Shown: positions 1 to 64,000 of the stretch, in pieces
Position numbering within the stretch: position 1 is the stretch's first letter
Layout of the letters: each line of letters starts with the position of its first letter
Assembly (NCBI RefSeq): GCF_013408525.1
Contig: NZ_JACBZM010000001.1
Span: forward strand, 3,162,001-3,226,000
Direction: 5' to 3'
Source of the DNA: Nocardioides aromaticivorans
GTDB lineage: Bacteria; Actinomycetota; Actinomycetes; Propionibacteriales; Nocardioidaceae
DNA length: 64,000 nt
The notes under the pieces: model-generated
What the model saw: only the letters and a program-made list of their open reading frames with translations
What the model was told of the DNA's origin: nothing
The model's database searches: none
Made by a program: the position numbers and the translations under genes

Positions 1-1386
1 GCGGGCCTTGGAGCGGCGGCGTGCCTGCCACCAGGCCATGAGGACGACGAGAATCACGCCGCCGCCGATGGCGAGGTTGCGGATCATCGCGTTCTTGCGG
101 TCGGCCGCGTCGGCGGCCTTGGCTGCGGCGATCTCCGCGGCAGCGGTCTCGGCCCCGGTCTTGTCGAAGGGGATCAGCGCGACCTCGATGGTGTCGCCGC
201 GCTCCGGGTCGATCCCGGCCGCGCTGGCGATCTGGTCCTTGATCACCTCGGGCTGGATGTCGGCCGCGGCGGTCGCGTCGAGGGCCACGGCGATGTGGAG
301 CGTCTTCACGCCGCCCGGGGCCGATTCGCGGCGTTCGACCACCTCGTCGAGGGCGTTGTCGCGGACCTCCTCGTCCCTCTGGTACCTGCCGCCGCCGTTC
401 GCGGCGGCCGTCGGGTCCATCTGGCCGTCGGCGCCGACCACGCCACCCGCGCCGTCGTTGCCGCCGGTGGTCCCGGAGTACTTCTCCGACGACTTGGTCT
501 GCGAGATCGGCGGGTTCTTCTTCTCGTTGCTGTAGCTGCGGCTGTTGGTGACCGACTTGTCGAGGTCGAGGTCGGCGGTCACGGTGGCGGTGGAGTTGCC
601 GGCGCCGACCCAGGTGTCCAGGGCGGCCTGGATCTTGCCCTGCATCGAGCTCTCGAACGCCGCGACCTGCTTGTTCCGCAGCGACGCGGCCCCGGCGCCG
701 GACGCACCGTCCGAGGTGTCCGCCGTGAGCAGCTTGCCGCTGGAGTCCGAGATGGTGACGTTCTTGGGGTCGAGGCTGTCGATGCTGCGCGCGACCAGGC
801 TGACCATCGACTGCACCTGCTCCTCGTTGAGCTCGGTGCCGGGGTTGGTGTCGATCAGCACCGACGCGGTGGTCGGGTCCTGCTCGTCGCTGAAGACCTT
901 CTTCTCGGGCATCGCGAAGTGGACGATCGCGGTGTTCACGCCGTCCATCGCCTCGAGCGTGTTGGCGACCTCGCCCTCCATCGCCCGCTTGAAGTTGGTG
1001 TTCTCCTGCGACGTGGAGGTGGTGAGGTCCTGGCCCTCGAGCAGTCCGTAGCCGCCTTCGCCCGAGTTGCCCGGCAGGCCCTTGCCCTGCAGCTTCACCC
1101 GCGTCGAGTAGACGTCGTTGCGCGGCACCATGATCGTGTTGCCGCCGTCGGCGAGCTCGTAGGAGACGCCCTCGGCGGTCAGCTCGTCGACGATCGCGGA
1201 GGCGTCCTCGCCCGACAGGTTGGAGTAGAGCGGCGCGTAGCTCGGCGCGGACACCCAGCGGAAGACGAGGAAGGCGGCGAGGAGCAGGGCCGCCGTACCG
1301 ATGACGGCGACGGCCTTCTGGCCGGCCGTGAAGGCGGCGAAGGTGTCGCGGAAGCGCGTGAGCGCGCTGTTCAGTCGTTGCTGCAT
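1..1386 (-). CDS. fliF: Flagellar M-ring protein FliF (C-terminus off the left edge)
   Basis: FliF forms the MS ring of the flagellar basal body in the cytoplasmic membrane. The visible 462 codons include the N-terminal transmembrane helix (about residues 22-44), the two ring-building modules with YscJ/FliF-type motifs such as APLYSNL, the long Gly/Asp-rich periplasmic spacer, and the second membrane helix near residues 440-460 (AIGGGVILVVLMAWW). The cytoplasmic FliG-binding tail lies outside the window. The ATG start at 1386 gives MQQRLNSALTRF and follows fliE by 8 nt, so the gene is part of the flgB-flgC-fliE-fliF operon. Identification is by domain pattern and neighbours. Confidence 0.95.
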   Translation of the reverse strand, partial: MQQRLNSALTRFRDTFAAFTAGQKAVAVIGTAALLLAAFLVFRWVSAPSYAPLYSNLSGEDASAIVDELTAEGVSYELADGGNTIMVPRNDVYSTRVKLQGKGLPGNSGEGGYGLLEGQDLTTSTSQENTNFKRAMEGEVANTLEAMDGVNTAIVHFAMPEKKVFSDEQDPTTASVLIDTNPGTELNEEQVQSMVSLVARSIDSLDPKNVTISDSSGKLLTADTSDGASGAGAASLRNKQVAAFESSMQGKIQAALDTWVGAGNSTATVTADLDLDKSVTNSRSYSNEKKNPPISQTKSSEKYSGTTGGNDGAGGVVGADGQMDPTAAANGGGRYQRDEEVRDNALDEVVERRESAPGGVKTLHIAVALDATAAADIQPEVIKDQIASAAGIDPERGDTIEVALIPFDKTGAETAAAEIAAAKAADAADRKNAMIRNLAIGGGVILVVLMAWWQARRRSKAR

Positions 1387-1394
1387 CGTCGGCC

Positions 1395-1721
1395 TCAGAC
1401 CTGCATCCGCATGATCTCGTTGAACGCGTCGACGGCCTTGTTGCGCAGCGCCACGGTCAGCTGGCTGGCGACCGACGCCTCACTGGCGGCGATCGTGTAG
1501 TCGTGGATGTTCTCGAGCTTGCCGGTGGCCGCCTGCACCGCGAGGCCGTCGGCCTTGTCGGTCAGGCCCTCGAGCCGGTCGAGGCCGTCGAGCACCAGCG
1601 ACCCGAACTCGGTGTCGGAGCCCGGCGTCGCCTGGACCTGGGTGCTGGGCGTGATCGAGAGCGCGGGGTTGACCGCGGCGGACCCGGACAGGGTCGGGAA
1701 CTGGAGCGGCGAGATGTCCAT
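1395..1721 (-). CDS. fliE: Flagellar hook-basal body adaptor FliE
   Basis: FliE (108 aa) links the MS ring to the proximal rod. The C-terminal half, with [32 protein letters not shown] character ending in the NEIMRMQV motif, is the classic FliE signature. The Pro/Ser-rich N-terminus is less conserved. The ATG at 1721 overlaps the flgC stop in a TGATG junction, which suggests translational coupling, and fliF follows 8 nt downstream. Length matches the family norm of about 100-110 aa. Confidence 0.95.
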
Positions 1722-2113
1722 CAGCGGTTGCCGATCTGGAGCGCCGCGGAGTAGGTGTCCTGGGCGGTCTTGGTGACCTGCACCGAGGCCTGGTAGCCGC
1801 GCTGCGCCATGACCAGCTCGCTCATCTGCGCGGCCATGTCGACGTCGGGCATCCGGACGTAGCCGTCCTCGTCGGCGAGGGGGTGGTTCGGCGAGCTGAC
1901 CACGCGGCCCTCGGCGGACGACTGGGCGAAGCCCTCGACGTCGACGCCTCCGTCCTGGCGGGGGTCGAAGACGACGTACGTCGCACGGAACGCCTCGTCG
2001 TCGGTCGAGCGGACCGTGTTGACGTTGGCGATGTTGCCGGCGAGGGCGTCCAGCCAGACCTGGTGGGCCCCGAGCGCGGTGTTCGCGATGCGGAGCGAGT
2101 CGAAGGCGCCCAT
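1721..2113 (-). CDS. flgC: Flagellar basal-body rod protein FlgC
   Basis: FlgC (130 aa) is a proximal rod subunit secreted by the flagellar type III apparatus. It begins with the rod-family helix ([15 protein letters not shown]) and the conserved NIANVNT motif. The [17 protein letters not shown] segment precedes the C-terminal rod helix with QRGYQA. Its ATG overlaps the flgB stop and its stop overlaps the fliE start, both as TGATG, so these genes are tightly coupled. Confidence 0.96.
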
Positions 2114-2484
2114 CAGCCCGCGCCCCCGCCCATGATCGCGAGCCGCGAGCTGCGGTCGCTGATCGCGCGGCCCATGATCTGGTACTGGTACTGCGTCTGG
2201 ATCGCCGCGATCGACTCCTTGCGGAGGTCGACGTTGTTGTCGTTGGCACCGACCGGCGTGTCCGTCGCGTCCACCGTGACGCCGACCGCCCCGGGGCCCG
2301 AGGTGGTCGCGCTGCCGCGCTCGATCGCGCGCTCCAGGGCGGACTCGAACTCGACGGCCCGGGCGCGGAAGCCAGGGGTGTCGACGTTGGCGATGTTGTC
2401 CGCGATCACGTTCTGCCGGGTGGACAGTCCGTTGATCGCCGTGTGCAACACGAACCCGACGGCGTCGGACGCTGCGAAGGACAC
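2113..2484 (-). CDS. flgB: Flagellar basal-body rod protein FlgB
   Basis: FlgB (about 123 aa) is the innermost proximal-rod subunit. It carries the rod motif [15 protein letters not shown] near residue 25 and the C-terminal [13 protein letters not shown] helix. I chose the GTG at 2484 because a GAGGAGA ribosome binding site lies about 7 nt upstream. A longer reading from 2598 has no comparable site and adds a non-conserved extension. flgB heads the flgB-flgC-fliE-fliF operon. The 215 bases upstream contain a candidate FliA-type promoter. Confidence 0.93.
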
Positions 2485-2616
2485 GAGCGGATCTCCTCGG
2501 AAGGCACCGCCACCGGTTCTCCGGCTCCTGGTGGGGAGCCGTTCGTCCGGGTTGTGTTGCGGTGCAGTCGGTGCCGATCCGTCGGCGGTGGTGAGCAATC
2601 CGTCGCTCAGTGCCCC

Positions 2617-2643
2617 CGATCGGTCCTCGCGATCCGGACCTGA
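2617..2643 (-). promoter_or_regulatory. Candidate FliA-type (sigma-28) promoter upstream of flgB
   Basis: On the minus strand the sequence reads TCAG, a 15-nt spacer, then ACCGATCG. The FliA/WhiG consensus is TAAA-N15-GCCGATAA. The same pattern, TCAA-N15-ACCGATCA, lies upstream of flagellin. The implied start would leave a leader of about 125 nt before flgB. The match is partial and was found by eye. Confidence 0.35.
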
Positions 2644-2699
2644 GGCCGACCCGCTGGGACTTGGTCCCGACTAGTTCGTCCGATCGTCTCCGCCGCAGG

Positions 2700-3182
2700 T
2701 CAGGCCAGCAGTACGACGGACAGCGCGCCGCTGCCGTACCCGCCGATCGACACGGCGAGGTCCTCCCGGCGACCGAGCGTCAGGGCGCTGATCCGCAGCT
2801 GCGGGTCCAGTGGGGGACCGGCGGGGTGGAGGGCGTGCAGCTTCAGGTGGTCGGCACCTGCCACGTTGAACATCGACGCCGCGATGTTGAGCACCTCGTA
2901 GAGGTTCTCGGCGAGGGTGTCGGTCAGCTTGCCGTCCTCGATCGCGGCCTCGGCACCGCCGACCGGCACCAGGCCGATCGCCGCGCCGGCGTGGGCGGAG
3001 AGAGCCAGGTCGCAGGCGATCAGCGCGCAGATGCGGAGCTGGTCGTCGACGTACACGGCGATCGAGGCGGCGGTGTCGGGACCGGGCGCGAAGGGTGCGG
3101 CCGGCTCGAGGGTGACGTCGCGGCCGAGCAGGTCGGCGAGCAGCTCGCGCACCTGCTTGGGCTGGGGGAGGTGGATGACCAT
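2700..3182 (-). CDS. Hypothetical protein in the chemotaxis operon, possibly CheC/CheX-like
   Basis: This 160-aa soluble protein is not a clear member of a named family. Residues around 95-110 read TLAENLYEVLNIAASMF. This resembles the ExxN phosphatase motif of CheC/CheX proteins (here E-V-L-N) but lacks the usual following glycine and second motif. An Asp/Ala-rich central part and a C-terminal SIGGYGSG follow. It sits 11 nt downstream of a cheY gene and in the same orientation, in an operon that also contains a better CheX-like protein. A CheY-P phosphatase or chemotaxis adaptor role is an inference from this position and weak motif. Confidence 0.6.
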   Translation of the reverse strand: MVIHLPQPKQVRELLADLLGRDVTLEPAAPFAPGPDTAASIAVYVDDQLRICALIACDLALSAHAGAAIGLVPVGGAEAAIEDGKLTDTLAENLYEVLNIAASMFNVAGADHLKLHALHPAGPPLDPQLRISALTLGRREDLAVSIGGYGSGALSVVLLA

Positions 3183-3193
3183 CGGGTTCCCCC

Positions 3194-3553
3194 TCAGAGC
3201 ACGCTGCGGAGGGCGTCGTCGAACGCCTCCGGGGTGAACGGCTTGGCGATGAGGAAGGCGGCGCCGGCCGACGCGGCACGCTGCCGCATCTCCTCGGAGC
3301 CCTCCGAGGTGACGAAGCCGAAGGCGACGTCGGAGCCGGACGCGCGCAGCGCGGCGAGGCAGTCGATGCCGTTCATCTCGGGCATGTTCCAGTCCGAGAG
3401 GACCAGGTCGGGCGCCTCGGAGCGCACCATCTCGAGCGCCTCGCGGCCGTTCTCGGCCTCCACGATGTCGTGGCCGCCGTGCCCGGCCTGGCGCAGGGTG
3501 CGGATCACGATCTGCCGCATCACGCGGCTGTCGTCGGCGATCAGGATCTTCAT
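3194..3553 (-). CDS. cheY: Single-domain response regulator, CheY type
   Basis: This 119-aa protein is a stand-alone receiver domain. Visible residues are the acidic pair in ILIADDSRVMRQ, the phosphoacceptor Asp in LVLSDWNMPEMNG, the Thr in GFVTSEG and the conserved Lys in IAKPFTPE. It should be phosphorylated by CheA and act on the flagellar switch, or serve as a phosphate sink. It lies between a CheX-like gene and a hypothetical gene in the cheR-led operon, and is one of two CheY paralogues within 1.4 kb. Confidence 0.9.
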   Translation of the reverse strand: MKILIADDSRVMRQIVIRTLRQAGHGGHDIVEAENGREALEMVRSEAPDLVLSDWNMPEMNGIDCLAALRASGSDVAFGFVTSEGSEEMRQRAASAGAAFLIAKPFTPEAFDDALRSVL

Positions 3554-3571
3554 CAGGACCTCACTGGCTCC

Positions 3572-3640
3572 GGTTCTCGGGTGGTTCGGGTGGTTCGGGT
3601 GGTTCGGGTTGATCGGGTGGTTCGGGTTGATCGGGTGGTC
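3572..3640. repeat. 9-bp tandem repeat, about seven units
   Basis: Units of GTGGTTCGG, with two GTTGATCGG variants, run head to tail from about 3572 to 3640. They fill the 85-bp space between the end of the CheX-like gene and the start of the cheY gene at 3553, and overlap the last two bases of the CheX-like coding region. Such arrays can expand or shrink by slippage. Confidence 0.85.
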
Positions 3641-4136
3641 AGGCCGGCACGTGGATGCAGATGCGCACCGGCGCGCCGCGCCAGGCGAGGTCCAGGCGGC
3701 ACACCTCGGCGACGTCGCTGGCGAAGGCGGCGCGGCCCGCGGCGACGGCCGGCAGAGACAGCACGCTCGGCCCGGGCATGAGGCTCTTCACGTTGCCGCC
3801 GACCATGTTGACCAGCTCGCCGACCGCGTCGGCGATGTCGCCGTCGGCGACCGGCTCGCCCTCGGGGAGTGCGAGCATCCGGGCGCTGAGCTGCTGCGCG
3901 ACGCCCTCGTCGAGCTCGACGGTGACGACGCCGGCCCAGCCGCCGCTCACGGTCACCGAGGACGACCAGACGCCGGTCGCGTCGAAGGGCGTGCCGGGCG
4001 GCACCATCCGCGGGACGAGGACCTCGTCCTCGCCGACCAGGGCCAGCCACACGTCCTCGGTGACGGCCTGCAGGTCGTCGACGGTCGGGGCGTCGGCCTC
4101 GTCGGGGGAGGCCTCGAAGAAGGTCAGCACGTTCAT
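3639..4136 (-). CDS. CheX/CheC-like CheY-phosphatase
   Basis: This 165-aa protein has the diagnostic CheC/CheX motif at about residues 104-122: DAVGELVNMVGGNVKSLMPG, with Glu and Asn spaced ExxN and followed by GGN. Family members dephosphorylate CheY-P. The ATG at 4136 overlaps the upstream cheY stop by 4 nt (ATGA), showing coupling. The C-terminus RLDLAWRGAPVRICIHV resembles the dimer strand of CheX. It is flanked on both sides by cheY genes, which fits a role in signal termination. It could instead be a CheC-like adaptor, because only one motif is clear. Confidence 0.8.
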   Translation of the reverse strand: MNVLTFFEASPDEADAPTVDDLQAVTEDVWLALVGEDEVLVPRMVPPGTPFDATGVWSSSVTVSGGWAGVVTVELDEGVAQQLSARMLALPEGEPVADGDIADAVGELVNMVGGNVKSLMPGPSVLSLPAVAAGRAAFASDVAEVCRLDLAWRGAPVRICIHVPA

Positions 4137-4528
4137 GCCCACGCCCCCTGCTCGGTCTCGGCCGGGACGAGGCCGAGCAGCGAGAGCTTCTCGACGATCG
4201 CGTCCGGCGTGAACGGCTTGATGACGTACTCGTGGGCGCCGGCGGCCAGCGCGCGCACGATGTTGCGCTGCTCGCTCTCGGTCGTCACCATCATCAGCGT
4301 CACGTCCCGCCACTCGGGGTTGGCACGCACCTGCGTGATGAACGTGTAGCCGTCCATCACGGGCATGTTCCAGTCGACCAGGCAGACGTCGGGTACGACG
4401 CCCGCGTTCATCTGGTCGAGGGCGGCCTGGCCGTGCTCGGCCTCGGTGGTCTCGAAGTCGAGCCCGGTGACGATGCGGCGCAGGATGCTGCGCATCGCCC
4501 GGGAGTCGTCGATGATCATGGCTCGCAC
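4133..4528 (-). CDS. cheY: Single-domain response regulator, CheY type (second copy)
   Basis: This 131-aa receiver domain has the acidic pair in MIIDDSRAMR, the phosphoacceptor in CLVDWNMPVMDG, MMVTTESEQ, and the Lys in VIKPFTPD. The GTG at 4528 is preferred because GGAG lies 7 nt upstream, whereas the ATG at 4519 would be 16 nt away. It starts 2 nt after the cheR stop and overlaps the CheX-like gene. It differs clearly from the other cheY, so the two may have separate output and sink roles. Confidence 0.9.
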   Translation of the reverse strand: MRAMIIDDSRAMRSILRRIVTGLDFETTEAEHGQAALDQMNAGVVPDVCLVDWNMPVMDGYTFITQVRANPEWRDVTLMMVTTESEQRNIVRALAAGAHEYVIKPFTPDAIVEKLSLLGLVPAETEQGAWA

Positions 4529-4530
4529 GA

Positions 4531-5373
4531 TCAGGCTCCTGTCCTGGAGAGGGTCATGGCGGATGCCCGGCGGTAGGCGGGCACGCGGCCGATCTGGTCG
4601 CGCCGCCACGAGGCGGTGAGGTCGGCCGGCATGTCGAGGGTGGTCTCGGAGGACCCGAGCAGCAGGTAGCCGTCGGGGGTGAGCATCGGCAGCATCCGGC
4701 GCAGGATGTCCGCCTTCGTCTCGGCGTCGAAGTAGATGAGGACGTTGCGCAGCCAGATCACGTCGAACGTGCCGAGCATCGGGAAGGGCGCCGCGAGGTT
4801 GAGGTGCTTGACGCTCACCCGCTCCCGCAGCCGCTCGGCGATCTCCCAGTCGCGCCCGACCCGGGAGAAGTAGCGGACCAGGCTGGTCGCGGGCAGGCCG
4901 CGGTTGACCTCGACCTGGCTGTACCTGCCGGCCCGCACCCGGTCGAGCATCTGGGTCGAGATGTCGGTGCAGACGATCTCGTACTCCCAGCCGGACGGCA
5001 GGTGCTGGTCGAGGAGCATCGCGATCGAGTAGGCCTCCTGGCCGCTCGAGCACGCCGCGCTCCAGATCCGCAGGCGGCGGGACGTCGCCCGTTCCTCCAG
5101 GAGCGCGGGGAGCATCGCGTCCGTGAACGCCTGGTAGGGCGTGTGGTCGCGGAACCAGCTGGTCTCGTTGATGGTGAGCGCGTCGATCACCTTGCGCCGT
5201 TCGTCGGCGTCGAAGGCGAGCCGCGCGACGTACTCCTCGAGCCCGAGTCCCTTGGCGTTCGCCAGCGGGGTGAGACGTGCTTCGACGAGGTACTCCTTGC
5301 CCTCGTCGTACACCATCGACGTCTCGCGGCGAACCAGCGCCGAGACGGACGCGAAGGCGGAAGGGGCGGTCAT
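4531..5373 (-). CDS. cheR: Chemotaxis protein methyltransferase CheR
   Basis: CheR (280 aa) transfers methyl groups from S-adenosylmethionine to glutamates of chemoreceptors. The N-terminal helical domain contains INETSWFRD. The SAM-binding domain has WSAACSSGQEAYSIAM, an acidic CTDIS turn, and FDVIWLRNVLIYFD. It heads the minus-strand chemotaxis operon. It is divergent from cheB, and an inverted repeat centred 54 nt upstream of its start lies between the two, so the opposing methylation enzymes may be co-controlled. Confidence 0.96.
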   Translation of the reverse strand: MTAPSAFASVSALVRRETSMVYDEGKEYLVEARLTPLANAKGLGLEEYVARLAFDADERRKVIDALTINETSWFRDHTPYQAFTDAMLPALLEERATSRRLRIWSAACSSGQEAYSIAMLLDQHLPSGWEYEIVCTDISTQMLDRVRAGRYSQVEVNRGLPATSLVRYFSRVGRDWEIAERLRERVSVKHLNLAAPFPMLGTFDVIWLRNVLIYFDAETKADILRRMLPMLTPDGYLLLGSSETTLDMPADLTASWRRDQIGRVPAYRRASAMTLSRTGA

Positions 5374-5397
5374 GCCCGCTCCTTCGGCCGCGCACGG

Positions 5398-5456
5398 TAG
5401 TCCCTGACGAAAAGCACCGAAATCGCGTGCGATCGGGTGCTTTTCGTCAGGGACTA
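5398..5456. promoter_or_regulatory. Perfect 21-bp inverted repeat between divergent cheR and cheB
   Basis: The left arm (5398-5418) begins TAGTCCCTGACGAAAAG and the right arm (5436-5456) is its exact complement. The 17-nt centre contains a further palindrome, ATCGCGTGCGAT (5422-5433). Exactly 24 nt separate each end from the cheR and cheB start codons. It could be a shared operator, a pair of symmetrical 5'-leader hairpins, or an inserted palindromic element. Its symmetry and position are directly visible; its function is not. Confidence 0.85.
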
Positions 5457-5480
5457 TCCCTGTGGGCCGATGGGTGGCCC

Positions 5481-6539
5481 GTGACCAGGATCAGGGTGCT
5501 CGTCGTGGACGACTCGGCGTTGGTACGACGGCTGGTGACGACCGCGCTCGGGAGTGCCAGCGACATCGAGGTGGTCGGCATGGCCCGGGACGGCCTCGAG
5601 GCGGTCCGGATGGTCGACGAGCTCCGGCCCGACGTGGTCACGCTCGACATCGAGATGCCGAACCTCGACGGCCTCGGCGCGCTGACCCGGATCCGGGAGA
5701 AGCACGCGCGGCTCCCGGTCATCATGTTCTCGACACTGACCGAGCGCGGCGCGACCGCGACCCTCGACGCCCTGTCACGTGGCGCGAGCGACTACGTGAC
5801 CAAGCCGAGCAACACCGGGCAGATCGCCGACGGCATCGCCGCCGTGCGCGACCAGCTGGTGCCGCGGATCCGCGCCCTGGCGGGCCTGCGCAAGCTGACC
5901 CCCGGCGCCGGCGGCCCGATCGTGCGTCGCGAGCGGTCGGCACCGGCGCCGAAGTCCGTCACCGCCCTGCTGATCGGCTGCTCCACCGGCGGTCCCGACG
6001 CCCTCGCCCGCTTCCTGCCGCGGCTGCCCGCCGACCTGGGCATCCCCGTGCTCGTCGTGCAGCACATGCCCCCGGTATTCACCGCGATGCTCGCCCAGCG
6101 ACTCGACAAGGTCTCGCCGCTCGAGGTGCGCGAGGCCGTTGACGGGGACGAGGTGCGCGCCGGCCGCGTCCTGCTCGCCCCGGGCGACTTCCACCTCCGC
6201 GTCCAGCGTCGCGGCACGGGCGTCCGCGCCGTGCTCGACCAGGGACCGCAGGAGAACTTCTGCCGTCCCGCCGTGGACGTGCTCTTCCGCTCCGCGCTCG
6301 AGGTGTACGGCGGCAGCGCGCTGGCCACCGTGCTGACCGGGATGGGCCAGGACGGTCTCGCCGGGGCCCGGCAGCTCGCCGCGGCCGGCGCCCGGATCCT
6401 CGTCCAGGACGAGGACTCCTCGGTCGTGTGGGGGATGCCGGGTGCGGTCGCGGGCGCCGGACTCGCCGACGACGTACTGCCGCTGGAGGAGCTGGCGGAC
6501 CGCGTCGTCGGGGCGGTCCGGCGCTCGCGCGCTGCTTGA
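5481..6539 (+). CDS. cheB: Protein-glutamate methylesterase/deamidase CheB
   Basis: CheB (352 aa) removes methyl groups from chemoreceptor glutamates and is activated by phosphorylation. The receiver domain (residues 1-120) has VVDDSALVRR, the acceptor Asp in VTLDIEMPNLDG and a Lys in YVTKPS. The esterase domain (from about 155) shows the Ser in LLIGCSTGGPDAL, the His in VVQHMPP and the Asp in VLTGMGQDG. The GTG at 5481 opens at the first strand of the receiver. Its ribosome binding site is weak. It faces away from cheR across the inverted repeat. Confidence 0.95.
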   Translation: MTRIRVLVVDDSALVRRLVTTALGSASDIEVVGMARDGLEAVRMVDELRPDVVTLDIEMPNLDGLGALTRIREKHARLPVIMFSTLTERGATATLDALSRGASDYVTKPSNTGQIADGIAAVRDQLVPRIRALAGLRKLTPGAGGPIVRRERSAPAPKSVTALLIGCSTGGPDALARFLPRLPADLGIPVLVVQHMPPVFTAMLAQRLDKVSPLEVREAVDGDEVRAGRVLLAPGDFHLRVQRRGTGVRAVLDQGPQENFCRPAVDVLFRSALEVYGGSALATVLTGMGQDGLAGARQLAAAGARILVQDEDSSVVWGMPGAVAGAGLADDVLPLEELADRVVGAVRRSRAA

Positions 6540-6555
6540 GCTGGCCGTCCCGAGG

Positions 6556-6603
6556 ACGACGAAGGCCCCGAGGTCCCGTGCGGGACCTCGGGGCCTTCGT
6601 CGT
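6556..6603. terminator. Bidirectional hairpin terminator between cheB and the fliT-like gene
   Basis: A perfect 22-bp stem (arms 6556-6577 and 6582-6603, core GGCCCCGAGGTCCC) has a GTGC loop. It lies 16 nt after the cheB stop and 14 nt from the end of the convergent gene. No long T-run follows, as is usual in high-GC actinobacteria. Confidence 0.85.
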
Positions 6604-6617
6604 GCGGCAGGCGCCTC

Positions 6618-6959
6618 TCAGGCGGTGATGTCGAGGTAGACCGGGTGCGCGGGCGTGCTGGTCGCGTCCGCCACCCGGTCCGCCACCCTCCGCTGGTGGT
6701 GCTTGTCCGACAGCAGCGCGGGGATGGCGGCCATCAACCGCTGCTGGCGGGCCAGCAGCTGTCGCGCCCGGGGCACGAACTCGTCGGGGATCGGGCCGAG
6801 GTCGGTCGGCGGTGCCCACGGCGGCTCGTCCGGAGCCGCGTGACCGCGGATCAGCTGCTCCGCGCGGTCCGCGTGGGCCTCCAGCCGGTCGAGGGCCTCG
6901 CGCCAGGTCACAGGTCGCCGGGGCTGCTCGGGCAGCCCGGGCGCAGGTACGGCGGTCAC
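6618..6959 (-). CDS. Hypothetical protein after fliS, possibly FliT-like flagellar chaperone
   Basis: This protein has about 113 aa when started at the GTG at 6959, which overlaps the fliS stop in a GTGA junction. It is predicted to be mostly helical, with WREALDRLEAHADRAEQLIRG near the N-terminus and RARQLLARQQRLMAAIPALL near the middle. That layout and the fliD-fliS-X order are those of FliT, the chaperone for the filament cap. Sequence motifs are too weak to name it outright. It could be a lineage-specific flagellar protein. Confidence 0.7.
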   Translation of the reverse strand: MTAVPAPGLPEQPRRPVTWREALDRLEAHADRAEQLIRGHAAPDEPPWAPPTDLGPIPDEFVPRARQLLARQQRLMAAIPALLSDKHHQRRVADRVADATSTPAHPVYLDITA

Positions 6960-7348
6960 TGGATCGCCGCCGCCATCGCGGCCTCGCGCCAGGTGTCGCA
7001 CAGCTGCCGGGCGAGGCCGAGGGCCTCCTCCGACTTCGCCGGGTCGCGCTTCACGTTGGCCTCGACGAGGCAGCCCCGGAGGTACTGGTAGAGCGAGAGC
7101 AGCTGCGGCCCCGCCGGCATCCGGTCGACGTCGAGGCTCGACTCGAGCTCGACGACGATGTCCTGGGCGTGCAGGAGGTGCTGGTGGGCCGCCGGCCAGT
7201 CGCCGGACTGCTGGGCGGCGAGCGCGCGCTCGCCGTCGAGGACGAGGCGCTCGACCAGCATCACCAGCAGGCGTGCCGGGGAGGCCGTGGCGACGGCGTT
7301 CTCGCGGTAGGCGCTCTGCGCGCTGTGCACCGATCGGGTGGCGTACAT
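6956..7348 (-). CDS. fliS: Flagellin export chaperone FliS
   Basis: FliS (130 aa) binds the C-terminus of newly made flagellin in the cytoplasm and prevents early polymerisation. The N-terminus has the conserved Y-x-E/N-N-x-V-x-T/A-A-S-P segment (AYRENAVATASPARLLVMLVE). It continues with the helical bundle containing LLSLYQYLRGCLVEANVKRD and ends with LCDTWREA. It follows fliD by 10 nt and overlaps the next gene. Confidence 0.94.
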   Translation of the reverse strand: MYATRSVHSAQSAYRENAVATASPARLLVMLVERLVLDGERALAAQQSGDWPAAHQHLLHAQDIVVELESSLDVDRMPAGPQLLSLYQYLRGCLVEANVKRDPAKSEEALGLARQLCDTWREAAMAAAIQ

Positions 7349-7358
7349 GGGGCGGTCC

Positions 7359-8693
7359 TCACTGGGTGGATGCGGACAGGGAGTCGAGCTGGCTGGTGAG
7401 CCATGTCGACTGGCTGTTGAGCTGGGAGAGGGCGGTCTCGAGGGCGGTGTACTGCCGCTCGAGGGTCTGGCGTCGCAGCTCGAGGCGGTCGTCCCACCGC
7501 TCGATGCTGGCGTTGAGCCGGGTGATCGTGGAGGTGTGGGTGGTGATCGCGGCGGTCACCGTGCCGTCGTACTTGTCGCTGGCGGCCTCGGCGACCTTCT
7601 GGACCCGGGCGGCGAAGCCGGTGGGTCCGGTGAACGCGGCGGCGGTGGCCACGGGGTCGGCGGCGTACGACTCGGCGAACTTCTTCGGGTCGAAGGTGAC
7701 CTTGCCGTAGCGGTCGACCTGGATGCCGTACTTGGCCATCGAGGTGCCGTCCGGCGGGTAGATCGTGTCCTGCAGGGCACCCGCGACGCGGCGCAGGGTG
7801 CTGTCGCCGGCGAGGGTTCCCCTCGCCTCCGGCGTGTTGGAGGTCAGCGTGCCGATCTGGGTGAGGACCGCGTTGAGCTGGTCGACGAAGCCCTTGGCCG
7901 CGGCCGACTGGCCGTCGGCGTCGCGGGCGACCGTCAGGTCGGCGGTCCCGGTGGCGCTCGCGCCGAGCGTGATCGTCACCCCCGGTACGACGTCGGCGAA
8001 GGTGTTGCTCGTCGAGGTGGCCGTGATCCCGCCGATCGAGATGCTGGCGTCGCGGCCGGCCCGCACCGTGGTGCCGCCGAGGAGCGCGGCGCCGGTGCTG
8101 TCGGTGAGCTCGAAGTCCTGGCTCGCTCCCGTGGCGGTGGACTCCACCAGCAGGCGGTACTGGTCGACCCCGCCACTGCTCCCGGTCCGCACGAGCGTGG
8201 CCCGGACGCCGGCGTCGGCGGCGTTGATCGCCCCGGCCAGCTCCTCGAGGGTGCCGTTGGCGGTGTCGACCTGGAGGTCGGCCTCGCCGGACCGCTTGAG
8301 CACGACGCTCGTCGTCGCGCCGGTGACCACTTCGGTCTTCGCGTGGGCATCGGTGAACGCGACCTGGTGGGTCAGCGCGGTCTGGCCCACGGTGACCGTG
8401 AACGCCCCCGGCGTCGCCGCGGACGTCGCGGTGACGGCGACACCGGTGTTGCTCGAGGTCGCCTTGAGGGTGGACCACGTGCCGGTCGTCGGGACCGCCA
8501 TGTCCTTGCCCGCCGTGGCGAGGGCCTGCAGCGCGGTGTTGAGCTTCTGGAGGGCGGTGACCTTGCCCTGCTCCGTGGTGACCTGCGTCTTCAACTTCGT
8601 CTGCGACGCAGCCTCGAGCGTCATCAGCTGGTTGATGATGCTCGCGGTGTCGAGTCCGCTGGCGAGTCCGCCGATGCTGCTCGTGCCGGCCAT
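7359..8693 (-). CDS. fliD: Flagellar filament cap protein FliD
   Basis: FliD (444 aa) caps the filament and helps fold flagellin at the tip. Residues 1-60 contain the FliD N-terminal motif ISGLASGLDTASIINQLM-like (here SIGGLASGLDTASII). The middle is Ala/Thr/Val-rich variable surface domain. The C-terminal 180 residues carry the FliD_C pattern ending in SQLNSQSTWLTSQLDSLS. The ATG at 8693 has an AGGAGGA-type site just upstream. It is the first gene of a fliD-fliS-fliT-like unit, separated from flagellin by a terminator. Confidence 0.94.
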   Translation of the reverse strand: MAGTSSIGGLASGLDTASIINQLMTLEAASQTKLKTQVTTEQGKVTALQKLNTALQALATAGKDMAVPTTGTWSTLKATSSNTGVAVTATSAATPGAFTVTVGQTALTHQVAFTDAHAKTEVVTGATTSVVLKRSGEADLQVDTANGTLEELAGAINAADAGVRATLVRTGSSGGVDQYRLLVESTATGASQDFELTDSTGAALLGGTTVRAGRDASISIGGITATSTSNTFADVVPGVTITLGASATGTADLTVARDADGQSAAAKGFVDQLNAVLTQIGTLTSNTPEARGTLAGDSTLRRVAGALQDTIYPPDGTSMAKYGIQVDRYGKVTFDPKKFAESYAADPVATAAAFTGPTGFAARVQKVAEAASDKYDGTVTAAITTHTSTITRLNASIERWDDRLELRRQTLERQYTALETALSQLNSQSTWLTSQLDSLSASTQ

Positions 8694-8755
8694 GGGGTCC
8701 TCCTGGGTGGCGGGTGGGGGAGCACGTGCGGGCGCTGGTCAGTCCAGGCAATGGC

Positions 8756-8791
8756 AAGTGCCGGTGGGGCCGGTCGGCCCCACCGGCACTT
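8756..8791 (-). terminator. Terminator hairpin downstream of flagellin
   Basis: The perfect 16-bp stem has arms 8756-8771 and 8776-8791 (AAGTGCCGGTGGGGCC and its complement) with a 4-nt loop. It starts 24 nt after the flagellin stop and precedes fliD, so it should insulate the abundant fliC transcript. Confidence 0.8.
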
Positions 8792-8814
8792 GTGGGTTCA
8801 GCTGGTGGTGCGGA

Positions 8815-9615
8815 TCAGCCGCGGAGCAGCTGGAGCACGCCGTTGGGGGCCGAGTTGGCCTGGGCGAGCATGGCCGTGCCGGCCTGGCTGAGGATCTGCG
8901 AGCGGGTGAGGCTCATCATCTCCTGGGCCATGTCGGTGTCGCGGATGCGCGACTCGGAGGCCGACAGGTTCTCGATCGCGACGTTGACGTTGTTGATCGT
9001 GTGCTCGAACCGGTTCTGCACCGCACCGAGCTCGGCACGCTGGGTGGAGACCTCGGTGATCGCGGCCTGCAGCGTGTTGCTGTCGGTGATGTCGACGGCG
9101 GCGACCGCGGCACCGGCGGTGAAGTCGGCCAGCGCGGTGGCCGAGATCGCGATGGTGTCGGTGTTGTCGTAGCCGACCTGGAAGGTGAGCGCAGCGCCGG
9201 CGAAGAGGTCGACACCGTTGAACTTGGTGTTGTCCTTGATCCGGGTGATCTCCGTGTTCAGCGCGTCGAACTCCGCCTGCAGGGCCGCCTGCGACTCGGT
9301 GTTCTGGGTGCCGTTGTTGTACTGCACGGAGAGGTCGTTCATGCGCTGCAGCATGGAGTGGACCTCGGTGAGCGCACCTTCGGCGGTCTGTGCGACCGAG
9401 ACGCCGTCCTGGGCGTTGCGGACCGCGACCTTCAGGCCGCCGACCTGCGAGCGCAGGCCCTCGGAGATGGCCAGACCGGCGGCGTCGTCGGCGGCCCGGT
9501 TGATCCGGAAGCCCGACGACAGCTTCTCCATCGACTTCGAGAGCTGGTTCTGCGTGACCGACAGGTTGCGGTACGAGTTCGTGGCCTCGATGTTCTGGTT
9601 GATGCGAAGACCCAT
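8815..9615 (-). CDS. fliC: Flagellin
   Basis: This 266-aa flagellin is short: the D0/D1 helices are complete, but the exposed central domain (about residues 145-175) is minimal. The N-terminus MGLRINQNIEATNSYRNL and SSGFRINRAADDAAGLAIS, and the C-terminus with NLSASESRIRDTDMA and ILSQAGTAMLAQANS, are canonical. The start has a strong AGGAGGG site that sits inside a small hairpin (see the regulatory feature). A FliA-type promoter lies about 75 nt upstream. Assembly depends on FliS, FliD and the fliW-csrA genes encoded nearby. Confidence 0.97.
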   Translation of the reverse strand: MGLRINQNIEATNSYRNLSVTQNQLSKSMEKLSSGFRINRAADDAAGLAISEGLRSQVGGLKVAVRNAQDGVSVAQTAEGALTEVHSMLQRMNDLSVQYNNGTQNTESQAALQAEFDALNTEITRIKDNTKFNGVDLFAGAALTFQVGYDNTDTIAISATALADFTAGAAVAAVDITDSNTLQAAITEVSTQRAELGAVQNRFEHTINNVNVAIENLSASESRIRDTDMAQEMMSLTRSQILSQAGTAMLAQANSAPNGVLQLLRG

Positions 9616-9620
9616 GATGT

Positions 9621-9650
9621 TTCCCTCCTGGAATCAGGTCGTCCTGTGGT
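9621..9650 (-). promoter_or_regulatory. Candidate CsrA-binding leader of flagellin mRNA
   Basis: On the mRNA strand the ribosome binding site is embedded in TTCC-AGGAG-GGAA (9621-9633), a 4-bp stem with GGA in the loop. A second motif, CACAGGAC, lies 16 nt upstream (9642-9647 core ACAGGA). CsrA dimers bind ACAGGA-like GGA motifs in loops, and one covering the Shine-Dalgarno sequence blocks translation. csrA and its antagonist fliW lie 4 kb away. Confidence 0.6.
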
Positions 9651-9686
9651 TCTCGGGTGACCGTCCGTGGTCTCCCGTCGGGGTGG

Positions 9687-9713
9687 TGATCGGTACGCCG
9701 ACCCCGGGCTTGA
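9687..9713 (-). promoter_or_regulatory. Candidate FliA-type promoter of flagellin
   Basis: The minus strand reads TCAA, 15 nt, then ACCGATCA, against the consensus TAAA-N15-GCCGATAA (9 of 12 positions). It implies a leader of about 65 nt that contains both GGA motifs. The fliA gene is immediately upstream in the same orientation. Confidence 0.5.
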
Positions 9714-9730
9714 GAGGTTTTCGGGGGAAG

Positions 9731-9766
9731 TTCGTCGAGGAGGTTGCGCAGCAACCGTCACGAGAC
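9731..9766. repeat. Dispersed 36-bp palindromic repeat, copy A (diverged ends)
   Basis: The core GTCGAGGAGGTTGCGCAGC is followed by AACCGTCACGAGAC. The inner part GGTTGC-GCA-GCAACC is a stem-loop. It lies in the short space between the end of fliA and the flagellin promoter. Other copies are at 14317, 15446, 33452 and, partial, 52375. Confidence 0.8.
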
Positions 9767-9786
9767 GCCTCGCCCCGGTGCAGCTG

Positions 9787-10632
9787 CTAGCCGACGGCGT
9801 CGAGCGGCGTGACGACGCCGCGGCGTACACCGTCGGCGTGCCGGGCCGCGACGGCCGCGAAGTACGACTCCCGGCGGCGCTGGGCCACGCCGCCGGCCTT
9901 GCCGGCGGGCTTGAGCAGCGCCGGCTCGAGGGCGTGGTTGAGCGCGTCGCGCAGCAGGGTGAGCGCCTCGGCGCGCATCTGCGAGATGCGGGAGTCGGTG
10001 ACGCCGAGCTCGGCGGCGATGTCGGCCATCGGCCGCTCGGCGAAGAAGTAGTCCTGGACGACGATCCGCAGCCGCTCGGGCAGCTCCTCGATCGCCTCGC
10101 GCAGGTAGGTCAGCCGCTCGGCATGCTCGACCAGGTCCTCCGGGGACGGGGCACGGGTGGGGACCAGCTCCTCGATCGGGGTCGTCGCCGACCCCTGCAG
10201 CGACAGGACCTGGGCGCGGGACACGTCGTCGTCGTTGGCGGCGACCTCGTCGGGCGTCATCCCGGCGGCCTGCGCGACCTCCGCGACGGTCGGCGTGCGG
10301 CCGAGCACGTTGGCGAGCTGGCTGCGGGTCTCGGCGAGGTCGCGGGCCCGGCGCCGGACGGACCGGGAGGCCCAGTCGACCGAGCGGAGCTCGTCGAGCA
10401 GCGCGCCGCGGATGCGGGTGGCGGCGTACCGGTCGAACGGGACGCCACGCTCGGGGTCGAAGGCCCGGGCGGCGAGGACGAGGGCGGTCAGCCCGGCCGA
10501 GGTGAGGTCGTCGCGACTCACGTGCGACGGCACCCTGCCCATCGTCTCGCGGACGATGTGGCCGACCAGGGGCATGTGGGTGGTGATCAGCTCGTCCGTC
10601 TCGGCGGCGACGGTGCCCTCGTACTCGTTCAC
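9787..10632 (-). CDS. fliA: Flagellar/FliA-WhiG family sigma factor
   Basis: This 281-aa alternative sigma factor directs late flagellar transcription. Region 2 has SAGLTALVLAARAFDPERGVPFDRYA and RIRGALLDELRS. Region 3 has TPTVAEVAQAAGM. Region 4.2 has MADIAAELGVTDSRISQMRAEAL. The order and RIRGALLDELR motif are of the FliA/WhiG group. The GTG at 10632 (VNEYEGTVAAETDEL) is the preferred start, but its ribosome binding site is poorly spaced, and a TTG at 10704 would add 24 residues. It is transcribed toward flagellin and lies divergent from flgN. Confidence 0.9.
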   Translation of the reverse strand: MNEYEGTVAAETDELITTHMPLVGHIVRETMGRVPSHVSRDDLTSAGLTALVLAARAFDPERGVPFDRYAATRIRGALLDELRSVDWASRSVRRRARDLAETRSQLANVLGRTPTVAEVAQAAGMTPDEVAANDDDVSRAQVLSLQGSATTPIEELVPTRAPSPEDLVEHAERLTYLREAIEELPERLRIVVQDYFFAERPMADIAAELGVTDSRISQMRAEALTLLRDALNHALEPALLKPAGKAGGVAQRRRESYFAAVAARHADGVRRGVVTPLDAVG

Positions 10633-10706
10633 GTCCCTGAGATTCCGGCAACGGTCCGGCGTGTCGCACGCGAATTCGATGCGAGTGACCGCTCGGTGGG
10701 GCAATA

Positions 10707-10737
10707 CGGGACCGAGGTCCCGGAACCGTGTGGTTCC
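10707..10737. promoter_or_regulatory. Two adjacent inverted repeats upstream of fliA and flgN
   Basis: CGGGACC-GA-GGTCCCG (10707-10722) is followed directly by GGAACC-GTGT-GGTTCC (10722-10737). They lie in the divergent control region, just upstream of the TTG that could start fliA. They may be operators for a dimeric regulator or a leader hairpin of fliA. Confidence 0.5.
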
Positions 10738-10857
10738 TTGTGGGGTGGGGGTGCAGGGACATCCGGCCGAAACTGCTCAGGTCGCTTCCGTCGTGATCGA
10801 TGGGGGTGCTACAGACACCCCGCATCTCGGGGGCGGAGCAGAGAGGCCGGACGATCG

Positions 10858-11337
10858 ATGGACAGGCTGTCGCAGATCCTGTGGCGTGAGCGCGAGCTGC
10901 TCGAGACACTCGCCTACAAGCTCGAGGTCGAGCGGATGGTGCTCGCCTCCGGCAAGACCCGCTGGCTGGTCAACGTCACGCGGGAGATCGAGGAGGTCCT
11001 GGAGGACCTCCGCGCCACCGAGGTGCTGCGGGCGACCGCCGCCGACGAGGCCGCCGAGGCCCTCGGGCTGACGCCCAACCCGTCGCTCGGCGCGCTGTCC
11101 GAGGCCGCCCCCGACCCGTGGGCCGGCATCCTGCGCGACCACCGCGACGCGATGGTCGCCCTGGCCCGTGAGATCGCCGAGACGTCCGAGGACGCCAAGG
11201 GCCTGATCACGGCCGGCTACCGCTCGGCCCGCGAGACCCTGCTCGCCCTGGGGGGTACGACGACCGCGAGCTACACCCCGTCGGGCGACGCCGTGCTGAC
11301 CCCGGCCGCCACCCGGCTCGTCGACCGGAGCCTGTGA
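10858..11337 (+). CDS. flgN: Flagellar hook-associated-protein chaperone, FlgN family
   Basis: This 159-aa helical protein belongs to the FlgN family, which chaperones FlgK and FlgL in the cytoplasm before export. The N-terminus LSQILWRERELLETLAYKLEVERMVLASG is the typical FlgN coiled helix, followed by REIEEVLEDLRATEVLR. It is the first gene of flgN-flgK-flgL-fliW, and its stop overlaps the flgK start (TGATG). Its direct neighbours are its expected clients. Confidence 0.85.
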   Translation: MDRLSQILWRERELLETLAYKLEVERMVLASGKTRWLVNVTREIEEVLEDLRATEVLRATAADEAAEALGLTPNPSLGALSEAAPDPWAGILRDHRDAMVALAREIAETSEDAKGLITAGYRSARETLLALGGTTTASYTPSGDAVLTPAATRLVDRSL

Positions 11338-12740
11338 TGGCGGGCTCCTTCGGCGCGATCACCTCCGCGAGCGCGGCGCTGCGCTTCCAGCAGGTCGCCC
11401 TCGACGTCGCCGGCAGCAACATCTCCAACGCCAGCACCGACGGCTACGTCCGCCGTCGCGTGGTCGGCGAGAGCATCAGCACCAACGTCCCCGCGATGTG
11501 GTCGCGCTCCGACAACTTCGGCGGCACCGTCGGCGTCGGCGAGGTCCGCCGCATGGTCGACCCGCTGCTCGACATCCGCGTGCGCCGCGAGCACGGCTCG
11601 CTGTCCTACCTCGAGACGCAGCAGACGATCCTCGCGCGCGTCGAGGAGGGCATCGGCGAGCCCGGCGACAACGGCGTGTACGCCGCCATCCTCGACTTCC
11701 GCAACGCCTGGCAGGACCTCTCGACCAACCCCGGCGGCGACGCCGCGCGGCAGCAGGTGCTCGGCAGCGCCGAGACGCTCGCGCAGGCGCTGCGGATCCA
11801 GGTCGCCAACGTCGCCGGCGAGGAGGCCGACCAGCGGGTCCACCTCAACAACGTCGTCGACGAGGTCAACACCGCGGCCGCCGGCATCGCCGAGCTCAAC
11901 CACAACATCCTCGTCACCGAGCAGAACGGCACCGACGCGGGCACCCTGCGCGACCAGCGCGACCAGCTCGCGCTGCGGCTGGCCGAGCTCGCCGGCGCGG
12001 TCACGACCGTCCGCGCGGACGGCCAGTTCGACGTCACCGTCGGCGGCGAGGCCCTCGTCACCGGCAAGGAGGCGGGCAGCTTCGTGGTCGCCTCCGGCGT
12101 GACGCCGGCCGGCGACGCGGACGGGGCGCCGATCACCTTCCGGATCGACGCGAGCTGGGGGAGCACGGTGCTCCCGACCGGCGCGGCCGGTCCCGGCGGC
12201 GAGCTGGGCGGGATCACCCAGGTGCTCACGACCACCCTGCCGTCGTACCGGGCAGGGCTGGACGCGATCGCCGCCGACCTCGCCGCGGCCGTCAACACCC
12301 AGCACGCGCTCGGGTACGACGCCGCCGGCGCCGCGGGCGGGACGTTCTTCTCCTACGACCCGCTCGTCGGCGCGGCCAGCCTGCAGGTCGCGATCACCGA
12401 CCCGGCCCTCGTCGCCGCGTCGTCGGTGACCGGGGCAGGGCGCGACGGCGTCAACGCCGACGCGCTGAGCCGGGCCGGCGACGCCGCCGACGCCTACCAG
12501 CGCCTGGTCAACGGCTTCGGCACCGCGGTCGCCTCGCTCCAGCGGCAGACCGCCAACCAGACGGCGCTCACCGGGTCGCTCGACGACGCGTGGGAGCAGC
12601 AGGCCGGCGTGAACCTCGACGAGGAGACGGTGAACATGATGACCGCACAGCGGTCCTACGAGGCGGCCGCGCGGCTGCTGACCACGCTGGACGAGGTCCT
12701 CGACACCCTGATCAACCGGACCGGGCTGGTGGGTCGCTGA
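11337..12740 (+). CDS. flgK: Flagellar hook-associated protein 1, FlgK
   Basis: FlgK (467 aa) joins hook and filament. The N-terminus has the rod/hook motif SNISNASTDGYVRR and the C-terminus has VNLDEETVNMMTAQRSYEAAARLLTTLDEVLDTLINRTG. The ATG at 11337 has GGAG 6 nt upstream; a GTG immediately before it (11334) is an alternative. It overlaps flgN and ends in a TGATG overlap with flgL. The length is shorter than enteric FlgK but normal for actinobacteria. Confidence 0.95.
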   Translation: MAGSFGAITSASAALRFQQVALDVAGSNISNASTDGYVRRRVVGESISTNVPAMWSRSDNFGGTVGVGEVRRMVDPLLDIRVRREHGSLSYLETQQTILARVEEGIGEPGDNGVYAAILDFRNAWQDLSTNPGGDAARQQVLGSAETLAQALRIQVANVAGEEADQRVHLNNVVDEVNTAAAGIAELNHNILVTEQNGTDAGTLRDQRDQLALRLAELAGAVTTVRADGQFDVTVGGEALVTGKEAGSFVVASGVTPAGDADGAPITFRIDASWGSTVLPTGAAGPGGELGGITQVLTTTLPSYRAGLDAIAADLAAAVNTQHALGYDAAGAAGGTFFSYDPLVGAASLQVAITDPALVAASSVTGAGRDGVNADALSRAGDAADAYQRLVNGFGTAVASLQRQTANQTALTGSLDDAWEQQAGVNLDEETVNMMTAQRSYEAAARLLTTLDEVLDTLINRTGLVGR

Positions 12741-13630
12741 TGAGCATCGGACGCGTCACCCAGCGGATGCTGACCGAGGGCTCGCTCGACAACCTGCAGC
12801 GCGGCCTCGGCCGGCTGGCGAAGGTCCAGGAGCAGCTCTCCACCGGCCGCATCATCAACCGGCCCTCCGACAACCCCACCGGGACCACCGCGTCGATGCG
12901 GCTGCGCAGCTCGCTGGCCGACCAGGCGCAGTACTCCCGCAACGCCCAGGACGGCCTCGGCTGGCTGACCCAGGTCGACTCCGCGCTCGACTCCGTGACC
13001 ACCACGGTCAAGCGGGCCCGCGACCTCGCCCTGCAGGGCGCGAACGCGTCGGCGTCCGGGCCGGTCGCGCGCGAGGCGCTGGCCGTCGAGGTCGAGGGGA
13101 TCCGCGACGAGCTGGTCTCCCGGGCGAACACGAAGTACCTCGACAGCCCGGTGTTCGGCGGCGTCACCGCCGGGACGGCGGCGTACGACGCCGCGGGCAA
13201 CTACGTCGGCACGCTCGGCGACGTCAACCGGCGCATCGCCGACGGGGTCGTGGTCAAGGTCGACGTCGACGGGCCGACGGTCTTCGGCGACGGCGCGACG
13301 TCGGTGTTCGCCGAGCTGGACGCGCTGGCGACGGCGTTGCGCGCCGGCGACAAGGCGGGGATCAGCGCCTCGATCAACACGCTCAACTCCCGCATCGACA
13401 CCGTGACCAGCGCCCGGACCGCCGCCGGCACCCGCTTCCAGCGGCTGGAGCAGGCCGACCAGATCGCCTCCGACGCCGGGATCTCGCTGAAGAACCAGCT
13501 GAGCACGATCGAGAACGCGGACCTCGCCGAGACCACCGTCGAGCTCAAGCTGCAGGAGGTTGCCTACCAGGCCGCCCTCGGCGCCACCTCCCGTGTCATG
13601 CAGCCGAGCCTCCTCGACTTCCTGCGCTGA
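12740..13630 (+). CDS. flgL: Flagellar hook-associated protein 3, FlgL
   Basis: FlgL (296 aa) is the second hook-filament junction protein and is flagellin-like. It has the N-terminal RVTQRMLTEGSLDNLQRGL and LSTGRIINRPSDNPTG motifs. The C-terminus AQLSTIENADLAETTVELKLQEVAYQAAL-like pattern (ENADLAETTVELKLQE) ends in SLLDFLR. Its start overlaps the flgK stop and fliW follows 14 nt downstream. Confidence 0.95.
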   Translation: MSIGRVTQRMLTEGSLDNLQRGLGRLAKVQEQLSTGRIINRPSDNPTGTTASMRLRSSLADQAQYSRNAQDGLGWLTQVDSALDSVTTTVKRARDLALQGANASASGPVAREALAVEVEGIRDELVSRANTKYLDSPVFGGVTAGTAAYDAAGNYVGTLGDVNRRIADGVVVKVDVDGPTVFGDGATSVFAELDALATALRAGDKAGISASINTLNSRIDTVTSARTAAGTRFQRLEQADQIASDAGISLKNQLSTIENADLAETTVELKLQEVAYQAALGATSRVMQPSLLDFLR

Positions 13631-13644
13631 GGGGACTTGCCACA

Positions 13645-14043
13645 ATGACCCGCATGGACATCCCCGTCATCGAGCTCGCGCACCCCATGCCCGGCTTCCC
13701 CGACGACGCCCGCTTCGCGCTGGTGCGCCTGGACGACGACGGCGTGCTGCACGGCTTCCGATCCCTGGACAGCGACGACCTGCAGTTCGTCGTCGTACCG
13801 CCGGCGCCGTTCTTCCCCGACTACACGCCCGAGATCGGCGACGAGGTCGTGACCGAGCTCGGCATCGCACCGGAGGACGCGAGCGACGTCCTGGTCCTCC
13901 TCGTCGTCCGGGCCGGCGCCTCGCTCGCCGACACGACGGTCAACCTGCGCGCCCCGCTCGTGGTCAACCCGGCCACCCGCCGCGCCAGCCAGGTGATCCT
14001 CGAGGACGCGGACCTGCCGCTTGCCGCCCCGCTCGTCGCCTGA
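13645..14043 (+). CDS. fliW: Flagellar assembly factor FliW
   Basis: FliW (132 aa) binds flagellin and CsrA competitively, so that free FliW sequesters CsrA when cytosolic flagellin has been exported. Visible family features are the PMPGFPDDARFALV opening, FVVVPPAPFFPDY in the middle, and the LRAPLVVNPATRRASQVIL segment near the C-terminus. The ATG at 13645 has GGGGA 8 nt upstream; the ATG at 13654 is possible. The fliW-csrA pair is the standard arrangement of this switch. Confidence 0.95.
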   Translation: MTRMDIPVIELAHPMPGFPDDARFALVRLDDDGVLHGFRSLDSDDLQFVVVPPAPFFPDYTPEIGDEVVTELGIAPEDASDVLVLLVVRAGASLADTTVNLRAPLVVNPATRRASQVILEDADLPLAAPLVA

Positions 14044-14048
14044 CCCGA

Positions 14049-14054
14049 TAGCCT
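14049..14054 (+). promoter_or_regulatory. Likely -10 element of csrA (leaderless)
   Basis: TAGCCT ends 6 nt before the csrA GTG, and there is no ribosome binding site. The geometry implies transcription starts at the start codon. csrA may therefore be transcribed separately from fliW and lack a leader for CsrA self-binding. Confidence 0.5.
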
Positions 14055-14060
14055 CTATCC

Positions 14061-14306
14061 GTGCTGGTTCTCTCCCGTCGCGTCGGCGAAAGCGTCGTCA
14101 TCGGTGAGGGCACGCCCGACGCCGTGACCGTCACCGTGCTCGAGGTCCGCGGCGACGTCGTCCGGATCGGCATCGACGCGCCCCGCTCGGTCGCCGTCCA
14201 CCGCGCCGAGCTCCTCGCCGAGCTCGCCGACGCCAACGCCGAGGCGGCCTCGCCCCCCGCCGACGCCGTCGCCTCCCTCACCGAGGCGCTCCGCTCCCGC
14301 CAGTAG
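14061..14306 (+). CDS. csrA: Carbon storage regulator CsrA, RNA-binding translational repressor
   Basis: CsrA (81 aa) is a dimeric beta-strand protein that binds GGA motifs in mRNA leaders. The N-terminus [16 protein letters not shown] and the core [18 protein letters not shown] are diagnostic, with the RNA-contacting Arg in APRSVAVHR. The C-terminal 25 residues are an Ala-rich extension. It begins with GTG 17 nt after fliW and without a visible ribosome binding site. FliW should antagonise it, and the flagellin leader is its expected target. Confidence 0.96.
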
Positions 14307-14316
14307 CCACCCCCGC

Positions 14317-14352
14317 TGGTCGAGGAGGTCGCGCAGCGACCGTCACGAGACC
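14317..14352. repeat. Dispersed 36-bp palindromic repeat, copy B
   Basis: The sequence begins TGGTCGAGGAGGTCGCGCAG and ends CGACCGTCACGAGACC. It is the exact reverse complement of copy C at 15446-15481, so the two form a 36-bp perfect inverted pair 1.1 kb apart. It lies 10 nt after the csrA stop and upstream of the HNH gene. Confidence 0.9.
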
Positions 14353-14583
14353 TCTGGCTCCGGTGCACCCGCTGTGCCCTTCGGTTGGGTAGGTGATCGG
14401 GTCTTCAAGCGCAGCGACGAGGAGGCTGGGTCGGGGCTGGGTTCCGGCGGTCGGGTGCGGTCCGGCAGCTCGTGATCACTCGTCGCACCACTAGCTCTTC
14501 ACATGCGCCGGATGGAGTTTCCCCTGTCCACAGGCGGGTTTCCGTCGCTTCGTTGTGTCGGAGGTCGATGCAAGAATCCAGTC

Positions 14584-15915
14584 ATGGACCTCGACACCAG
14601 CACCGTCTCGACAGCCTCGCTGCTGTCCGAGATCCGTGACGGTGTCGACCTCCGCGACGCCCTCATCGTCCGCGAATGGCAGGCCATCACGTCGTGGGCC
14701 GAGGCCAACATCGTCGAAAGTCCCGAAGGTGCCGCGACCCTGACGGAGGGCTACCTCGACACCGGTGTCCCGATCGCCGGCCCCGGCGCCCCGCTCGTGT
14801 CGGAGTTCCAGCTGATGGAGCTCATCGCGGTGCTCGGCCGCTCACCGGACGGTGGCCGGTCGTACGTGGGCCAGGTCATCGAGTGCGCCTGGCGCCTCCC
14901 GCTTCTCTACGCCGCCATGGTGGACGCCCGGGTCACGCCGTGGCGAGCCCAACGCATCGCCGACCTGACCAGGTCGCTGCCGGCAGAAGCAGCAGCATTC
15001 GTGGACCGGCACCTCAACGCCGCCGTCGGCGGCGTCGGCTGGGCACAGCTCGAACGCCTCGTCACCGAGGCGATCCTGCGGTTCGACCCCGAACGCGCCG
15101 AGGCCGAACGCCAGGCCGCGAACGACCGCCGCCACTGTGACGTCCACATGGACGAGGTCGACGCGCACGGCGGCGTGCACCTCGACGCCTACCTCGACGC
15201 CGCCGACGGCCACGACCTCAACCAAGCCGTCGCCCGCGAGGCGCACCTACGGGGCCAGCTCGGCGACACCGACTCGTTGGACGTGCGTCGTGCGAAGGCT
15301 GTGGGTGCGATCGCCCGCCGCGACCTCGCCCTCGACCTGCTGATCGCCGACGAGACGACTGGCGAGGTCATCGCCCAAGCCCCCGGACGTCGGGTGGAGC
15401 TGAACGTCCACATCACCGACACCGCCCTGACAGCACAGGCACAGGGGTCTCGTGACGGTCGCTGCGCGACCTCCTCGACCACCAACACCGTCGGTCGCTG
15501 GGACGAGGGCCGCTGCCCGGTCACCACCGCACAGATCCGGGAATGGCTGCAGGTCCCGGGCACCACCGTCATCGTCCGACCGGTCATCAACCTGGCCGAC
15601 TGCATCCCGGTCGACTCCTACGAGATCCCCGACCGCCACCGACACCGCGTGGCGCTGCGAGATCACACCTGCCGGTTCCCCAACTGCCCCCAACAGGCAG
15701 TTCGCTGCGACCTCGACCACGCCAAGCCCCATGCCGCGGGCGGCAAGACCTGCCCGTGCAACCTGGTCCCGCTTTGCAGGCGCCATCATCGTGCGAAGAC
15801 CCACTCGACCTGGCGCTATCTCGTCGTCGTCCCAGGGCACTACTTGTGGACCAGCCCCCACGGCCACCACTTCCACGTCGGCCCCGCCGGCACCCGCCCA
15901 CTCGACGGCTACTGA
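14584..15915 (+). CDS. DUF222/13E12-type HNH endonuclease family protein
   Basis: This 443-aa protein has an N-terminal DUF222 domain (about residues 20-290) and a C-terminal HNH nuclease module at about 370-430. The Cys pair is in HTCRFPNCPQQ, LDHAKPHAAGG holds the first His, and NLVPLCRRHHRAKT holds the catalytic Asn/His set. The family is multi-copy in actinobacteria and resembles the REP13E12 proteins of mycobacteria; its cellular role is unclear. The ATG at 14584 is preferred over one at 14503 because it starts the conserved part. A 36-bp repeat is inserted in frame at about residues 288-300. The gene interrupts a flagellar/chemotaxis region, suggesting acquisition. Confidence 0.85.
   Translation: MDLDTSTVSTASLLSEIRDGVDLRDALIVREWQAITSWAEANIVESPEGAATLTEGYLDTGVPIAGPGAPLVSEFQLMELIAVLGRSPDGGRSYVGQVIECAWRLPLLYAAMVDARVTPWRAQRIADLTRSLPAEAAAFVDRHLNAAVGGVGWAQLERLVTEAILRFDPERAEAERQAANDRRHCDVHMDEVDAHGGVHLDAYLDAADGHDLNQAVAREAHLRGQLGDTDSLDVRRAKAVGAIARRDLALDLLIADETTGEVIAQAPGRRVELNVHITDTALTAQAQGSRDGRCATSSTTNTVGRWDEGRCPVTTAQIREWLQVPGTTVIVRPVINLADCIPVDSYEIPDRHRHRVALRDHTCRFPNCPQQAVRCDLDHAKPHAAGGKTCPCNLVPLCRRHHRAKTHSTWRYLVVVPGHYLWTSPHGHHFHVGPAGTRPLDGY
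15446..15481. repeat. Dispersed 36-bp palindromic repeat, copy C, inside the HNH gene
   Basis: This copy is in frame within the HNH coding region and encodes about 12 residues, GSRDGRCATSSTT. It falls just before the conserved PVTTAQIREWL segment, a place likely to tolerate extra loop residues. It is identical to copy B in inverted orientation. Confidence 0.9.
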
Positions 15916-16210
15916 CCACCAAGCCCCACACCCCGCCCCACCGGCGGGGCCACCGGCGCGTCCGGGACAGACTCAGCCGGACTTCCTCCCGGCCGCGGCC
16001 GCGAGGACTCGCCGGATCACCTCCGTCGTCGACGACGCAGAGGCGTGGTCGGTTCGTCATCTCCGGGGCCCATGGCAACCCATCCACCACCAGGCCCCGC
16101 GTCCCGACGTCCCCGAACGGATCCACCACCCGGGACCCCGGTCCCGACTCCACGATCGCCCCTCATCCGCCTGCGGCCCGCGCCGATGGACAGCGCGGAA
16201 GGGAGGGCCA

Positions 16211-18523
16211 ATGGACGACGACGCAGAGATCATCGCGGAGTTCCTCGTGGAGTCCCACGAGAACCTCGACCAGCTCGACCGTGACCTGGTCGAGCTGGAG
16301 CAGCAGCCGGACTCACGGGAGCGGCTGTCGAGCATCTTCCGCACGATCCACACGATCAAGGGCACCAGTGGCTTCCTCGCCTTCAATCGTCTCGAGCAGC
16401 TGACGCACGTCGGCGAGACCCTCCTGTCGCGCCTTCGCGACGGTGAGGCGGTGATGACCCCGGTGATCGCCGAGGCGCTGCTGTCCATGGTCGACACCGT
16501 CCGCGCGCTGCTCGACGTGATCGAGCGGACCAGCAGCGACACCGACCCCGCGGTCGACGTCGCGCCGGTCGTCGCCGTCATCGAAGACCTGCTGGCCGGG
16601 CGCGAGCCCGAGCCCAGCACCGGGACGCTCGTGGCGTCCGAGGCCGGCGGAGCCGCGGAGGAGCCGGTCGTGTCCCCGGCGGACTCCTTCGCGGCACCGC
16701 CGGCCCCCGAGCCCGAGCCCGAGCTCGCCCTCGAGCCGACCCCGCAGCCGACCCCGGAGCCCGCCCCCGAGCCGACTCCGGAGCCCGAAGCCGCGGCCCC
16801 CGCCGAGCCCGAGTGGGACGGCGTCGAGCGCCGCGCGTCCGACCCCGCCGAGCCGTGGGACGGCGTCGAGCGCCGGACCCGCGTGGAGTCGTCGGTCCGC
16901 GTCGACGTCGACCTCCTCGACGACCTGGTCGACCTGGTCGGCGAGCTGGTGCTGACCCGCAACCAGCTGATCCAGCGCAGCCTCGCCTCCGACGACCTCG
17001 AGCTGGTGCGCGCGAGCCAGCGGCTCGACCTGGTGGCGAGCGAGCTGCAGGAGTCGGTGATGAAGACCCGCATGCAGCCGATCGGCCAGGTCTGGTCGAA
17101 GATGCCGCGCGTCGTCCGCGACCTGTCCCACCAGCTGGGCCGCGAGGTCGAGCTGGTGATGGAGGGTCACGAGACCGAGCTCGACCGCAGCCTCCTCGAG
17201 GCCGTCAAGGACCCGCTGACGCACCTGGTGCGCAACTCCCTCGACCACGGCATCGAGCCGCCCGACGTACGCGCCGCGGCCGGCAAGCCCACCAAGGGCA
17301 CGCTGAGCCTGCGGGCCTACCACGAGTCCGGCCAGGTGGTCGTCGAGATCGCCGACGACGGCAAGGGCATCGACCCCGAGCGGATCGCGGCCGTCGCGCT
17401 GGAGCGTGGCGTCGTCACCCGTGACCAGCTCTCCCGGATGGACGGCCGCGAGGTGCTCGGCCTGATCTTCCGCCCCGGCTTCTCCACGGCGGCCGCGGTC
17501 TCCAACATCTCCGGCCGCGGCGTCGGGATGGACGTCGTACGGACGAACATCGAGCGGATCGGCGGCAGCGTCGACGTCAGCTCCGAGCCCGGCAGGGGTA
17601 CGACGACGCGGGTCCGGATCCCGCTCACGCTGGCCATCATCCCGGCGCTCGTCGTCGGCGAGGGCAGCGAGCGCTACGCCATCCCGCAGGCCAACCTGGT
17701 CGAGCTGGTCCGGATCGAGGGCGACGACCTGCAGCGCGACGTCGAGGACCTCGCCGGCGCCCCGGTGCTGCGGCTGCGCGGCAAGCTGCTGCCGCTCGTG
17801 TCGCTCGCCGGCGTGCTGAGCGGCGAGCCCGCGCCCAGCGGCGAGGCGATCACCGTGGTCGTGCTCCAGTCCGACGACGTGCGCTTCGGCCTGTGCGTCT
17901 CGACGGTCCACGACACCCAGGAGATCGTCGTCAAGCCGATCGGCCGCCAGCTCAAGGGGCTGGCGATGTACGCAGGCGCCACCATCATGGGCGACGGCCG
18001 TGTCGCCCTCATCCTGGACGTGGCCGGCATCGCCGCCACGTCCGGCGTCGGAGCGACGCAGGCGGAGGCGGTCGACCTCCGCACCGGCGTCGCCGACGAC
18101 CGCACCGCACTGCTGGTGCTCGAGGTCGCCGACGGCCGCCGCGCAGCCCTCCCGCTCGCGGCGGTCGCTCGGCTCGAGGAGTTCGAGCGGGAGCGGATCG
18201 AGCGGAGCGGGACGGCCGAGGTGGTGCAGTACCGCGACGGGATCCTCCCGCTGGTGCGGCTCGCGACGGCGATCGGCCTGCCCGACACGAGCGACCGCAG
18301 CGACCAGGTGAGCGTCGTCGTGCACGAGACCGGCGGCGGCAACGGCGCCGGGGGAGCGGTCGGCATCGTCATCGACCGGGTGCTCGACGTGGTCGAGGTC
18401 GCGGTCAGCGCGAGCGAGGTCGGACGCCGTACGGGCGTCACGGGCAGCGCCGTCGTGCAGGACCGGGTCACCGACCTGGTCGACCTGGAGGCCGTCGTCG
18501 CCCGGTCAGGAGTCCCCGCATGA
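16211..18523 (+). CDS. cheA: Chemotaxis histidine kinase CheA
   Basis: CheA (770 aa) phosphorylates CheY and CheB in response to receptors. The Hpt domain has its phospho-His at residue 47 (FRTIHTIKGTSGF). A Pro/Glu-rich linker (about 135-215) contains two copies of WDGVERR. Dimerisation follows at 225-290, then the ATP-binding domain with NSLDHGI (342), DDGKGID and GRGVGMDVV (437), a CheW domain (about 476-603) and a second CheW-like domain (about 626-768). The ATG at 16211 has GGGAGGG upstream. The preceding 295 bases hold no recognisable gene. Its stop overlaps cheW. Confidence 0.95.
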   Translation: MDDDAEIIAEFLVESHENLDQLDRDLVELEQQPDSRERLSSIFRTIHTIKGTSGFLAFNRLEQLTHVGETLLSRLRDGEAVMTPVIAEALLSMVDTVRALLDVIERTSSDTDPAVDVAPVVAVIEDLLAGREPEPSTGTLVASEAGGAAEEPVVSPADSFAAPPAPEPEPELALEPTPQPTPEPAPEPTPEPEAAAPAEPEWDGVERRASDPAEPWDGVERRTRVESSVRVDVDLLDDLVDLVGELVLTRNQLIQRSLASDDLELVRASQRLDLVASELQESVMKTRMQPIGQVWSKMPRVVRDLSHQLGREVELVMEGHETELDRSLLEAVKDPLTHLVRNSLDHGIEPPDVRAAAGKPTKGTLSLRAYHESGQVVVEIADDGKGIDPERIAAVALERGVVTRDQLSRMDGREVLGLIFRPGFSTAAAVSNISGRGVGMDVVRTNIERIGGSVDVSSEPGRGTTTRVRIPLTLAIIPALVVGEGSERYAIPQANLVELVRIEGDDLQRDVEDLAGAPVLRLRGKLLPLVSLAGVLSGEPAPSGEAITVVVLQSDDVRFGLCVSTVHDTQEIVVKPIGRQLKGLAMYAGATIMGDGRVALILDVAGIAATSGVGATQAEAVDLRTGVADDRTALLVLEVADGRRAALPLAAVARLEEFERERIERSGTAEVVQYRDGILPLVRLATAIGLPDTSDRSDQVSVVVHETGGGNGAGGAVGIVIDRVLDVVEVAVSASEVGRRTGVTGSAVVQDRVTDLVDLEAVVARSGVPA

Positions 18524-18996
18524 CGATCACCGCCACCGCCCGGACCGCCGAGCAGTACTGCACCTTCTGGGTCTCCGGCCTCTTCTTCGGCGTCGCGGTC
18601 GACGAGGTGCAGGAGGTGCTGCGCCTGCAGCCGATGACGCCCGTCCCGCGTGCGGACGAGGCCGTCACCGGCCTGATCAACCTGCGCGGCCAGATCGTCA
18701 CCGCCGTCGACCTCCGGGTCCGGCTCGGCCTGCCGGCGCGTGCCGCCGGTGAGGTCCCCATGAACGTGATCGTCCGCAGCCGTGGCGAGGTGGTCAGCCT
18801 CCTCGTCGACGACATCGGGGACGTGATCGACACCGCCGGCGTGGACGCCCAGCCGGCCCCCTCGAACATGCCCAAGGAGGTGCAGGACGTCGTCCGCGGG
18901 GTGCGCCCGCTGCCCGACACCATCCTGCTCGTCCTCGACGCAGACCGCGCGGTCGACGTTGCGACCACGCCCGACACCACCGGAGGAAACCCGTGA
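18520..18996 (+). CDS. cheW: Chemotaxis coupling protein CheW
   Basis: CheW (158 aa) is an SH3-like scaffold that couples receptors to CheA. It has the CheW pattern [20 protein letters not shown], the [21 protein letters not shown] segment, and [14 protein letters not shown]. It overlaps cheA by 4 nt (ATGA) and the receptor gene by 4 nt (GTGA), so the three are translated together as one signalling unit. Confidence 0.96.
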
Positions 18997-21311
18997 CCGA
19001 GACCCTGGACGTGCCGGTGAACGGCACCGGTCCCGCCAAGTCGACCCGCGCCACCAAGGCCCGCACCGCGATCCCCGTCCCCGACCAGCAGGTCGGCGGC
19101 ACCGACGCCTCGGCGTTCGCCCTGTCGATGATGGAGAACAGTCCGACGAACATGATGTTCGCGGACCGCGAGTTCGTCATCCGCTACATGAACCCGGCGT
19201 CGCTCGAGACCCTCCGCAAGCTGGAGGAGCACCTGCCGGTCAAGGCCGACGACATCGTCGGGTCCAGCCTCGACATCTTCCACAAGACCCCGAGCTACCA
19301 GCGCGGCATCCTCTCCGACGCCGGCAACCTGCCGCGTCGCGCCAACATCAAGGTCGGTCCCGAGGTCCTCGACCTCCTGGTCTCGCCGATCCGCGACGCC
19401 GCCGGCGAGTACGTCGGCGCGATGGCCACCTGGGAGGTCATCACCGAGAAGGTGCGGATGGAGGAGGAGGTCGCCCGGGTGACCTCGATGATGGAGAACA
19501 GCCCCACGAACATGATGTTCGCGGACCGCGACTTCGTCATCCGCTACATGAACCCGGCCTCGCTCAACACCCTGCGCGGGCTCGAGGGCGCGCTGCCGGT
19601 CACCGCCGACCAGGTGGTGGGCTCGAGCCTCGACATCTTCCACAAGAACCCCGCCTACCAGCGCGGGATCCTCGAGACGGCCGAGCACCTGCCCCGTCGC
19701 GCCGACATCAAGGTCGGCGACGAGACGCTCGACCTGCTCGTCAGCGCGATCACCGACGCCAAGGGCGAGTACATCGGCGCGATGGCCACTTGGGAGGTCA
19801 TCACCGACCGGCTCCGTGCCGAGCGCGAGCGGGCCGAGGCGGAGGCGGACACCACGGCCGTCAACAAGATCCTCGCCACCCTCGGGTCCGCGACGGACGT
19901 CGAGCAGGCGGTGCAGAGCGCCCTCGACACGGTCCGCACGGAGTTCGGCTGGGCCTACGGCTCGTTCTGGAAGGTCGACCCGGCCGACCGGACGCTGAAG
20001 TTCGACCGCGAGTCCGGCGACGCCGGCCCCGAGTTCCGTCGGGTCACGCTCCAGGCGTCCTTCGCCGAGGGTGTCGGCCTGTCCGGCCGGGCCTGGGCGC
20101 AGCGCGACCTCTACTTCACCCCCGACATCGGTGAGATGACCGACTGCGTGCGGGCGCCCGTGGCCCAGCAGGTCGGCGTGAAGTCCGGTGTCTGCTTCCC
20201 GGTCATCGTCGAGGGCGAGGTCGTCGCGACGATGGACTTCTTCGCGACCGAGACCCTGCAGCCGAGCCCCCAGCGGCTCGAGGCACTGCGCAACATCGGC
20301 CGCCTGGTGTCCCAGGCGATCGCGCGGATCAACCGCGAGACCGCCGAGCGCGAGGCCGCCGCGGTCCTCGCCGGCAAGGTCGAGCAGATCCTCGACGTGG
20401 TCTCGGCCGCGGCGGCCGGCGACCTGACCCGCGAGCTCGACATCGAGGGCGACGACGCCGTCGGCCGCGTGGCCGAGGGCCTGCGCACGCTGCTCACCAC
20501 CCTGCGCACCAGCATGGGCGACATCGGCGGTACGGCGGAGTCGCTCGCCGCCGCCGCCGGCCAGCTCACGTCGCTGGCCGAGGGCATGGGCGAGGGCGCC
20601 TCGATGACGTCCGACCGTGCGGCGTCGGCGTCGAGCGCGTCGGTGCAGGTGTCGGCGTCCATCCAGACCGTCGCCACGGCGGCGGAGGAGATGACCGCGT
20701 CGATCCGCGAGATCGCCAAGAACGCCACCGAGGCGGCCACCGTCGCCACCGACGCCGTGACCGTCGCCTCCGAGGCGCAGGGCACCGTCGCGTCGCTGGG
20801 CGAGTCCAGCGCCGAGATCGGCCAGGTCATCAAGGTGATCACCTCGATCGCGCAGCAGACCAACCTGCTCGCCCTCAACGCGACCATCGAGGCCGCCCGC
20901 GCCGGTGACGCCGGCAAGGGCTTCGCGGTCGTCGCCAACGAGGTCAAGGAGCTCGCCAAGGAGACCGCCAAGGCGACCGAGGAGATCGGCCAGAAGATCG
21001 AGGCCATCCAGAGCGACACCCAGGGTGCCGTCTCCGCGATCAGCCGCATCGCCGACGTGATCGCGAAGATCAACGACATCCAGTCGACGATCGCCTCGGC
21101 CGTCGAGGAGCAGACCGCGACGACCAACGAGATCGCCCGCTCCGTCACCGAGGCGGCGGCCGGTGCCAACGGCATCGCTGAGGACGTGACCCAGGTCGCC
21201 ACGGCTGCCGCCGACACCCGCGAGGGGGCGGAGAACACGCTGACCTCGGCCACCGAGCTCACCGGCATGGCCGGCCAGCTGCGGGACCTGGTCGGACGGT
21301 TCAGCCTCTAG
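18993..21311 (+). CDS. Soluble methyl-accepting chemotaxis protein with tandem PAS and GAF domains
   Basis: This 772-aa receptor has no membrane segment or signal peptide and should act in the cytoplasm. Two nearly identical PAS domains occupy about residues 45-155 and 165-275, each with [14 protein letters not shown] and [12 protein letters not shown] domain (about 285-440), a HAMP-like stretch (about 455-505) and a signalling domain (about 510-765) with [19 protein letters not shown] at its tip follow. GGAGGAAA precedes the GTG start. The GTGA overlap with cheW suggests it is the main receptor of this CheA. Haem, flavin or small-molecule sensing by the PAS pair is possible but unproven. Confidence 0.93.
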
Positions 21312-21338
21312 GGCCACAGACCCTCCCAGGGAACGCGA

Positions 21339-21372
21339 AGACCCCCGCCAGGTGAGCCTGGCGGGGGTCTTC
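21339..21372. terminator. Bidirectional hairpin terminator after the chemoreceptor gene
   Basis: AAGACCCCCGCCAGG (21339-21353), loop TGAG, and its exact complement (21358-21372) form a 15-bp stem. In RNA from either strand it is flanked by a short A or T tract. It separates cheA-cheW-mcp from the convergent regulator gene. Confidence 0.85.
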
Positions 21373-21433
21373 TGTCGTACGGGCCACGTCCCCGGTGCGG
21401 CCCGGCCGGAGGGAGCTTCCCGGAGGGAGCTCG

Positions 21434-22123
21434 TCAGCCCACGCGGCGCTCGGCCATGGGCGGAGCGCTGGTGCCCTCGCCGCTGCGCAGCCGTACGGCG
21501 AGCAGGGCGGCCTGGGTGCGGTGCTGGAGCCCGAGCCGCGCGAGCAGCCCGGTGACGTGGTTCTTGATCGTCTTCTCGGCGAGGTAGAGCTCCTCGGCGA
21601 TCTGCCGGTTCGTCATGCCCTCGGCGATGAGGAAGAAGATCTTGCGCTGCTGCGGGGTGAGCTCGCAGATGACGTCGAGCGAGCGCCGCTGCATCTCCAT
21701 CTGCTCGACCACGCGGCTCGCGACGGTCGGGTCGATGAGCGAGTGGCCGCCGGCGACCAGCTTGATGCCGCTGAGCAGCGAGTTCCCCTCGATGCGCTTG
21801 AGCACGTAGCCCGAGGCACCCGCGAGGATCGCCGCCGAGATGGCGTCCGGGTCGTCGTACGTCGTCAGGATGAGGCCCTTGATGTCGGGGTCGACGGACC
21901 GCATCTCGCGGCAGATGTCGACGCCGGTGCCGTCGGCGAGGTGGGCGTCGAGGATCGCGACGTCGGGCCGCAGCTCGAGGATCTCGCGCAGGGCGACGGT
22001 CGCGCTGCCCGACTGTCCGACGACCTCGATGGTGTCGTCGGTCTCGAGGAGGCTCGCGACGCCGCGACGCACCACTTCGTGGTCGTCGACGAGGTATACG
22101 CGGATCGGGGTCTGCTCAGTCAC
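21434..22123 (-). CDS. NarL/LuxR-family response regulator, DosR/DevR-like
   Basis: This 229-aa protein has a receiver domain with YLVDDHEVVRRGVASLL, the phosphoacceptor Asp in VAILDAHLADGTG and the Lys in YVLKRIEG. A C-terminal LuxR-type HTH has LTPQQRKIFFLIAEG and NRQIAEELYLAEKTIKNHV. The overall pattern is close to mycobacterial DosR, which controls hypoxia and dormancy genes. No sensor kinase is encoded in the window, so it is an orphan here. The GTG at 22123 starts the receiver. It lies between the chemotaxis block and the stress island. Confidence 0.88.
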   Translation of the reverse strand: MTEQTPIRVYLVDDHEVVRRGVASLLETDDTIEVVGQSGSATVALREILELRPDVAILDAHLADGTGVDICREMRSVDPDIKGLILTTYDDPDAISAAILAGASGYVLKRIEGNSLLSGIKLVAGGHSLIDPTVASRVVEQMEMQRRSLDVICELTPQQRKIFFLIAEGMTNRQIAEELYLAEKTIKNHVTGLLARLGLQHRTQAALLAVRLRSGEGTSAPPMAERRVG

Positions 22124-22257
22124 GTGACGATTCTCGGGGCCAACCTGAGTGGAAAACCACCGATACCGGCAGGTAGGGCCGGAGGTCTTTGCGGCATGGC
22201 CCGAACGGGCCAGTGGCCCGGGACCGAACGGGGGAGAGTTCCCTCGCGCAGGCCCGC

Positions 22258-22617
22258 TCAGCGGGCGCGGAGGTCGGCGAGGGCCGCGTGGACGTCGCGC
22301 TCGCTGCGCCGCAGCTCCTCGAGGAGGGCGACGATCTCGACGGTCGTCAGGTGTCCGTCGCCGGCCGGAGGGGAGAGCCACTCGTCCGCCTCGTCGGCGG
22401 TGATCCGGCCACCGATCTCGAGCCGGTACGTCGTGTCGTCGAGCTCGAACTCGACGTCGGCGACGACCGCTCGGAAGTGCTCGTCGGCCAGCGGGTCGTG
22501 GACCAGGACGTGCTCGCCGGGCTCCAGGCCACGGGACAGGTAGTGGTCGCGGTGGCTGACGCCGAGCGAGCGGCTGCGCCGCGTGAACGGGCTGAGCGCC
22601 ACCACGATCTGCTCCAT
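22258..22617 (-). CDS. Hypothetical protein, 119 aa
   Basis: No family is recognised. The ATG at 22617 (MEQIVVALSPFTRRSRS) has GAGGATC upstream and is preferred over a longer reading from 22713. The protein is soluble and acidic. It has a strand-rich middle (VVADVEFELDDTTYRLEIGG), an SPPAGDGHLTTVEIVALLEELRR segment, and a helical C-terminus, so a small N-terminal barrel plus helix is plausible. It is divergent from the SigB/F-type sigma gene and shares its control region, which suggests a stress-linked role. Confidence 0.7.
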   Translation of the reverse strand: MEQIVVALSPFTRRSRSLGVSHRDHYLSRGLEPGEHVLVHDPLADEHFRAVVADVEFELDDTTYRLEIGGRITADEADEWLSPPAGDGHLTTVEIVALLEELRRSERDVHAALADLRAR

Positions 22618-22714
22618 CGGATCCTCCGTGCGGTCGACGTCCGGCTCGGTGCCGGACACAGTGATCAACCGTGGTCCGACCGTGGTGTTATGCCCGGTGC
22701 CGTCCTCTCGCAAC

Positions 22715-22730
22715 TAGTCCTTTCGGACTA
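22715..22730. promoter_or_regulatory. Inverted repeat TAGTCC-TTTC-GGACTA in the divergent sigma control region
   Basis: Six-base arms flank a TTTC centre. The GGACT halves resemble half-sites recognised by NarL/DosR-type regulators but are in the opposite relative orientation to the mycobacterial Dos box. A DosR-like gene lies 600 bp away. It could be an operator for the sigma gene or its divergent neighbour. Confidence 0.4.
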
Positions 22731-22759
22731 TTCATCCTGATTCATACGGGTGGTCATAC

Positions 22760-22785
22760 GTATGGATTCGCGCTAGGTTGGGTAT
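22760..22785 (+). promoter_or_regulatory. Candidate SigB/SigF-type promoter of the sigma gene
   Basis: GTAT (22760-22763), a 16-nt spacer and GGGTAT (22780-22785) match the actinobacterial stress-sigma pattern GNNT-N14-16-GGGTAY. The leader to the ATG at 22855 would be about 60 nt. The site implies autoregulation by the sigma factor it precedes. Confidence 0.5.
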
Positions 22786-22854
22786 CGGCGCTGCAGATGC
22801 GCGACATGTGGCCAAGCCCACCGCCACACCGCTTCCGACCATCGGGAGTAGTCC

Positions 22855-23679
22855 ATGTCCATCGCCCTTGAAGTTGAGGTACCCACCATCCCGTCGGCCC
22901 ATCCGGAGCCGGCACTGCCTTCGGACGAGCGGAAGGCCCGCACCGCGGAGCTGCTCGCCCAGGCCCGCGAGACCAGCGGCGCGGAGCGCGAGGCGCTCCT
23001 CGAGCAGGTCATCGTGATCAACATCCCGGTCGCCCGCACGCTCGCCGCGCGCTACCGCAACCGGGGCCAGAGCCAGGACGAGCTCGAGCAGGTCGCCTGC
23101 CTCGCCCTGACCCGGGCCGTGCAGTCCTTCGACCCGGAGCTCGGCGACGACCTGCTGGTCTTCGCCGTCCCCACCATCCTCGGTGAGCTGAAGCGGCACT
23201 TCCGCTCGGCGAGCTGGGTGGTGCGGCCCCCGCGCCGGGTCCAGGAGATCCGGCCCCGGATCACCGCCATGGAGGCCGAACTCACCCAGGAGCTGGGTCG
23301 GCCGCCGTCGCTCGAGGAGCTCGCCGAGGCCGTCGACGCCCCGGTGGACGAGGTCGAGGAGGCCATGGCCTGCGGCGACCTCGCGCACGCGTCCTCGCTC
23401 GACGAGCCGGTGTCCGAGACCGGCAGCAGCCTCGCCGAGCTGCTGCCCACCGTCGAGCCGGGCTTCGACCACAGCGAAGCCGTCGTCCTGCTCGGTCCTG
23501 CCTGCCGCAAGCTCAAGCCGCGGGACCGCTGGATCCTGCAGATGCGCTTCTACGAGCAGATGACGCAGCAGCAGATCGCCGACGAGCTCGGGGTCACGCA
23601 GGTGCAGGTGTCCCGCCTCCTGCAGCGGATCTTCACGGATCTGCGCCGGAGCGTGCTCGGCACCACGCGCGCAGCCTAG
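22855..23679 (+). CDS. SigB/SigF/SigG-family stress sigma factor
   Basis: This 274-aa sigma factor belongs to the general-stress group. Region 2 reads IVINIPVARTLAARYRNRGQSQDELEQVACLALTRAVQSFDPE, with VFAVPTILGELKRHFR. Region 3 has GRPPSLEELAEAVD. Region 4 has MRFYEQMTQQQIADELGVTQVQVSRLLQ. The VPTILGELKRHFR motif is diagnostic of this group rather than of FliA or SigA. No anti-sigma or anti-anti-sigma gene is adjacent, unlike many sigF loci. Genes downstream in the window carry promoters of the type it should recognise. Confidence 0.92.
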   Translation: MSIALEVEVPTIPSAHPEPALPSDERKARTAELLAQARETSGAEREALLEQVIVINIPVARTLAARYRNRGQSQDELEQVACLALTRAVQSFDPELGDDLLVFAVPTILGELKRHFRSASWVVRPPRRVQEIRPRITAMEAELTQELGRPPSLEELAEAVDAPVDEVEEAMACGDLAHASSLDEPVSETGSSLAELLPTVEPGFDHSEAVVLLGPACRKLKPRDRWILQMRFYEQMTQQQIADELGVTQVQVSRLLQRIFTDLRRSVLGTTRAA

Positions 23680-23774
23680 GCGCGCACGCCGGCCGAACGA
23701 CGGCCCACCGACCGGAGATCGCCTGACACGCTCGACGCGTCCGGTCGGAGGGCGGTCGTCGACGGCTGTCGTCG

Positions 23775-24956
23775 TCACGGCTTGAACAGCACCTTCACCA
23801 TGCCGTCGCGCTTGTCGCGGAAGTCGCGGTACGCCGCCGGCGCGTCGTCGAGCGCGAGGTGGTGGGTCGCGAAGGACTCCACGCCGAGGTGGTCCTCGGG
23901 CTCCATCAGCAGCTCGAGGATGTCGCTGCTCCAGCGGTGCACGTTGGCCTGTCCCATGCGCAGCTGGACCTGCTTGTCGAAGAGCTCCATCAGCGGCATG
24001 GGGTCCATCGCTCCGCCGTACACGCCGACGACGGAGATCGTCCCCCCGCGCCGGACGGCGTCGATGGCCAGGTGGAGCGCGGCGAGCCGGTCGACGCCGG
24101 CCGACCGCATGAGGGGCCGCGACATCCGGTCGGGGAGCATCCCGACGACCTTCGCCATCGACTCCGCCACCGGCGAGCCGTGCGCCTCCATGCCCACGGC
24201 GTCGATGACCGCGTCCGCCCCGCGGCCGCGGGTCAGCTCGCGGACCTGCGCCAGCGTCGGGACCTCGTCGGCGAGGTCCAGCACCTCGGCACCGTACGCC
24301 GCCACCCGCGCCCGGCGCTCCGGGACCGGGTCGACCACGATCACCCGGTGGCCGCGGTGCAGCGCGATCCGTGCGCACATGTCACCGATCGGGCCGGCAC
24401 CGAGCACGAGCAGCGTGTCGTCGGGCTGGAGGCCGGCGTACTCGACCGCCTGCCAGGCCGTCGGCAGCACGTCGGACAGGAAGACGAACCGGTCGTCCGG
24501 CGGACCGTCGGGGACCTTGATCGGCAGGGTGTCGCCGAAGGGCACGCGGAGGTACTCCGCCTGCGCGCCCGGCACCTGGCCGTAGAGCCTGCTGTAGCCG
24601 AACAGGCTCGCGCCCGTGCCGTGCTCCACGTTCTGGGTGGTCTCGCACTGGCTGTGCAGGCCGCGCGAGCACATCCAGCACGTCCCGCAGCTGATGTTGA
24701 AGGGGACCACGACCCGGTCGCCCGGCTGCAGCGAGGTCAACCCGGCGCCCACCTCCTCGACGACGCCGATCGGCTCGTGGCCGACGATGTCGCCCTCCTC
24801 CATGAACGGGGCGAGCGGGTCGTAGAGGTGCAGGTCGGACCCGCACAGGCCCGAGGACGTCACCCGGATGATGGCGTCGTCGGGGCGGTTGATCCGTGGG
24901 TCCGGGACCTGCTCGACCGTCATCGTGCCCTTGCCCTGCCACGTCACTGCCTTCAT
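23775..24956 (-). CDS. Zinc-dependent alcohol dehydrogenase, formaldehyde-dehydrogenase-like
   Basis: This 393-aa medium-chain dehydrogenase has the catalytic zinc ligands in GLCGSDLHLYD and GHEPIGVVEEVGAG. The four structural-zinc cysteines lie in CGTCWMCSRGLHSQC, and the NAD-binding motif is VLGAGPIGDM. The insert around residues 115-145 (NVEHGTGASLFGYSRLYG) is typical of the glutathione-independent FdhA-like group, but the substrate cannot be read from sequence. It is the last gene of a minus-strand stress operon, 24 nt after a CDGSH gene. Confidence 0.9.
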   Translation of the reverse strand: MKAVTWQGKGTMTVEQVPDPRINRPDDAIIRVTSSGLCGSDLHLYDPLAPFMEEGDIVGHEPIGVVEEVGAGLTSLQPGDRVVVPFNISCGTCWMCSRGLHSQCETTQNVEHGTGASLFGYSRLYGQVPGAQAEYLRVPFGDTLPIKVPDGPPDDRFVFLSDVLPTAWQAVEYAGLQPDDTLLVLGAGPIGDMCARIALHRGHRVIVVDPVPERRARVAAYGAEVLDLADEVPTLAQVRELTRGRGADAVIDAVGMEAHGSPVAESMAKVVGMLPDRMSRPLMRSAGVDRLAALHLAIDAVRRGGTISVVGVYGGAMDPMPLMELFDKQVQLRMGQANVHRWSSDILELLMEPEDHLGVESFATHHLALDDAPAAYRDFRDKRDGMVKVLFKP

Positions 24957-24980
24957 GCGTCGCCTCCTCCGGCTCGCGGA

Positions 24981-25196
24981 CTACTCGTCCGTCTGCTCCT
25001 TCTTCTTCCTGCGCTTCCTTGCGCGGTGGCTGTCGTCGCACCAGGGCAGCCGCTCGGAGCGGCCGCACCGGCACATCGCGACGACGGCCCGGTCGACCGT
25101 GCCGGTCGTCCCGTCGATGCCGACCACCTCGTCGGCGCCGCGGATGAGCAGCGGCCCGCCCGGGCACTCGGTGACGGTGACCCGTCGCGCGCTCAT
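24981..25196 (-). CDS. CDGSH-type iron-sulfur protein
   Basis: This 71-aa protein carries one CDGSH-like motif, MCRCGRSERLPWCDDSH, with three Cys and one His to hold a 2Fe-2S cluster. A Lys/Arg-rich tail (RKRRKKKEQ) follows. The ATG at 25196 overlaps the upstream gene by 4 nt. Such small proteins are redox or cluster-transfer factors. Coupling to an iron-enzyme-like gene and an oxidoreductase suggests joint function, but the reaction is unknown. Confidence 0.88.
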   Translation of the reverse strand: MSARRVTVTECPGGPLLIRGADEVVGIDGTTGTVDRAVVAMCRCGRSERLPWCDDSHRARKRRKKKEQTDE

Positions 25197-26230
25197 CCGG
25201 CCCTCCGGCCGGTGGACTGGCGCGGCGCGGACCTGGCCTCCAGCCAGGCGTCGAGCTGCGCCTGTCCCGCGATCCCGTCGAGGGCCAGGCAGGCCCGTGC
25301 CCCCATCAGCACGTCGTCGGCCAGCTCGGGCTCGTCGGTGACGAGGGCGCCGCAGATGGTGCGGATCGCGAGCTGTTCGTGCACGGCGTCGGCCACCACG
25401 TGCTCCTCGTAGTACGCCGCCACCTCGTCGGGCAGGCCGAGGCGCCGGGCACCCCGGGCGATCCGGTCGCAGGGCAGCGAGCTGGTCGCCTCGAAGGCGG
25501 CGAGGTGGCCCAGGGCCGCACCCCGCAGCCGGCGGTTGAGCGCGAAGAGGGACATCACGTTGACCGAGGCGAGGGTGGCGGCGTCCGCCTCCTCGGCGTA
25601 CGACGCCAGGTCGGTCGACAGGTCGAGGGAGCGCAGCGCGGCGGCGAACAGCTCCTGGTGCAGCCGGTCGGGGCGTCCGGAGCCGTACTCGTCGTACTGC
25701 AGCTCGGCGAGGCCGACCTTCGCGGCGCCGCTGAGGCGCGGCAGCAGGAAGCTGTGCGGGTCGGACTCGCGCAGGTGGTGGACCGCGCGGCGGCGCAGGT
25801 AGGAGACGAACTCCTCGCGGGTGGCGCGGCGCTCGAGGAAGCGGACGGTCTCGCCCGGTCCCTCCTTCACCGTCATCCGGGTGAGCTCGCGGGTGACGCG
25901 CTCGGCCGGGTCGCCCACGTGGCCCAGCCCGTCCTCCGGAGCGGACTCGTCGGCGAGCGACCTCACGGCCCGCTCGAAGACGCGCTCCAGCGCTGCGCGG
26001 CTGACCAGGAGCAGCGGGTCCCACTCGGCGCCGGGGTCGACGCCGTCGTACCCGCGGTAGTGGAGCTCGTAGAGGATCCACAGCGCGAGCTGGAGGTCGC
26101 GGTCGGCCAGGGGCAGGACCACGTCGCCGACGGCGCGCGGCTCGGGGACGGGGTGGGGGCCGGTCGCCTCGGCGGTCAGGGCGCGCACGACGCCCTCGCT
26201 GAGGGGGCCGCACGGTTCGGGGAGCCGCAT
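25193..26230 (-). CDS. Iron-containing redox enzyme family protein (haem-oxygenase-like fold)
   Basis: This protein of about 345 aa is predicted all-helical. It has spaced acidic and His residues of the haem-oxygenase-like diiron fold (PF14518 type): ELHYRGYDG near residue 60, QYDEYGSGRPDRLHQELF near 200, and YYEEHVVADAVHEQLA near 285. ATG 26230 is preferred because AAGGA lies just upstream; the ATG at 26245 has no such site. It heads the operon with CDGSH and alcohol dehydrogenase genes and is preceded by a SigB-type promoter. The substrate is unknown. Confidence 0.8.
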   Translation of the reverse strand: MRLPEPCGPLSEGVVRALTAEATGPHPVPEPRAVGDVVLPLADRDLQLALWILYELHYRGYDGVDPGAEWDPLLLVSRAALERVFERAVRSLADESAPEDGLGHVGDPAERVTRELTRMTVKEGPGETVRFLERRATREEFVSYLRRRAVHHLRESDPHSFLLPRLSGAAKVGLAELQYDEYGSGRPDRLHQELFAAALRSLDLSTDLASYAEEADAATLASVNVMSLFALNRRLRGAALGHLAAFEATSSLPCDRIARGARRLGLPDEVAAYYEEHVVADAVHEQLAIRTICGALVTDEPELADDVLMGARACLALDGIAGQAQLDAWLEARSAPRQSTGRRAG

Positions 26231-26343
26231 CACACGTTCCTTCATGAGTGGGTGGGGCCGGTGTTGTGGCCCGGCGTGACGTTCGGAATGATTGGTCCGC
26301 AGGCAAGGGGGGCTGGGCCCGCGTCACGTTCGTGGTCGCCGTG

Positions 26344-26368
26344 GTACCCCGGAGGCCTGCCGGCACAC
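26344..26368 (-). promoter_or_regulatory. Candidate SigB-type promoter of the redox operon
   Basis: On the minus strand GTGT, 15 nt, GGGTAC matches GNNT-N14-16-GGGTAY. It lies 114 nt upstream of the haem-oxygenase-like gene start, in the space divergent from the PAS-ANTAR gene. Confidence 0.5.
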
Positions 26369-26409
26369 GGGCCCCCGGGTGCTGCGGGCATTCGTCGAGC
26401 GGAGGTCAC

Positions 26410-27075
26410 GTGGAGCAGGTCGGATCCCTCGCCGAGGTGGGGCAGGACCGCCAGACGGGCAGGTTCGTCTTCCACGTCGCGACGAGCACCTGGGAGTGGG
26501 ACGACGACGTCTTCGCCATCCACGGCTACCGGCCCGGCGAGGTCGAACCGACCACCGAGCTGATCATGAAGCACAAGCACGAGCTGGACCGCGAGCTCGT
26601 CGAGGAGACCCTGGCTGCCGCGGTGGTCGACGGGGCGCCCTTCAACATCTACTACCGGATCATCGTCGGCGACCAGATCCGGCGGGTCGTGCTCGTCGGC
26701 GAGGGCGAGTACGACGACGGCACGGCCATCGGCAGCGGCGCCGACCGCCTCGTCGGCTACTACCTCGACCTGACCCCGGAGATGGTGGCGGAGAGCAGCG
26801 CCGCCGCCGACGCGGCAGTCGCCGCCTCCGCCAAGGCCCGCGACACGATCGAGCAGGCCAAGGGCATCCTGATGCTCGGCTACGGGCTGGACGCCGACGC
26901 GGCCTTCGCGATGCTGAAGTGGTGGTCGCGCAACCGCAACGTCAAGGTGCGCGAGGTCGCCGACCGGCTGATCCAGGTCGCGCGCGAGGGGCACGTCAGC
27001 CACCCCGGCCTGCGCCGGCTGCTCGACAGCCTGCTCGACGACCTGACGACGCGCCGCACGCCCCCGGCGTCCTAG
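26410..27075 (+). CDS. PAS-ANTAR RNA-binding regulator
   Basis: This 221-aa protein has an N-terminal PAS-like domain (about residues 15-125: TSTWEWDDDVFAIHGYRPGEVEPT and VGYYLDLTP). A C-terminal ANTAR domain (about 150-210) has the conserved AKARDTIEQAKGILMLGYGLDADAAF pattern with Ala-Lys-Gly. ANTAR domains bind paired hexaloop hairpins in mRNA leaders to prevent termination. GGAGG precedes the GTG at 26410. It is divergent from the redox operon, and its RNA targets are not evident in this window. Confidence 0.88.
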   Translation: MEQVGSLAEVGQDRQTGRFVFHVATSTWEWDDDVFAIHGYRPGEVEPTTELIMKHKHELDRELVEETLAAAVVDGAPFNIYYRIIVGDQIRRVVLVGEGEYDDGTAIGSGADRLVGYYLDLTPEMVAESSAAADAAVAASAKARDTIEQAKGILMLGYGLDADAAFAMLKWWSRNRNVKVREVADRLIQVAREGHVSHPGLRRLLDSLLDDLTTRRTPPAS

Positions 27076-27088
27076 GGGCTCCCGGGCC

Positions 27089-27113
27089 GGATCCGGCGGA
27101 TCGGCCCGGGTAC
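27089..27113 (+). promoter_or_regulatory. Candidate SigB-type promoter of the SDR gene (near-leaderless)
   Basis: GGAT, 15 nt, GGGTAC ends 9 nt before the ATG at 27123. No ribosome binding site is present, so the transcript should start at or within a few bases of the start codon. Confidence 0.5.
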
Positions 27114-27122
27114 CGCCCGGGC

Positions 27123-27986
27123 ATGACCGACGACATCCAGTTCCCCGCCCAGCAGCAGACGCCGCCGGGACTGACCGGCGAGATGCGCCCCGAGCCCGAC
27201 CACGGCGAGCAGTCGTACGTCGGGAACGGTCGCCTCGAGGGCCAGGTCGTGCTCGTGACCGGTGGTGACTCCGGCATCGGCCGCGCGGTCGCGATCGCCT
27301 GCGCCCGGGAAGGTGCCGACATCGCCTTCACCCACCTCGCCGAGGAGCAGCCCGACGCCGACGCCACGGTCACCCTCGTCGAGGAGGCCGGGCGCCGCGT
27401 CGTACCGATGGCGCTCGACCTGACCCGCCGGGAGGCGTGTGACGAGGCGGTGCAGCGCACCGTCGACGAGTTCGGCGGTCTCGACGTCCTCGTCAACAAC
27501 GCCGGCTACCAGATGGCCCGCGACCACGCGATCGAGGACTTCAGCGACGACCGGATCGACCGGACCTTCAAGACCAACCTCTACGCCCTGATGTGGCTGG
27601 TCCGCGCCGCCGTCCCGCACCTGCGCAAGCGTCCGGGCTGCATCATCAACAACGCCTCGATCCAGGCGTACGAGCCGTCCACGGCCCTCCTCGACTACGC
27701 CGCCACGAAGGCGGCGATCAACAACCTCACGGTCAACCTCGCGGCCTCCCTCGGTCCCGACGGAATCCGGGTGAACGCCGTCGCGCCGGGCCCGATCTGG
27801 ACGCCCCTGCAGCCTGCGACCCAGGAGCCGGAGAAGGTCGAGAGGTTCGGCGCCGACACCCCGCTCGACAGCGCCGGGCAGCCGGCCGAGGTCGCACCCG
27901 CCTTCGTCTTCCTGGCCTCGCCCGCGGAGGCGTCGTACGTCTCCGGCACGGTGCTCGGCGTCACGGGCGGCAAGCCGGTGTTCTGA
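27123..27986 (+). CDS. SDR family oxidoreductase (YhdG/YghA-like)
   Basis: This 287-aa short-chain dehydrogenase has the Rossmann motif VTGGDSGIGRAVAIA, VNNAGYQ, an active-site Ser region (INNASIQAY) and catalytic YAATKAA. The C-terminus has RVNAVAPGPIWTPL. An N-terminal 45-residue extension with FPAQQQTPPG and MRPEPDHGEQSY is characteristic of the general-stress SDRs of the YghA/YdaD group. It is monocistronic and has a near-leaderless stress-type promoter. Substrate unknown. Confidence 0.92.
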   Translation: MTDDIQFPAQQQTPPGLTGEMRPEPDHGEQSYVGNGRLEGQVVLVTGGDSGIGRAVAIACAREGADIAFTHLAEEQPDADATVTLVEEAGRRVVPMALDLTRREACDEAVQRTVDEFGGLDVLVNNAGYQMARDHAIEDFSDDRIDRTFKTNLYALMWLVRAAVPHLRKRPGCIINNASIQAYEPSTALLDYAATKAAINNLTVNLAASLGPDGIRVNAVAPGPIWTPLQPATQEPEKVERFGADTPLDSAGQPAEVAPAFVFLASPAEASYVSGTVLGVTGGKPVF

Positions 27987-28005
27987 CCGGGCGGGGCCCG
28001 GGTAC
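27978..28005 (+). promoter_or_regulatory. Possible SigB-type promoter of the acidic-protein operon
   Basis: GGGTAC (28000-28005) ends 9 nt before the ATG at 28015, the same geometry as for the SDR gene. The best -35 match, GTGT at 27978, has an 18-nt spacer that is too long, so the -35 is doubtful. Confidence 0.35.
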
Positions 28006-28014
28006 CGCTCGTCC

Positions 28015-28341
28015 ATGCCTGGTGAAGACAAGAACTCCGGAGAGCTGTCCGAGGTGTCCAGCCGCAAGGCGGCCGGTCCGGTGACGCCCGGTGACGCGGT
28101 CGCCGGTCACCCCTTCGACGACGACGTCCAGGAGGGCGCCGCGGGACCGGACGCGCGCACCGGCGACGAGGACGTCGACGCGGCGCAGGAGTACCACGTC
28201 GCGGACGGCGACCCCGAGGCCGTCGTGGACGAGGAGGACCTCGACCCCGAGGCCGTCGTCGACGAGGAGGACGGCTCGCCTGCCGACGAGGACGACGACG
28301 CCTACCCGCGCGTGCAGGACGTGGAGGAGGACCGCGCGTGA
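28015..28341 (+). CDS. Acidic low-complexity hypothetical protein
   Basis: This 108-aa protein has about one third Asp plus Glu. It contains the duplicated segment DPEAVVDEED near residues 65-85 and is probably disordered. No family is recognised. It opens a short operon followed by an overlapping (GTGA) membrane-protein gene. A stress-type -10 hexamer precedes it, and disordered hydrophilic proteins are common in stress regulons, but no function is assigned. Confidence 0.7.
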   Translation: MPGEDKNSGELSEVSSRKAAGPVTPGDAVAGHPFDDDVQEGAAGPDARTGDEDVDAAQEYHVADGDPEAVVDEEDLDPEAVVDEEDGSPADEDDDAYPRVQDVEEDRA

Positions 28342-28814
28342 CGCCCCCGGCGACGCTGGGGGACCACCAGCGGCCGCCCCGGCAGCTCGACCGCAACCTC
28401 GGCGAGCTGCTCCAGGAGCTGCGCGTCATGCAGACCGGCGTGCAGATCCTCACCGGCTTCCTGCTGACGGTGCCGTTCACCGAGCGCTTCCACGACCTGA
28501 CCGCTGGGCAGCACCGGCTGTACCTCGGGATCCTCCTCGGTGCCGTCATCACCACCTGCACGATCGTGGCGCCCGTCTGCTACCACCGCCTGCTCTTCCG
28601 GCAGGGGGAGCGGGACTGGCTGGTCCGGGCGGCCCACCTGTGCTGCCTCGGCGGCATCGTCGGCCTGGGTGTTGTCTCGGCGGCCGTCGTCTACCTCGTC
28701 TTCGACGTGGTCCTCGGCGGATCCGCCGCACCGATCGCCGCGGCGGCGGTCGCGCTGGCCTTCATCGCGTTGTGGGCCGCGGTCCCGTTCACCCTGCGGG
28801 ACCGCGAGCGATGA
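28338..28814 (+). CDS. DUF6328 family membrane protein
   Basis: This 158-aa protein has the family opening LDRNLGELLQELRVMQTGVQILTGFLLTVPF followed by three more hydrophobic helices, giving four transmembrane segments. Members are of unknown function and are often mis-called sodium:proton antiporters. The GTG start overlaps the upstream acidic protein and its stop overlaps the next gene, so they are coupled. Confidence 0.85.
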   Translation: MTPPATLGDHQRPPRQLDRNLGELLQELRVMQTGVQILTGFLLTVPFTERFHDLTAGQHRLYLGILLGAVITTCTIVAPVCYHRLLFRQGERDWLVRAAHLCCLGGIVGLGVVSAAVVYLVFDVVLGGSAAPIAAAAVALAFIALWAAVPFTLRDRER

Positions 28815-29278
28815 TGCGGGCCTGGCGTACGACCGCCGTCGTGGTGCCCTTCCTGGTGCCCTTCCTGGTGACCGTCCTCGCCACCACGTCCGGCTGCTCG
28901 CTGGTGGGTCAGCCCGACGTGGCGGCGTGGGACCAGGAGGCGCGGCAGGCGGTGACCGACGCGACGAGCGAGGTCGCCACCGCACGGCTCGCGGTCGAGA
29001 CCGCGCACGAGGAGCGGACCTGGTCGTCGTACACGGTGGTGCTGGTGGCGGACGCCGAGAAGGCGATGGGCACCGTGCAGGACGACACGTCCCGGCTGCA
29101 GGTGCCCGCCGGCCGCGACCAGGACGCCGAGGACCTCGAGGCGCTGCTCGACGAGGCGGCCACGGCGGTGCAGGACGCGCGCCAGCACGCCGTCGACGGA
29201 CGGTACGACGACCGCGCGGTCCTCGTCGCGCTCGACCGCGCGGCGGACCGGCTCGAACGGGCCGAGAGCCGGTGGTGA
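28811..29278 (+). CDS. Putative secreted lipoprotein
   Basis: This 155-aa protein starts with Arg, a hydrophobic stretch (VVVPFLVPFLVTVLATTSG) and a Cys at residue 29, a slightly atypical lipobox. The mature part is helical and Ala/Asp/Glu-rich, with no recognised domain. It should be exported and lipid-anchored. Its start overlaps the DUF6328 stop and a transporter gene follows 6 nt later, suggesting a membrane-associated complex or shared regulation. Confidence 0.72.
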   Translation: MMRAWRTTAVVVPFLVPFLVTVLATTSGCSLVGQPDVAAWDQEARQAVTDATSEVATARLAVETAHEERTWSSYTVVLVADAEKAMGTVQDDTSRLQVPAGRDQDAEDLEALLDEAATAVQDARQHAVDGRYDDRAVLVALDRAADRLERAESRW

Positions 29279-29284
29279 GGTGCC

Positions 29285-30517
29285 GTGAAGCGCTACCTCA
29301 ACGTCCTGCTGGGCGTGCTGACCGCCATCGGCGGGTTCGTCGACATCGGGGACCTGGTCACCAACGCCCAGGTCGGCGCCCGCTTCGGACTGTCCCTCGT
29401 CTGGGTGGTGGTGCTCGGCGTGGTCGGCATCTGCGTCTTCGCGGAGATGTCCGGGCGGATCGCCGCGGTGAGCGGGCGGGCGACCTTCGACCTCGTGCGC
29501 GAGCGGCTCGGGCCGCGGATGGGCTTCCTCAACCTGGTCGGCTCGATGCTGGTCACCCTGCTGACCTTCATCGCCGAGATCGGCGGCGTGGCGCTGGCGC
29601 TGCAGCTGGTGAGCTCGGTCAACCACGTGCTGCTGGTGCCCTTCGTCGCGGCCGCGGTGTGGATCGTCCTGTGGCGGGCGAAGTTCTCGTCGATCGAGAA
29701 CGTCCTCGGCCTGCTGGGCCTGACCCTCATCGGCTTCGCGGTCGCGCTGTGGCAGCTCGGCCCGGACTGGGGTGAGCTGGCCTCGACCCTGTCGCCGGCC
29801 GAGAAGCCGGGAGCCGAGTCGTGGGCGACCTACGCCTTCTTCGGCGTCGCCCTCTTCGGCGCCGCGATGACGCCCTACGAGGTCTTCTTCTTCTCCAGCG
29901 GCGGCGTCGAGGAGCGGTGGACCAGCAAGGACATCGGCGTGATGCGCGCCAACGTCCTCATCGGCTTCCCGCTCGGCGGCATCCTGTCGGTCGCCATCGC
30001 CGGGTGCGCCGCGGTCGTGCTGATGCCGCAGGGGATCGCGGTGGAGACGCTCGGCCAGGTGGGGCTTCCCGTCGCGGTCGCCCTCGGCAAGGTCGGGCTG
30101 GCCGTGGTGGTGCTCGGCTTCTTCGCGGCCACCTTCGGTGCGGCGTGCGAGACCGGCCTGTCGACGGGCTACAGCCTGGCGCAGTACTTCGGCTTCCAGT
30201 GGGGCAAGTACGTCCGGACCCCCGAGGCGGCGGGCTTCCACGTGATCCTGCTCGTCATGACGGTGCTGGCCGCCGGCGTGCTGCTCACCGGGGTGGACCC
30301 GATCATGGTCACCGAGATCTCGGTGGTCTTCTCCGCGGTCGCGCTGCCGCTGACCTACTTCCCGATCCTCGTCGTCGCCAACGACCCGGACTACCTCGGC
30401 GAGCACCGCAACGGGCGCCTCGCCAACCTCCTCGGCCTCGTCTACCTGGTGGTCATCGTGGTCGCGGCCGTCGCTGCGATCCCGCTGATCATCGCGACCT
30501 CGATGGGACAGGGCTGA
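29285..30517 (+). CDS. Nramp-family-like metal transporter with atypical metal-site motifs
   Basis: This 410-aa protein has about 11 transmembrane helices. The first reads GGFVDIGDLVTNAQVGARFG, aligning with the Nramp DPGN site but with DIGD in its place. Helix 6 has AMTPYEVFFFSSGG where manganese/iron Nramps have a Met-Pro-His motif. The loss of that Met and His suggests a different substrate, as in Nramp-related magnesium or other transporters. It starts with GTG and overlaps a PRC-barrel gene by 1 nt. Confidence 0.82.
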   Translation: MKRYLNVLLGVLTAIGGFVDIGDLVTNAQVGARFGLSLVWVVVLGVVGICVFAEMSGRIAAVSGRATFDLVRERLGPRMGFLNLVGSMLVTLLTFIAEIGGVALALQLVSSVNHVLLVPFVAAAVWIVLWRAKFSSIENVLGLLGLTLIGFAVALWQLGPDWGELASTLSPAEKPGAESWATYAFFGVALFGAAMTPYEVFFFSSGGVEERWTSKDIGVMRANVLIGFPLGGILSVAIAGCAAVVLMPQGIAVETLGQVGLPVAVALGKVGLAVVVLGFFAATFGAACETGLSTGYSLAQYFGFQWGKYVRTPEAAGFHVILLVMTVLAAGVLLTGVDPIMVTEISVVFSAVALPLTYFPILVVANDPDYLGEHRNGRLANLLGLVYLVVIVVAAVAAIPLIIATSMGQG

Positions 30518-31203
30518 TGACCGGTTCGTACGACGCCGCGCTCCACCTGCTCGACCGGCAGGTCGTCGACAGCGAGGGCCGCCTGGTGTGCAAGGTGGAC
30601 GACATCGAGATCGCCACCGCACCCGACGGATCCCTCGTCCCCACCGGGATCCTGGTCGGGCTGCCGGCCCTGCTGCCGCGCTTCGGCCCGCACCTGGGCG
30701 GCGTCCTGACGCGGACCCACGCGCGGGTCTTCGACGCCCAGGCGCACCGGTCGGTGCCCGACGTCATCGACCTCGACCTGGTCGCCGAGGTCACCAGCGA
30801 GGTCCACCTGTCCGTGCCCCGGGCCGGGCTGCTCCGGCCGCGCGCCGAGGGCGAGGCGGGGGCGGACCGGCTCCGGCTGGGGCAGCTGCTCGGGCTACCG
30901 GTGGTCGCGCCGGCCGCAGCCGGCCTGCACCGCGGCGCCCGGGTGCTCGACGCGCGGATGGTCTCCGTGCCGGACGGGCGTCGTACCGTCGTGGACGCGC
31001 TGATCGTCGGACCCGGCCGGCCGGGCGCCCTGCTCGGCTACGACCGCCGGAGCGAGCCCGGCCCGTGGCTGGTCGCGGACCTGGTGCGGTGGCTGCACCG
31101 GCACGCGCGGGTGGTCGCGATGGGCCCGGGCGTCGAGGTCGACGTGGCCCAGCGCGAAGTCCGCGTCTCCGACCGGGCGTCTGTCACCCCCCTCCTCGGG
31201 TAG
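30517..31203 (+). CDS. PRC-barrel-domain protein coupled to the Nramp-like transporter
   Basis: This 228-aa soluble protein has two PRC-barrel-like halves: LDRQVVDSEGRLVCKVDDIEI near the N-terminus, and GARVLDARMVSVPDGRRTVVDALIVGP followed by LLGYDRR in the second half. It starts in a TGATG overlap with the transporter stop. PRC-barrel proteins occur beside or fused to MgtE- and Nramp-type transporters in actinobacteria. A regulatory or cytosolic-gate role is therefore likely but is inferred from context. Confidence 0.8.
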   Translation: MTGSYDAALHLLDRQVVDSEGRLVCKVDDIEIATAPDGSLVPTGILVGLPALLPRFGPHLGGVLTRTHARVFDAQAHRSVPDVIDLDLVAEVTSEVHLSVPRAGLLRPRAEGEAGADRLRLGQLLGLPVVAPAAAGLHRGARVLDARMVSVPDGRRTVVDALIVGPGRPGALLGYDRRSEPGPWLVADLVRWLHRHARVVAMGPGVEVDVAQREVRVSDRASVTPLLG

Positions 31204-31243
31204 CGACTGGGGAGAAGCAGAGACCCCACGGACGGAGGACGCC

Positions 31244-31513
31244 ATGCCCGGCAAGAAGCACGGCCCGGGGATCAAGAACCCCGACATGTACGAGGAGCTC
31301 CGCGAGGACGGCGCCAGCAAGGAGAAGGCCGCCCGGATCTCGAACGCGGCGAAGTCCGAGGGCGCCTCGGAGATCGGCCGTCGTGGCGGCAAGGCCGGCG
31401 ACTACGAGGACTGGACCGTCGACGAGCTGCACGAGCGGGCCGCCGAGCTCGACATCGAGGGCCGCTCGTCGATGAACAAGGGCGAGCTCATCGACGCCCT
31501 GCGCAACCACTGA
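31244..31513 (+). CDS. Small basic/acidic protein with a Rho_N-like C-terminus (DUF7218-like)
   Basis: This 89-aa protein has [25 protein letters not shown] in its N-terminal half, a conserved actinobacterial family. The Rho N-terminal/SAP-like motif [31 protein letters not shown] follows. Such motifs bind nucleic acid or fold as small helix-turn units. A GGAGGA site precedes the ATG. It lies downstream of the PRC-barrel gene and may be a DNA-associated stress protein. Confidence 0.82.
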
Positions 31514-31654
31514 GCTCCCGGGCAGACGGCAGGCTTGCCGCCAGGCGGGCGTGGGTTCCACCGGAGGCAACCGCGAGCGCGGCAGCGCGGCGGGAGCCGC
31601 GCCTCCGGCAGCTTGCTGCCCCCACCTGCGGCGGAGACGCGCTCGCGCCCATGA

Positions 31655-33430
31655 TCAGACCCAGCGGGTGAACCAGATCCGGTTCAGCCACTCGCTGTGG
31701 GTCAGCATCTGGTTGGTCCAGATCGGCCAGAACCACGCGAAGTTCAGCATCACCAGGATCACGAAGGCACCGCTCACGATCACCCCGGCGGTACGACGGG
31801 CCGAGGGCAGCCGGGAGGGGCCGATCATGGTGCCGATCGCGAGGGTGAGGGCGATGACGGTGAACGGCAGGACGGCGATCGCGTAGAAGATGAAGATCGG
31901 CCGGTCGTCGTACTGCATCCAGGGCAGCCAGGTCGACAGCGCGCCGACGACGGCGAGGCCGTACCTCCAGTCGCGCGCGCCGATCCACATCACGACCGCG
32001 AAGAGCAGCGCGACCACGCCGCCCCACCACAGCACCGGAGTGGGGAGCAGCAGGACCTGCTTGATGCAGTCGCTGTTCGCGGGGGCGTCGCAGCCCTCGG
32101 CGTCGGGGGAGATGTCGTTGGTGACGGCCACGCCGACCGGACGGTTGATGAGCAGCCAGCTGGACGGCTTCGACTCGTAGAAGTGCTCGGAGCAGTTCAG
32201 GAAGTGGGTGTGGAAGGTGTAGACGTCCTGGTGGTAGTACCAGAGCGAGCGCAGCGACTGCCACGCCTCACCGATGCCGTGGGCGTCCTTCTCGGTCGCG
32301 GTGGGCCACTTCCTCGAGTCGTCGAGGTCGGTCGCGACGTAGGAGTCGTCGTCCTTGGCGCAGTGCCCGTGGCCGGTGTACTGGCGGTACTGCGTCGAGC
32401 TGAGGTGCTCCTCGTACTCGTGCGCGTGGGCCAACCACCCGCCCCAGGTCGCGATGTAGACCAGGCCGGCCACGACCACGAGGTGCAGGAAGGCGGGTAC
32501 GCCGTCGGCGAGCGCCCCCTTCGCCACGGCCCACCGGATGCCGAGCATCCGCCGCGCGCCCGCGCTCCAGACCCAGCACAGGACGCCGAACGCGGCCAGG
32601 GGGTAGAGCGCCGTCCACTTGGTCCCGACGGCCAGCCCGAAGCAGACGCCCGCGGCCAGCAGCCACGGCCGGAACAGGATCCGGCCGCCCCAGCCGTGCA
32701 GCGTGCCGTCGGCGGTGAGCGCGGCGCGGGCGGCCAGCCTGCGGCGCAGCCAGTCGCGGTCGGCGACCAGGCAGTGCACGCCGCACAGCAGGAAGAGCGC
32801 GAGGAAGATGTCGAGCAGCGCCAGCCTGGACAGCACGAAGTGCATGCCGTCGAGCATCAGCAGGAGGCCGGCGACGCAGCCGAGCATCGTGGAGCCGGTG
32901 AGGCGTCGTACCAGCCGGCACAGGACCAGGATCATCAGCGACCCGGCGACCACCGACGCGATCCGCCAGCCGAAGGGGTCCATGCCGAAGGCCTTCTCGC
33001 CGAGCGCGATCAGCCACTTGCCGACGTCGGGGTGCACGGCGAGCGACGGCTCGCCCGTCCACACGCCCTGGGTGTGCCCGGCGAGGATGTCGGCGTTGAT
33101 GTCGGTCTTGGTGTTGCCGTCGACGTCGGTCAGGTAGGTCTGGATGTAGCCGTTGTTGAGCAGCGACCACGCGTCCTTGGCGTAGTACGTCTCGTCGAAG
33201 GCGAACCGGTCCGGGTCGCCGAGGTGGACCAGCCGCAGGCCGAGCGCGAGCAGCGTGACGCCCAGCGGCCCCAGCCAGCCGACCAGCCGGTCGCGGCCGC
33301 GCAGGCCCCGGAGCGGGCCGAGCGCCCGGTCGATGGCGTGCGGAACGCGTCGCCCGGTCGCCGTCGTGGACAGCGTCGTCAGGCTGCGTGGGCCCGCGGA
33401 CGTGCGGGCCTCCTCCTCGGCGACGGTCAC
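31655..33430 (-). CDS. pmt: Protein O-mannosyltransferase (GT39 family)
   Basis: This 591-aa polytopic membrane enzyme transfers mannose from a polyprenyl donor to secreted proteins. The first external loop has [20 protein letters not shown] with the catalytic Asp-Glu, and [17 protein letters not shown]. The C-terminal half has [14 protein letters not shown] and [14 protein letters not shown]. About 10 membrane helices are visible. The GTG at 33430 is chosen because TAGGCT ends 8 nt upstream and no ribosome binding site exists. It is divergent from rsmI, the usual neighbour in actinobacteria. Confidence 0.92.
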
Positions 33431-33438
33431 GGTCCGGA

Positions 33439-33444
33439 AGCCTA
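33439..33444 (-). promoter_or_regulatory. Likely -10 element of pmt (leaderless)
   Basis: TAGGCT on the minus strand ends 8 nt before the GTG at 33430. Repeat copy D occupies the place where the -35 would be, so the repeat forms part of this promoter region. Confidence 0.45.
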
Positions 33445-33451
33445 GCTCCGG

Positions 33452-33487
33452 TGGTCGAGGAGGTTGCGCAGCAACCGTCCCGAGACC
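33452..33487. repeat. Dispersed 36-bp palindromic repeat, copy D
   Basis: TGGTCGAGGAGGTTGCGCAG is followed by CAACCGTCCCGAGACC. It lies in the 76-bp divergent space between pmt and rsmI, 19 nt before the rsmI start. Confidence 0.9.
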
Positions 33488-33506
33488 CGGCTGCAAGGAT
33501 GGAGCC

Positions 33507-34343
33507 GTGACTGGAGTCCTCGTCCTCGCGGGCACGCCGATCGGCCAGGCGGGCGACGCGCCGCCACGGCTCGCCGCGGAGCTGGCCGGCGCCGACGTCG
33601 TCGCGGCGGAGGACACCCGACGGCTGCGCCGGCTCACGACCGACCTCGGCATCGAGCTCGGCGGCCGGGTGGTGTCCTACTTCGAGGGCAACGAGTCCGC
33701 GCGCACGCCGTCCCTCGTGGAGGCGCTGCTCAACGGTGATCGGGTCGTGCTCGTCACCGATGCCGGCATGCCGAGCGTCTCCGACCCCGGCTACCGGCTG
33801 GTCGCCGCGGCCGTGGAGGCGGGCATCCGGGTGACCGCGGTCCCCGGCCCCTCGGCGGTGCTGACCGCGCTGGCGGTCTCGGGGCTGCCGGTCGACCGGT
33901 TCTGCTTCGAGGGCTTCCTGCCGCGCAAGGCTGGCGAGCGCTCCCGCCGACTCGCCGACCTCGGCGCCGAGCAGCGCACAATGGTCTTCTTCGAGGCGCC
34001 GCACCGCACGGAGGCCGCCCTGGAGGCGATGCGCGACGTGTTCGGGGCCGAGCGCGCCGCGGCGGTGTGCCGCGAGCTGACCAAGACCCACGAGGAGGTA
34101 CGCCGCGGCCCGCTCGGCGACCTGGTCACGTGGGCGGCCGACGGCATCCGCGGCGAGGTGACGATCGTCGTCGCCGGCGCCGACCCCGCAGCAGCCGTGG
34201 CGACCGATCCCGCGAGCCTGCGCGCTGCCGTGGCCGGGCTCGAGGAGTCCGGCATGCGGCGCAAGGACGCGATCGCCGCGGTCGCCGTACAGGCTGGGAT
34301 CCCGAAACGCGACGTCTACCAGGTGGTGCACATCGATGACTGA
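33507..34343 (+). CDS. rsmI: 16S rRNA (cytidine1402-2'-O)-methyltransferase RsmI
   Basis: This 278-aa enzyme of the SIRB-type methyltransferase fold modifies C1402 in the ribosomal decoding centre using S-adenosylmethionine. It has LVLAGTPIGQAGDAPPRLAAELAGADVVAAEDTRR, VVLVTDAGMPSVSDPGY and VPGPSAVLTALAVSGLP. The C-terminus VQAGIPKRDVYQVV is typical. The GTG at 33507 has GGATGGAG upstream. Its last 8 nt overlap the next gene. Confidence 0.95.
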   Translation: MTGVLVLAGTPIGQAGDAPPRLAAELAGADVVAAEDTRRLRRLTTDLGIELGGRVVSYFEGNESARTPSLVEALLNGDRVVLVTDAGMPSVSDPGYRLVAAAVEAGIRVTAVPGPSAVLTALAVSGLPVDRFCFEGFLPRKAGERSRRLADLGAEQRTMVFFEAPHRTEAALEAMRDVFGAERAAAVCRELTKTHEEVRRGPLGDLVTWAADGIRGEVTIVVAGADPAAAVATDPASLRAAVAGLEESGMRRKDAIAAVAVQAGIPKRDVYQVVHIDD

Positions 34344-35223
34344 CAAGCCCGACACGATCTCGGGGACCGGGCGGATCACGACGGTCCGACGCGACTCCCT
34401 CACCTTCGACGTGTACGACGACGGTCCGGCCGACGGCGAGGTCGTGGTCCTGCTCCACGGGTTCCCCGAGCGGGCCAGCTCGTGGCGGCTGGTCGCACCG
34501 CAGCTGCACGACGCGGGCTACCGCACGCTGGCGATCGACCAGCGCGGCTACTCGCGCGGTGCCCGGCCGAAGCGGCGCCGTGACTACCGGATCGAGGAGC
34601 TGGTCGCCGACGTGATGGCGCTGGTCGACGCGGCGGTCGGTCCCGAGGGACGGGTGCACGTGGTGGGCCACGACTGGGGCGCCGTCGTCGCCTGGGGCGT
34701 CGCGCAGCAGCACCCCGACCGCGTCGCGACCCTCACCGCCGTGTCGGTGCCGCACCCGATGTCCTTCGTGACGGCGATGGCGCGCTCGGGACAGGTGCTG
34801 AAGTCCTGGTACATGCTCGCCTTCCAGGTGCCCATGATCCCCGAGCTGGTCGTGGGCCGGCTCGGCAAGGCGTCGGACCGCCAGCTGGCGGCGTCGGGCA
34901 TGACGCGCGAGGACCTCGACCGCGTGCAGCGCGAGATCGTCGACGACGGTGCGCTGCCCGGCGCGCTCGGCTGGTACCGGGCCCTGCCGCTCAACAAGCC
35001 CCGCGACATGCGGTTGAAGGTGTCGGTCCCGACGACGCTGGTGTGGAGCGACGGTGACATCGCCGTCGGCCGCTGGAGCGCGGAGAACAACCACCGCTGG
35101 GTGGAGGGTCCCTACCGCCTCGTCGAGCTGAAGGGCGTCTCGCACTGGATCCCGACGCAGGCGCCGGACGAGCTGGCTGAGGCGATCCTCGACCGGCTGG
35201 GCTCGGCCAGCACCCGGTCGTGA
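34336..35223 (+). CDS. Alpha/beta hydrolase, epoxide-hydrolase-like
   Basis: This 295-aa protein has the oxyanion motif LLHGFPERASSWR, the Asp nucleophile in VVGHDWGAVVAW and the catalytic His in LKGVSHWIP. The HGFPE and GHDWG motifs are of the epoxide hydrolase/haloalkane dehalogenase group, and the substrate is unknown. It overlaps rsmI by 8 nt and precedes tatD by 10 nt, so it is part of the rsmI-hydrolase-tatD unit. Confidence 0.88.
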   Translation: MTDKPDTISGTGRITTVRRDSLTFDVYDDGPADGEVVVLLHGFPERASSWRLVAPQLHDAGYRTLAIDQRGYSRGARPKRRRDYRIEELVADVMALVDAAVGPEGRVHVVGHDWGAVVAWGVAQQHPDRVATLTAVSVPHPMSFVTAMARSGQVLKSWYMLAFQVPMIPELVVGRLGKASDRQLAASGMTREDLDRVQREIVDDGALPGALGWYRALPLNKPRDMRLKVSVPTTLVWSDGDIAVGRWSAENNHRWVEGPYRLVELKGVSHWIPTQAPDELAEAILDRLGSASTRS

Positions 35224-35233
35224 GCGCCCGGTC

Positions 35234-36079
35234 GTGAGCGACGAGAGGCCGCCCGCCCCCGAGCCGCTGCCCCATCCGGTCGTCGACAACCACTGCCACC
35301 TCGACATCGGGCGGGGCGAGCCGGCCCGGGACGCCGGTGAGGCGATCGCGGCAGCAGCCGCCGTCGGCGTACCCCGCATCGTGCAGATCGGCTGCGACCT
35401 GCCCGGCGCCCGCTGGGCGGTGGCGGCAGCGGCGGAGCACACCGCGCTGGTCGCCGGCGTCGCGCTCCACCCCAACGAGGCGCCGCGGATCCTCGCCGGT
35501 GGTGGCCGGGCGGCGCTCGAGGCGGCGTGGGACGAGATCGAGCAGCTGGCCGGAGCGCACGACAAGGTGCGCGCGGTGGGGGAGACCGGCCTCGACGCGT
35601 TCCGCACCGGCGAGGACGGCCGGGCCGTCCAGGTCGAGTCCTTCGCGCGGCACATCGACATCGCCAAGCGCCTCGGCAAGACGCTGGTGATCCACGACCG
35701 CGACACCCACGACGAGGTGCTGGAGGTGCTCGACGCCGAGGGCGTGCCCGAGCGCTGGGTGATGCACTGCTTCTCCGGCGACGCCGACTTCGCCCGCGCC
35801 TGCCTGGACCGCGGCGCCCACCTGTCCTTCGCCGGGACGGTCACCTTCAAGAACGCCGAGCCCCTGCGCGAGGCCCTCCGCATCGCCCCGCAGGACCGGC
35901 TGCTCGTGGAGACCGACGCGCCCTACCTGACGCCGGCGCCGTACCGCGGTCGCACCAACGCGTCGTACCTGGTCCCGGTGACGATGCGGCTCATGGCGGC
36001 CGAGCGAGGCGAGGATCTCGGCGAGCTCTGCGCGGCCGTCGACGCGAACACCGAGCGGGCCTTCAGCGGCGGCTGGTGA
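35234..36079 (+). CDS. tatD: TatD family metal-dependent hydrolase (DNase)
   Basis: This 281-aa TIM-barrel hydrolase has the metal ligands in VVDNHCHLDIG (His-x-His), the bridging Glu in AVGETGLDAF, and further His residues in LVIHDRDTHDE and VMHCFSGDADF. The Asp is in LLVETDAPYLTP. TatD enzymes act as 3'-5' exonucleases in DNA repair. It begins with GTG and has a Pro-rich N-terminus of about 15 residues that may not be conserved. It is followed by rpfB and rsmA, the usual actinobacterial order. Confidence 0.94.
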   Translation: MSDERPPAPEPLPHPVVDNHCHLDIGRGEPARDAGEAIAAAAAVGVPRIVQIGCDLPGARWAVAAAAEHTALVAGVALHPNEAPRILAGGGRAALEAAWDEIEQLAGAHDKVRAVGETGLDAFRTGEDGRAVQVESFARHIDIAKRLGKTLVIHDRDTHDEVLEVLDAEGVPERWVMHCFSGDADFARACLDRGAHLSFAGTVTFKNAEPLREALRIAPQDRLLVETDAPYLTPAPYRGRTNASYLVPVTMRLMAAERGEDLGELCAAVDANTERAFSGGW

Positions 36080-36090
36080 GCCCTCGCCAC

Positions 36091-36108
36091 TGCTAACAAA
36101 AGTTAGCA
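36091..36108. terminator. Small AT-rich hairpin after tatD
   Basis: TGCTAAC-AAAA-GTTAGCA forms a perfect 7-bp stem 11 nt after the tatD stop. It could be a weak terminator or an operator in the 242-base space upstream of rpfB. The rest of that space (to 36321) shows no gene or recognisable riboswitch. Confidence 0.45.
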
Positions 36109-36135
36109 AACGGCGTGAGACGGGTCACCCGCTGA

Positions 36136-37482
<1,347 letters not shown>

Positions 37483-37499
37483 GCCACCCGCACCTCCCA

Positions 37500-37536
37500 C
37501 CGACGGCGAGCGGACCCCTGGTCCGCTCGCCGTCGG
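37500..37536. terminator. Terminator hairpin after rpfB
   Basis: A perfect 17-bp stem (CCGACGGCGAGCGGACC and complement, 37500-37516 and 37520-37536) with a 3-nt loop lies 17 nt after the rpfB stop. It separates rpfB from rsmA. Confidence 0.85.
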
Positions 37537-37579
37537 CGTCCCCGCACGGGCGAGCGCGGGCTTCTGCGCCCGCGGGCCC

Positions 37580-37585
37580 TACGCT
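37580..37585 (+). promoter_or_regulatory. Likely -10 element of rsmA (leaderless)
   Basis: TACGCT ends 7 nt before the rsmA ATG, with no ribosome binding site. A terminator upstream supports a new transcript starting here. Confidence 0.5.
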
Positions 37586-37592
37586 TGAGCCC

Positions 37593-38483
37593 ATGACCGA
37601 GACCTCAGCGCCGCGCCTGCTCGGCCCGGCCGAGGTCCGCGAGCTCGCCGCGCGGCTGGACCTGCGCCCGACCAAGCAGCGCGGGCAGAACTTCGTGATC
37701 GACGCCAACACCGTGCGCCGGATCGTGCGCGAGTCCGGGGTCGTCGACGGCGAGGTCGTCGTCGAGGTCGGGCCCGGGCTCGGCTCATTGACTCTTGCTC
37801 TGCTCGAGGTCGGCGCCACGGTCACCGCGATCGAGGTCGACCCGCTGCTGGCGGCCGAGCTGCCCTCGACCATCGCCGCGTTCGCGCCCGCGCAGGCCGA
37901 CCGGTTCCAGGTCGTGCTCGCGGACGCGCTGACGGTCGACGTCGTACCGGGTCCGGCGCCGCAGGCGCTCGTCGCCAACCTGCCCTACAACGTCTCGGTG
38001 CCGGTGCTGCTGCACCTCATGGCGCTCCTGCCGTCGCTCGAGCACGGGCTGGTCATGGTCCAGGCCGAGGTCGCCGACCGGCTGGCCGCCCCACCGGGGT
38101 CCAAGACCTACGGCGTGCCGTCCGCCAAGGCCGCGTGGTTCGCGGACGTCCGCCGTGCCGGCGCCATCGGACGCAACGTCTTCTGGCCCGCGCCCAATGT
38201 CGACTCCGGGCTGGTCGCGTGGACGCACCACGCGCCCCCGACCGACGAGGTCACCCGCGAGCAGGTGTTCGCGGTCATCGACGCCTCCTTCGCGCAGCGG
38301 CGCAAGGCCCTGCGCGGTGCCCTGCGCAACCTGGCCGGTGGGTCGGGACCGGCCGAGGCCGCGCTCCTCGCCGCCGGCATCGACCCGCTGACGCGGGGCG
38401 AGGCGCTCGGCATCGACGAGTTCGTCGCGCTGACCATCGCGCTCCAGGAGCACGCCGTGGTGCCGGGCGGCGCCGATGAGTGA
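37593..38483 (+). CDS. rsmA: 16S rRNA (adenine1518/1519-N6)-dimethyltransferase RsmA (KsgA)
   Basis: This 296-aa enzyme dimethylates two adjacent adenines near the 3' end of 16S rRNA. Motifs are [18 protein letters not shown], the SAM site [16 protein letters not shown], the acidic IEVDPLLA and the catalytic NLPYNVSVP. The C-terminal helical domain ends with [16 protein letters not shown]. It overlaps ispE by 8 nt, forming an rsmA-ispE-ABC-F operon with translational coupling. Confidence 0.96.
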
Positions 38484-39393
38484 GGCGATGGTCGAGCCGA
38501 CCCACCGGGTGACCGTGCGCGCGCCCGCCAAGATCAACCTCCACCTCGGCGTCGGCGGCCCACGCGCCGACGGCTTCCACCCGCTGGCGACGATCTACCA
38601 GGCCGTCGGCCTGTACGACGACGTGACGGTCGCCGACGCGCCCGACTGGTCGGTCGGGCTGACCGCCCCCATCGACGGGGTCCCGCTCGACGACGACAAC
38701 ATCGCGATCAGGGCCGGTCGCGCGCTCGTCGCCCACCACGGCCTCGACCTGGCGGCGCGGATCACGATCGCCAAGGGCATCCCGGTGATGGGCGGCATGG
38801 CCGGCGGGTCGGCCGACGCCGCAGCGACCCTGCTCGCGCTCGACCGCCTGTGGGACCTGCAGACCAGCGACGAGGACCTGTTGCGGATCGCCGGCGAGCT
38901 CGGCAGCGACGTGCCCTTCGCCCTGCTCGGCGGCACCGCGCTCGGGACCGGGCGCGGCGAGGTGGTGACGCCGATCCCCGACCGGAGCTCGGTGTGGTGG
39001 GTCGTCGTCCTCTCCGACGAGGGCCTGTCGACGCCGGCCGTCTACCGGCACTTCGACGTGCTCGCGCCCGACGCCGTTGCGGACCCCCCGGTGCCCCAGG
39101 CGCTCGTCGACGCGCTCGCCGAGGGCTACACCGACGAGGTCGGTGCCCTGCTCCACAACGACCTGTGGCCCGCGGCGCGCGACCTGCGCCCCGACCTCGT
39201 CGACGTCGAGGCCCAGCTGAGGATCCTCGGACCCGACGGCGTCCTGCTGTCCGGCTCGGGCCCGACCCTGTTGATGTTGTACGAGGACGTCGAGGAGGCG
39301 CGGAGCGCAGTGGCGGACCTGACCGAGCGCGGCTTCCGGTGCACGATCGCGCCGGGCCCGGTCGCCGGAGCCCACGTGGTGACCTATGCCTGA
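38476..39393 (+). CDS. ispE: 4-diphosphocytidyl-2-C-methyl-D-erythritol kinase IspE
   Basis: This 305-aa GHMP kinase phosphorylates CDP-methylerythritol in the non-mevalonate isoprenoid pathway. It has [13 protein letters not shown], the ATP-binding [19 protein letters not shown], the [12 protein letters not shown] segment and the C-terminal [13 protein letters not shown]. It sits between rsmA and an ABC-F gene with 8-nt overlaps at both ends. The rpfB-rsmA-ispE-ABC-F order is widely conserved in actinobacteria. Confidence 0.96.
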
Positions 39394-41215
39394 TCCCGGC
39401 CAAGGCCGGAGCCTGCTCAACCTGGAGCGGGTCTCGAAGGCCTACGGCGTCCGTCCCCTGCTCTCCGACGTCTCCCTCGGCGTCGCCGCCGGCGAGCGGA
39501 TCGGCATCGTCGGACGCAACGGCGACGGCAAGACGACCCTGCTGCGGATCATGACCGGAGCCGAGGAGCCGGACGAGGGCCGGGTCTCGCGCCAGCGCGG
39601 GCTCCTCGTCGGCGTACTCGCCCAGCACGACGACTTCGATGACTCCCACACCGTGCGCGAGGTGGTGCTGCAGGGCAAGGCCGACCACGAGTGGGCCGCC
39701 GACGCCCGCCTGCGCGAGATCGTCGACGTCCTGCTCGCCGGTGTCGACCTCGACCGCGCGGTCGCGGGCCTGTCCGGTGGGGAGCGCCGGCGATGTTCCC
39801 TGGCGGGCCTGCTGCTGGGGGAGCACGACCTGGTGATCCTCGACGAGCCGACCAACCACCTCGACGTCGAGGCGGTCGCGTGGCTCGCCGCCCACCTCGC
39901 CGCCCGTCCGTCCGCCCTCGTCGTGGTCACCCACGACCGCTGGTTCCTCGACGCGGTCTGCCAGCAGACCTGGGAGGTCCACGACGGCGTCGTCGACAGC
40001 TACGAGGGCGGGTACGCCGCCTTCGTGCTCGCCAAGGCCGAGCGCCAGCGCCAGGCCGCGGCCTCGGAGGTACGCCGGCAGAACCTCGTCCGCAAGGAGC
40101 TCGCCTGGCTGCGCCGCGGCGCACCCGCCCGGACCTCGAAGCCGAAGTTCCGCATCGACGCCGCCAACGCACTGATCGAGGACGTCCCGCCGCCGCGCGA
40201 CCGGCTCGAGCTCCAGCGCTTCGCCGCGCAGCGGCTCGGCAAGGACGTGATCGACGTCGAGGACGTCGACTTCTCGCGTGGCACCCGCCAGCTGCTGAGC
40301 CACGCGACCTGGCGCCTCGGGCCCGGCGACCGCGTCGGTCTGGTCGGCGTCAACGGCGCCGGCAAGACCTCGGTCCTGTCCCTGCTCGCCGGCGAGGCCG
40401 CTCCCCAGGTCGGGCGGGTCAAGCACGGCCGCACCGTCGCCCTGCAGCACCTCTCGCAGGCCGTCGAGTTCGACGACCCGGAGGCCCGCGTCCTCGCCAC
40501 CGTGGAGGGAATCCGCCGGGTCACCCGTACGGCGGACGGCGAGATCTCCGCGACGTCGATGCTCGAGCGCTTCGGGTTCACCGGCGACAAGCTCACCGCG
40601 CGGGTCGGCGACCTCTCCGGCGGCGAGCGACGCCGGTTCCAGCTGCTGCGACTGCTGCTCACCGAGCCGAACGTGCTGCTCCTCGACGAGCCCACCAACG
40701 ACCTCGACATCGAGACCCTCAACGTGCTCGAGGACTTCCTCGACGGCTGGCCGGGCACCCTCGTCGTGGTCTCGCACGACCGCTACTTCCTCGAGCGCGT
40801 CACCGACTCGGTCTGGGCGCTGCTCGGCGACGGCCAGATCTCGATGCTGCCGCGCGGCGTGGACGAGTACCTCGAGCGCCGGGCCCAGGCCATGCACCTC
40901 GAGGTCGCCCCGCCGCCCGCGGCACCTGCTGGTCCCGTCATTGATCGGGTAGCCGGCGAGGAACCAGCCGGCGGATCGAGATCGACGGCCAAGCCCGGCT
41001 CCGCCGAGGAGCGGGCCGCGAAGAAGACGGTCGCCCGCCTCGACAAGGTGCTCGCCCGGCTCGCCGAGCGCGAGGCGGAGCTCACCGCGGAGCTGGCGGC
41101 CCACGCGTCCGACCCCGGGAAGCTCACGGAGATCTCCCAGGCGCTCGGGGAGCTGCACGAGGAGAAGGAAGCCGCCGAGCTCGAGTGGCTGGAAGCCGCG
41201 GAGCTGCTGGAGTAG
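39386..41215 (+). CDS. ABC-F family ATPase, Uup-like
   Basis: This 609-aa protein has two ABC ATPase domains (Walker A GRNGDGKTTLL and GVNGAGKTSVL; LSGGERRR in each; LLLDEPTNDLD) and no membrane segments. That is the ABC-F pattern of ribosome-associated ATPases. A Pro/Ala-rich linker (about 510-535) leads to a C-terminal coiled coil (about 540-609), as in Uup. A palindromic repeat lies in frame in the linker. Antibiotic resistance or ribosome/DNA-structure roles occur in the family; the housekeeping context favours the latter. Confidence 0.92.
   Translation: MPDPGQGRSLLNLERVSKAYGVRPLLSDVSLGVAAGERIGIVGRNGDGKTTLLRIMTGAEEPDEGRVSRQRGLLVGVLAQHDDFDDSHTVREVVLQGKADHEWAADARLREIVDVLLAGVDLDRAVAGLSGGERRRCSLAGLLLGEHDLVILDEPTNHLDVEAVAWLAAHLAARPSALVVVTHDRWFLDAVCQQTWEVHDGVVDSYEGGYAAFVLAKAERQRQAAASEVRRQNLVRKELAWLRRGAPARTSKPKFRIDAANALIEDVPPPRDRLELQRFAAQRLGKDVIDVEDVDFSRGTRQLLSHATWRLGPGDRVGLVGVNGAGKTSVLSLLAGEAAPQVGRVKHGRTVALQHLSQAVEFDDPEARVLATVEGIRRVTRTADGEISATSMLERFGFTGDKLTARVGDLSGGERRRFQLLRLLLTEPNVLLLDEPTNDLDIETLNVLEDFLDGWPGTLVVVSHDRYFLERVTDSVWALLGDGQISMLPRGVDEYLERRAQAMHLEVAPPPAAPAGPVIDRVAGEEPAGGSRSTAKPGSAEERAAKKTVARLDKVLARLAEREAELTAELAAHASDPGKLTEISQALGELHEEKEAAELEWLEAAELLE
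40941..40983. repeat. Palindromic element in frame inside the ABC-F linker
   Basis: TTGATCGGGTAGCCGGC, then GAGGAACCA, then GCCGGCGGATCGAGATC: the GCCGGC cores and the outer GATC-containing ends are inverted. It encodes VIDRVAGEEPAGGSRS within the disordered linker. It looks like a REP-type element captured in a coding region; only this one copy was found in the window. Confidence 0.5.
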
Positions 41216-41231
41216 CCCGAGCGCGCGACCG

Positions 41232-41720
41232 TCAGTCCGCGAACGGCACGAGCAGGCGCCGCAACAGGTCGGCGAGCTCGGTCTGGTCCTTCTCGGACAG
41301 CCCGGTGAGCAGGTCCCGCTCGGCGTCGAGGAGCGCCGCGAAGGCGCCGTCGACGGCCTCCTTGCCCTCGGGGGTGAGGCGCACCAGCACGCCGCGCCGG
41401 TCCGAGGGGTCGGGGTGGCGCTCGACCAGGCCGCGGGTGGCCAGCCGGTCGACCCGGTTGGTCATGGTCCCGCTCGTCACCAGCGTCTCGCGCAGCAGCC
41501 GCCCGGGGGAGAGCTCGTAGGGCCGCCCTGCCCGCCGCAGCGCGGCGAGCACGTCGAACTCCCACGACTCGATGTCGTGCGCCGTGAACGCCTGGCGCCG
41601 CGCGCGGTCGACGTGGTGCGCGAGGCGCGAGATCCGGCTGAACACGGCGACCGGACCGAGGTCGAGGTCGTCACGCTCGCGCGCCCACGCCTCCACCAGG
41701 TCGTCCACCTCGTCCCGCAT
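41232..41720 (-). CDS. MarR-family transcriptional regulator
   Basis: This 162-aa winged-helix regulator has the MarR pattern: SWEFDVLAALRRAG, LSPGRLLRETLVTSGTMTNRVDRLATRGLVERHPDPSDRRGVLVRLTPEGKEAVD and a C-terminal dimerisation helix. No Cys is present in the usual OhrR sensing position, so a ligand rather than peroxide is likely. It is divergent from an alpha/beta hydrolase gene, and a 16-bp palindrome lies between them. The ATG at 41720 is 6 nt after a TAGGGT hexamer, so the mRNA is probably leaderless. Confidence 0.92.
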   Translation of the reverse strand: MRDEVDDLVEAWARERDDLDLGPVAVFSRISRLAHHVDRARRQAFTAHDIESWEFDVLAALRRAGRPYELSPGRLLRETLVTSGTMTNRVDRLATRGLVERHPDPSDRRGVLVRLTPEGKEAVDGAFAALLDAERDLLTGLSEKDQTELADLLRRLLVPFAD

Positions 41721-41747
41721 GGCAGCACCCTATCCGATGCGTCGAGA

Positions 41748-41763
41748 ATCTTGATGTCAAGAT
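41748..41763. promoter_or_regulatory. MarR-type operator palindrome
   Basis: ATCTTGA-TG-TCAAGAT is a perfect dyad of the kind bound by MarR dimers. It lies 27 nt upstream of the marR start and covers the -35 hexamer of the divergent hydrolase, so binding should repress both directions. Confidence 0.75.
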
Positions 41764-41779
41764 ACTGAGGGCATAGGGT
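41751..41779 (+). promoter_or_regulatory. Promoter of the hydrolase gene (leaderless), -35/-10
   Basis: TTGATG, a 17-nt spacer and TAGGGT (41774-41779) form a good SigA-type promoter. The -10 ends 6 nt before the GTG at 41786, which implies a leaderless mRNA. Confidence 0.6.
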
Positions 41780-41785
41780 CGGGCC

Positions 41786-42697
41786 GTGGACCAGCGCACC
41801 ACCGCCCTCGACCGGATCACCCTGACCAGCCTCGTGTGGGGCGAGGTCGACGACACGGCACGCCCGCTCGCCGTCCTCCTGCACGGCTTCCCCGACACCG
41901 CCCACACCTGGCGCCACCTCGGCCCGGAGCTCGCCGCGACGGGCTACCGCGTCGTCGCGCCGTTCACCCGCGGCTACGCCCCGAGCGGGATCCCGGCGGA
42001 CGGCAGCTACCACGTGCCGGCGCTGATGGACGACGCCCTCGCCCTCCACCGCGCGTACGACGGCGACGACCGCGCGCTGCTCGTCGGGCACGACTGGGGC
42101 GCGATCACGGCCAACGGCATCGCGGCGTCCGATGCCAACCCGTTCGCCGACGTCGTCTCGCTCGCGGTCCCGCCGTTCTCCGCGATGAACCCGCGCAGCG
42201 ACGACCTGACCCGCTGGCTGCGGATCCTGCCGCGGCAGGCTGGCATGAGCTGGTACACCCTCTTCAACCAGCTGCCCGGCCTCCCCGAGCGCACCTTCGA
42301 GCGGCTCGTCGCCCACCTGTGGCGGCGCTGGTCGCCCGGCTTCGACGCCACCGAGGACCTCGCCCACCTCGCGGCCGCGCTGCCCGACGACGCCCACCGC
42401 TCCGCGGCGATCGGCTACTACCGCGCCCAGCCGCGCACCTGGCGGCTGCCGGCGCGCTACCAGCCGCTGGCCCGCGACTGGACCGGCGCGCCAAAGGTGC
42501 CGCTGCTCTTCCTGCAGGGCGCCGACGACGGCTGCCTCGACGCGCGCTGGGCAGCCCGGATCGGGGACCGGCTGCCCGCCGGCAGCCGGGTCGCCGTCGT
42601 GGAGGACGCGGGGCACTTCCTCCAGCTCGAGCGGCCCGACGTGGTCAACGCCCGGATCCTCGAGTACCTCCACGAGCGAGCGGCGGCCCGCTCGTGA
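41786..42697 (+). CDS. Alpha/beta hydrolase, epoxide-hydrolase/dehalogenase-like
   Basis: This 303-aa protein has the oxyanion motif LLHGFPDTAHTWR, the Asp nucleophile in LVGHDWGAITAN, LFLQGADDGCLD and the catalytic His in EDAGHFLQLERP. The substrate is not known. It is probably repressed by the divergent MarR. Its stop overlaps the following methyltransferase gene by 4 nt (GTGA), so the two form a bicistronic unit. Confidence 0.9.
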   Translation: MDQRTTALDRITLTSLVWGEVDDTARPLAVLLHGFPDTAHTWRHLGPELAATGYRVVAPFTRGYAPSGIPADGSYHVPALMDDALALHRAYDGDDRALLVGHDWGAITANGIAASDANPFADVVSLAVPPFSAMNPRSDDLTRWLRILPRQAGMSWYTLFNQLPGLPERTFERLVAHLWRRWSPGFDATEDLAHLAAALPDDAHRSAAIGYYRAQPRTWRLPARYQPLARDWTGAPKVPLLFLQGADDGCLDARWAARIGDRLPAGSRVAVVEDAGHFLQLERPDVVNARILEYLHERAAARS

Positions 42698-43476
42698 CCA
42701 GCACCTGGGACCCGGGTCGCTATCTCGCGTTCGCCGGCGAACGTGGACGCCCCTTCGTCGACCTGGTCGCGCGCATCGACGCCACCGACCCGCGGGTCGT
42801 CGTCGATCTCGGCTGTGGTCCTGGCAACCTCACCTCCCTCCTGGCCGATCGCTGGCCTGCTGCCGCGGTCACCGGTGTCGACTCCAGTGCCGACATGGTG
42901 CGCGCCGCCTCCGACAGTCCGGCCGCGGAGCGCGTGGTCTTCCACAGGCAGGACCTGCGGGACTGGCTGCGCGAGGCCGAGCCGGGCCAGGTCGACGTCC
43001 TGGTCTCGAACGCGACCCTCCAGTGGCTGCCCGAGCACCTCGACCTCCTGCCCGCCCTGGCCGAGGCCGTCGCACCCGGTGGCTGGCTCGCCTTCCAGGT
43101 GCCCGGCAACCACCTCGCTCCCAGCCACACCCTCCTCGCGGAGCTGGCCGCCGAGCCGCCGTACGACGTCCACACGGCCGGCGCCGCCCGGGTCGGCGCA
43201 CACGACGCCGTGACCTACCTTCGCGCGCTCCAGGCGCTGGGCTGCGAGGTCGATGCGTGGGAGACGACCTACCTCCATGTGCTGCACGGGGAGGACCCGG
43301 TCTTCACCTGGGTCTCCGGCACCGGCGCCCGGCCGATCCTGCACGCCCTGCCCGAGGACCTCCGCGGTCGCTTCGAGGAGGAGTACAAGGCGCGGCTCCG
43401 GGCGGCGTACCCGGACGACGGCCACGGCGTGGTGCTGCCCTTCCGGCGGATCTTCGTCGTCGCGCGCGTGCCGTAG
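42694..43476 (+). CDS. tam: Class I SAM methyltransferase, trans-aconitate 2-methyltransferase-like
   Basis: This 260-aa enzyme has the SAM-binding motif VVVDLGCGPGNLTSLL, the acidic VTGVDSS, LVSNATLQWLPEH and a C-terminal FRRIFVVAR. The WDPGRYLAFAGERGRPFVDLVARI opening is characteristic of the Tam group, which methylates trans-aconitate to remove this aconitase inhibitor. The GTG at 42694 overlaps the hydrolase stop. The Tam name fits best by overall pattern, but other small-acid methyltransferases share it. Confidence 0.82.
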   Translation: MTSTWDPGRYLAFAGERGRPFVDLVARIDATDPRVVVDLGCGPGNLTSLLADRWPAAAVTGVDSSADMVRAASDSPAAERVVFHRQDLRDWLREAEPGQVDVLVSNATLQWLPEHLDLLPALAEAVAPGGWLAFQVPGNHLAPSHTLLAELAAEPPYDVHTAGAARVGAHDAVTYLRALQALGCEVDAWETTYLHVLHGEDPVFTWVSGTGARPILHALPEDLRGRFEEEYKARLRAAYPDDGHGVVLPFRRIFVVARVP

Positions 43477-43482
43477 AACACC

Positions 43483-43512
43483 TTGCCCGGCTTTGTTACT
43501 CGCGAGTAATCT
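43483..43512 (+). promoter_or_regulatory. Promoter and operator palindrome of the DUF4442 gene
   Basis: TTGCCC and TAATCT (43507-43512) are 18 nt apart. The latter ends 6 nt before the ATG, so the mRNA is leaderless. The perfect dyad TTACTCG-CGAGTAA (43496-43509) overlaps the -10, as expected for a TetR-type repressor site. The regulator is not adjacent. TTACT-type sites occur before lipid-metabolism genes in actinobacteria. Confidence 0.6.
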
Positions 43513-43518
43513 CGACCC

Positions 43519-43998
43519 ATGACTCAGGTGCACAACCTCTGGAAGACGACCACCGGCCTCCCCGTCGTCGGCGGCACGATCGGCAAGCGCGTCTTCTCGA
43601 TCGCCTTCGCGCAGAAGGCGCCCTACTTCGCGACCATCCACCCCCGGGTGACCGAGATGGGGCCCAACCACTGCGAGGTCGTGATCCCCAAGCGGCGCAG
43701 CGTGCAGAACCACATCGGCACGGTCCACGCGATCGCCATGTGCAACGGCCTCGAGATGGCGATGGGCGGCCTCGCCGAGTCGACGATCCCCAGCAGCAAG
43801 CGGTGGATCCCCAAGGGCATGAGCATCTCCTACACGGCCAAGGCGACCGGTGACGTCACCTGCATCGCCGAGACCGACCAAGAGCAGTGGGACACCGCCG
43901 AGGGCGACCTGCCCGTGCGGGTCCGCGGCGAGCTCGCCGACGGCACCGTCGTCATCGAGGGCACGATCACGCTCTGGGTGACCTCGAAGAAGAAGTAG
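43519..43998 (+). CDS. DUF4442 hotdog-fold protein, possible acyl-CoA thioesterase
   Basis: This 159-aa protein has the hotdog-type segment NHIGTVHAIAMCNGLEMAMGGLAES, with a helix after the HIGTVHA motif, as in DUF4442 and YiiD-type thioesterases. No catalytic Asp typical of PaaI is obvious. It is a single gene under a strong palindrome. A role in acyl-CoA or fatty-acid hydrolysis is an inference from fold and operator type. Confidence 0.8.
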   Translation: MTQVHNLWKTTTGLPVVGGTIGKRVFSIAFAQKAPYFATIHPRVTEMGPNHCEVVIPKRRSVQNHIGTVHAIAMCNGLEMAMGGLAESTIPSSKRWIPKGMSISYTAKATGDVTCIAETDQEQWDTAEGDLPVRVRGELADGTVVIEGTITLWVTSKKK

Positions 43999-44022
43999 GC
44001 GACTCGGCCGGGGCCGCGCCGG

Positions 44023-44904
44023 TCAGACAGGCCCGCCCCGGTCGTTGTCGATCCCTGCCGCGACGGAGACGACGTCGATCTTCTTCTCGCCGACGAAGCG
44101 CCTCTGGATCCAGGTCGCGAGCAGGGTCAGCAGCAGGTTGAGCCCGACATAGAGAACCGCCAGCACGATGGCCGTCGGCACCTGGTTGTGGAACTCCTTG
44201 TAGATCGACTGGCCGACCCTGGTCAGGCCGGGCGCGGCGACGGCGTAGCCGAGGCTGGTGTCCTTCAGGGCGACGACCATCTGGCTGATGATGGCCGGAA
44301 GCATGACCTTCACGGCCTGCGGCAACAGGATGATGGTCATGACCTGGGTCTTGCGCATGCCGATCGCGTACGCCGCCTCCGCCTGCCCCTTCGGCACGGC
44401 GTTGACGCCGGCGCGGACCACCTCCGCGAGCACGGCGCCGTTGTAGCAGGTGAGTGCGATGACCACCGTGAAGAACCCCGAGCGCTGGTCGATCCACAGG
44501 AAGCTGCCCTGTACCGAGATGAACCACATGTAGAAGACGAAGAACATCATCAGCAGCACGGGCATGGCGCGGAAGAACTCGACGACGACCCATGCCGGCC
44601 AGCGGATGAAGGCGTGGTCGGACATCTTGGCGACGCCGAACAGGAAGCCGAAGACGACGGCGCCGATGATCGCGAACACCGCCATGGTCACCGTGTCGAC
44701 CAAGCCGTCGAGGATGAGGGCGCTGAGGTAGTCCGGCGTCACGAAGGGCTCCCAGAGCCCGTACTCGAACTGGCCGTCGTTGTTGAGCTTCACGACCGCG
44801 TAGACGACGGCGGCGATGATGCCCGCCGATGCGATCGCGGTGTACATCCGGTGCCGCATCCGGGTGGCGGGACCGGGGGCGTCGAAGAGGACACTCGCGG
44901 CCAT
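44023..44904 (-). CDS. gluD: Glutamate-type ABC transporter permease (GluD-like)
   Basis: This 293-aa permease has an N-terminal helix (about residues 22-40) and a five-helix core. It carries the EAA motif AEAAYAIGMRKTQVMTIILLPQAVKVMLPAI, preceded by GAVLAEVVRAGVNAVPKGQ. It pairs with GluC to form the amino-acid channel. The ATG overlaps the gluC stop (TGATG). The N-terminal extension with NNDGQFEYGLWEPFVTP is typical of the GluD member of the actinobacterial gluABCD system. Confidence 0.9.
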   Translation of the reverse strand: MAASVLFDAPGPATRMRHRMYTAIASAGIIAAVVYAVVKLNNDGQFEYGLWEPFVTPDYLSALILDGLVDTVTMAVFAIIGAVVFGFLFGVAKMSDHAFIRWPAWVVVEFFRAMPVLLMMFFVFYMWFISVQGSFLWIDQRSGFFTVVIALTCYNGAVLAEVVRAGVNAVPKGQAEAAYAIGMRKTQVMTIILLPQAVKVMLPAIISQMVVALKDTSLGYAVAAPGLTRVGQSIYKEFHNQVPTAIVLAVLYVGLNLLLTLLATWIQRRFVGEKKIDVVSVAAGIDNDRGGPV

Positions 44905-45587
44905 CAGGCGATCCTCCAGCGTCGTTCGAAGGTCAGCGAGATCATCGACACGATCTCGACCAGCACGATGTAGCCGATGGCGAAGGCGAGGAAGATCCCG
45001 ATCCGCTGGCTGCTGTAGTCGTTGGTCAGGCCGCGCATGGTCGCGGTGGCCTCGGCGAGGAAGAAGATCGCGGCGACCGAGGTGTTCTTGAGCATCGCGA
45101 TGAGTGCACTCGCGACGGGTGGCACGGACGCGCGGATCGCCTGGGGGAGCACGACCTGGGTCATCACGCCGCTGAACGGCAGGCCGATGGCCCGCGCGGC
45201 CTCGGCCTGGCCCATCGGCACCGCGTTGACCCCGGAGCGCAGGCCCTCGCAGACGAAGCACGCGGTGTACAGGCTCAGCGCGACGAACGCCGTGGCGAAC
45301 GCCGAGGTGAAGTCGTAGCTGCCGATGTGCACCTGCACCCACCTGAAGTTGATGCCGATGATCGGCGCCGCGAAGTGGAAGAAGATGAAGATCAGGACCA
45401 GCGGGGTGTTGCGCACGACCGACACGTAGACCGCGGCCAGCGAACGCAGCACGGCGATCGGGCCCACGCGCATCGCGACGAGCAGGGTGCCCAGAACCAG
45501 GGAAGCAACGGCGCACACGAGGAACAGGGCCAGCGTGTATCCGAATCCCTTGAAGAACTCGTCGAGGTTGTCGAGCACTGCGCTCAA
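44904..45587 (-). CDS. gluC: Glutamate-type ABC transporter permease (GluC-like)
   Basis: This 227-aa permease has about five membrane helices, the SVVRNTPLVLIFIFFHFAAP segment and the EAA loop AEAARAIGLPFSGVMTQVVLPQAIRAS. The likely start is the TTG at 45587, with AGGGGA about 6 nt upstream. The GTG at 45578 is an alternative but has poor spacing. It follows the gluB gene after a hairpin, which should lower its expression relative to the binding protein. Confidence 0.92.
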   Translation of the reverse strand: MSAVLDNLDEFFKGFGYTLALFLVCAVASLVLGTLLVAMRVGPIAVLRSLAAVYVSVVRNTPLVLIFIFFHFAAPIIGINFRWVQVHIGSYDFTSAFATAFVALSLYTACFVCEGLRSGVNAVPMGQAEAARAIGLPFSGVMTQVVLPQAIRASVPPVASALIAMLKNTSVAAIFFLAEATATMRGLTNDYSSQRIGIFLAFAIGYIVLVEIVSMISLTFERRWRIA

Positions 45588-45608
45588 CGGGATCCCCTCT
45601 CCGTCCGG

Positions 45609-45644
45609 GGAGCTGGGGCCCGTCCTGCGACGGGCCCCAGCTCC
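45609..45644 (-). terminator. Stem-loop between gluB and gluC (attenuator or mRNA stabiliser)
   Basis: A perfect 16-bp stem (GGAGCTGGGGCCCGTC and complement, 45609-45624 and 45629-45644) lies 15 nt after the gluB stop. Hairpins here are common in importer operons and make the binding protein more abundant than the permeases. Confidence 0.7.
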
Positions 45645-45659
45645 GGAGTCATGCGTGGG

Positions 45660-46550
45660 TCACTTGCAGGGCTGCAGCGTGGGCGGCTCGGGCGTCTCGA
45701 CGCCCGATGGCCCGAGCGTCAGCTCGAACGCCTCGGCCCACGACCCGTCCTCGAACGCCGCCTTGAGGACACCGTCGATCCACTCACACATCTCGGGGTG
45801 GTCCTTGCCGTAGCCGACGCCGATGTTCTCGGTGGAGAACTGGTCGCCGACGACCTTGAGCTGACCCTCGTTCTGGGCGGCGAGCCCGGCGAGGATCGTG
45901 CCGTCGGTCGACATGGCCTCGTAGGTGCCGTCGAGGACCTTCTCCGCGCACTCGGAGTACGAGTCGGCGCCGACGCCCTTGGCGCCCTTGGCCTTGACGT
46001 TCTCGAGCGAGGTCGATCCGGTGACGGAGCAGACCTCCTTGCCCTTGAGGTCGTCGATGCCGGTGACGTCGCTGTCCTCCTTCACCAGGACCTGCTGGCC
46101 GGTGACCATGTAGGGGCCTGCCTGGCCGACGACCTTCTGCCGATCGTCGGTGATCGAGTACGACGCCAGGACGATGTCGACCTTGCCCGACTCCAGGTAG
46201 GGCTCGCGGTTGTCGGAGATCGTCTCCTCCCAGTTGACCTTGTCGCTGGCAGGGTCGATGCAGAGGTCGGCGATCAGCAGCTTGGCGATCTCGATGTCGA
46301 AGCCCTTCGGCACGTCGTCCGTCGCGCCCTGGAAGCCGACGCCCGGCTGGTCGGTCTTGTGGCCGACGTTGATCGTGCCGGCCTTGGCCAGCTCGGCCAT
46401 CCGCGATCCCTCGTCGAACTTCTTGTCGCAGTCGCTCTTCGCGTCGACGTCACGTCCCTCGTCGTCGCTCCCCGCATCGCCGCACGCTGCCAACCCGGCA
46501 GCGATCGCGATGCCCGCAGTGGTGGCCGCAAAGGCCTTCCTCAGTCGCAT
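45660..46550 (-). CDS. gluB: Glutamate-type ABC transporter substrate-binding lipoprotein (GluB-like)
   Basis: This 296-aa protein has a lipoprotein signal (RLRKAFAATTAGIAIAAGLAAC, Cys at 23) and a family 3 solute-binding fold. Binding-site segments are NVGHKTDQPGVGF, GFDIEIAKLLIADLC, SITDDRQKVV and VTGSTSLENV. ATG 46550 fits the signal peptide. It lies between the ATPase and permease genes and captures the amino acid outside the membrane. Glutamate, rather than another polar amino acid, is inferred from the similarity of gene order to gluABCD. Confidence 0.92.
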   Translation of the reverse strand: MRLRKAFAATTAGIAIAAGLAACGDAGSDDEGRDVDAKSDCDKKFDEGSRMAELAKAGTINVGHKTDQPGVGFQGATDDVPKGFDIEIAKLLIADLCIDPASDKVNWEETISDNREPYLESGKVDIVLASYSITDDRQKVVGQAGPYMVTGQQVLVKEDSDVTGIDDLKGKEVCSVTGSTSLENVKAKGAKGVGADSYSECAEKVLDGTYEAMSTDGTILAGLAAQNEGQLKVVGDQFSTENIGVGYGKDHPEMCEWIDGVLKAAFEDGSWAEAFELTLGPSGVETPEPPTLQPCK

Positions 46551-46591
46551 CCTTCTTTGTCCTCTCCTTGCCGAGATCTGGTTCGAACGGG

Positions 46592-47377
46592 TCAGTGCTT
46601 GAGGATCTTGCCGAGGAAGTCCTTGGCGCGATCGCTCTGCGGATTCGTGAAGAAGCTCTCCGGGTCGGCCGACTCGACGATGCGTCCGTCGGCCATGAAC
46701 ACCACCCGGTTGGCGGCGGTGCGGGCAAAACCCATCTCGTGGGTGACCACGATCATCGTCATGCCGCGCTCGGCGAGGTCGACCATGACCTCGAGGACCT
46801 CCTTGATCATCTCGGGGTCCAGCGCCGAGGTCGGCTCGTCGAAGAGCATCACCTTCGGCTCCATCGCGAGCGCCCGGGCGATCGCGACGCGCTGCTGCTG
46901 CCCACCGGAGAGCTGGGCGGGGTACTTCGCCGCCTGGTGCCCGACGCCGACCCGGTCGAGCAGCTCCTTCGCGCGCGCCTCGGCCTCGGCCTTCGGCGTC
47001 TTGCGCACCTTGATCGGGCCGAGCGTGACGTTCTCGAGGATCGTCTTGTGGGCGAACAGGTTGAAGCTCTGGAACACCATGCCCACGTCGGCGCGGTGCG
47101 CGGCGAGGGCCTTGCCCTCCTGGGGGAGCGGCTTGCCGTCGACCTTGATGTCGCCCTGGTCGACGGTCTCGAGCCGGTTGATCGTGCGGCAGAGCGTGGA
47201 CTTGCCGGAGCCGGACGGGCCGATGACGACCACGACCTCGCCCTTGGTCACGGTGAGCTCGATGTCCTGGAGGACATGCAGCTCGCCGTACCACTTCTGG
47301 ACGCCGTGCAGCTCCACGAGCGGCTCGCCGGAGCGAGCCTTGCCGAGATCAACCGCTGCGTCATCGGAGACGGTCAT
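46592..47377 (-). CDS. gluA: Glutamate-type ABC transporter ATP-binding protein (GluA-like)
   Basis: This 261-aa ATPase of the polar amino-acid uptake group has Walker [14 protein letters not shown], the Q-loop [13 protein letters not shown], the signature [16 protein letters not shown], Walker [15 protein letters not shown] and the switch His in VVTHEMGFA. It is the first gene of gluABCD. TAGCGT (47386-47391, minus) ends 8 nt before the ATG, suggesting a nearly leaderless operon mRNA. Confidence 0.95.
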
Positions 47378-47489
47378 GCGTTCGGACGCTAGCGGGTGAT
47401 CCGTCCCACCGGCTAGTGCGACAGGCGGAAGAGATCATTTCGTGACGAGCGCTGATCGCATCCGATGGTCCGGCCGGAGCCGGTCGGCG

Positions 47490-47876
47490 TCAGAAGACCG
47501 CCGGCACCACGCTGAGTGCCAGCCCGAGCGCGATCGCCCCCACCGCCAGGGGTACGGCGAGCCGGCCGGCCCGCGACGGCACCGGCTCGTCGGCGGCGGT
47601 GATGCCCATGTCGCGGCGCCACTCGGCCTCCTCCTGCTCCCACACGCCGGTCGGCGTCACCGCGCGCAGCCCGCCGCCGATGGCGAGGAGCAGCAGCGTG
47701 AAGGTGCCGCCGGCGACCGTGAGCACAGTCAGGATCGCGCGCACGCCGCGGGTGTCGGTGCCGAACATCAGCCCGGCGCCCAGCAGGACCGCGACCGCGA
47801 GGGCGACGATGCTCAGGATGCTGCCGATGACCTGGTTGTGGCGGGCGACGAAGCCGGGGGGAGCGGTGTCAGCCAT
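47490..47876 (-). CDS. Hypothetical membrane protein, 128 aa
   Basis: Three hydrophobic helices are visible: about residues 16-38 (VIGSILSIVALAVAVLLGAGL), 46-68 (LTVLTVAGGTFTLLLLAIGG) and 105-126 (AVPLAVGAIALGLALSVVP). A WEQEEAEWRRDMGI loop lies between helices 2 and 3. No family is recognised. It is convergent with no gene and divergent from miaB, with which it shares a 75-bp control region. Confidence 0.75.
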   Translation of the reverse strand: MADTAPPGFVARHNQVIGSILSIVALAVAVLLGAGLMFGTDTRGVRAILTVLTVAGGTFTLLLLAIGGGLRAVTPTGVWEQEEAEWRRDMGITAADEPVPSRAGRLAVPLAVGAIALGLALSVVPAVF

Positions 47877-47951
47877 GCGCCGAGACTATGACACCGGCGC
47901 CGTGATCGAGATTCGGGCGGCGGCCCCCTGCCGCCGTACCCTTTTCCTGCC

Positions 47952-49457
47952 ATGACCAGCACCGCAGCCCCCACCGAGCAGAGGACCTACGAGGTCCGCA
48001 CCTACGGGTGCCAGATGAACGTGCACGACTCCGAGCGCCTCTCCGGCCTGCTCGAGGACGCCGGGTACCTCGCCGCCGCCGAGGGTGAGCAGGCCGACGT
48101 GGTCGTGTTCAACACCTGCGCGGTGCGGGAGAACGCCGACAACCGGCTCTACGGCAACCTCGGCCACCTCGCGCCCGTGAAGGCCAGCCGGCCCGGGATG
48201 CAGATCGCCGTCGGCGGCTGCATGGCGCAGAAGGACCGCGACACCGTGGTGAGGAAGGCGCCGTGGGTCGATGTCGTCTTCGGCACCCACAACATCGGCT
48301 CCCTGCCCGCGCTGCTCGACCGGGCGCGCGTCCAGCAGGAGGCGCAGGTCGAGATCCTCGAGTCGCTCGACGTGTTCCCCTCGACGCTGCCGACCAAGCG
48401 GGAGTCCGCGTACGCCGCCTGGGTGTCGGTCAGCGTCGGCTGCAACAACACCTGCACCTTCTGCATCGTCCCCAGCCTGCGTGGCAAGGAGAAGGACCGC
48501 CGGCCCGGCGAGATCCTCGCCGAGATCGAGGCGCTCGTCGCCGAGGGCGTCTCCGAGATCACCCTGCTCGGGCAGAACGTCAACGCCTACGGCGTCGAGT
48601 TCGGTGACCGGCAGGCCTTCTCGAAGCTGCTGCGGGCCTGCGGCGAGATCGAGGGCCTGGAGCGGGTCCGCTTCACCAGCCCGCACCCCGCGGAGTTCAC
48701 CGACGACGTCATCGAGGCGATGGCCGAGACGCCCAACGTCATGCCCAGCCTGCACATGCCGCTGCAGTCCGGCTCGTCGAAGGTGCTCAAGGACATGCGC
48801 CGGTCCTACCGGCAGGAGAAGTTCCTCGGGATCATCGAGCGGGTCCGCGCCGCCATGCCCGACGCCGCGATCACCACCGACATCATCGTCGGCTTCCCCG
48901 GTGAGACCGAGGCGGACTTCCAGGAGACGCTGAAGGTGGTGCGCGAGTCGCGCTTCGCCGGCGCCTTCACCTTCCAGTACTCCAAGCGCCCCGGCACGCC
49001 CGCCGCCGAGCTCGACGACCAGGTCCCGCAGGCCGAGGTCACCGACCGCTACAACCGGCTGGTCGACCTGGTCAACGAGATCACCTGGGACGAGAACAAG
49101 CAGTTCGTCGGCCGCGAGCTCGAGCTCATGGTCGCCGAGGGCGAGGGCCGCAAGGACGCCGAGACGCACCGGCTCTCCGGGCGCGCGCCCGACAACCGCC
49201 TGGTCCACTTCGAGGCCGACTTCTCGCAGGTCGACGGCGAGCCGCGGCCCGGCGACATGGTCACCGTCGAGGTCACCTACGCCGCCCCGCACCACCTGGT
49301 CGCGGACGGGCCCGTGCGCGCGCTGCGGCGTACCCGCTCGGGCGACGCGTGGGAGCGCCGTACGACGGAGCCCCCGGCCGCCGGACCGGCCGTCGGCCTC
49401 GGGATGCCGTCGGTCGGCGTACCCGCCCCGCTGCCCGAGGCGCCCGCCTGCGGTTGA
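47952..49457 (+). CDS. miaB: tRNA-2-methylthio-N6-dimethylallyladenosine synthase MiaB
   Basis: This 501-aa radical-SAM methylthiotransferase modifies position 37 of tRNAs after MiaA. The N-terminal UPF0004 domain has [18 protein letters not shown] and [12 protein letters not shown] with cluster-binding Cys residues. The radical-SAM motif is [15 protein letters not shown], followed by [10 protein letters not shown] and a C-terminal TRAM region. A 35-residue Pro-rich tail lies beyond TRAM. miaA is 1.9 kb downstream, so the two steps of i6A/ms2i6A formation are encoded near each other. Confidence 0.96.
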
Positions 49458-49490
49458 GCAGGTGACGGCGCTGGGCTAGGTTCAGGGGCG

Positions 49491-50222
49491 ATGCCAGCGA
49501 ATGATCCAACGATTCTCGCAACCTCGGGCGGCATCGTTCCTGGCGCACGGACGCGCTGGAGTGTCGGCCCGCTGACGCGTCATGCCGTCGACCTCGCTGG
49601 CGTCGACGGCCGCGCGCCCAAGGTCTGCTTCCTCGCGACGGCCTGCGGTGACGCGCCGATGATCGTCCGCGACTTCTACGACATGGCCCAGGAGGCGGGC
49701 TTCCACGCCAGCCACGTGCAGCTGTTTCCGATGCCCAACGTCGAGGACGTGCGCGCCCACCTCCTCGCGCAGGACGTGATCTGGGTGTGGGGTGGCAGCG
49801 TCGCGGGGCTGCTCGCGATGTGGGAGCTCCACGGGGTCGACGACATCATGCGCGAGGCGTGGCAGGCCGGCGTGGTGCTGACCGGCGTCTCCGCCGGCTC
49901 GATCTGCTGGCACACCGGCGGCACCACCGACTCGTTCGGGCCCGAGCTGCGACCGATCACCAACGGGCTCGGCCTGGTTCCGTGGTCCAACGGCGTGCAC
50001 TACGACTCCGAGGAGCAGCGCCGGCCGCTCTTCCAGAAGCTCGTCGGCGACGGCGTGCTTGCCCCCGGCTACGCCACCGACGACGGCGTGGGCGTCCTCT
50101 ACCGGGGCACGGAGTTCGTCGAGGCCCTCACCGAGGTGGACGGCAAGGCGGCGTACTTCGTCGAGCGCGCGGACGACGGCGGCGTCGTCGAGACCCGGCT
50201 CGAGACGCGCCGCCTTCGCTAG
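49491..50222 (+). CDS. Peptidase E-like (S51 family) protein
   Basis: This 243-aa protein has the S51/peptidase E fold. It has ILATSGGIVPG, WVWGGSVAGLLAMW and the nucleophile Ser in LTGVSAGSICWH, with HYDSEEQRRPLF as a likely His-containing loop. Family members cleave aspartyl dipeptides; others act on cyanophycin. A TAGGTT hexamer ends 8 nt before the ATG. It lies between miaB and a small reverse-strand gene and seems monocistronic. Confidence 0.88.
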   Translation: MPANDPTILATSGGIVPGARTRWSVGPLTRHAVDLAGVDGRAPKVCFLATACGDAPMIVRDFYDMAQEAGFHASHVQLFPMPNVEDVRAHLLAQDVIWVWGGSVAGLLAMWELHGVDDIMREAWQAGVVLTGVSAGSICWHTGGTTDSFGPELRPITNGLGLVPWSNGVHYDSEEQRRPLFQKLVGDGVLAPGYATDDGVGVLYRGTEFVEALTEVDGKAAYFVERADDGGVVETRLETRRLR

Positions 50223-50474
50223 CTAGGCCGGCGACTCGTCCTCGGGCGAGACCTCCGGGTCGCCGCGGGTGGCTGCGGTGTCGGTGTCCTCCTCGCTGAG
50301 CGTCTCGGGCGGGAGCTCCTCGTCCGTGGCCGGGTTGCGCAGCGGGTCGGGGTCGCGCGGCTCGGTGCTGTAGGCGCCGTCGCCGCCGACGCCCTCGATC
50401 GCGTTGGGCCCACCGGGCGGGGGAGCCTGCGGCTCGGCCGTCGGCTTGGGCGGTGGGGGCAGCTGCCCGTTCAT
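50223..50474 (-). CDS. Small Pro/acid-rich hypothetical protein
   Basis: This 83-aa protein is low complexity: the first 25 residues are Pro-rich and the rest are rich in Glu, Asp and Thr. It is probably disordered. A GGAGAGGAAC-type site precedes the ATG, and the gene runs end-to-end with the peptidase gene without a gap, which supports it being real. No family or function is recognised. Confidence 0.55.
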   Translation of the reverse strand: MNGQLPPPPKPTAEPQAPPPGGPNAIEGVGGDGAYSTEPRDPDPLRNPATDEELPPETLSEEDTDTAATRGDPEVSPEDESPA

Positions 50475-50556
50475 GGGTTGTTCCTCTCCGTGGTGTGCGG
50501 GAGCACCACCTCGGAGGTATCCGGCGGGAGCGATCGCAACCGGCCGGAGCGCCGGC

Positions 50557-51045
50557 TCAGAAGCCGAAGTGCGTCAGGGGCGCGAGGTCGCCGCGCTCGA
50601 GCCCGGCGAGGACGACGCGCTCGTGGGGGACCACCGGGTCGGGCAGGGCGTCGAGGCGGAACCACCGCAGGTCCGCGCACTTCGCGGGCTCGACGATGCG
50701 CGGCTCCCCGCTCCACGCGCGCGCCGTGAAGAAGAAGTCGATCCGCTCGTCGATCGGCAGGTCGTGGGCGGTGCGCTGCATCGCCGTCGCGAAGGCGAGG
50801 TCGAGGTCGGCGACCGCGACCTCCTCCAGGGCCTCGCGCCGGGCGGCGTCCTCGGCGGTCTCGCCGCGCTCGACGTGCCCGGCCGCCGCTGCGGCCCAGT
50901 GCCCGTCCATGTAGCCGGTTCCCTGCCGCAATTGCAGGAGCACCTCGGTGCCCGTCCCGCCCGCGGCCTCCCGGAGGAGGAACACGTAGGAGGCGGGGAC
51001 CACCACGAAGCGGGTCTTGCCGGTCGCGGGGTCCTGCACGGTCAC
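50557..51045 (-). CDS. NUDIX hydrolase
   Basis: This protein of about 162 aa carries a NUDIX box, GHVERGETAEDAARREALEEVAV (about residues 56-78), matching GX5EX7REUXEEXGU with Ala/Val replacing the last residues. The RTAHDLPIDERIDFFFTARAW segment is typical. The start is uncertain: GTG 51045 and GTG 51039 both fit, and neither has a strong ribosome binding site. Its substrate, a nucleoside diphosphate derivative, cannot be predicted. Confidence 0.85.
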   Translation of the reverse strand: MTVQDPATGKTRFVVVPASYVFLLREAAGGTGTEVLLQLRQGTGYMDGHWAAAAAGHVERGETAEDAARREALEEVAVADLDLAFATAMQRTAHDLPIDERIDFFFTARAWSGEPRIVEPAKCADLRWFRLDALPDPVVPHERVVLAGLERGDLAPLTHFGF

Positions 51046-51080
51046 CGAGGTGCTCTTCTGCTGTCGTTGGTCGAGCGACG

Positions 51081-51284
51081 TCAGTTGATGTCGTCGTTCT
51101 CGCCGTCGAGGCCGTCGAGCGCGTCCTTCGCCTTGTCGACGCCGAGGTCGATCTTGTCGTCGAACTTGCCGCCGGTCTTGTCGGAGGCGAAGTCGGCGGC
51201 CTTGTCGAGGCCGTCGCCGATCTTGTCGCCCTGGCTGTCGACCGCGTCGCTCAGCTTGTCCTTGGCGTCGTCCAGAAAGCCCAC
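51081..51284 (-). CDS. MT0933-type antitoxin-like small protein
   Basis: This 67-aa protein is built of amphipathic helices with repeated D-K-x-x-D-x patterns: FLDDAKDKLSDAVD, KIGDGLDKAADFASDKTGGKFDDKID and LGVDKAKDALDGLDG. This is the MT0933/CsbD-like pattern, named an antitoxin in mycobacteria. No toxin gene is adjacent, so it is probably a stress-related helical protein. The GTG at 51284 follows a GGGGG site. It is divergent from miaA. Confidence 0.75.
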   Translation of the reverse strand: MGFLDDAKDKLSDAVDSQGDKIGDGLDKAADFASDKTGGKFDDKIDLGVDKAKDALDGLDGENDDIN

Positions 51285-51354
51285 GAGAAACCCCCAAAGG
51301 TTGATGGTCGCGACCCGCTCCGAGTCGTCGGCCCCACCTTGCCACACTGTCTCC

Positions 51355-52290
51355 ATGCCGCACCGTCCCTCCACGTCCGCGAACCCGATCGTCGCGATCG
51401 TCGGACCCACCGCCAGCGGCAAGACGTCCCTGTCCCTCGACCTCGCCGAGGCGCTCGGGGGAGAGGTCGTCAACACCGACTCGATGCAGGTCTACCGCGG
51501 CATGGACATCGGTACGGCGAAGCTGCCGCCCGCCGAGCGCCGCGGCATCCCGCACCACCTGCTCGACACCCTCGACGTCCGGGAGCCGGCCACCGTCGCG
51601 CAGTTCCAGGCCTGGGCGCGCGCGGCCATCGCCGAGATCCGTGGCCGTGGCGCGACGCCGGTGCTGGTCGGCGGATCCGCCCTCTACACGCGGGCGATCC
51701 TCGACCGCTTCGAGTTCCCCGGCACCGACGGGGACGTCCGCGCCCGCTACGAGGCCGAGCTGGAGGAGGTCGGCCCCGAGGGCCTGCACGCCCGGCTCCG
51801 GGCGCTCGACCCCGCCGCCGCCGAGCGGATCGAGCCCGAGAACGGCCGCCGCATCGTCCGCGCCCTCGAGGTGATCGAGCTGAGTGGGGAGCCCTTCAGC
51901 GCCCGCCTCCCCGTCCAGGAGTACGACGACCCGGCGACCGTGCAGATCGGAGTCGAGATCGAGCGCGACGTGCTCGAGGAGCGGATTCGCGAGCGGGTCC
52001 GGACCATGTTCGACGCCGGCCTGCTCGACGAGACCGAGCGGCTGCTCGCCAACGGGCTCGCCGAGGGACGCACGGCCTCCCGTGCCATCGGCTACCCCCA
52101 GGCGGTCGCCGTGCTGGCGGGGGAGATGGACGTCGCCGAGGCGCAGGAGCGCACCGTCATCGCCACCCGCAGGTTCGCCCGACGCCAGATGGCCTGGTGG
52201 AAGAACGATCCCCGCATCACCTGGGTGCGCTACGACGACCCGGACCGGGTGGCGAAGGCGCTGGCCGTCGTACGGGATCGCCCTGTCTGA
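51355..52290 (+). CDS. miaA: tRNA dimethylallyltransferase MiaA
   Basis: This 311-aa enzyme adds a dimethylallyl group to A37 of tRNAs. It has the P-loop IVGPTASGKTSLSLDLAE, the NTDSMQVYRGMDIGTAK motif, LLDTLDVREPATVAQFQ, GGSALYTRAI and RRFARRQMAWWKNDPRITW near the C-terminus. It begins with ATG at 51355; a CACACT hexamer lies 6 nt before it, so the mRNA may be leaderless. It uses the dimethylallyl diphosphate made in the pathway that contains IspE. Confidence 0.96.
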   Translation: MPHRPSTSANPIVAIVGPTASGKTSLSLDLAEALGGEVVNTDSMQVYRGMDIGTAKLPPAERRGIPHHLLDTLDVREPATVAQFQAWARAAIAEIRGRGATPVLVGGSALYTRAILDRFEFPGTDGDVRARYEAELEEVGPEGLHARLRALDPAAAERIEPENGRRIVRALEVIELSGEPFSARLPVQEYDDPATVQIGVEIERDVLEERIRERVRTMFDAGLLDETERLLANGLAEGRTASRAIGYPQAVAVLAGEMDVAEAQERTVIATRRFARRQMAWWKNDPRITWVRYDDPDRVAKALAVVRDRPV

Positions 52291-52374
52291 GCGCCGGGAG
52301 CGCACGACCGATCCACGGTTCGCGCCCTCGCGGGGCCGGGCGTGGCTCTCGTGCCCGAGCGGTGGATCGCTCGT

Positions 52375-52398
52375 GTCGCTGCGCGACCTCCTCGACCA
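52375..52398. repeat. Dispersed palindromic repeat, partial copy E
   Basis: GTCGCTGCGCGACCTCCTCG continues to ACCA and matches 24 bases of the 36-bp element; the other end is changed. It lies between the convergent ends of miaA and the desaturase-like gene. Confidence 0.7.
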
Positions 52399-52403
52399 CC
52401 GGG

Positions 52404-53828
52404 TCAGAGGCGCTTCAACGCCGCCTCCGCCGCGTTGAACCCACCCATCCCGTGCACGCCGCCGCCGGGCGGGGTCGCGGACGAGCACAGGTATACGCCG
52501 TCGACGCCGAGGGCGTAGGGGTCCAGCGCGACCCGTGGCCGGAAGGTGATCTGGCGGGCGGTGTTGGCGCCGGCGGAGATGTCGCCGCCGACGTAGTTGG
52601 CGTTGTAGGCCTCGAGGTCGGCGGGGCCGCGGACGGCGGTGGCGACGATCCGGTCGCGGAAGCCGGGCGCGAACCGCTCGACCTGGTCGATGATCGCCTC
52701 GGTCGCGTCGCCGTCGTAGCCGTGGGGGACGTGCGCGTAGGCGTAGATCGGGTTGATGCCGCCGGCCGAGCGCGACGGGTCGATGAGGTACTGCTGGCCG
52801 AAGAGCACGAACGGCTGGTCGGGCATCCGCCCCCGGACGGTCTCCCGTTCGATGGCGGCGATCTGCTCCGCCGTACCGCCGAGGTGGAGGGTGCCCGCCC
52901 TCCGGCACGCCTCGTTGGTCCACGGCACGTCGCCCTCGATGGCGAGGTCGACCTTGAAGGCGGCGGGTCCGTAGGAGTAGCGGGTCAGCGCGCGACGTAC
53001 CCGCGGCGGCAGGCGGTCGCCGAGGATGTCGAGGGCGCCGGCCGGCGCCGTGTCCAGCAGTACGACGTCCGGTCGGCCGCCGGCGAGCTCGGAGACCTGC
53101 GCCAGCGACTCGACGCGGACTCCGGTGACGACCTTCCCGCCGAGCGCGGCGAGCTCGGCCAGCAGGGCCCGGGTGATCGCCTCGGTGCCGCCCTCGGCGA
53201 CCGGCCAGCCGACGGCGTGGGCACTGCCGGCGAGCATCAGCCCGACCGAGGCGCTGAGCACCCCGTCGAGTCGGCCGAACTTGTGGGCGGCGACGCCCGT
53301 GAACAGCGCGCGGGCGGGGTCGTCGCGGAACCGGCGGGCCAGCACGGTGGCGGGGAGGGCGGCCTTCATGCCGAACCGGCCGAGGGTCACCGGGTGCCCG
53401 GGCAGGTGCACGACCGGGCGCAGCACCTCGTCCATGAGGTCGTCGAAGTTGCGCACGATCGGGGCGAACATCCGTCGCCAGCGCTCGCCGTCGACGCCGA
53501 GGGATGCCACCGACGCCGACATGTCGCGGGCCGCGACGCCCGCGCGGCCGTCGTCGAGCGGGTGGGCGAGGTCGACCTCCGGCCACAGCCAGCGCAGGCC
53601 GTGCCGCTCCAACCCGAGGGAGCGGAAGAAGGGGGAGGCGACGCCGGTCGGGTGGAAGGCGGCGCAGTCGTCGTGCAGCACACCGGGGAGGGTCAGCTCA
53701 CTGGTGCGGGTGCCGCCGCCGGGGCGCTCGTGCGCCTCGACGACGGTCACCGGGAGGCCGGCCTGGGCGAGGCGGATGGCGCCCGCGAGCCCGTTGGGCC
53801 CGCTGCCCACGACGACTGCACTGCTCAA
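52404..53828 (-). CDS. Phytoene-desaturase/carotenoid-isomerase-like FAD oxidoreductase
   Basis: This protein of about 474 aa has the FAD-binding motif SAVVVGSGPNGLAGAIRLAQAGLPVTVVE and the PGGGTRTSELTLPGVLHDDCAAFHP segment. VAEGGTEAITRALLAELAALGGKV and the C-terminal CSSATPPGGGVHGMGGFNAAEAAL follow, as in the CrtI/CrtISO-like group. The TTG at 53828 overlaps the DUF3556 stop (TTGA), so the genes are coupled. No other carotenoid genes are near, so the substrate may be a lipid rather than phytoene. Confidence 0.85.
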   Translation of the reverse strand: MSSAVVVGSGPNGLAGAIRLAQAGLPVTVVEAHERPGGGTRTSELTLPGVLHDDCAAFHPTGVASPFFRSLGLERHGLRWLWPEVDLAHPLDDGRAGVAARDMSASVASLGVDGERWRRMFAPIVRNFDDLMDEVLRPVVHLPGHPVTLGRFGMKAALPATVLARRFRDDPARALFTGVAAHKFGRLDGVLSASVGLMLAGSAHAVGWPVAEGGTEAITRALLAELAALGGKVVTGVRVESLAQVSELAGGRPDVVLLDTAPAGALDILGDRLPPRVRRALTRYSYGPAAFKVDLAIEGDVPWTNEACRRAGTLHLGGTAEQIAAIERETVRGRMPDQPFVLFGQQYLIDPSRSAGGINPIYAYAHVPHGYDGDATEAIIDQVERFAPGFRDRIVATAVRGPADLEAYNANYVGGDISAGANTARQITFRPRVALDPYALGVDGVYLCSSATPPGGGVHGMGGFNAAEAALKRL

Positions 53829-55696
53829 GCGACGGGGTCCTTCCCGCTGGTCGGCTGGGTCAGGGTTCCCTTGCGACGGTACCCGGCGGCGGTCCACGAG
53901 ACCTGCACGGGGACCGGGCCGTTGGGCAGCCACGGCTGCTCCTTCACGCAGTCGCGGACGTCCCAGCTGCCCCGCTCGACGACGCCGAGGGCGGCATCGA
54001 TGACCCGGTACTCCTGCGGCCGCGACGTGCGCCACGGCGTCGCCTGCGACTCGCAGTAGACGACGACGAGGTCGCCGGGCTCGAGGCCGAGCCGCTTCTG
54101 CACCGCGGCGACCAGGCGCTCGTCGTGGAGGTGCCCGTCGCCGAAGTTCCAGCCGACGAGGATGTTGCACATGAACTCGCCCTCGCGCACGTCGCGGGTC
54201 TCGAGGTCGTCGAGGTGCTCCATCAGCACCGACAGCACGCCCCGGCCCTGGCTGTGCATCGCGCGCCACGCGACCGCCTTCTGCACGGTCATCTCGGCCT
54301 CGTCGGCGGTGTAGGGCATCGGCGCCATCCGCTGCAGCTGGTCGTTCTGCGTCTCGACCAGCAGCAGCTCGTTGAGCCGCTGCTCCACCCCGGGCTTCAT
54401 CGCCCAGACCGCAGAGGCCCAGTTGCCGGCGTACTGGCGCATCGACGGGAGGAAGGAGACCAGGTCGGGACGCAGGTTGCCGAGCACCGGCCCGAACAGC
54501 AGCAGCGCGAAGATCGGCAGGAGCAGCCAGGGCTTCGAGAACTCCCAGATGTTGTACGTCGACGCGTCGAACCCCGCTCCCAGGTCGGTGCCGCCCCACA
54601 GCACGAGGGCGATGTAGCCGAAGTAGACGTTCCACTCGAGCGGCACGGCCAGCGGGAAGGTCGAGGTGATGAAGATGTGGAAGACGAGCATCGCCACCGC
54701 CCCCAGCATCGCGACGGTGTCGTTCGCGGTCGTCAGCAGGAGGATCGGGATGATGATCTCGACGGTCGTGCCGCCGACGTGGGCCATGAACCAGGCCAGT
54801 CTCGAGGGCCGGATGTCGTCGGGTGCGTTGCGGTAGTGCAGCCTCTTGACGATGTTCAGCTGGCCGGGGGAGTTGGACACCATCGGCGGGACCACGTTGA
54901 TGAAGTGCTCGCCGATCTTGGAGACGCCCGCGCCGATCCACACGATGCAGATGATGATCTTGAACGCGACCACGAGGTCGACGAAGTCGCCGGCGGACGC
55001 CCCGTCGCGCAGGGCGACGGCGCCGAGGGTGGCGGAGAACAGCATGATCGGCAGGTACTGCTCGGAGCGGGCGGCCAGGAAGATCACCTTGTCGCGCAGG
55101 CCCATCAGCGGCATCAGCACGAGGATCGGGACGAAGGCGAGCGGCGGCACCAGCTCCTGCGGGCCGGTCCCGGCAGGCAGCGCGGTGACCGGGTCGGCGT
55201 GCGTGACGAGGGGTACGACGAGCGCGGCCAGCACGCCGACGTACAGGACCACGTCGAGGACGGTCCGCTCGTCGCCGCCGGTTCCCGGCACGTGCTTGCC
55301 CCACGGCGCCATCCGGATCGTGCCCGGCCGCAGCCAGTAGCGGATGTTGCCCAGCATCGGCACGAAGTGGCCGCACAGCGGCCCGAACGCGCCGCCCAGG
55401 CCGACCACCTCGAGGAGCATCAGCCACACGGCGAGCTTCTGGTAGACGACGACGTTGTCGAACCACGTGCCCGGGTCGGTGAAGTGGACGTGGTCGGTGG
55501 TCCACCCGGTGATGGCCAGGCCGACCGCGAAGTAGAGGCCGAGCATCTTGAGGATGTAGACGACGTGCAGCATCCGCGGGGTGTTGAAGCCCTCAGTCAC
55601 CCAGTTGGTGGTGAGGACGTGCAGGCGCTCACGGAACGGCAGCGCGAGGAAGTCGGCGGGCGCCATCGGCTCCGGCGCGGGCTTGAGGAAACCCAT
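53825..55696 (-). CDS. DUF3556 family membrane protein
   Basis: This 623-aa protein has about 9-10 membrane helices in residues 45-440 and a soluble C-terminal part (about 450-623). MGFLKPAPEPMAPADFLALPFRERL opens it, and NRHLRTYNIWEFSKPW-like motifs (here STYNIWEFSKPWLL) and WNFGDGHLHDERL are conserved in the DUF3556 family of mycobacteria and relatives. Function is unknown. It lies between an acyl-CoA ligase and a desaturase-like gene with 1-nt and 4-nt spacings, so a role in lipid modification or transport is likely. Confidence 0.85.
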   Translation of the reverse strand: MGFLKPAPEPMAPADFLALPFRERLHVLTTNWVTEGFNTPRMLHVVYILKMLGLYFAVGLAITGWTTDHVHFTDPGTWFDNVVVYQKLAVWLMLLEVVGLGGAFGPLCGHFVPMLGNIRYWLRPGTIRMAPWGKHVPGTGGDERTVLDVVLYVGVLAALVVPLVTHADPVTALPAGTGPQELVPPLAFVPILVLMPLMGLRDKVIFLAARSEQYLPIMLFSATLGAVALRDGASAGDFVDLVVAFKIIICIVWIGAGVSKIGEHFINVVPPMVSNSPGQLNIVKRLHYRNAPDDIRPSRLAWFMAHVGGTTVEIIIPILLLTTANDTVAMLGAVAMLVFHIFITSTFPLAVPLEWNVYFGYIALVLWGGTDLGAGFDASTYNIWEFSKPWLLLPIFALLLFGPVLGNLRPDLVSFLPSMRQYAGNWASAVWAMKPGVEQRLNELLLVETQNDQLQRMAPMPYTADEAEMTVQKAVAWRAMHSQGRGVLSVLMEHLDDLETRDVREGEFMCNILVGWNFGDGHLHDERLVAAVQKRLGLEPGDLVVVYCESQATPWRTSRPQEYRVIDAALGVVERGSWDVRDCVKEQPWLPNGPVPVQVSWTAAGYRRKGTLTQPTSGKDPVA

Positions 55697-55697
55697 G

Positions 55698-57155
55698 TCA
55701 CTCTCCTGCCAGTCGTGCCCGCAGCGCGGGCTTGTCGATCTTGCCGACGGGGTTCTTCGGGAGTACGTCGAGCACGTGCACCGCGACCGGGACCTTCACC
55801 TTGGTCAGCTCCTCCCGGCAGCGGGCCAGCAGGGCGTCCACGTCGATGCCGCCGCCGGGCTGGGGCGACACGAAGGCGACCACCACCTCGCCGTACACGG
55901 GATCGGGGGCGCCGACGACGGCCGCCTCGAGGACGGAGGGGTCGCCGTGCAGGACGTTCTCGATCTCCTTGGGATAGATGTTCTCGCCGCCGCGGATGAT
56001 CATGTCCTTGATCCGGTCCACGATCCGCAGGTAGCCGTCGGCGTCGAGGATCCCGACGTCGCCGGTGTGCAGCCAGCCGTCGCCGAGCGTCTCGGCGGTC
56101 GCCTCGGGCCGGTTGAGGTAGCCGCGCATCACGTTGCCGCCCTTGATCACGACCTCGCCCCGCTCGCCGGTCGGTGCCATCGTCCCGTCGGGCGCCATGA
56201 TCGCGACGATCTGGCCGGGCAGCGCCGGGCCGACGGTGCCGGGCTTGCGCACGCCGCCGACCGGGTTGCAGGTCGACGCGCAGGTGCCCTCGGAGAGCCC
56301 GTAACCCTCGACGAGCGGGAACCCGAACCTCTTCTCCACCGCCGCGAACAGCTCCGGGGGCGCGGGCGCCGCGCCGCAGACGGCGAAGCGGACCGAGCTC
56401 ACGTCCGCGCGCACCTCCTCGGGCAGGGCGACCAGGTGGGAGTAGATCGTGGGCACGGCCGAGAAGTAGGTCGGCCGCAGCCGCTCGATCGCCTGCAGGA
56501 ACTCGACCGGGTGGAAGCGCTGCAGCACCGACAGCTGCCCGCCGACCGACATCGGCGTCAGCCAGCTGACGCAGATCGCGTTGACGTGGAAGAGCGGCAG
56601 CACCAGCAGGCAGTGGTCGTCACCGGTGACGGCGATCGCCTCGCCCATGCTCGCGATCATCGCCTCGATGTTGGCGTGGTCGAGCATCACGCCCTTGGGG
56701 CGGCCGGTCGAGCCGCTGGTGTAGACGAGCAGGGCGAGGTCGTTGGGGGCCGTCGTGGCCGGCGGCAGCGTGCCCGCCGGGGCGGTGGCGAGGTCGTCGA
56801 CGCCGAGCACCGTCGCGCCGCCGTGCACGGTTGTGGGATCGGTGGTGACCACGACCACGGCACCGGAGTCGCCGATCTGGTGGCCGGCCTCGGTCGCCGT
56901 GAAGGTCGGGTTGATCGGAGTCGCCGCCGCGCCCAGCCGCCAGGCGGCCATGATCGCGACGAGCAGCTCGACCCGGTTGGGGAGCATCACGGCGACGACG
57001 GAGCCCGCCGTGACGCCGCGCGCCGCGAGCTGTTCGGCGACGGCCTCGACCCGCTCGCCGAACGTCCGGTAGGTCAGGTCCAGCCGGTCGTCGCGCACGC
57101 ACGGCAGGTCGTCGTACGACGTGGGGCGGTGCCAGGGGAGGTGGTCGAAGGTCAT
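55698..57155 (-). CDS. AMP-forming acyl-CoA ligase family protein
   Basis: This 485-aa adenylating enzyme has the P-loop LLVYTSGSTGRPKGVMLDH, PLFHVNA, EGYGLSEGT, DGWLHTGDVG and RIKDMIIRGGENIYPKEIE, ending in the catalytic Lys motif KNPVGKIDKPALR. It activates a carboxylic acid, probably a fatty acid, to acyl-CoA. It is the first gene of the operon with DUF3556 and desaturase-like genes and is divergent from a PucR-type regulator across 204 bp. Confidence 0.93.
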   Translation of the reverse strand: MTFDHLPWHRPTSYDDLPCVRDDRLDLTYRTFGERVEAVAEQLAARGVTAGSVVAVMLPNRVELLVAIMAAWRLGAAATPINPTFTATEAGHQIGDSGAVVVVTTDPTTVHGGATVLGVDDLATAPAGTLPPATTAPNDLALLVYTSGSTGRPKGVMLDHANIEAMIASMGEAIAVTGDDHCLLVLPLFHVNAICVSWLTPMSVGGQLSVLQRFHPVEFLQAIERLRPTYFSAVPTIYSHLVALPEEVRADVSSVRFAVCGAAPAPPELFAAVEKRFGFPLVEGYGLSEGTCASTCNPVGGVRKPGTVGPALPGQIVAIMAPDGTMAPTGERGEVVIKGGNVMRGYLNRPEATAETLGDGWLHTGDVGILDADGYLRIVDRIKDMIIRGGENIYPKEIENVLHGDPSVLEAAVVGAPDPVYGEVVVAFVSPQPGGGIDVDALLARCREELTKVKVPVAVHVLDVLPKNPVGKIDKPALRARLAGE

Positions 57156-57301
57156 CGGGGGCTCCTGCGGGACTCGGGTGGTGACGCTCCGACGCTAGGA
57201 CTGCGGCCTCCCGAGGTTCTTGGTCCCGGAGCACGAACTCGACGGGCGGATTCGGAGCTGCGGGGCCAAGACCGGCCGACGGGCCAGTCTGGCACCATGG
57301 C

Positions 57302-57315
57302 GTGACGGCCGTCAC
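57302..57315. promoter_or_regulatory. Operator-like palindrome between acyl-CoA ligase and PucR genes
   Basis: GTGACGG-CCGTCAC is a perfect 14-bp dyad, 45 nt upstream of the pucR start and 147 nt from the ligase start. It may be the PucR binding site. Nothing else was recognised in this 204-base divergent region. Confidence 0.5.
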
Positions 57316-57359
57316 CCCTTGGTGCCGCGGCCCAAAGCCGGACCGAGGGGGTGGTCGCC

Positions 57360-58616
57360 GTGACCGATGCCGAGAGCGAGCTGCAGGGCATCGCGGCGCT
57401 CATCGCGGAGCGCGCGGCCGAGCTGACGTCGTACCTCGTGGTCGAGTTCGGCAAGCGCATCCCCGAGCTCCCGACCGACCCGTCGCTGGTCGACCTCCTC
57501 AACGGCAGCGCGAGCTCCAACCTCGAGACCCTGGCCCACCTGCTGCGCGGGCACGTGCCGATCGACGAGATCCAGGCGCCGGCCGCCGCCGTCGAGTACG
57601 CGCGCCGGCTCGCCCAGCGCGGCACCCCGCCCAGCGCGCTGCTGCGCGCCTACCGGCTCGGCCAGCAGCTGATCCTGCGCTGGGCCAGCGAGGAGATCGC
57701 CCGCCGGGTCGGCGATCCGGCCCTCGCGCTGCAGACCAGCAACCTGCTGACCGACACGTCCTTCCAGTACGTCGACGCGGTGTCCGAGGACGTGATGGGC
57801 GCCTACCTGACCGAGCGCGAGCGGTGGCTGGCCAACCGGAGCGCGGTCCAGCGCGAGACCGTCGAGGCGCTGCTGCGCGGCGACCGGATGGACGTCGGCG
57901 CCACCGAGGCGGCCCTCGGCTACCGGCTGCGCCAGCACCACCTCGGCCTCGTGCTCTGGTCCGCCGGCGCCGACAACGGGCTCGCCGACTCCGAGCGGCT
58001 GTTGGCCCGGCTCGCCCAGCGGGTCGGCTCCGGGCACCCGCTCTTCGTGCCGCGCGACCGCGACACCGCGTGGGCGTGGCTGCCGATCGGTCGCACGGCC
58101 GACGTGGACCTCGACGCGGTGGCGGACGTGCTGGCGGCCGACGGCGGCGGCATCCGGGTCGCCCTCGGCGTACCGGATGCCGGGGAGCAGGGCTTCCGGG
58201 CCAGCCACCTCGGCGCGGCGGCGGCGCACGACGTCGCCCAGCTCGGTCAGTACGACGCCGACGTGATCTCCTACGCCGACCCGACGGTCCGCGCGGCGGC
58301 CCTGCTGGTGCGCGATATGGACTCGACCCGGCGGATGGTGGCGCGCACGCTCGGCGAGCTCGCCACCGACTCCGAGGGCGCCGCCCGGATGCGCGAGACG
58401 CTGCTCGCCTTCCTCGAGGACCGGGAGAGCTTCGTCGCCACCGCCGCCCGGCTGCACCTGCACAAGAACACCGTGAAGTACCGCGTCGACCGCGCGGTCG
58501 AGGCCCGCGGCAAGCCGCTCGGGGAGGAGCGGCTCGACCTCGAGCTCGCGCTCATCGCCTGCCGGTGGCTGGGGCCGGAGGTGCTGCGCAAGAACGGTCA
58601 AGCGGCGCCGCACTGA
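57360..58616 (+). CDS. PucR/CdaR-family transcriptional regulator
   Basis: This 418-aa protein has a RsbRD-like N-terminal domain (about residues 1-165), a GGDEF-like middle (about 170-300) and a C-terminal PucR-type HTH. The HTH reads LLAFLEDRESFVATAARLHLHKNTVKYRVDRA, with the HxNTVxYR motif. The GTG at 57360 is preferred because GAGGGGG lies 9 nt upstream; the GTG at 57351 has no room for a site. It is divergent from the acyl-CoA ligase operon, which it probably activates. Confidence 0.92.
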   Translation: MTDAESELQGIAALIAERAAELTSYLVVEFGKRIPELPTDPSLVDLLNGSASSNLETLAHLLRGHVPIDEIQAPAAAVEYARRLAQRGTPPSALLRAYRLGQQLILRWASEEIARRVGDPALALQTSNLLTDTSFQYVDAVSEDVMGAYLTERERWLANRSAVQRETVEALLRGDRMDVGATEAALGYRLRQHHLGLVLWSAGADNGLADSERLLARLAQRVGSGHPLFVPRDRDTAWAWLPIGRTADVDLDAVADVLAADGGGIRVALGVPDAGEQGFRASHLGAAAAHDVAQLGQYDADVISYADPTVRAAALLVRDMDSTRRMVARTLGELATDSEGAARMRETLLAFLEDRESFVATAARLHLHKNTVKYRVDRAVEARGKPLGEERLDLELALIACRWLGPEVLRKNGQAAPH

Positions 58617-58634
58617 ACGGTCCAGACTCGTCCC

Positions 58635-59579
58635 ATGAGCACACCGACCGGCCGCGACCGCCTCCGCGAGCTGCTCGACGCCGTGCTCGACGAGGACAAC
58701 CGGACGCTCGACGCGATGGCCCAGGGGGCGTACGCGTCGCCGTACCACTTCAGCCGGAGGCTCTCCCGCGACGCCGGCGAGGCGCCGGTGGCGATGCGGC
58801 GCCGGGTGATGCTCGAACGGGCGGCGTGGCGGATCCGGAAGGGGTCGAGCGTCACGGACGCCGCGTGGGAGGCGGGCTACGAGTCCCTCGAGGGCTTCAG
58901 CCGCGCCTTCTCCCGCGCCTACGGGCACGCGCCGAGCGACGTCGGCGAGACCGGCAGCGTCTGGCTGCCCGCCGCCAACGGCATCCACTTCCACCCGCCC
59001 ACGAGCCTGTGGGTCCACAGCACGGAGCAGGCCATGAACCCGGTGACCGACCAGCAGGTCCGCCACGACCTCGACGACACCCGCGCGCTGGTCGAGCACG
59101 CCAAGGGCCTCAGCCCGGAGGAGTGGCGGGAGGTCCGCGCCCCGGGCCACCAGGTCGCGTCGTGGGAGGGGCCGGAGGAGTCGATCGCGGCCGTGCTGGA
59201 GCGCACGGTCTTCGCGAAGGAGGTCTGGCTCGCGGCGGTCGAGGGCACCGAGTTCCCCGCGGTCGACCGTGACCCGAACCCGGCGACGCTGCTGGCGCGG
59301 CACGACGCCGTCGCCGGCCGCTGGCTCGCCGCCGTCCGTGACATCGACCGGCGCGGCGGCTGGGACGACCTGATCATCGACGCCCTCTGCGAGCCGCCCG
59401 AGTCCTTCGTGCTGAGCAGCATCGTGACCCACGTGCTGACCTACAGCGCCTACCGGCGGCTGCTCGTGCGCGGCTGGCTGCACCGTGCCGGCGTCGACCT
59501 CGACCTCGACGACGGAGACCCCATCAACTGGCTGCGCCACGAGGCCGGCGAGCAACCCGAGACCGGAGGAGACCGGTGA
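58635..59579 (+). CDS. AraC-type HTH fused to a DinB-like domain
   Basis: This 314-aa protein joins an AraC-type double HTH (about residues 1-105: YASPYHFSRRLSRDAGEAPVAMRRR and GYESLEGFSRAFSRAYGHAPS) to a DinB_2-like four-helix domain (about 135-300) with SIAAVLERTVFAKEVWLAA and SSIVTHVLTYSAYRR. The His residues needed for a DinB metal site are partly present. The gene overlaps the reductase-like gene downstream by 4 nt, so it may regulate or act with it. Its effector is unknown. Confidence 0.88.
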   Translation: MSTPTGRDRLRELLDAVLDEDNRTLDAMAQGAYASPYHFSRRLSRDAGEAPVAMRRRVMLERAAWRIRKGSSVTDAAWEAGYESLEGFSRAFSRAYGHAPSDVGETGSVWLPAANGIHFHPPTSLWVHSTEQAMNPVTDQQVRHDLDDTRALVEHAKGLSPEEWREVRAPGHQVASWEGPEESIAAVLERTVFAKEVWLAAVEGTEFPAVDRDPNPATLLARHDAVAGRWLAAVRDIDRRGGWDDLIIDALCEPPESFVLSSIVTHVLTYSAYRRLLVRGWLHRAGVDLDLDDGDPINWLRHEAGEQPETGGDR

Positions 59580-60139
59580 CCCGCACGACGTACTACACCG
59601 CCACCACGCTGGACGGCTTCATCGCCGACCCCGACGACTCGCTCGCGTGGCTGCTGCGCCAGCCGCAGGACGAGGGCGGCGGACCGCAGTCCTACGACGA
59701 CTTCATCAAGCGGATCGGCGCACTGGTGATGGGCTCGACGACCTACGAGTGGGTGCTCGCGCACCTCGAGAGGACGGGGGAGGATTGGTTCTACTCCCAG
59801 CCGTCGTGGGTGATGACCACCCGCGACCTGCCCGTCCCCGAGGGCGCCGACGTGCGCTTCGCGTCCGGCCCCGTGACCGACGTGTACGACGCCCTGCGCG
59901 ACGCGGCCGGCGACCTCGACATCTGGGTGGTCGGCGGCGGCGACCTCGCCGGGCAGTTCGCCGACGCGGGGCTCCTCGACGACGTCATCGTGTCGGTCGC
60001 ACCGGTCACGCTCGGCGCCGGCCGGCCGCTCCTGCCCCGGCGGCTGGAGCTCCGGCTCGTCGAGACCGCTCCCAACGGCGCGTTCGTCACGGCCCGCTAC
60101 GAGGTCGACGGCCCGCTGCTGGAGGACCGCGCGGGCTGA
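59576..60139 (+). CDS. RibD C-terminal/dihydrofolate-reductase-like protein
   Basis: This 187-aa protein has the RibD_C pattern: YYTATTLDGFIADPDDSLAWL, ALVMGSTTYEWVLAH, WVMTTRDLP and IWVVGGGDLAGQFADAGLLDDVIVSVAPVTLGAGRPLL. It should bind NADPH and reduce an unknown substrate. Proteins of this group are often next to AraC-DinB fusions. The GTG start overlaps the stop of the upstream gene in a GTGA junction. Confidence 0.9.
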   Translation: MTRTTYYTATTLDGFIADPDDSLAWLLRQPQDEGGGPQSYDDFIKRIGALVMGSTTYEWVLAHLERTGEDWFYSQPSWVMTTRDLPVPEGADVRFASGPVTDVYDALRDAAGDLDIWVVGGGDLAGQFADAGLLDDVIVSVAPVTLGAGRPLLPRRLELRLVETAPNGAFVTARYEVDGPLLEDRAG

Positions 60140-60200
60140 GGGCGGGCTTGACAGCCCGGGCATGGTGGAGGGAGTCGGACCACTGTCTCGGGAGGACACC

Positions 60201-62030
60201 GTGCGCCGTACCCTCGCCGCCACCCTGGCCACCTCGACCGCCGTCGCGGTCACGACCTTCTCCGCGGCCGCGCCCGCGCCGGCGAAGCCCGGTCCGCAGC
60301 CGCCGCCCAAGGTGCCGGTCGCGACCGGCTACGGCGGAGCGGTCAGCTCCGTCGACCCCAACGCGACGGCCATCGGGCTGGACGTGCTGCGCCGCGGCGG
60401 CAACGCGGTCGACGCCGCCGTCGCGACGGCCGCGGCGCTCGGCGTGACCGAGCCCTACAGTGCGGGCGTCGGGGGCGGTGGCTATCTCGTCCACTACGAC
60501 GCCGCGTCGGGCGAGGTCACCACGATCGACGGCCGCGAGACCGCGCCCGCCGCGATGCAGCCCGACGCCTTCATCGACCCGGCGACCGGCAAGCCCTACC
60601 CGTTCACCCCGGACCTGGTGACCAGCGGCGTCTCCGTCGGCGTGCCCGGGACGCCCGCGACCTGGCAGACCGCGCTCGACCGCTGGGGGAGCCTGTCCCT
60701 GGCGGACGCCCTGCGACCCGCCGCCGACCTCGCCCAGCGCGGCTTCACCGTCGACCCGACCTTCGCGCTCCAGACCAGTGAGAACGCCCTGCGCTTCCGC
60801 ACCTTCACCAGCTCCGGCGAGCTGTTCCTGCCCCGTGGCCGGGTGCCGGCGGTCGGCAGCACCTTCCGCAACCCCGACCTCGCCCGTACCTACCGGCTCC
60901 TCGGCGCCCGCGGCACCGGATGGCTGTACGACGGCGCGCTCGGCGCCGAGGTGGCCCGCACCGTGCAGCGCCCGCCGCTGAGCGGTGAGACCGACCTGCC
61001 GGTGCCGGTCGGCTCGATGACGACCGCCGACCTGGCGGGCTACCGCGCGCACGTCCAGGCGCCCACCTCGATCGGCTACCGCGGCTACGACGTCTACGGG
61101 ATGGCGCCGTCGTCGTCCGGCGGCACCACGGTCGGGGAGTCGCTCAACATCCTCGAGCAGTTGCCCGAGCCGGCCGACGACGTGGCCGCGCTGCACCAGT
61201 ACCTCGAGTCGACGGCGCTCGCCTTCGCCGACCGCGGCCGCTACGTCGGCGACCCGGCCTACGTCGACGTGCCCACGGAGGCGCTGCTCGACGACACCTT
61301 CGCCAAGGAGCGAGGCTGCCTCGTCGATCCCGCGGTCGCCGCGACCAAGCCGGTCGCGGCGGGCGACGTGACGTCGTACGACGGCATCTGCGAGGCGCCG
61401 GCCGACGCGGAGGGTGTCGACGCCGACACCGAGGGCCTGTCCACGACCCACCTGACCACCGCCGACCGGTGGGGCAATGTCGTCTCCTACACGCTCACCA
61501 TCGAGCAGACCGGCGGCTCGGGCATCGTCGTGCCCGGCCGCGGCTTCCTGCTCAACAACGAGCTGACCGACTTCTCCACCGTCTACGACCCGGCCGACCC
61601 CAACCGGATCCAGCCCGGCAAGCGGCCGCGCAGCTCGATGTCGCCGACGATCCTGCTGCGCGACGGCAAGCCGGTCCTCGCGCTCGGCTCGCCGGGCGGC
61701 TCCACGATCATCACGACCGTCCTGCAGGTGCTGCTCAACCGCCTCGACCTCGGCATGAGCCTGCCCGCGGCGGTCGCCGCGCCGCGCGCCTCCCAGCGCA
61801 ACACCGCCAACGTGACCGCCGAGCAGGCGTTCATCGACAGGTACGGCGCCGCGCTGGCGTCGTACGGGCACCACTTCGCGGTGGCCGGTCCGCCCGGCTC
61901 GAGTGCGTCCGAGATCGGTGCCGTCGCGGCGATCGAGCTGGGGCCGGGCGGACAGCTGACCGCGGTGGCGGAGCCCACACGCCGTGGCGGGGGATCGGCG
62001 GGGGTGGTCAGGCCTACATTGGGTCGGTGA
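60201..62030 (+). CDS. ggt: Gamma-glutamyltransferase (secreted)
   Basis: This 609-aa Ntn hydrolase transfers or hydrolyses gamma-glutamyl groups, for example of glutathione or gamma-glutamyl peptides. A signal peptide (residues 1-28) lies after the GTG at 60201, which has GGAGG 5 nt upstream. The N-terminal subunit has TGYGGAVSSVDPNA and GGYLVHYD. The nucleophilic Thr starting the small subunit is in LSTTHLTTADRWGN, followed by NNELTDFS and the SSMSPTIL motif. It overlaps the next gene by 4 nt. Confidence 0.94.
   Translation: MRRTLAATLATSTAVAVTTFSAAAPAPAKPGPQPPPKVPVATGYGGAVSSVDPNATAIGLDVLRRGGNAVDAAVATAAALGVTEPYSAGVGGGGYLVHYDAASGEVTTIDGRETAPAAMQPDAFIDPATGKPYPFTPDLVTSGVSVGVPGTPATWQTALDRWGSLSLADALRPAADLAQRGFTVDPTFALQTSENALRFRTFTSSGELFLPRGRVPAVGSTFRNPDLARTYRLLGARGTGWLYDGALGAEVARTVQRPPLSGETDLPVPVGSMTTADLAGYRAHVQAPTSIGYRGYDVYGMAPSSSGGTTVGESLNILEQLPEPADDVAALHQYLESTALAFADRGRYVGDPAYVDVPTEALLDDTFAKERGCLVDPAVAATKPVAAGDVTSYDGICEAPADAEGVDADTEGLSTTHLTTADRWGNVVSYTLTIEQTGGSGIVVPGRGFLLNNELTDFSTVYDPADPNRIQPGKRPRSSMSPTILLRDGKPVLALGSPGGSTIITTVLQVLLNRLDLGMSLPAAVAAPRASQRNTANVTAEQAFIDRYGAALASYGHHFAVAGPPGSSASEIGAVAAIELGPGGQLTAVAEPTRRGGGSAGVVRPTLGR
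62015..62020 (+). promoter_or_regulatory. Likely -10 element of the PPOX gene, inside ggt
   Basis: TACATT ends 6 nt before the GTG at 62027, within the last codons of ggt, and no ribosome binding site is seen. The PPOX gene may thus have its own leaderless transcript. Confidence 0.4.
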
Positions 62031-62656
62031 CGACGTGGACCGAGATCGCCGACGAGGCCGCCCTGACCGAGCTCCTCGGTGAGCCCACCGCTGCGGCCGC
62101 GAACAAGGAGCGCTCCGCGCTGAGCGACGTCGACCGCGACTGGCTGGCGGCCTCGCCGTTCTGCATGCTCGCGACGGCCGACGCCGACGGGCGTTGCGAC
62201 GTCTCGCCCAAGGGCGACCCGGCCGGGCAGCTGGTGCACGTCATCGACGACCACACCATCGCGATCGCGGAGCGTCCCGGCAACCGCCGGGCCGACGGCT
62301 ACCGCAACATCCTCGCCAACCCGCACGTCGGGCTGAACTTCCTCATCCCCGGCCGCGGCGACACGCTGCGCGTCAACGGGCGGGCCCGGCTGGTCAGCGA
62401 CGCGCCCTTCTTCGACGCGATGGTGGTCAAGGGCCACCGCCCGCTGCTGGCCGTCGTCGTCGAGATCGAGACGGTCTTCTTCCACTGCGCCAAGGCCTTC
62501 CTCCGCTCGCAGCTGTGGAAGCCCGAGACCTGGGAGCCCGAGGCGGTCGTGCCGCGCCGCGCCGTCCTCTCGCAGCGGCTGGAGCGGCCGGACGACACCA
62601 TCGAGGAGCTCGACGCGTACTACGGGCCCAGCTACGAGGAGCGCCTCTACGGCTGA
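62027..62656 (+). CDS. FMN-binding PPOX-class flavoprotein (MSMEG_1061-like)
   Basis: This 209-aa split-barrel protein has CMLATADADGRCDVSPKGDP, IAIAERPGNRRADGYRNILANPHVGLNFLIPGRGDTLRVNGRA and a C-terminal CAKAFLRSQLW segment. These are motifs of the pyridoxamine-phosphate-oxidase-like flavoproteins of mycobacteria. The reaction is unknown. The GTG overlaps the ggt stop and dapF follows after 37 nt. Confidence 0.88.
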   Translation: MTTWTEIADEAALTELLGEPTAAAANKERSALSDVDRDWLAASPFCMLATADADGRCDVSPKGDPAGQLVHVIDDHTIAIAERPGNRRADGYRNILANPHVGLNFLIPGRGDTLRVNGRARLVSDAPFFDAMVVKGHRPLLAVVVEIETVFFHCAKAFLRSQLWKPETWEPEAVVPRRAVLSQRLERPDDTIEELDAYYGPSYEERLYG

Positions 62657-62681
62657 GTGCCGGGGGGTGGGTGGATCCCTC

Positions 62682-62687
62682 TACCCT
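62682..62687 (+). promoter_or_regulatory. Likely -10 element of dapF (leaderless)
   Basis: TACCCT ends 6 nt before the dapF GTG at 62694, with no ribosome binding site between them. Confidence 0.5.
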
Positions 62688-62693
62688 TGGGGT

Positions 62694-63563
62694 GTGTACC
62701 CCTTCCTCAAGGGTCACGGCACCGAGAACGACTTCGTCCTGCTGCCGGACCACGACGGCACCGTCCACGGCGAGCTCGCCGCGGAGCGGGTCCGCGCCCT
62801 GTGCGACCGGCGGGCGGGCATCGGTGGCGACGGCGTGCTGCGGGTCATCCGAACCTCCGCCGTCGGCGACGCCGGTCGCGGCCAGACGGTGCTGGACGGC
62901 GGGGCTGAGTGGTTCATGGACTACCGCAACTCCGACGGCTCGGTCTCCGAGATGTGCGGCAACGGGGTGCGCGTCTTCGGCCGCCACCTCGCCGAGCAGG
63001 GCCTCGTCGACACCTCCGTGCCTGTGCCGGTCGCGACCCGCGCCGGGGTGAAGGTGCTGACCTTCGCCGGGGGTACGACGGACGGCGAGATCACCGTCGA
63101 CATGGGCTCGCCGGAGTTCCCCCGGCCCCGCAGCGAGATCACCGTGGGCGAGCGCACGTGGAACTCGCTCAACGTCGACATGGGCAACCCGCACGCAGTC
63201 GTCCAGGTCGACTCCCTCGACGACGCTGGCTCGCTCCTCGAGGAGCCCGGCTACGACGGCGGCGTCTACCCGAACGGCGTCAATGTCGAATTCGTCGTGC
63301 GCCGGGGGGACCACCATGTCGCGATGCGCGTGCACGAACGCGGCTCGGGGGAGACCCGGTCCTGCGGCACGGGCGCCTGTGCTGTCGCGGTCGCCGCGGT
63401 CTGGGCCGACGGCCACGTCGAGCCGGGCCACCTGCCGACCGAGGACGTGACCTTCCGCGTCGACGTGCCCGGCGGGACGCTCACCATCACCTGGACGGCT
63501 GACAACCGGGTCCTGATGACCGGCCCGGCAGTCGTCGTCGCCGAGGGCACGACCGACCTCTGA
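62694..63563 (+). CDS. dapF: Diaminopimelate epimerase DapF
   Basis: This 289-aa enzyme converts LL- to meso-diaminopimelate for lysine and peptidoglycan. The two active-site Cys are in VSEMCGNGVRVFGR and RSCGTGACAVAVAA. FLKGHGTENDFVLL and DMGNPHAVVQV are conserved. The start is the GTG at 62694, supported by the -10 hexamer. An N-terminal extension from 62667 is unlikely. In related genomes dapF also lies close downstream of miaB-miaA. Confidence 0.96.
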   Translation: MYPFLKGHGTENDFVLLPDHDGTVHGELAAERVRALCDRRAGIGGDGVLRVIRTSAVGDAGRGQTVLDGGAEWFMDYRNSDGSVSEMCGNGVRVFGRHLAEQGLVDTSVPVPVATRAGVKVLTFAGGTTDGEITVDMGSPEFPRPRSEITVGERTWNSLNVDMGNPHAVVQVDSLDDAGSLLEEPGYDGGVYPNGVNVEFVVRRGDHHVAMRVHERGSGETRSCGTGACAVAVAAVWADGHVEPGHLPTEDVTFRVDVPGGTLTITWTADNRVLMTGPAVVVAEGTTDL

Positions 63564-63641
63564 CCGACGGATTGCCGCCCCGCTCCGCGGTAGGGAGTGG
63601 CGTGCCCGCCGACAGCTGGTCCCGGTGGGAACGGCTCGCTG

Positions 63642-63665
63642 AAATTGATTGATATCAATCAATTT
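63642..63665. promoter_or_regulatory. Perfect 24-bp AT-rich palindrome
   Basis: AAATTGATTGAT (63642-63653) is followed directly by its complement (63654-63665). It has only 4 G/C in 24 bases, in DNA of about 70% GC, 172 nt upstream of the terminal SDR gene. It looks like a high-affinity operator for a dimeric repressor, possibly TetR type. The surrounding 273-base space (63564-63836) has no gene. Confidence 0.7.
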
Positions 63666-63788
63666 GAGCGTGGGCGACCCATCGGGATCGGATCACACCG
63701 GCGCCAACCGCAGTGACGAGCGTGAGCCCACGACCACGTCGCGAGCGCCGGAGAATCCCGGCCGGCGCGCGTCAGGGATCCCCGACAC

Positions 63789-63805
63789 TGACACCTCTGG
63801 TGTCA
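63789..63805. promoter_or_regulatory. Inverted repeat TGACACC-TCT-GGTGTCA at the SDR promoter
   Basis: The perfect 7-bp arms around TCT lie just upstream of the spacer of the probable SDR promoter (-10 TACAGT at 63824-63829, 7 nt before the ATG). The position fits an operator that controls this gene. Confidence 0.6.
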
Positions 63806-63836
63806 CGGTCCGCCGCGCGGCGCTACAGTCCGGGCC

Positions 63837-64000
63837 ATGGAACTCACCGGATCCTCCGCCATCGTCACCGGCGGCGCCTCGGGCATCGGCGCGGCCGCTG
63901 CCCGCGCGCTCGCCGCCAAGGGCGCCACCGTCGTCGTCGCCGACCTCCAGGCCGACAAGGGCGAGGCCCTTGCCGCCGAGATCAACGGCGTCTTCGCCCA
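63837..64000 (+). CDS. SDR family NAD(P)-dependent oxidoreductase (C-terminus off the right edge)
   Basis: Only the first 54 residues are present: LTGSSAIVTGGASGIGAAAARALAAKGATVVVADLQ, the Rossmann Gly-rich motif and the acidic NAD-selective residue after strand 2. The pattern resembles 3-hydroxyacyl-CoA dehydrogenase type II (HSD10-like) proteins, which would fit fatty-acid or sterol breakdown. The ATG at 63837 is 7 nt after a TACAGT -10 hexamer, so the transcript is probably leaderless. Two palindromes precede it. Confidence 0.85.
   Translation, partial: MELTGSSAIVTGGASGIGAAAARALAAKGATVVVADLQADKGEALAAEINGVFA

Follow-up and report, generated by a model that had tools for sequence, protein, structure and literature searches.

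The window, a 64,000-nt stretch of DNA from Nocardioides aromaticivorans (genome G000), contains a gene unit in which a short REP-like repeat, a leader, a DUF222/HNH endonuclease gene and a terminator-like hairpin follow one another on the forward strand, with a second, inverted copy of the repeat inside the gene. The features are as follows:

14061 to 14306, forward strand: host gene immediately 5' of the unit, which we take to be csrA-like (named by sequence)
14317 to 14352, forward strand: REP-like repeat that marks the left edge; its core is 36 nt long and, with one mismatch allowed, extends over 40 nt to 14356
14353 to 14583, forward strand: leader (beginning TCTTCAAGCGCAGCGACGAGGAGGCTGGG), kept among paralogues and recognisable in other species according to alignments
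14503 to 15915, forward strand: DUF222-like/HNH endonuclease open frame, with a likely start at 14584 (MDLDTS, as in database relatives)
15429 to 15479, forward strand: in-frame insert in the linker between DUF222 and HNH, missing in four of seven paralogues (alignment against empty sites)
15446 to 15481, reverse strand: inverted REP-like repeat within the gene, its 36 nt identical to 14317 to 14352
15931 to 15965, forward strand: terminator-like GC hairpin (GGCGCGTCCGG), right edge of the unit as defined by the 3' ends of seven copies

The outer arm of the repeat pair starts 10 nt 3' of the csrA-like stop codon. Both arms (14317-14356 on the forward strand and 15442-15481 on the reverse strand) are 40 nt long, 98% complementary and separated by a spacer of 1085 nt, being the longest inverted pair among those listed for 13-17 kb. 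The first-pass annotation described them as exact reverse complements 1.1 kb apart, which is correct for the first 36 nt and incorrect for the full 40 nt, where 39 of 40 positions agree and the sole mismatch is at position 37. It also placed one copy ahead of the DUF222/HNH gene and one inside it, and the inner arm does lie within the open frame. The window has further copies at 9733 and 33453, both of a GTTGCGCAGCAAC subtype (the one at 9733 differs from the core at three positions), and at 52374 on the reverse strand, where there is a single mismatch.

The size and copy number of the repeat fit a REP element (a 20-40 nt imperfect palindrome in many copies, most of which are intergenic). Its 24-nt core was detected at 155 places in G000 at up to three mismatches and at none for a reversed-pattern control, by which a chance origin is ruled out. 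The wider REP-like family (GGTYGAGG...CGARACC) had 5 to 504 matches per genome in 147 Nocardioides genomes, compared with 0 to 7 for the reversed control, and some of these matches are ordinary coding sequence, such as most of those listed for G001. A hairpin is predicted for the repeat; its stability is not clearly above that of shuffled sequences (z of -0.03 to -1.76 for six sequences). Among the copies listed for G034, a 34-nt subtype lay at HNH loci in 17 of 21 copies, and 40-nt subtypes were scattered, frequently in inverted doublets spaced by about 90 nt. Around other repeats of G000, no repeated gene family was common to 40 stretches analyzed with a crude gene finder and blastp, and 13 of 78 repeat copies in these stretches lay inside crudely predicted genes. 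Genome G020 showed 103 pattern matches and no HNH match at E 1e-20; its assembly is 7% contaminated.

A protein search of G000 identified seven close copies of the window protein, itself included (group A, 83-100% identical), eight diverged copies (group B, 30-31% identical to group A) and a few more distant members. PF02720 matches the group B genes with E-values up to 2e-4, and three of the eight exceed the curated cut-off. One group A copy (L012) has an internal stop. Because homology among the group A copies starts at the repeat and stops after the terminator hairpin (GGCATGTCCGG or similar in most paralogues), the repeat forms the left edge of the duplicated unit. A full generic repeat was found within 600 nt upstream of all seven group A and seven of the eight group B genes. 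Tandem half-repeats are also present upstream; in several group B loci their period is about 28 nt.

The insert that carries the inner repeat measures 51 nt (about 15429-15479). At this common site, the insert amounts to 51 nt in L012 and to 45 nt net in the window copy (L011) and L013, and the site is empty in L014-L017. Since the window copy is 6 nt shorter right after the 51-nt insert, the net gain is 15 residues, which replaces the first estimate of about 12. The same site and a nearly identical 13-nt extension in L011, L012 and L013 point to a single insertion, later copied, and not to three. Homologues without the insert, which the first-pass annotation had proposed to look for, therefore exist in the genome itself (four of seven), and the N. 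aromaticivorans proteins in the database are split likewise, with the insert in P0003 and without it in P0004, P0007, P0009 and P0014.

DUF222/HNH genes are highly repeated across actinobacteria, and we know of no role for them; no activity of the family was found described in the open-licence literature searched. The window protein had no Pfam match at 0.001, many relatives about 65-70% identical to it are named PF02720 (DUF222) and HNH, and it keeps an intact HNH motif (DLDH...GG.T...CRRHHRxKTH). In a search of solved structures up to E 1, the sole match was McrA, a weak one (E 0.11) confined to the HNH part. The median dN/dS of 0.12-0.26 in eight paralogue sets, from which broken copies such as L012 were left out, indicates purifying selection on the nuclease. 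A guide or otherwise structured (OMEGA-like) RNA was considered for the leader and rejected, as the consensus fold of 26 leaders is weak at just -4.2 kcal/mol, even though none of 100 column shuffles reached so low a value. A scan of 13-17 kb against Rfam gave no match up to E 1.

The association between nuclease and repeat is real and extends further than first noted, which suggests a link between the two. Enrichment of the repeat near DUF222/HNH genes is strong in the window genome and in others. Among 100 listed of the 155 places in G000, 38 fell within intervals set at 12 of the 15 group A and B genes (0.75% of the chromosome). When these 100 listed places were grouped into 59 clusters, 12 were at HNH loci, compared with 0.44 expected on the basis of approximate spans for group B genes. 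Across 13 control-matched genomes, a REP was present within 600 nt upstream of 51 of 63 HNH genes, 9 of 232 ordinary genes (predicted in 20 arbitrary 14-20-kb stretches of the 13 genomes) and 2 of 49 intergenic gaps of at least 250 bp; the last of these figures weakens the idea that a long non-coding leader would be a sufficient cause. HNH loci were mostly REP-bearing in 9 of the 13 genomes, with various REP subtypes, and edge REPs were found in three diverged HNH groups (A, B and C). An association of nuclease and repeat, as first proposed, is thus supported by both the insert-free homologues and the enrichment, and the outcomes named as contrary to it (close homologues with the insert but no repeat family elsewhere, or no enrichment) did not occur.

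The larger collection comprised 130 HNH loci from 28 genomes including G000 (15 from G000, 80 chosen from group A matches, 30 from REP-rich genomes and 5 from G014), three of which (L240, L241 and L252) begin at contig ends and were left out. After recheck, 73 of the 127 usable loci had a REP within 600 nt upstream; at L251, REPs lie 232-624 nt ahead of the true start. The REP-bearing loci were distributed as follows: G000 14/15, G091 8/8, G034 8/8, G139 6/7, G033 5/6, G119 6/7, G145 4/5, G025 4/4, G043, G078, G079 and G133 3/3 each, G093 1/1, G041 1/1 usable, G045 1/3, G097 1/3, G051 1/2 and G077 1/2. None of 36 HNH loci carried an exact REP in G123 (11), G014 (5), G002 (6), G085 (5), G062 (5) and G063 (4), nor did the three HNH genes in each of the REP-rich genomes G012 and G022 or the one locus of G080; G026 had no usable HNH locus. 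In-gene matches of G093, G063 and G085 were discounted as chance or as HNH coding sequence, in which the RCDLDH codons match in reverse complement. The presence of group A does not track REP number across genomes, and the REP-rich genomes G079, G026, G022 and G041 have no group A match at 1e-60 but other HNH genes. An earlier REP pattern with a 5-bp stem missed the G091 and G034 subtypes; a looser one was adopted after G091, and the same looser pattern was applied to HNH loci and controls. Since some genomes were picked as REP-rich and the pattern was built after the sequences had been viewed, the association test was not blind. Moreover, HNH copies within one genome are not independent, since a single REP can reach all of them through duplication and gene conversion.

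The best explanation of these observations, to which we assign a probability of roughly 45%, is a REPtron-like mobile unit whose enzyme is an HNH nuclease instead of the tyrosine transposase. Such a unit would consist of a REP at the left edge, the leader, the DUF222/HNH nuclease and the terminator hairpin. The nuclease would recognise or cut REPs, whose number may then grow as the break is repaired or copied, above all at the nuclease's own gene. Of the pair in the window, the outer copy would be the edge REP, and the inner one a REP that inserted into the linker, was retained because it was in frame, and was copied to two sister genes. A transposase of the RAYT type (Y1_Tnp, PF01797) was detected in none of the 147 Nocardioides genomes (the control was positive in 5 of 14), and the recurrent partner of the repeat is a DUF222/HNH gene under purifying selection; for these reasons, an action of the nuclease on REPs appears slightly likelier than passive accumulation.

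Under passive accumulation, something else would move the REPs, and the HNH units would be dispensable repeats that tolerate them; copying would spread a REP to sister genes, and gene conversion and duplication would also keep the REP subtype uniform within a species. Because HNH units multiply without REPs in other species, this explanation is nearly as likely. The single insertion copied among three paralogues, which have a common insert site and an almost identical 13-nt extension, agrees with it, as do the nearly identical array in all eight G091 copies and the REPs found in frame in other genes. It accounts less readily for the scarcity of REPs in long intergenic gaps of the same genomes (2/49), for an association that recurs with various subtypes in 9 of 13 genomes and three diverged HNH groups, and for the lack of a repeated gene family at 40 other REP stretches of G000. 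The strongest facts against an action of the nuclease on REPs are the REP-free HNH units of other species, the REP-rich G020 with no detected HNH gene, and gene conversion, through which one REP can reach every copy. Also against the REPtron-like unit are the REP-less HNH genes of G012 and G022, the in-frame REPs in about three other G000 genes, the reverse-oriented HNH units described below, at which no REP was found downstream, and the hairpins that are not clearly more stable than shuffled sequences. A more specific proposal, that the DUF222/HNH nuclease, unrelated to RAYTs, itself moves REP-like palindromes and would be the missing REP mobiliser of these actinobacteria, which would target its own gene by preference and diversify its linker with REP-encoded peptides, is made with still greater reserve.

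Another explanation is a landing site: HNH units would insert or home at REPs, each unit then ending up next to a REP that was already there. The position of the REP at the left edge of the unit, several times just 3' of a host stop codon, and the occupation of the same intergenic sites by HNH units in several species agree with such a landing site. The site test used 52 of 54 sites matching six left flanks of G000 (L309 and L331 were dropped for too little sequence). REPs were present at all six orthologous sites with an HNH gene in the same direction and at 2 of 42 sites without an HNH gene; the remaining 40 have none. Both REP-only sites (L303 and L317) flank a single G033 array, which lies between two convergent genes, contains Ns and may be a scaffolding join. 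At the site that the unit occupies in the window, a cheA-like gene comes straight after the csrA-like gene in G014, G034, G035, G031 and G006, with neither REP nor HNH in any of these five gaps when read by eye; in G033, REP arrays are present at this site, at the end of a contig. In view also of the REPs within the nuclease gene, a pre-existing landing site is considered unlikely.

Turnover of REPs was also seen at shared sites. Genomes G123 and G139 have four HNH units in common, with matching flanks on both sides; in G139 a REP lies between host gene and leader, and in G123 it is absent or different and decayed. At an ABC-ATPase-like site, an HNH unit follows the same host sequence in G000, G033, G091 and G145 with largely different REP sets. 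There, the stem of the inverted G033 REPs is that of the G000 type, and G091 carries, in addition to its own type, a decayed G000-type copy; G119 and G051 also hold HNH units at this site. As the downstream flanks were unmatched in two cases tested, a common ancestry of the insertion at the ABC-ATPase-like site is not proven.

Four HNH units in reverse orientation (L327, L329, L339 and L344) were set aside in the site test, and a scan of 900 nt downstream of them detected no REP. Three of them, L339 (G139), L344 (G123) and L329 (G227), occupy in opposite orientation one site that also holds L016 (G000) and L296 (G033), and L327 (G222) lies about 1 kb further on. Opposite orientations at one intergenic site may reflect separate insertions at a hot spot or an inversion. 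The first-pass annotation had suggested that the repeat pair could allow inversion of the segment between its arms. Recombination of the inverted pair would then flip the 1.1-kb segment and switch the gene on or off, for which the perfect 36-nt inverted arms and the opposite orientations at the site just described could be cited. However, a flip would break and truncate the gene, the inner arm is missing in four of seven paralogues, no inverted form of the segment was seen, and the opposite orientation elsewhere can result from separate insertions, which together render such a switch highly improbable.

Besides the window gene, REPs in frame were found in the same linker region of HNH proteins in at least four lineages. 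The linker between DUF222 and HNH contains them in three of seven genes in G000 (one of which, L012, is broken), in all eight genes of G034, where the frame was traced in every gene and some genes have two REPs, and in two of three in G078. In-frame linker REPs in the other orientation were present at all three group C loci of G139, which were fetched since REP pairs had shown there. REP-like peptides were also observed at the same place in the database proteins P0013 and P0015 (SRDGRCATSST) and P0028, as well as in P0031, P0067, P0092 and P0093 (AGVSRRPWPASSTN), and judging from their sequence these linker peptides probably encode REPs. Three other G000 genes (L042, L062 and L066) contain apparent in-frame REP peptides such as PVVEEVPQRPSRDP, which resemble Rickettsia RPEs, so the nuclease linker is a frequent site and not the only one. 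In-gene matches in L048 and L058 looked like ordinary coding sequence. The in-frame REPs of the nuclease linker illustrate how proteins can gain length from a mobile repeat.

Known REPs are accompanied by RAYTs, HUH/Y1 enzymes whose gene lies among the REPs (available part of PMC8266576). The arrangement described here is similar to such a REPtron (RAYT/TnpA-REP) in that an enzyme gene has short palindrome-like repeats at its borders, further copies of which are dispersed over the genome, subtypes vary by species, and inverted doublets like BIMEs are formed. Unlike in the REPtron, the enzyme is a DUF222/HNH nuclease and not of the HUH/Y1 (PF01797) type, and its gene is multi-copy, whereas tnpA-REP is single in most cases according to the available part of PMC8266576. 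In addition, no GTAG tag stands beside the palindrome: it is absent from the repeat as listed and from the position directly before the repeat in seven group A loci, and the GTAG that precedes the window copy by 10 nt corresponds to the stop codon of the csrA-like gene.

In the mycobacterial REP13E12, the repeat is the whole gene. The Nocardioides units share with REP13E12/13E12 the multi-copy DUF222/HNH genes, which are named together in the available part of PMC10589994, but are linked to a dispersed short palindrome, which that part does not mention for 13E12. Short palindromes in frame within proteins are also a feature of the Rickettsia RPEs, and CGTC-tagged REPs seem to be without a dedicated transposase (both from the available part of PMC3733652). 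Unlike these, the repeat here has a nuclease partner, for which there is no counterpart in that part of the account; the word 'actinobacteria' is absent from PMC3733652. A mobile unit in which an HNH nuclease follows a conserved leader also recalls IscB/HEARO (OMEGA), although the match of the window protein to the IscB model NF040563 (NCBIfam) is weak (13.4 bits, cut-off 175) and covers the HNH part only, no RuvC match was among the families reported for the protein, and the leader is without a convincing RNA fold.

A link between REPs and DUF222/HNH genes was not described in the titles and abstract openings of the open-licence literature searched. Where a genome has no RAYTs, no mobiliser of its REP-like palindromes is known. 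A nuclease tied to REPs would make both the role of the nuclease and the REP mobiliser directly testable. If true, this would be a second, unrelated enzyme type in the same REPtron-like arrangement.

Several minor features of individual loci were also recorded. All eight HNH copies fetched from G091 (L151-L158) have tandem half-REPs with a period of about 34 nt before one full REP, which lies about 70 nt from the HNH gene. In G119 (L202-L205), REPs upstream on the forward strand and inverted REPs downstream of the HNH genes are arranged like terminal inverted repeats. Finally, a CGAAC-N4-GTTCG box, which is presumably a LexA/SOS-like motif, was found 5' of 11 of the 128 HNH loci scanned (L232, L234, L235, L239, L244, L247, L250, L255, L258, L001 and L027), implying that some DUF222/HNH genes may be DNA-damage induced.
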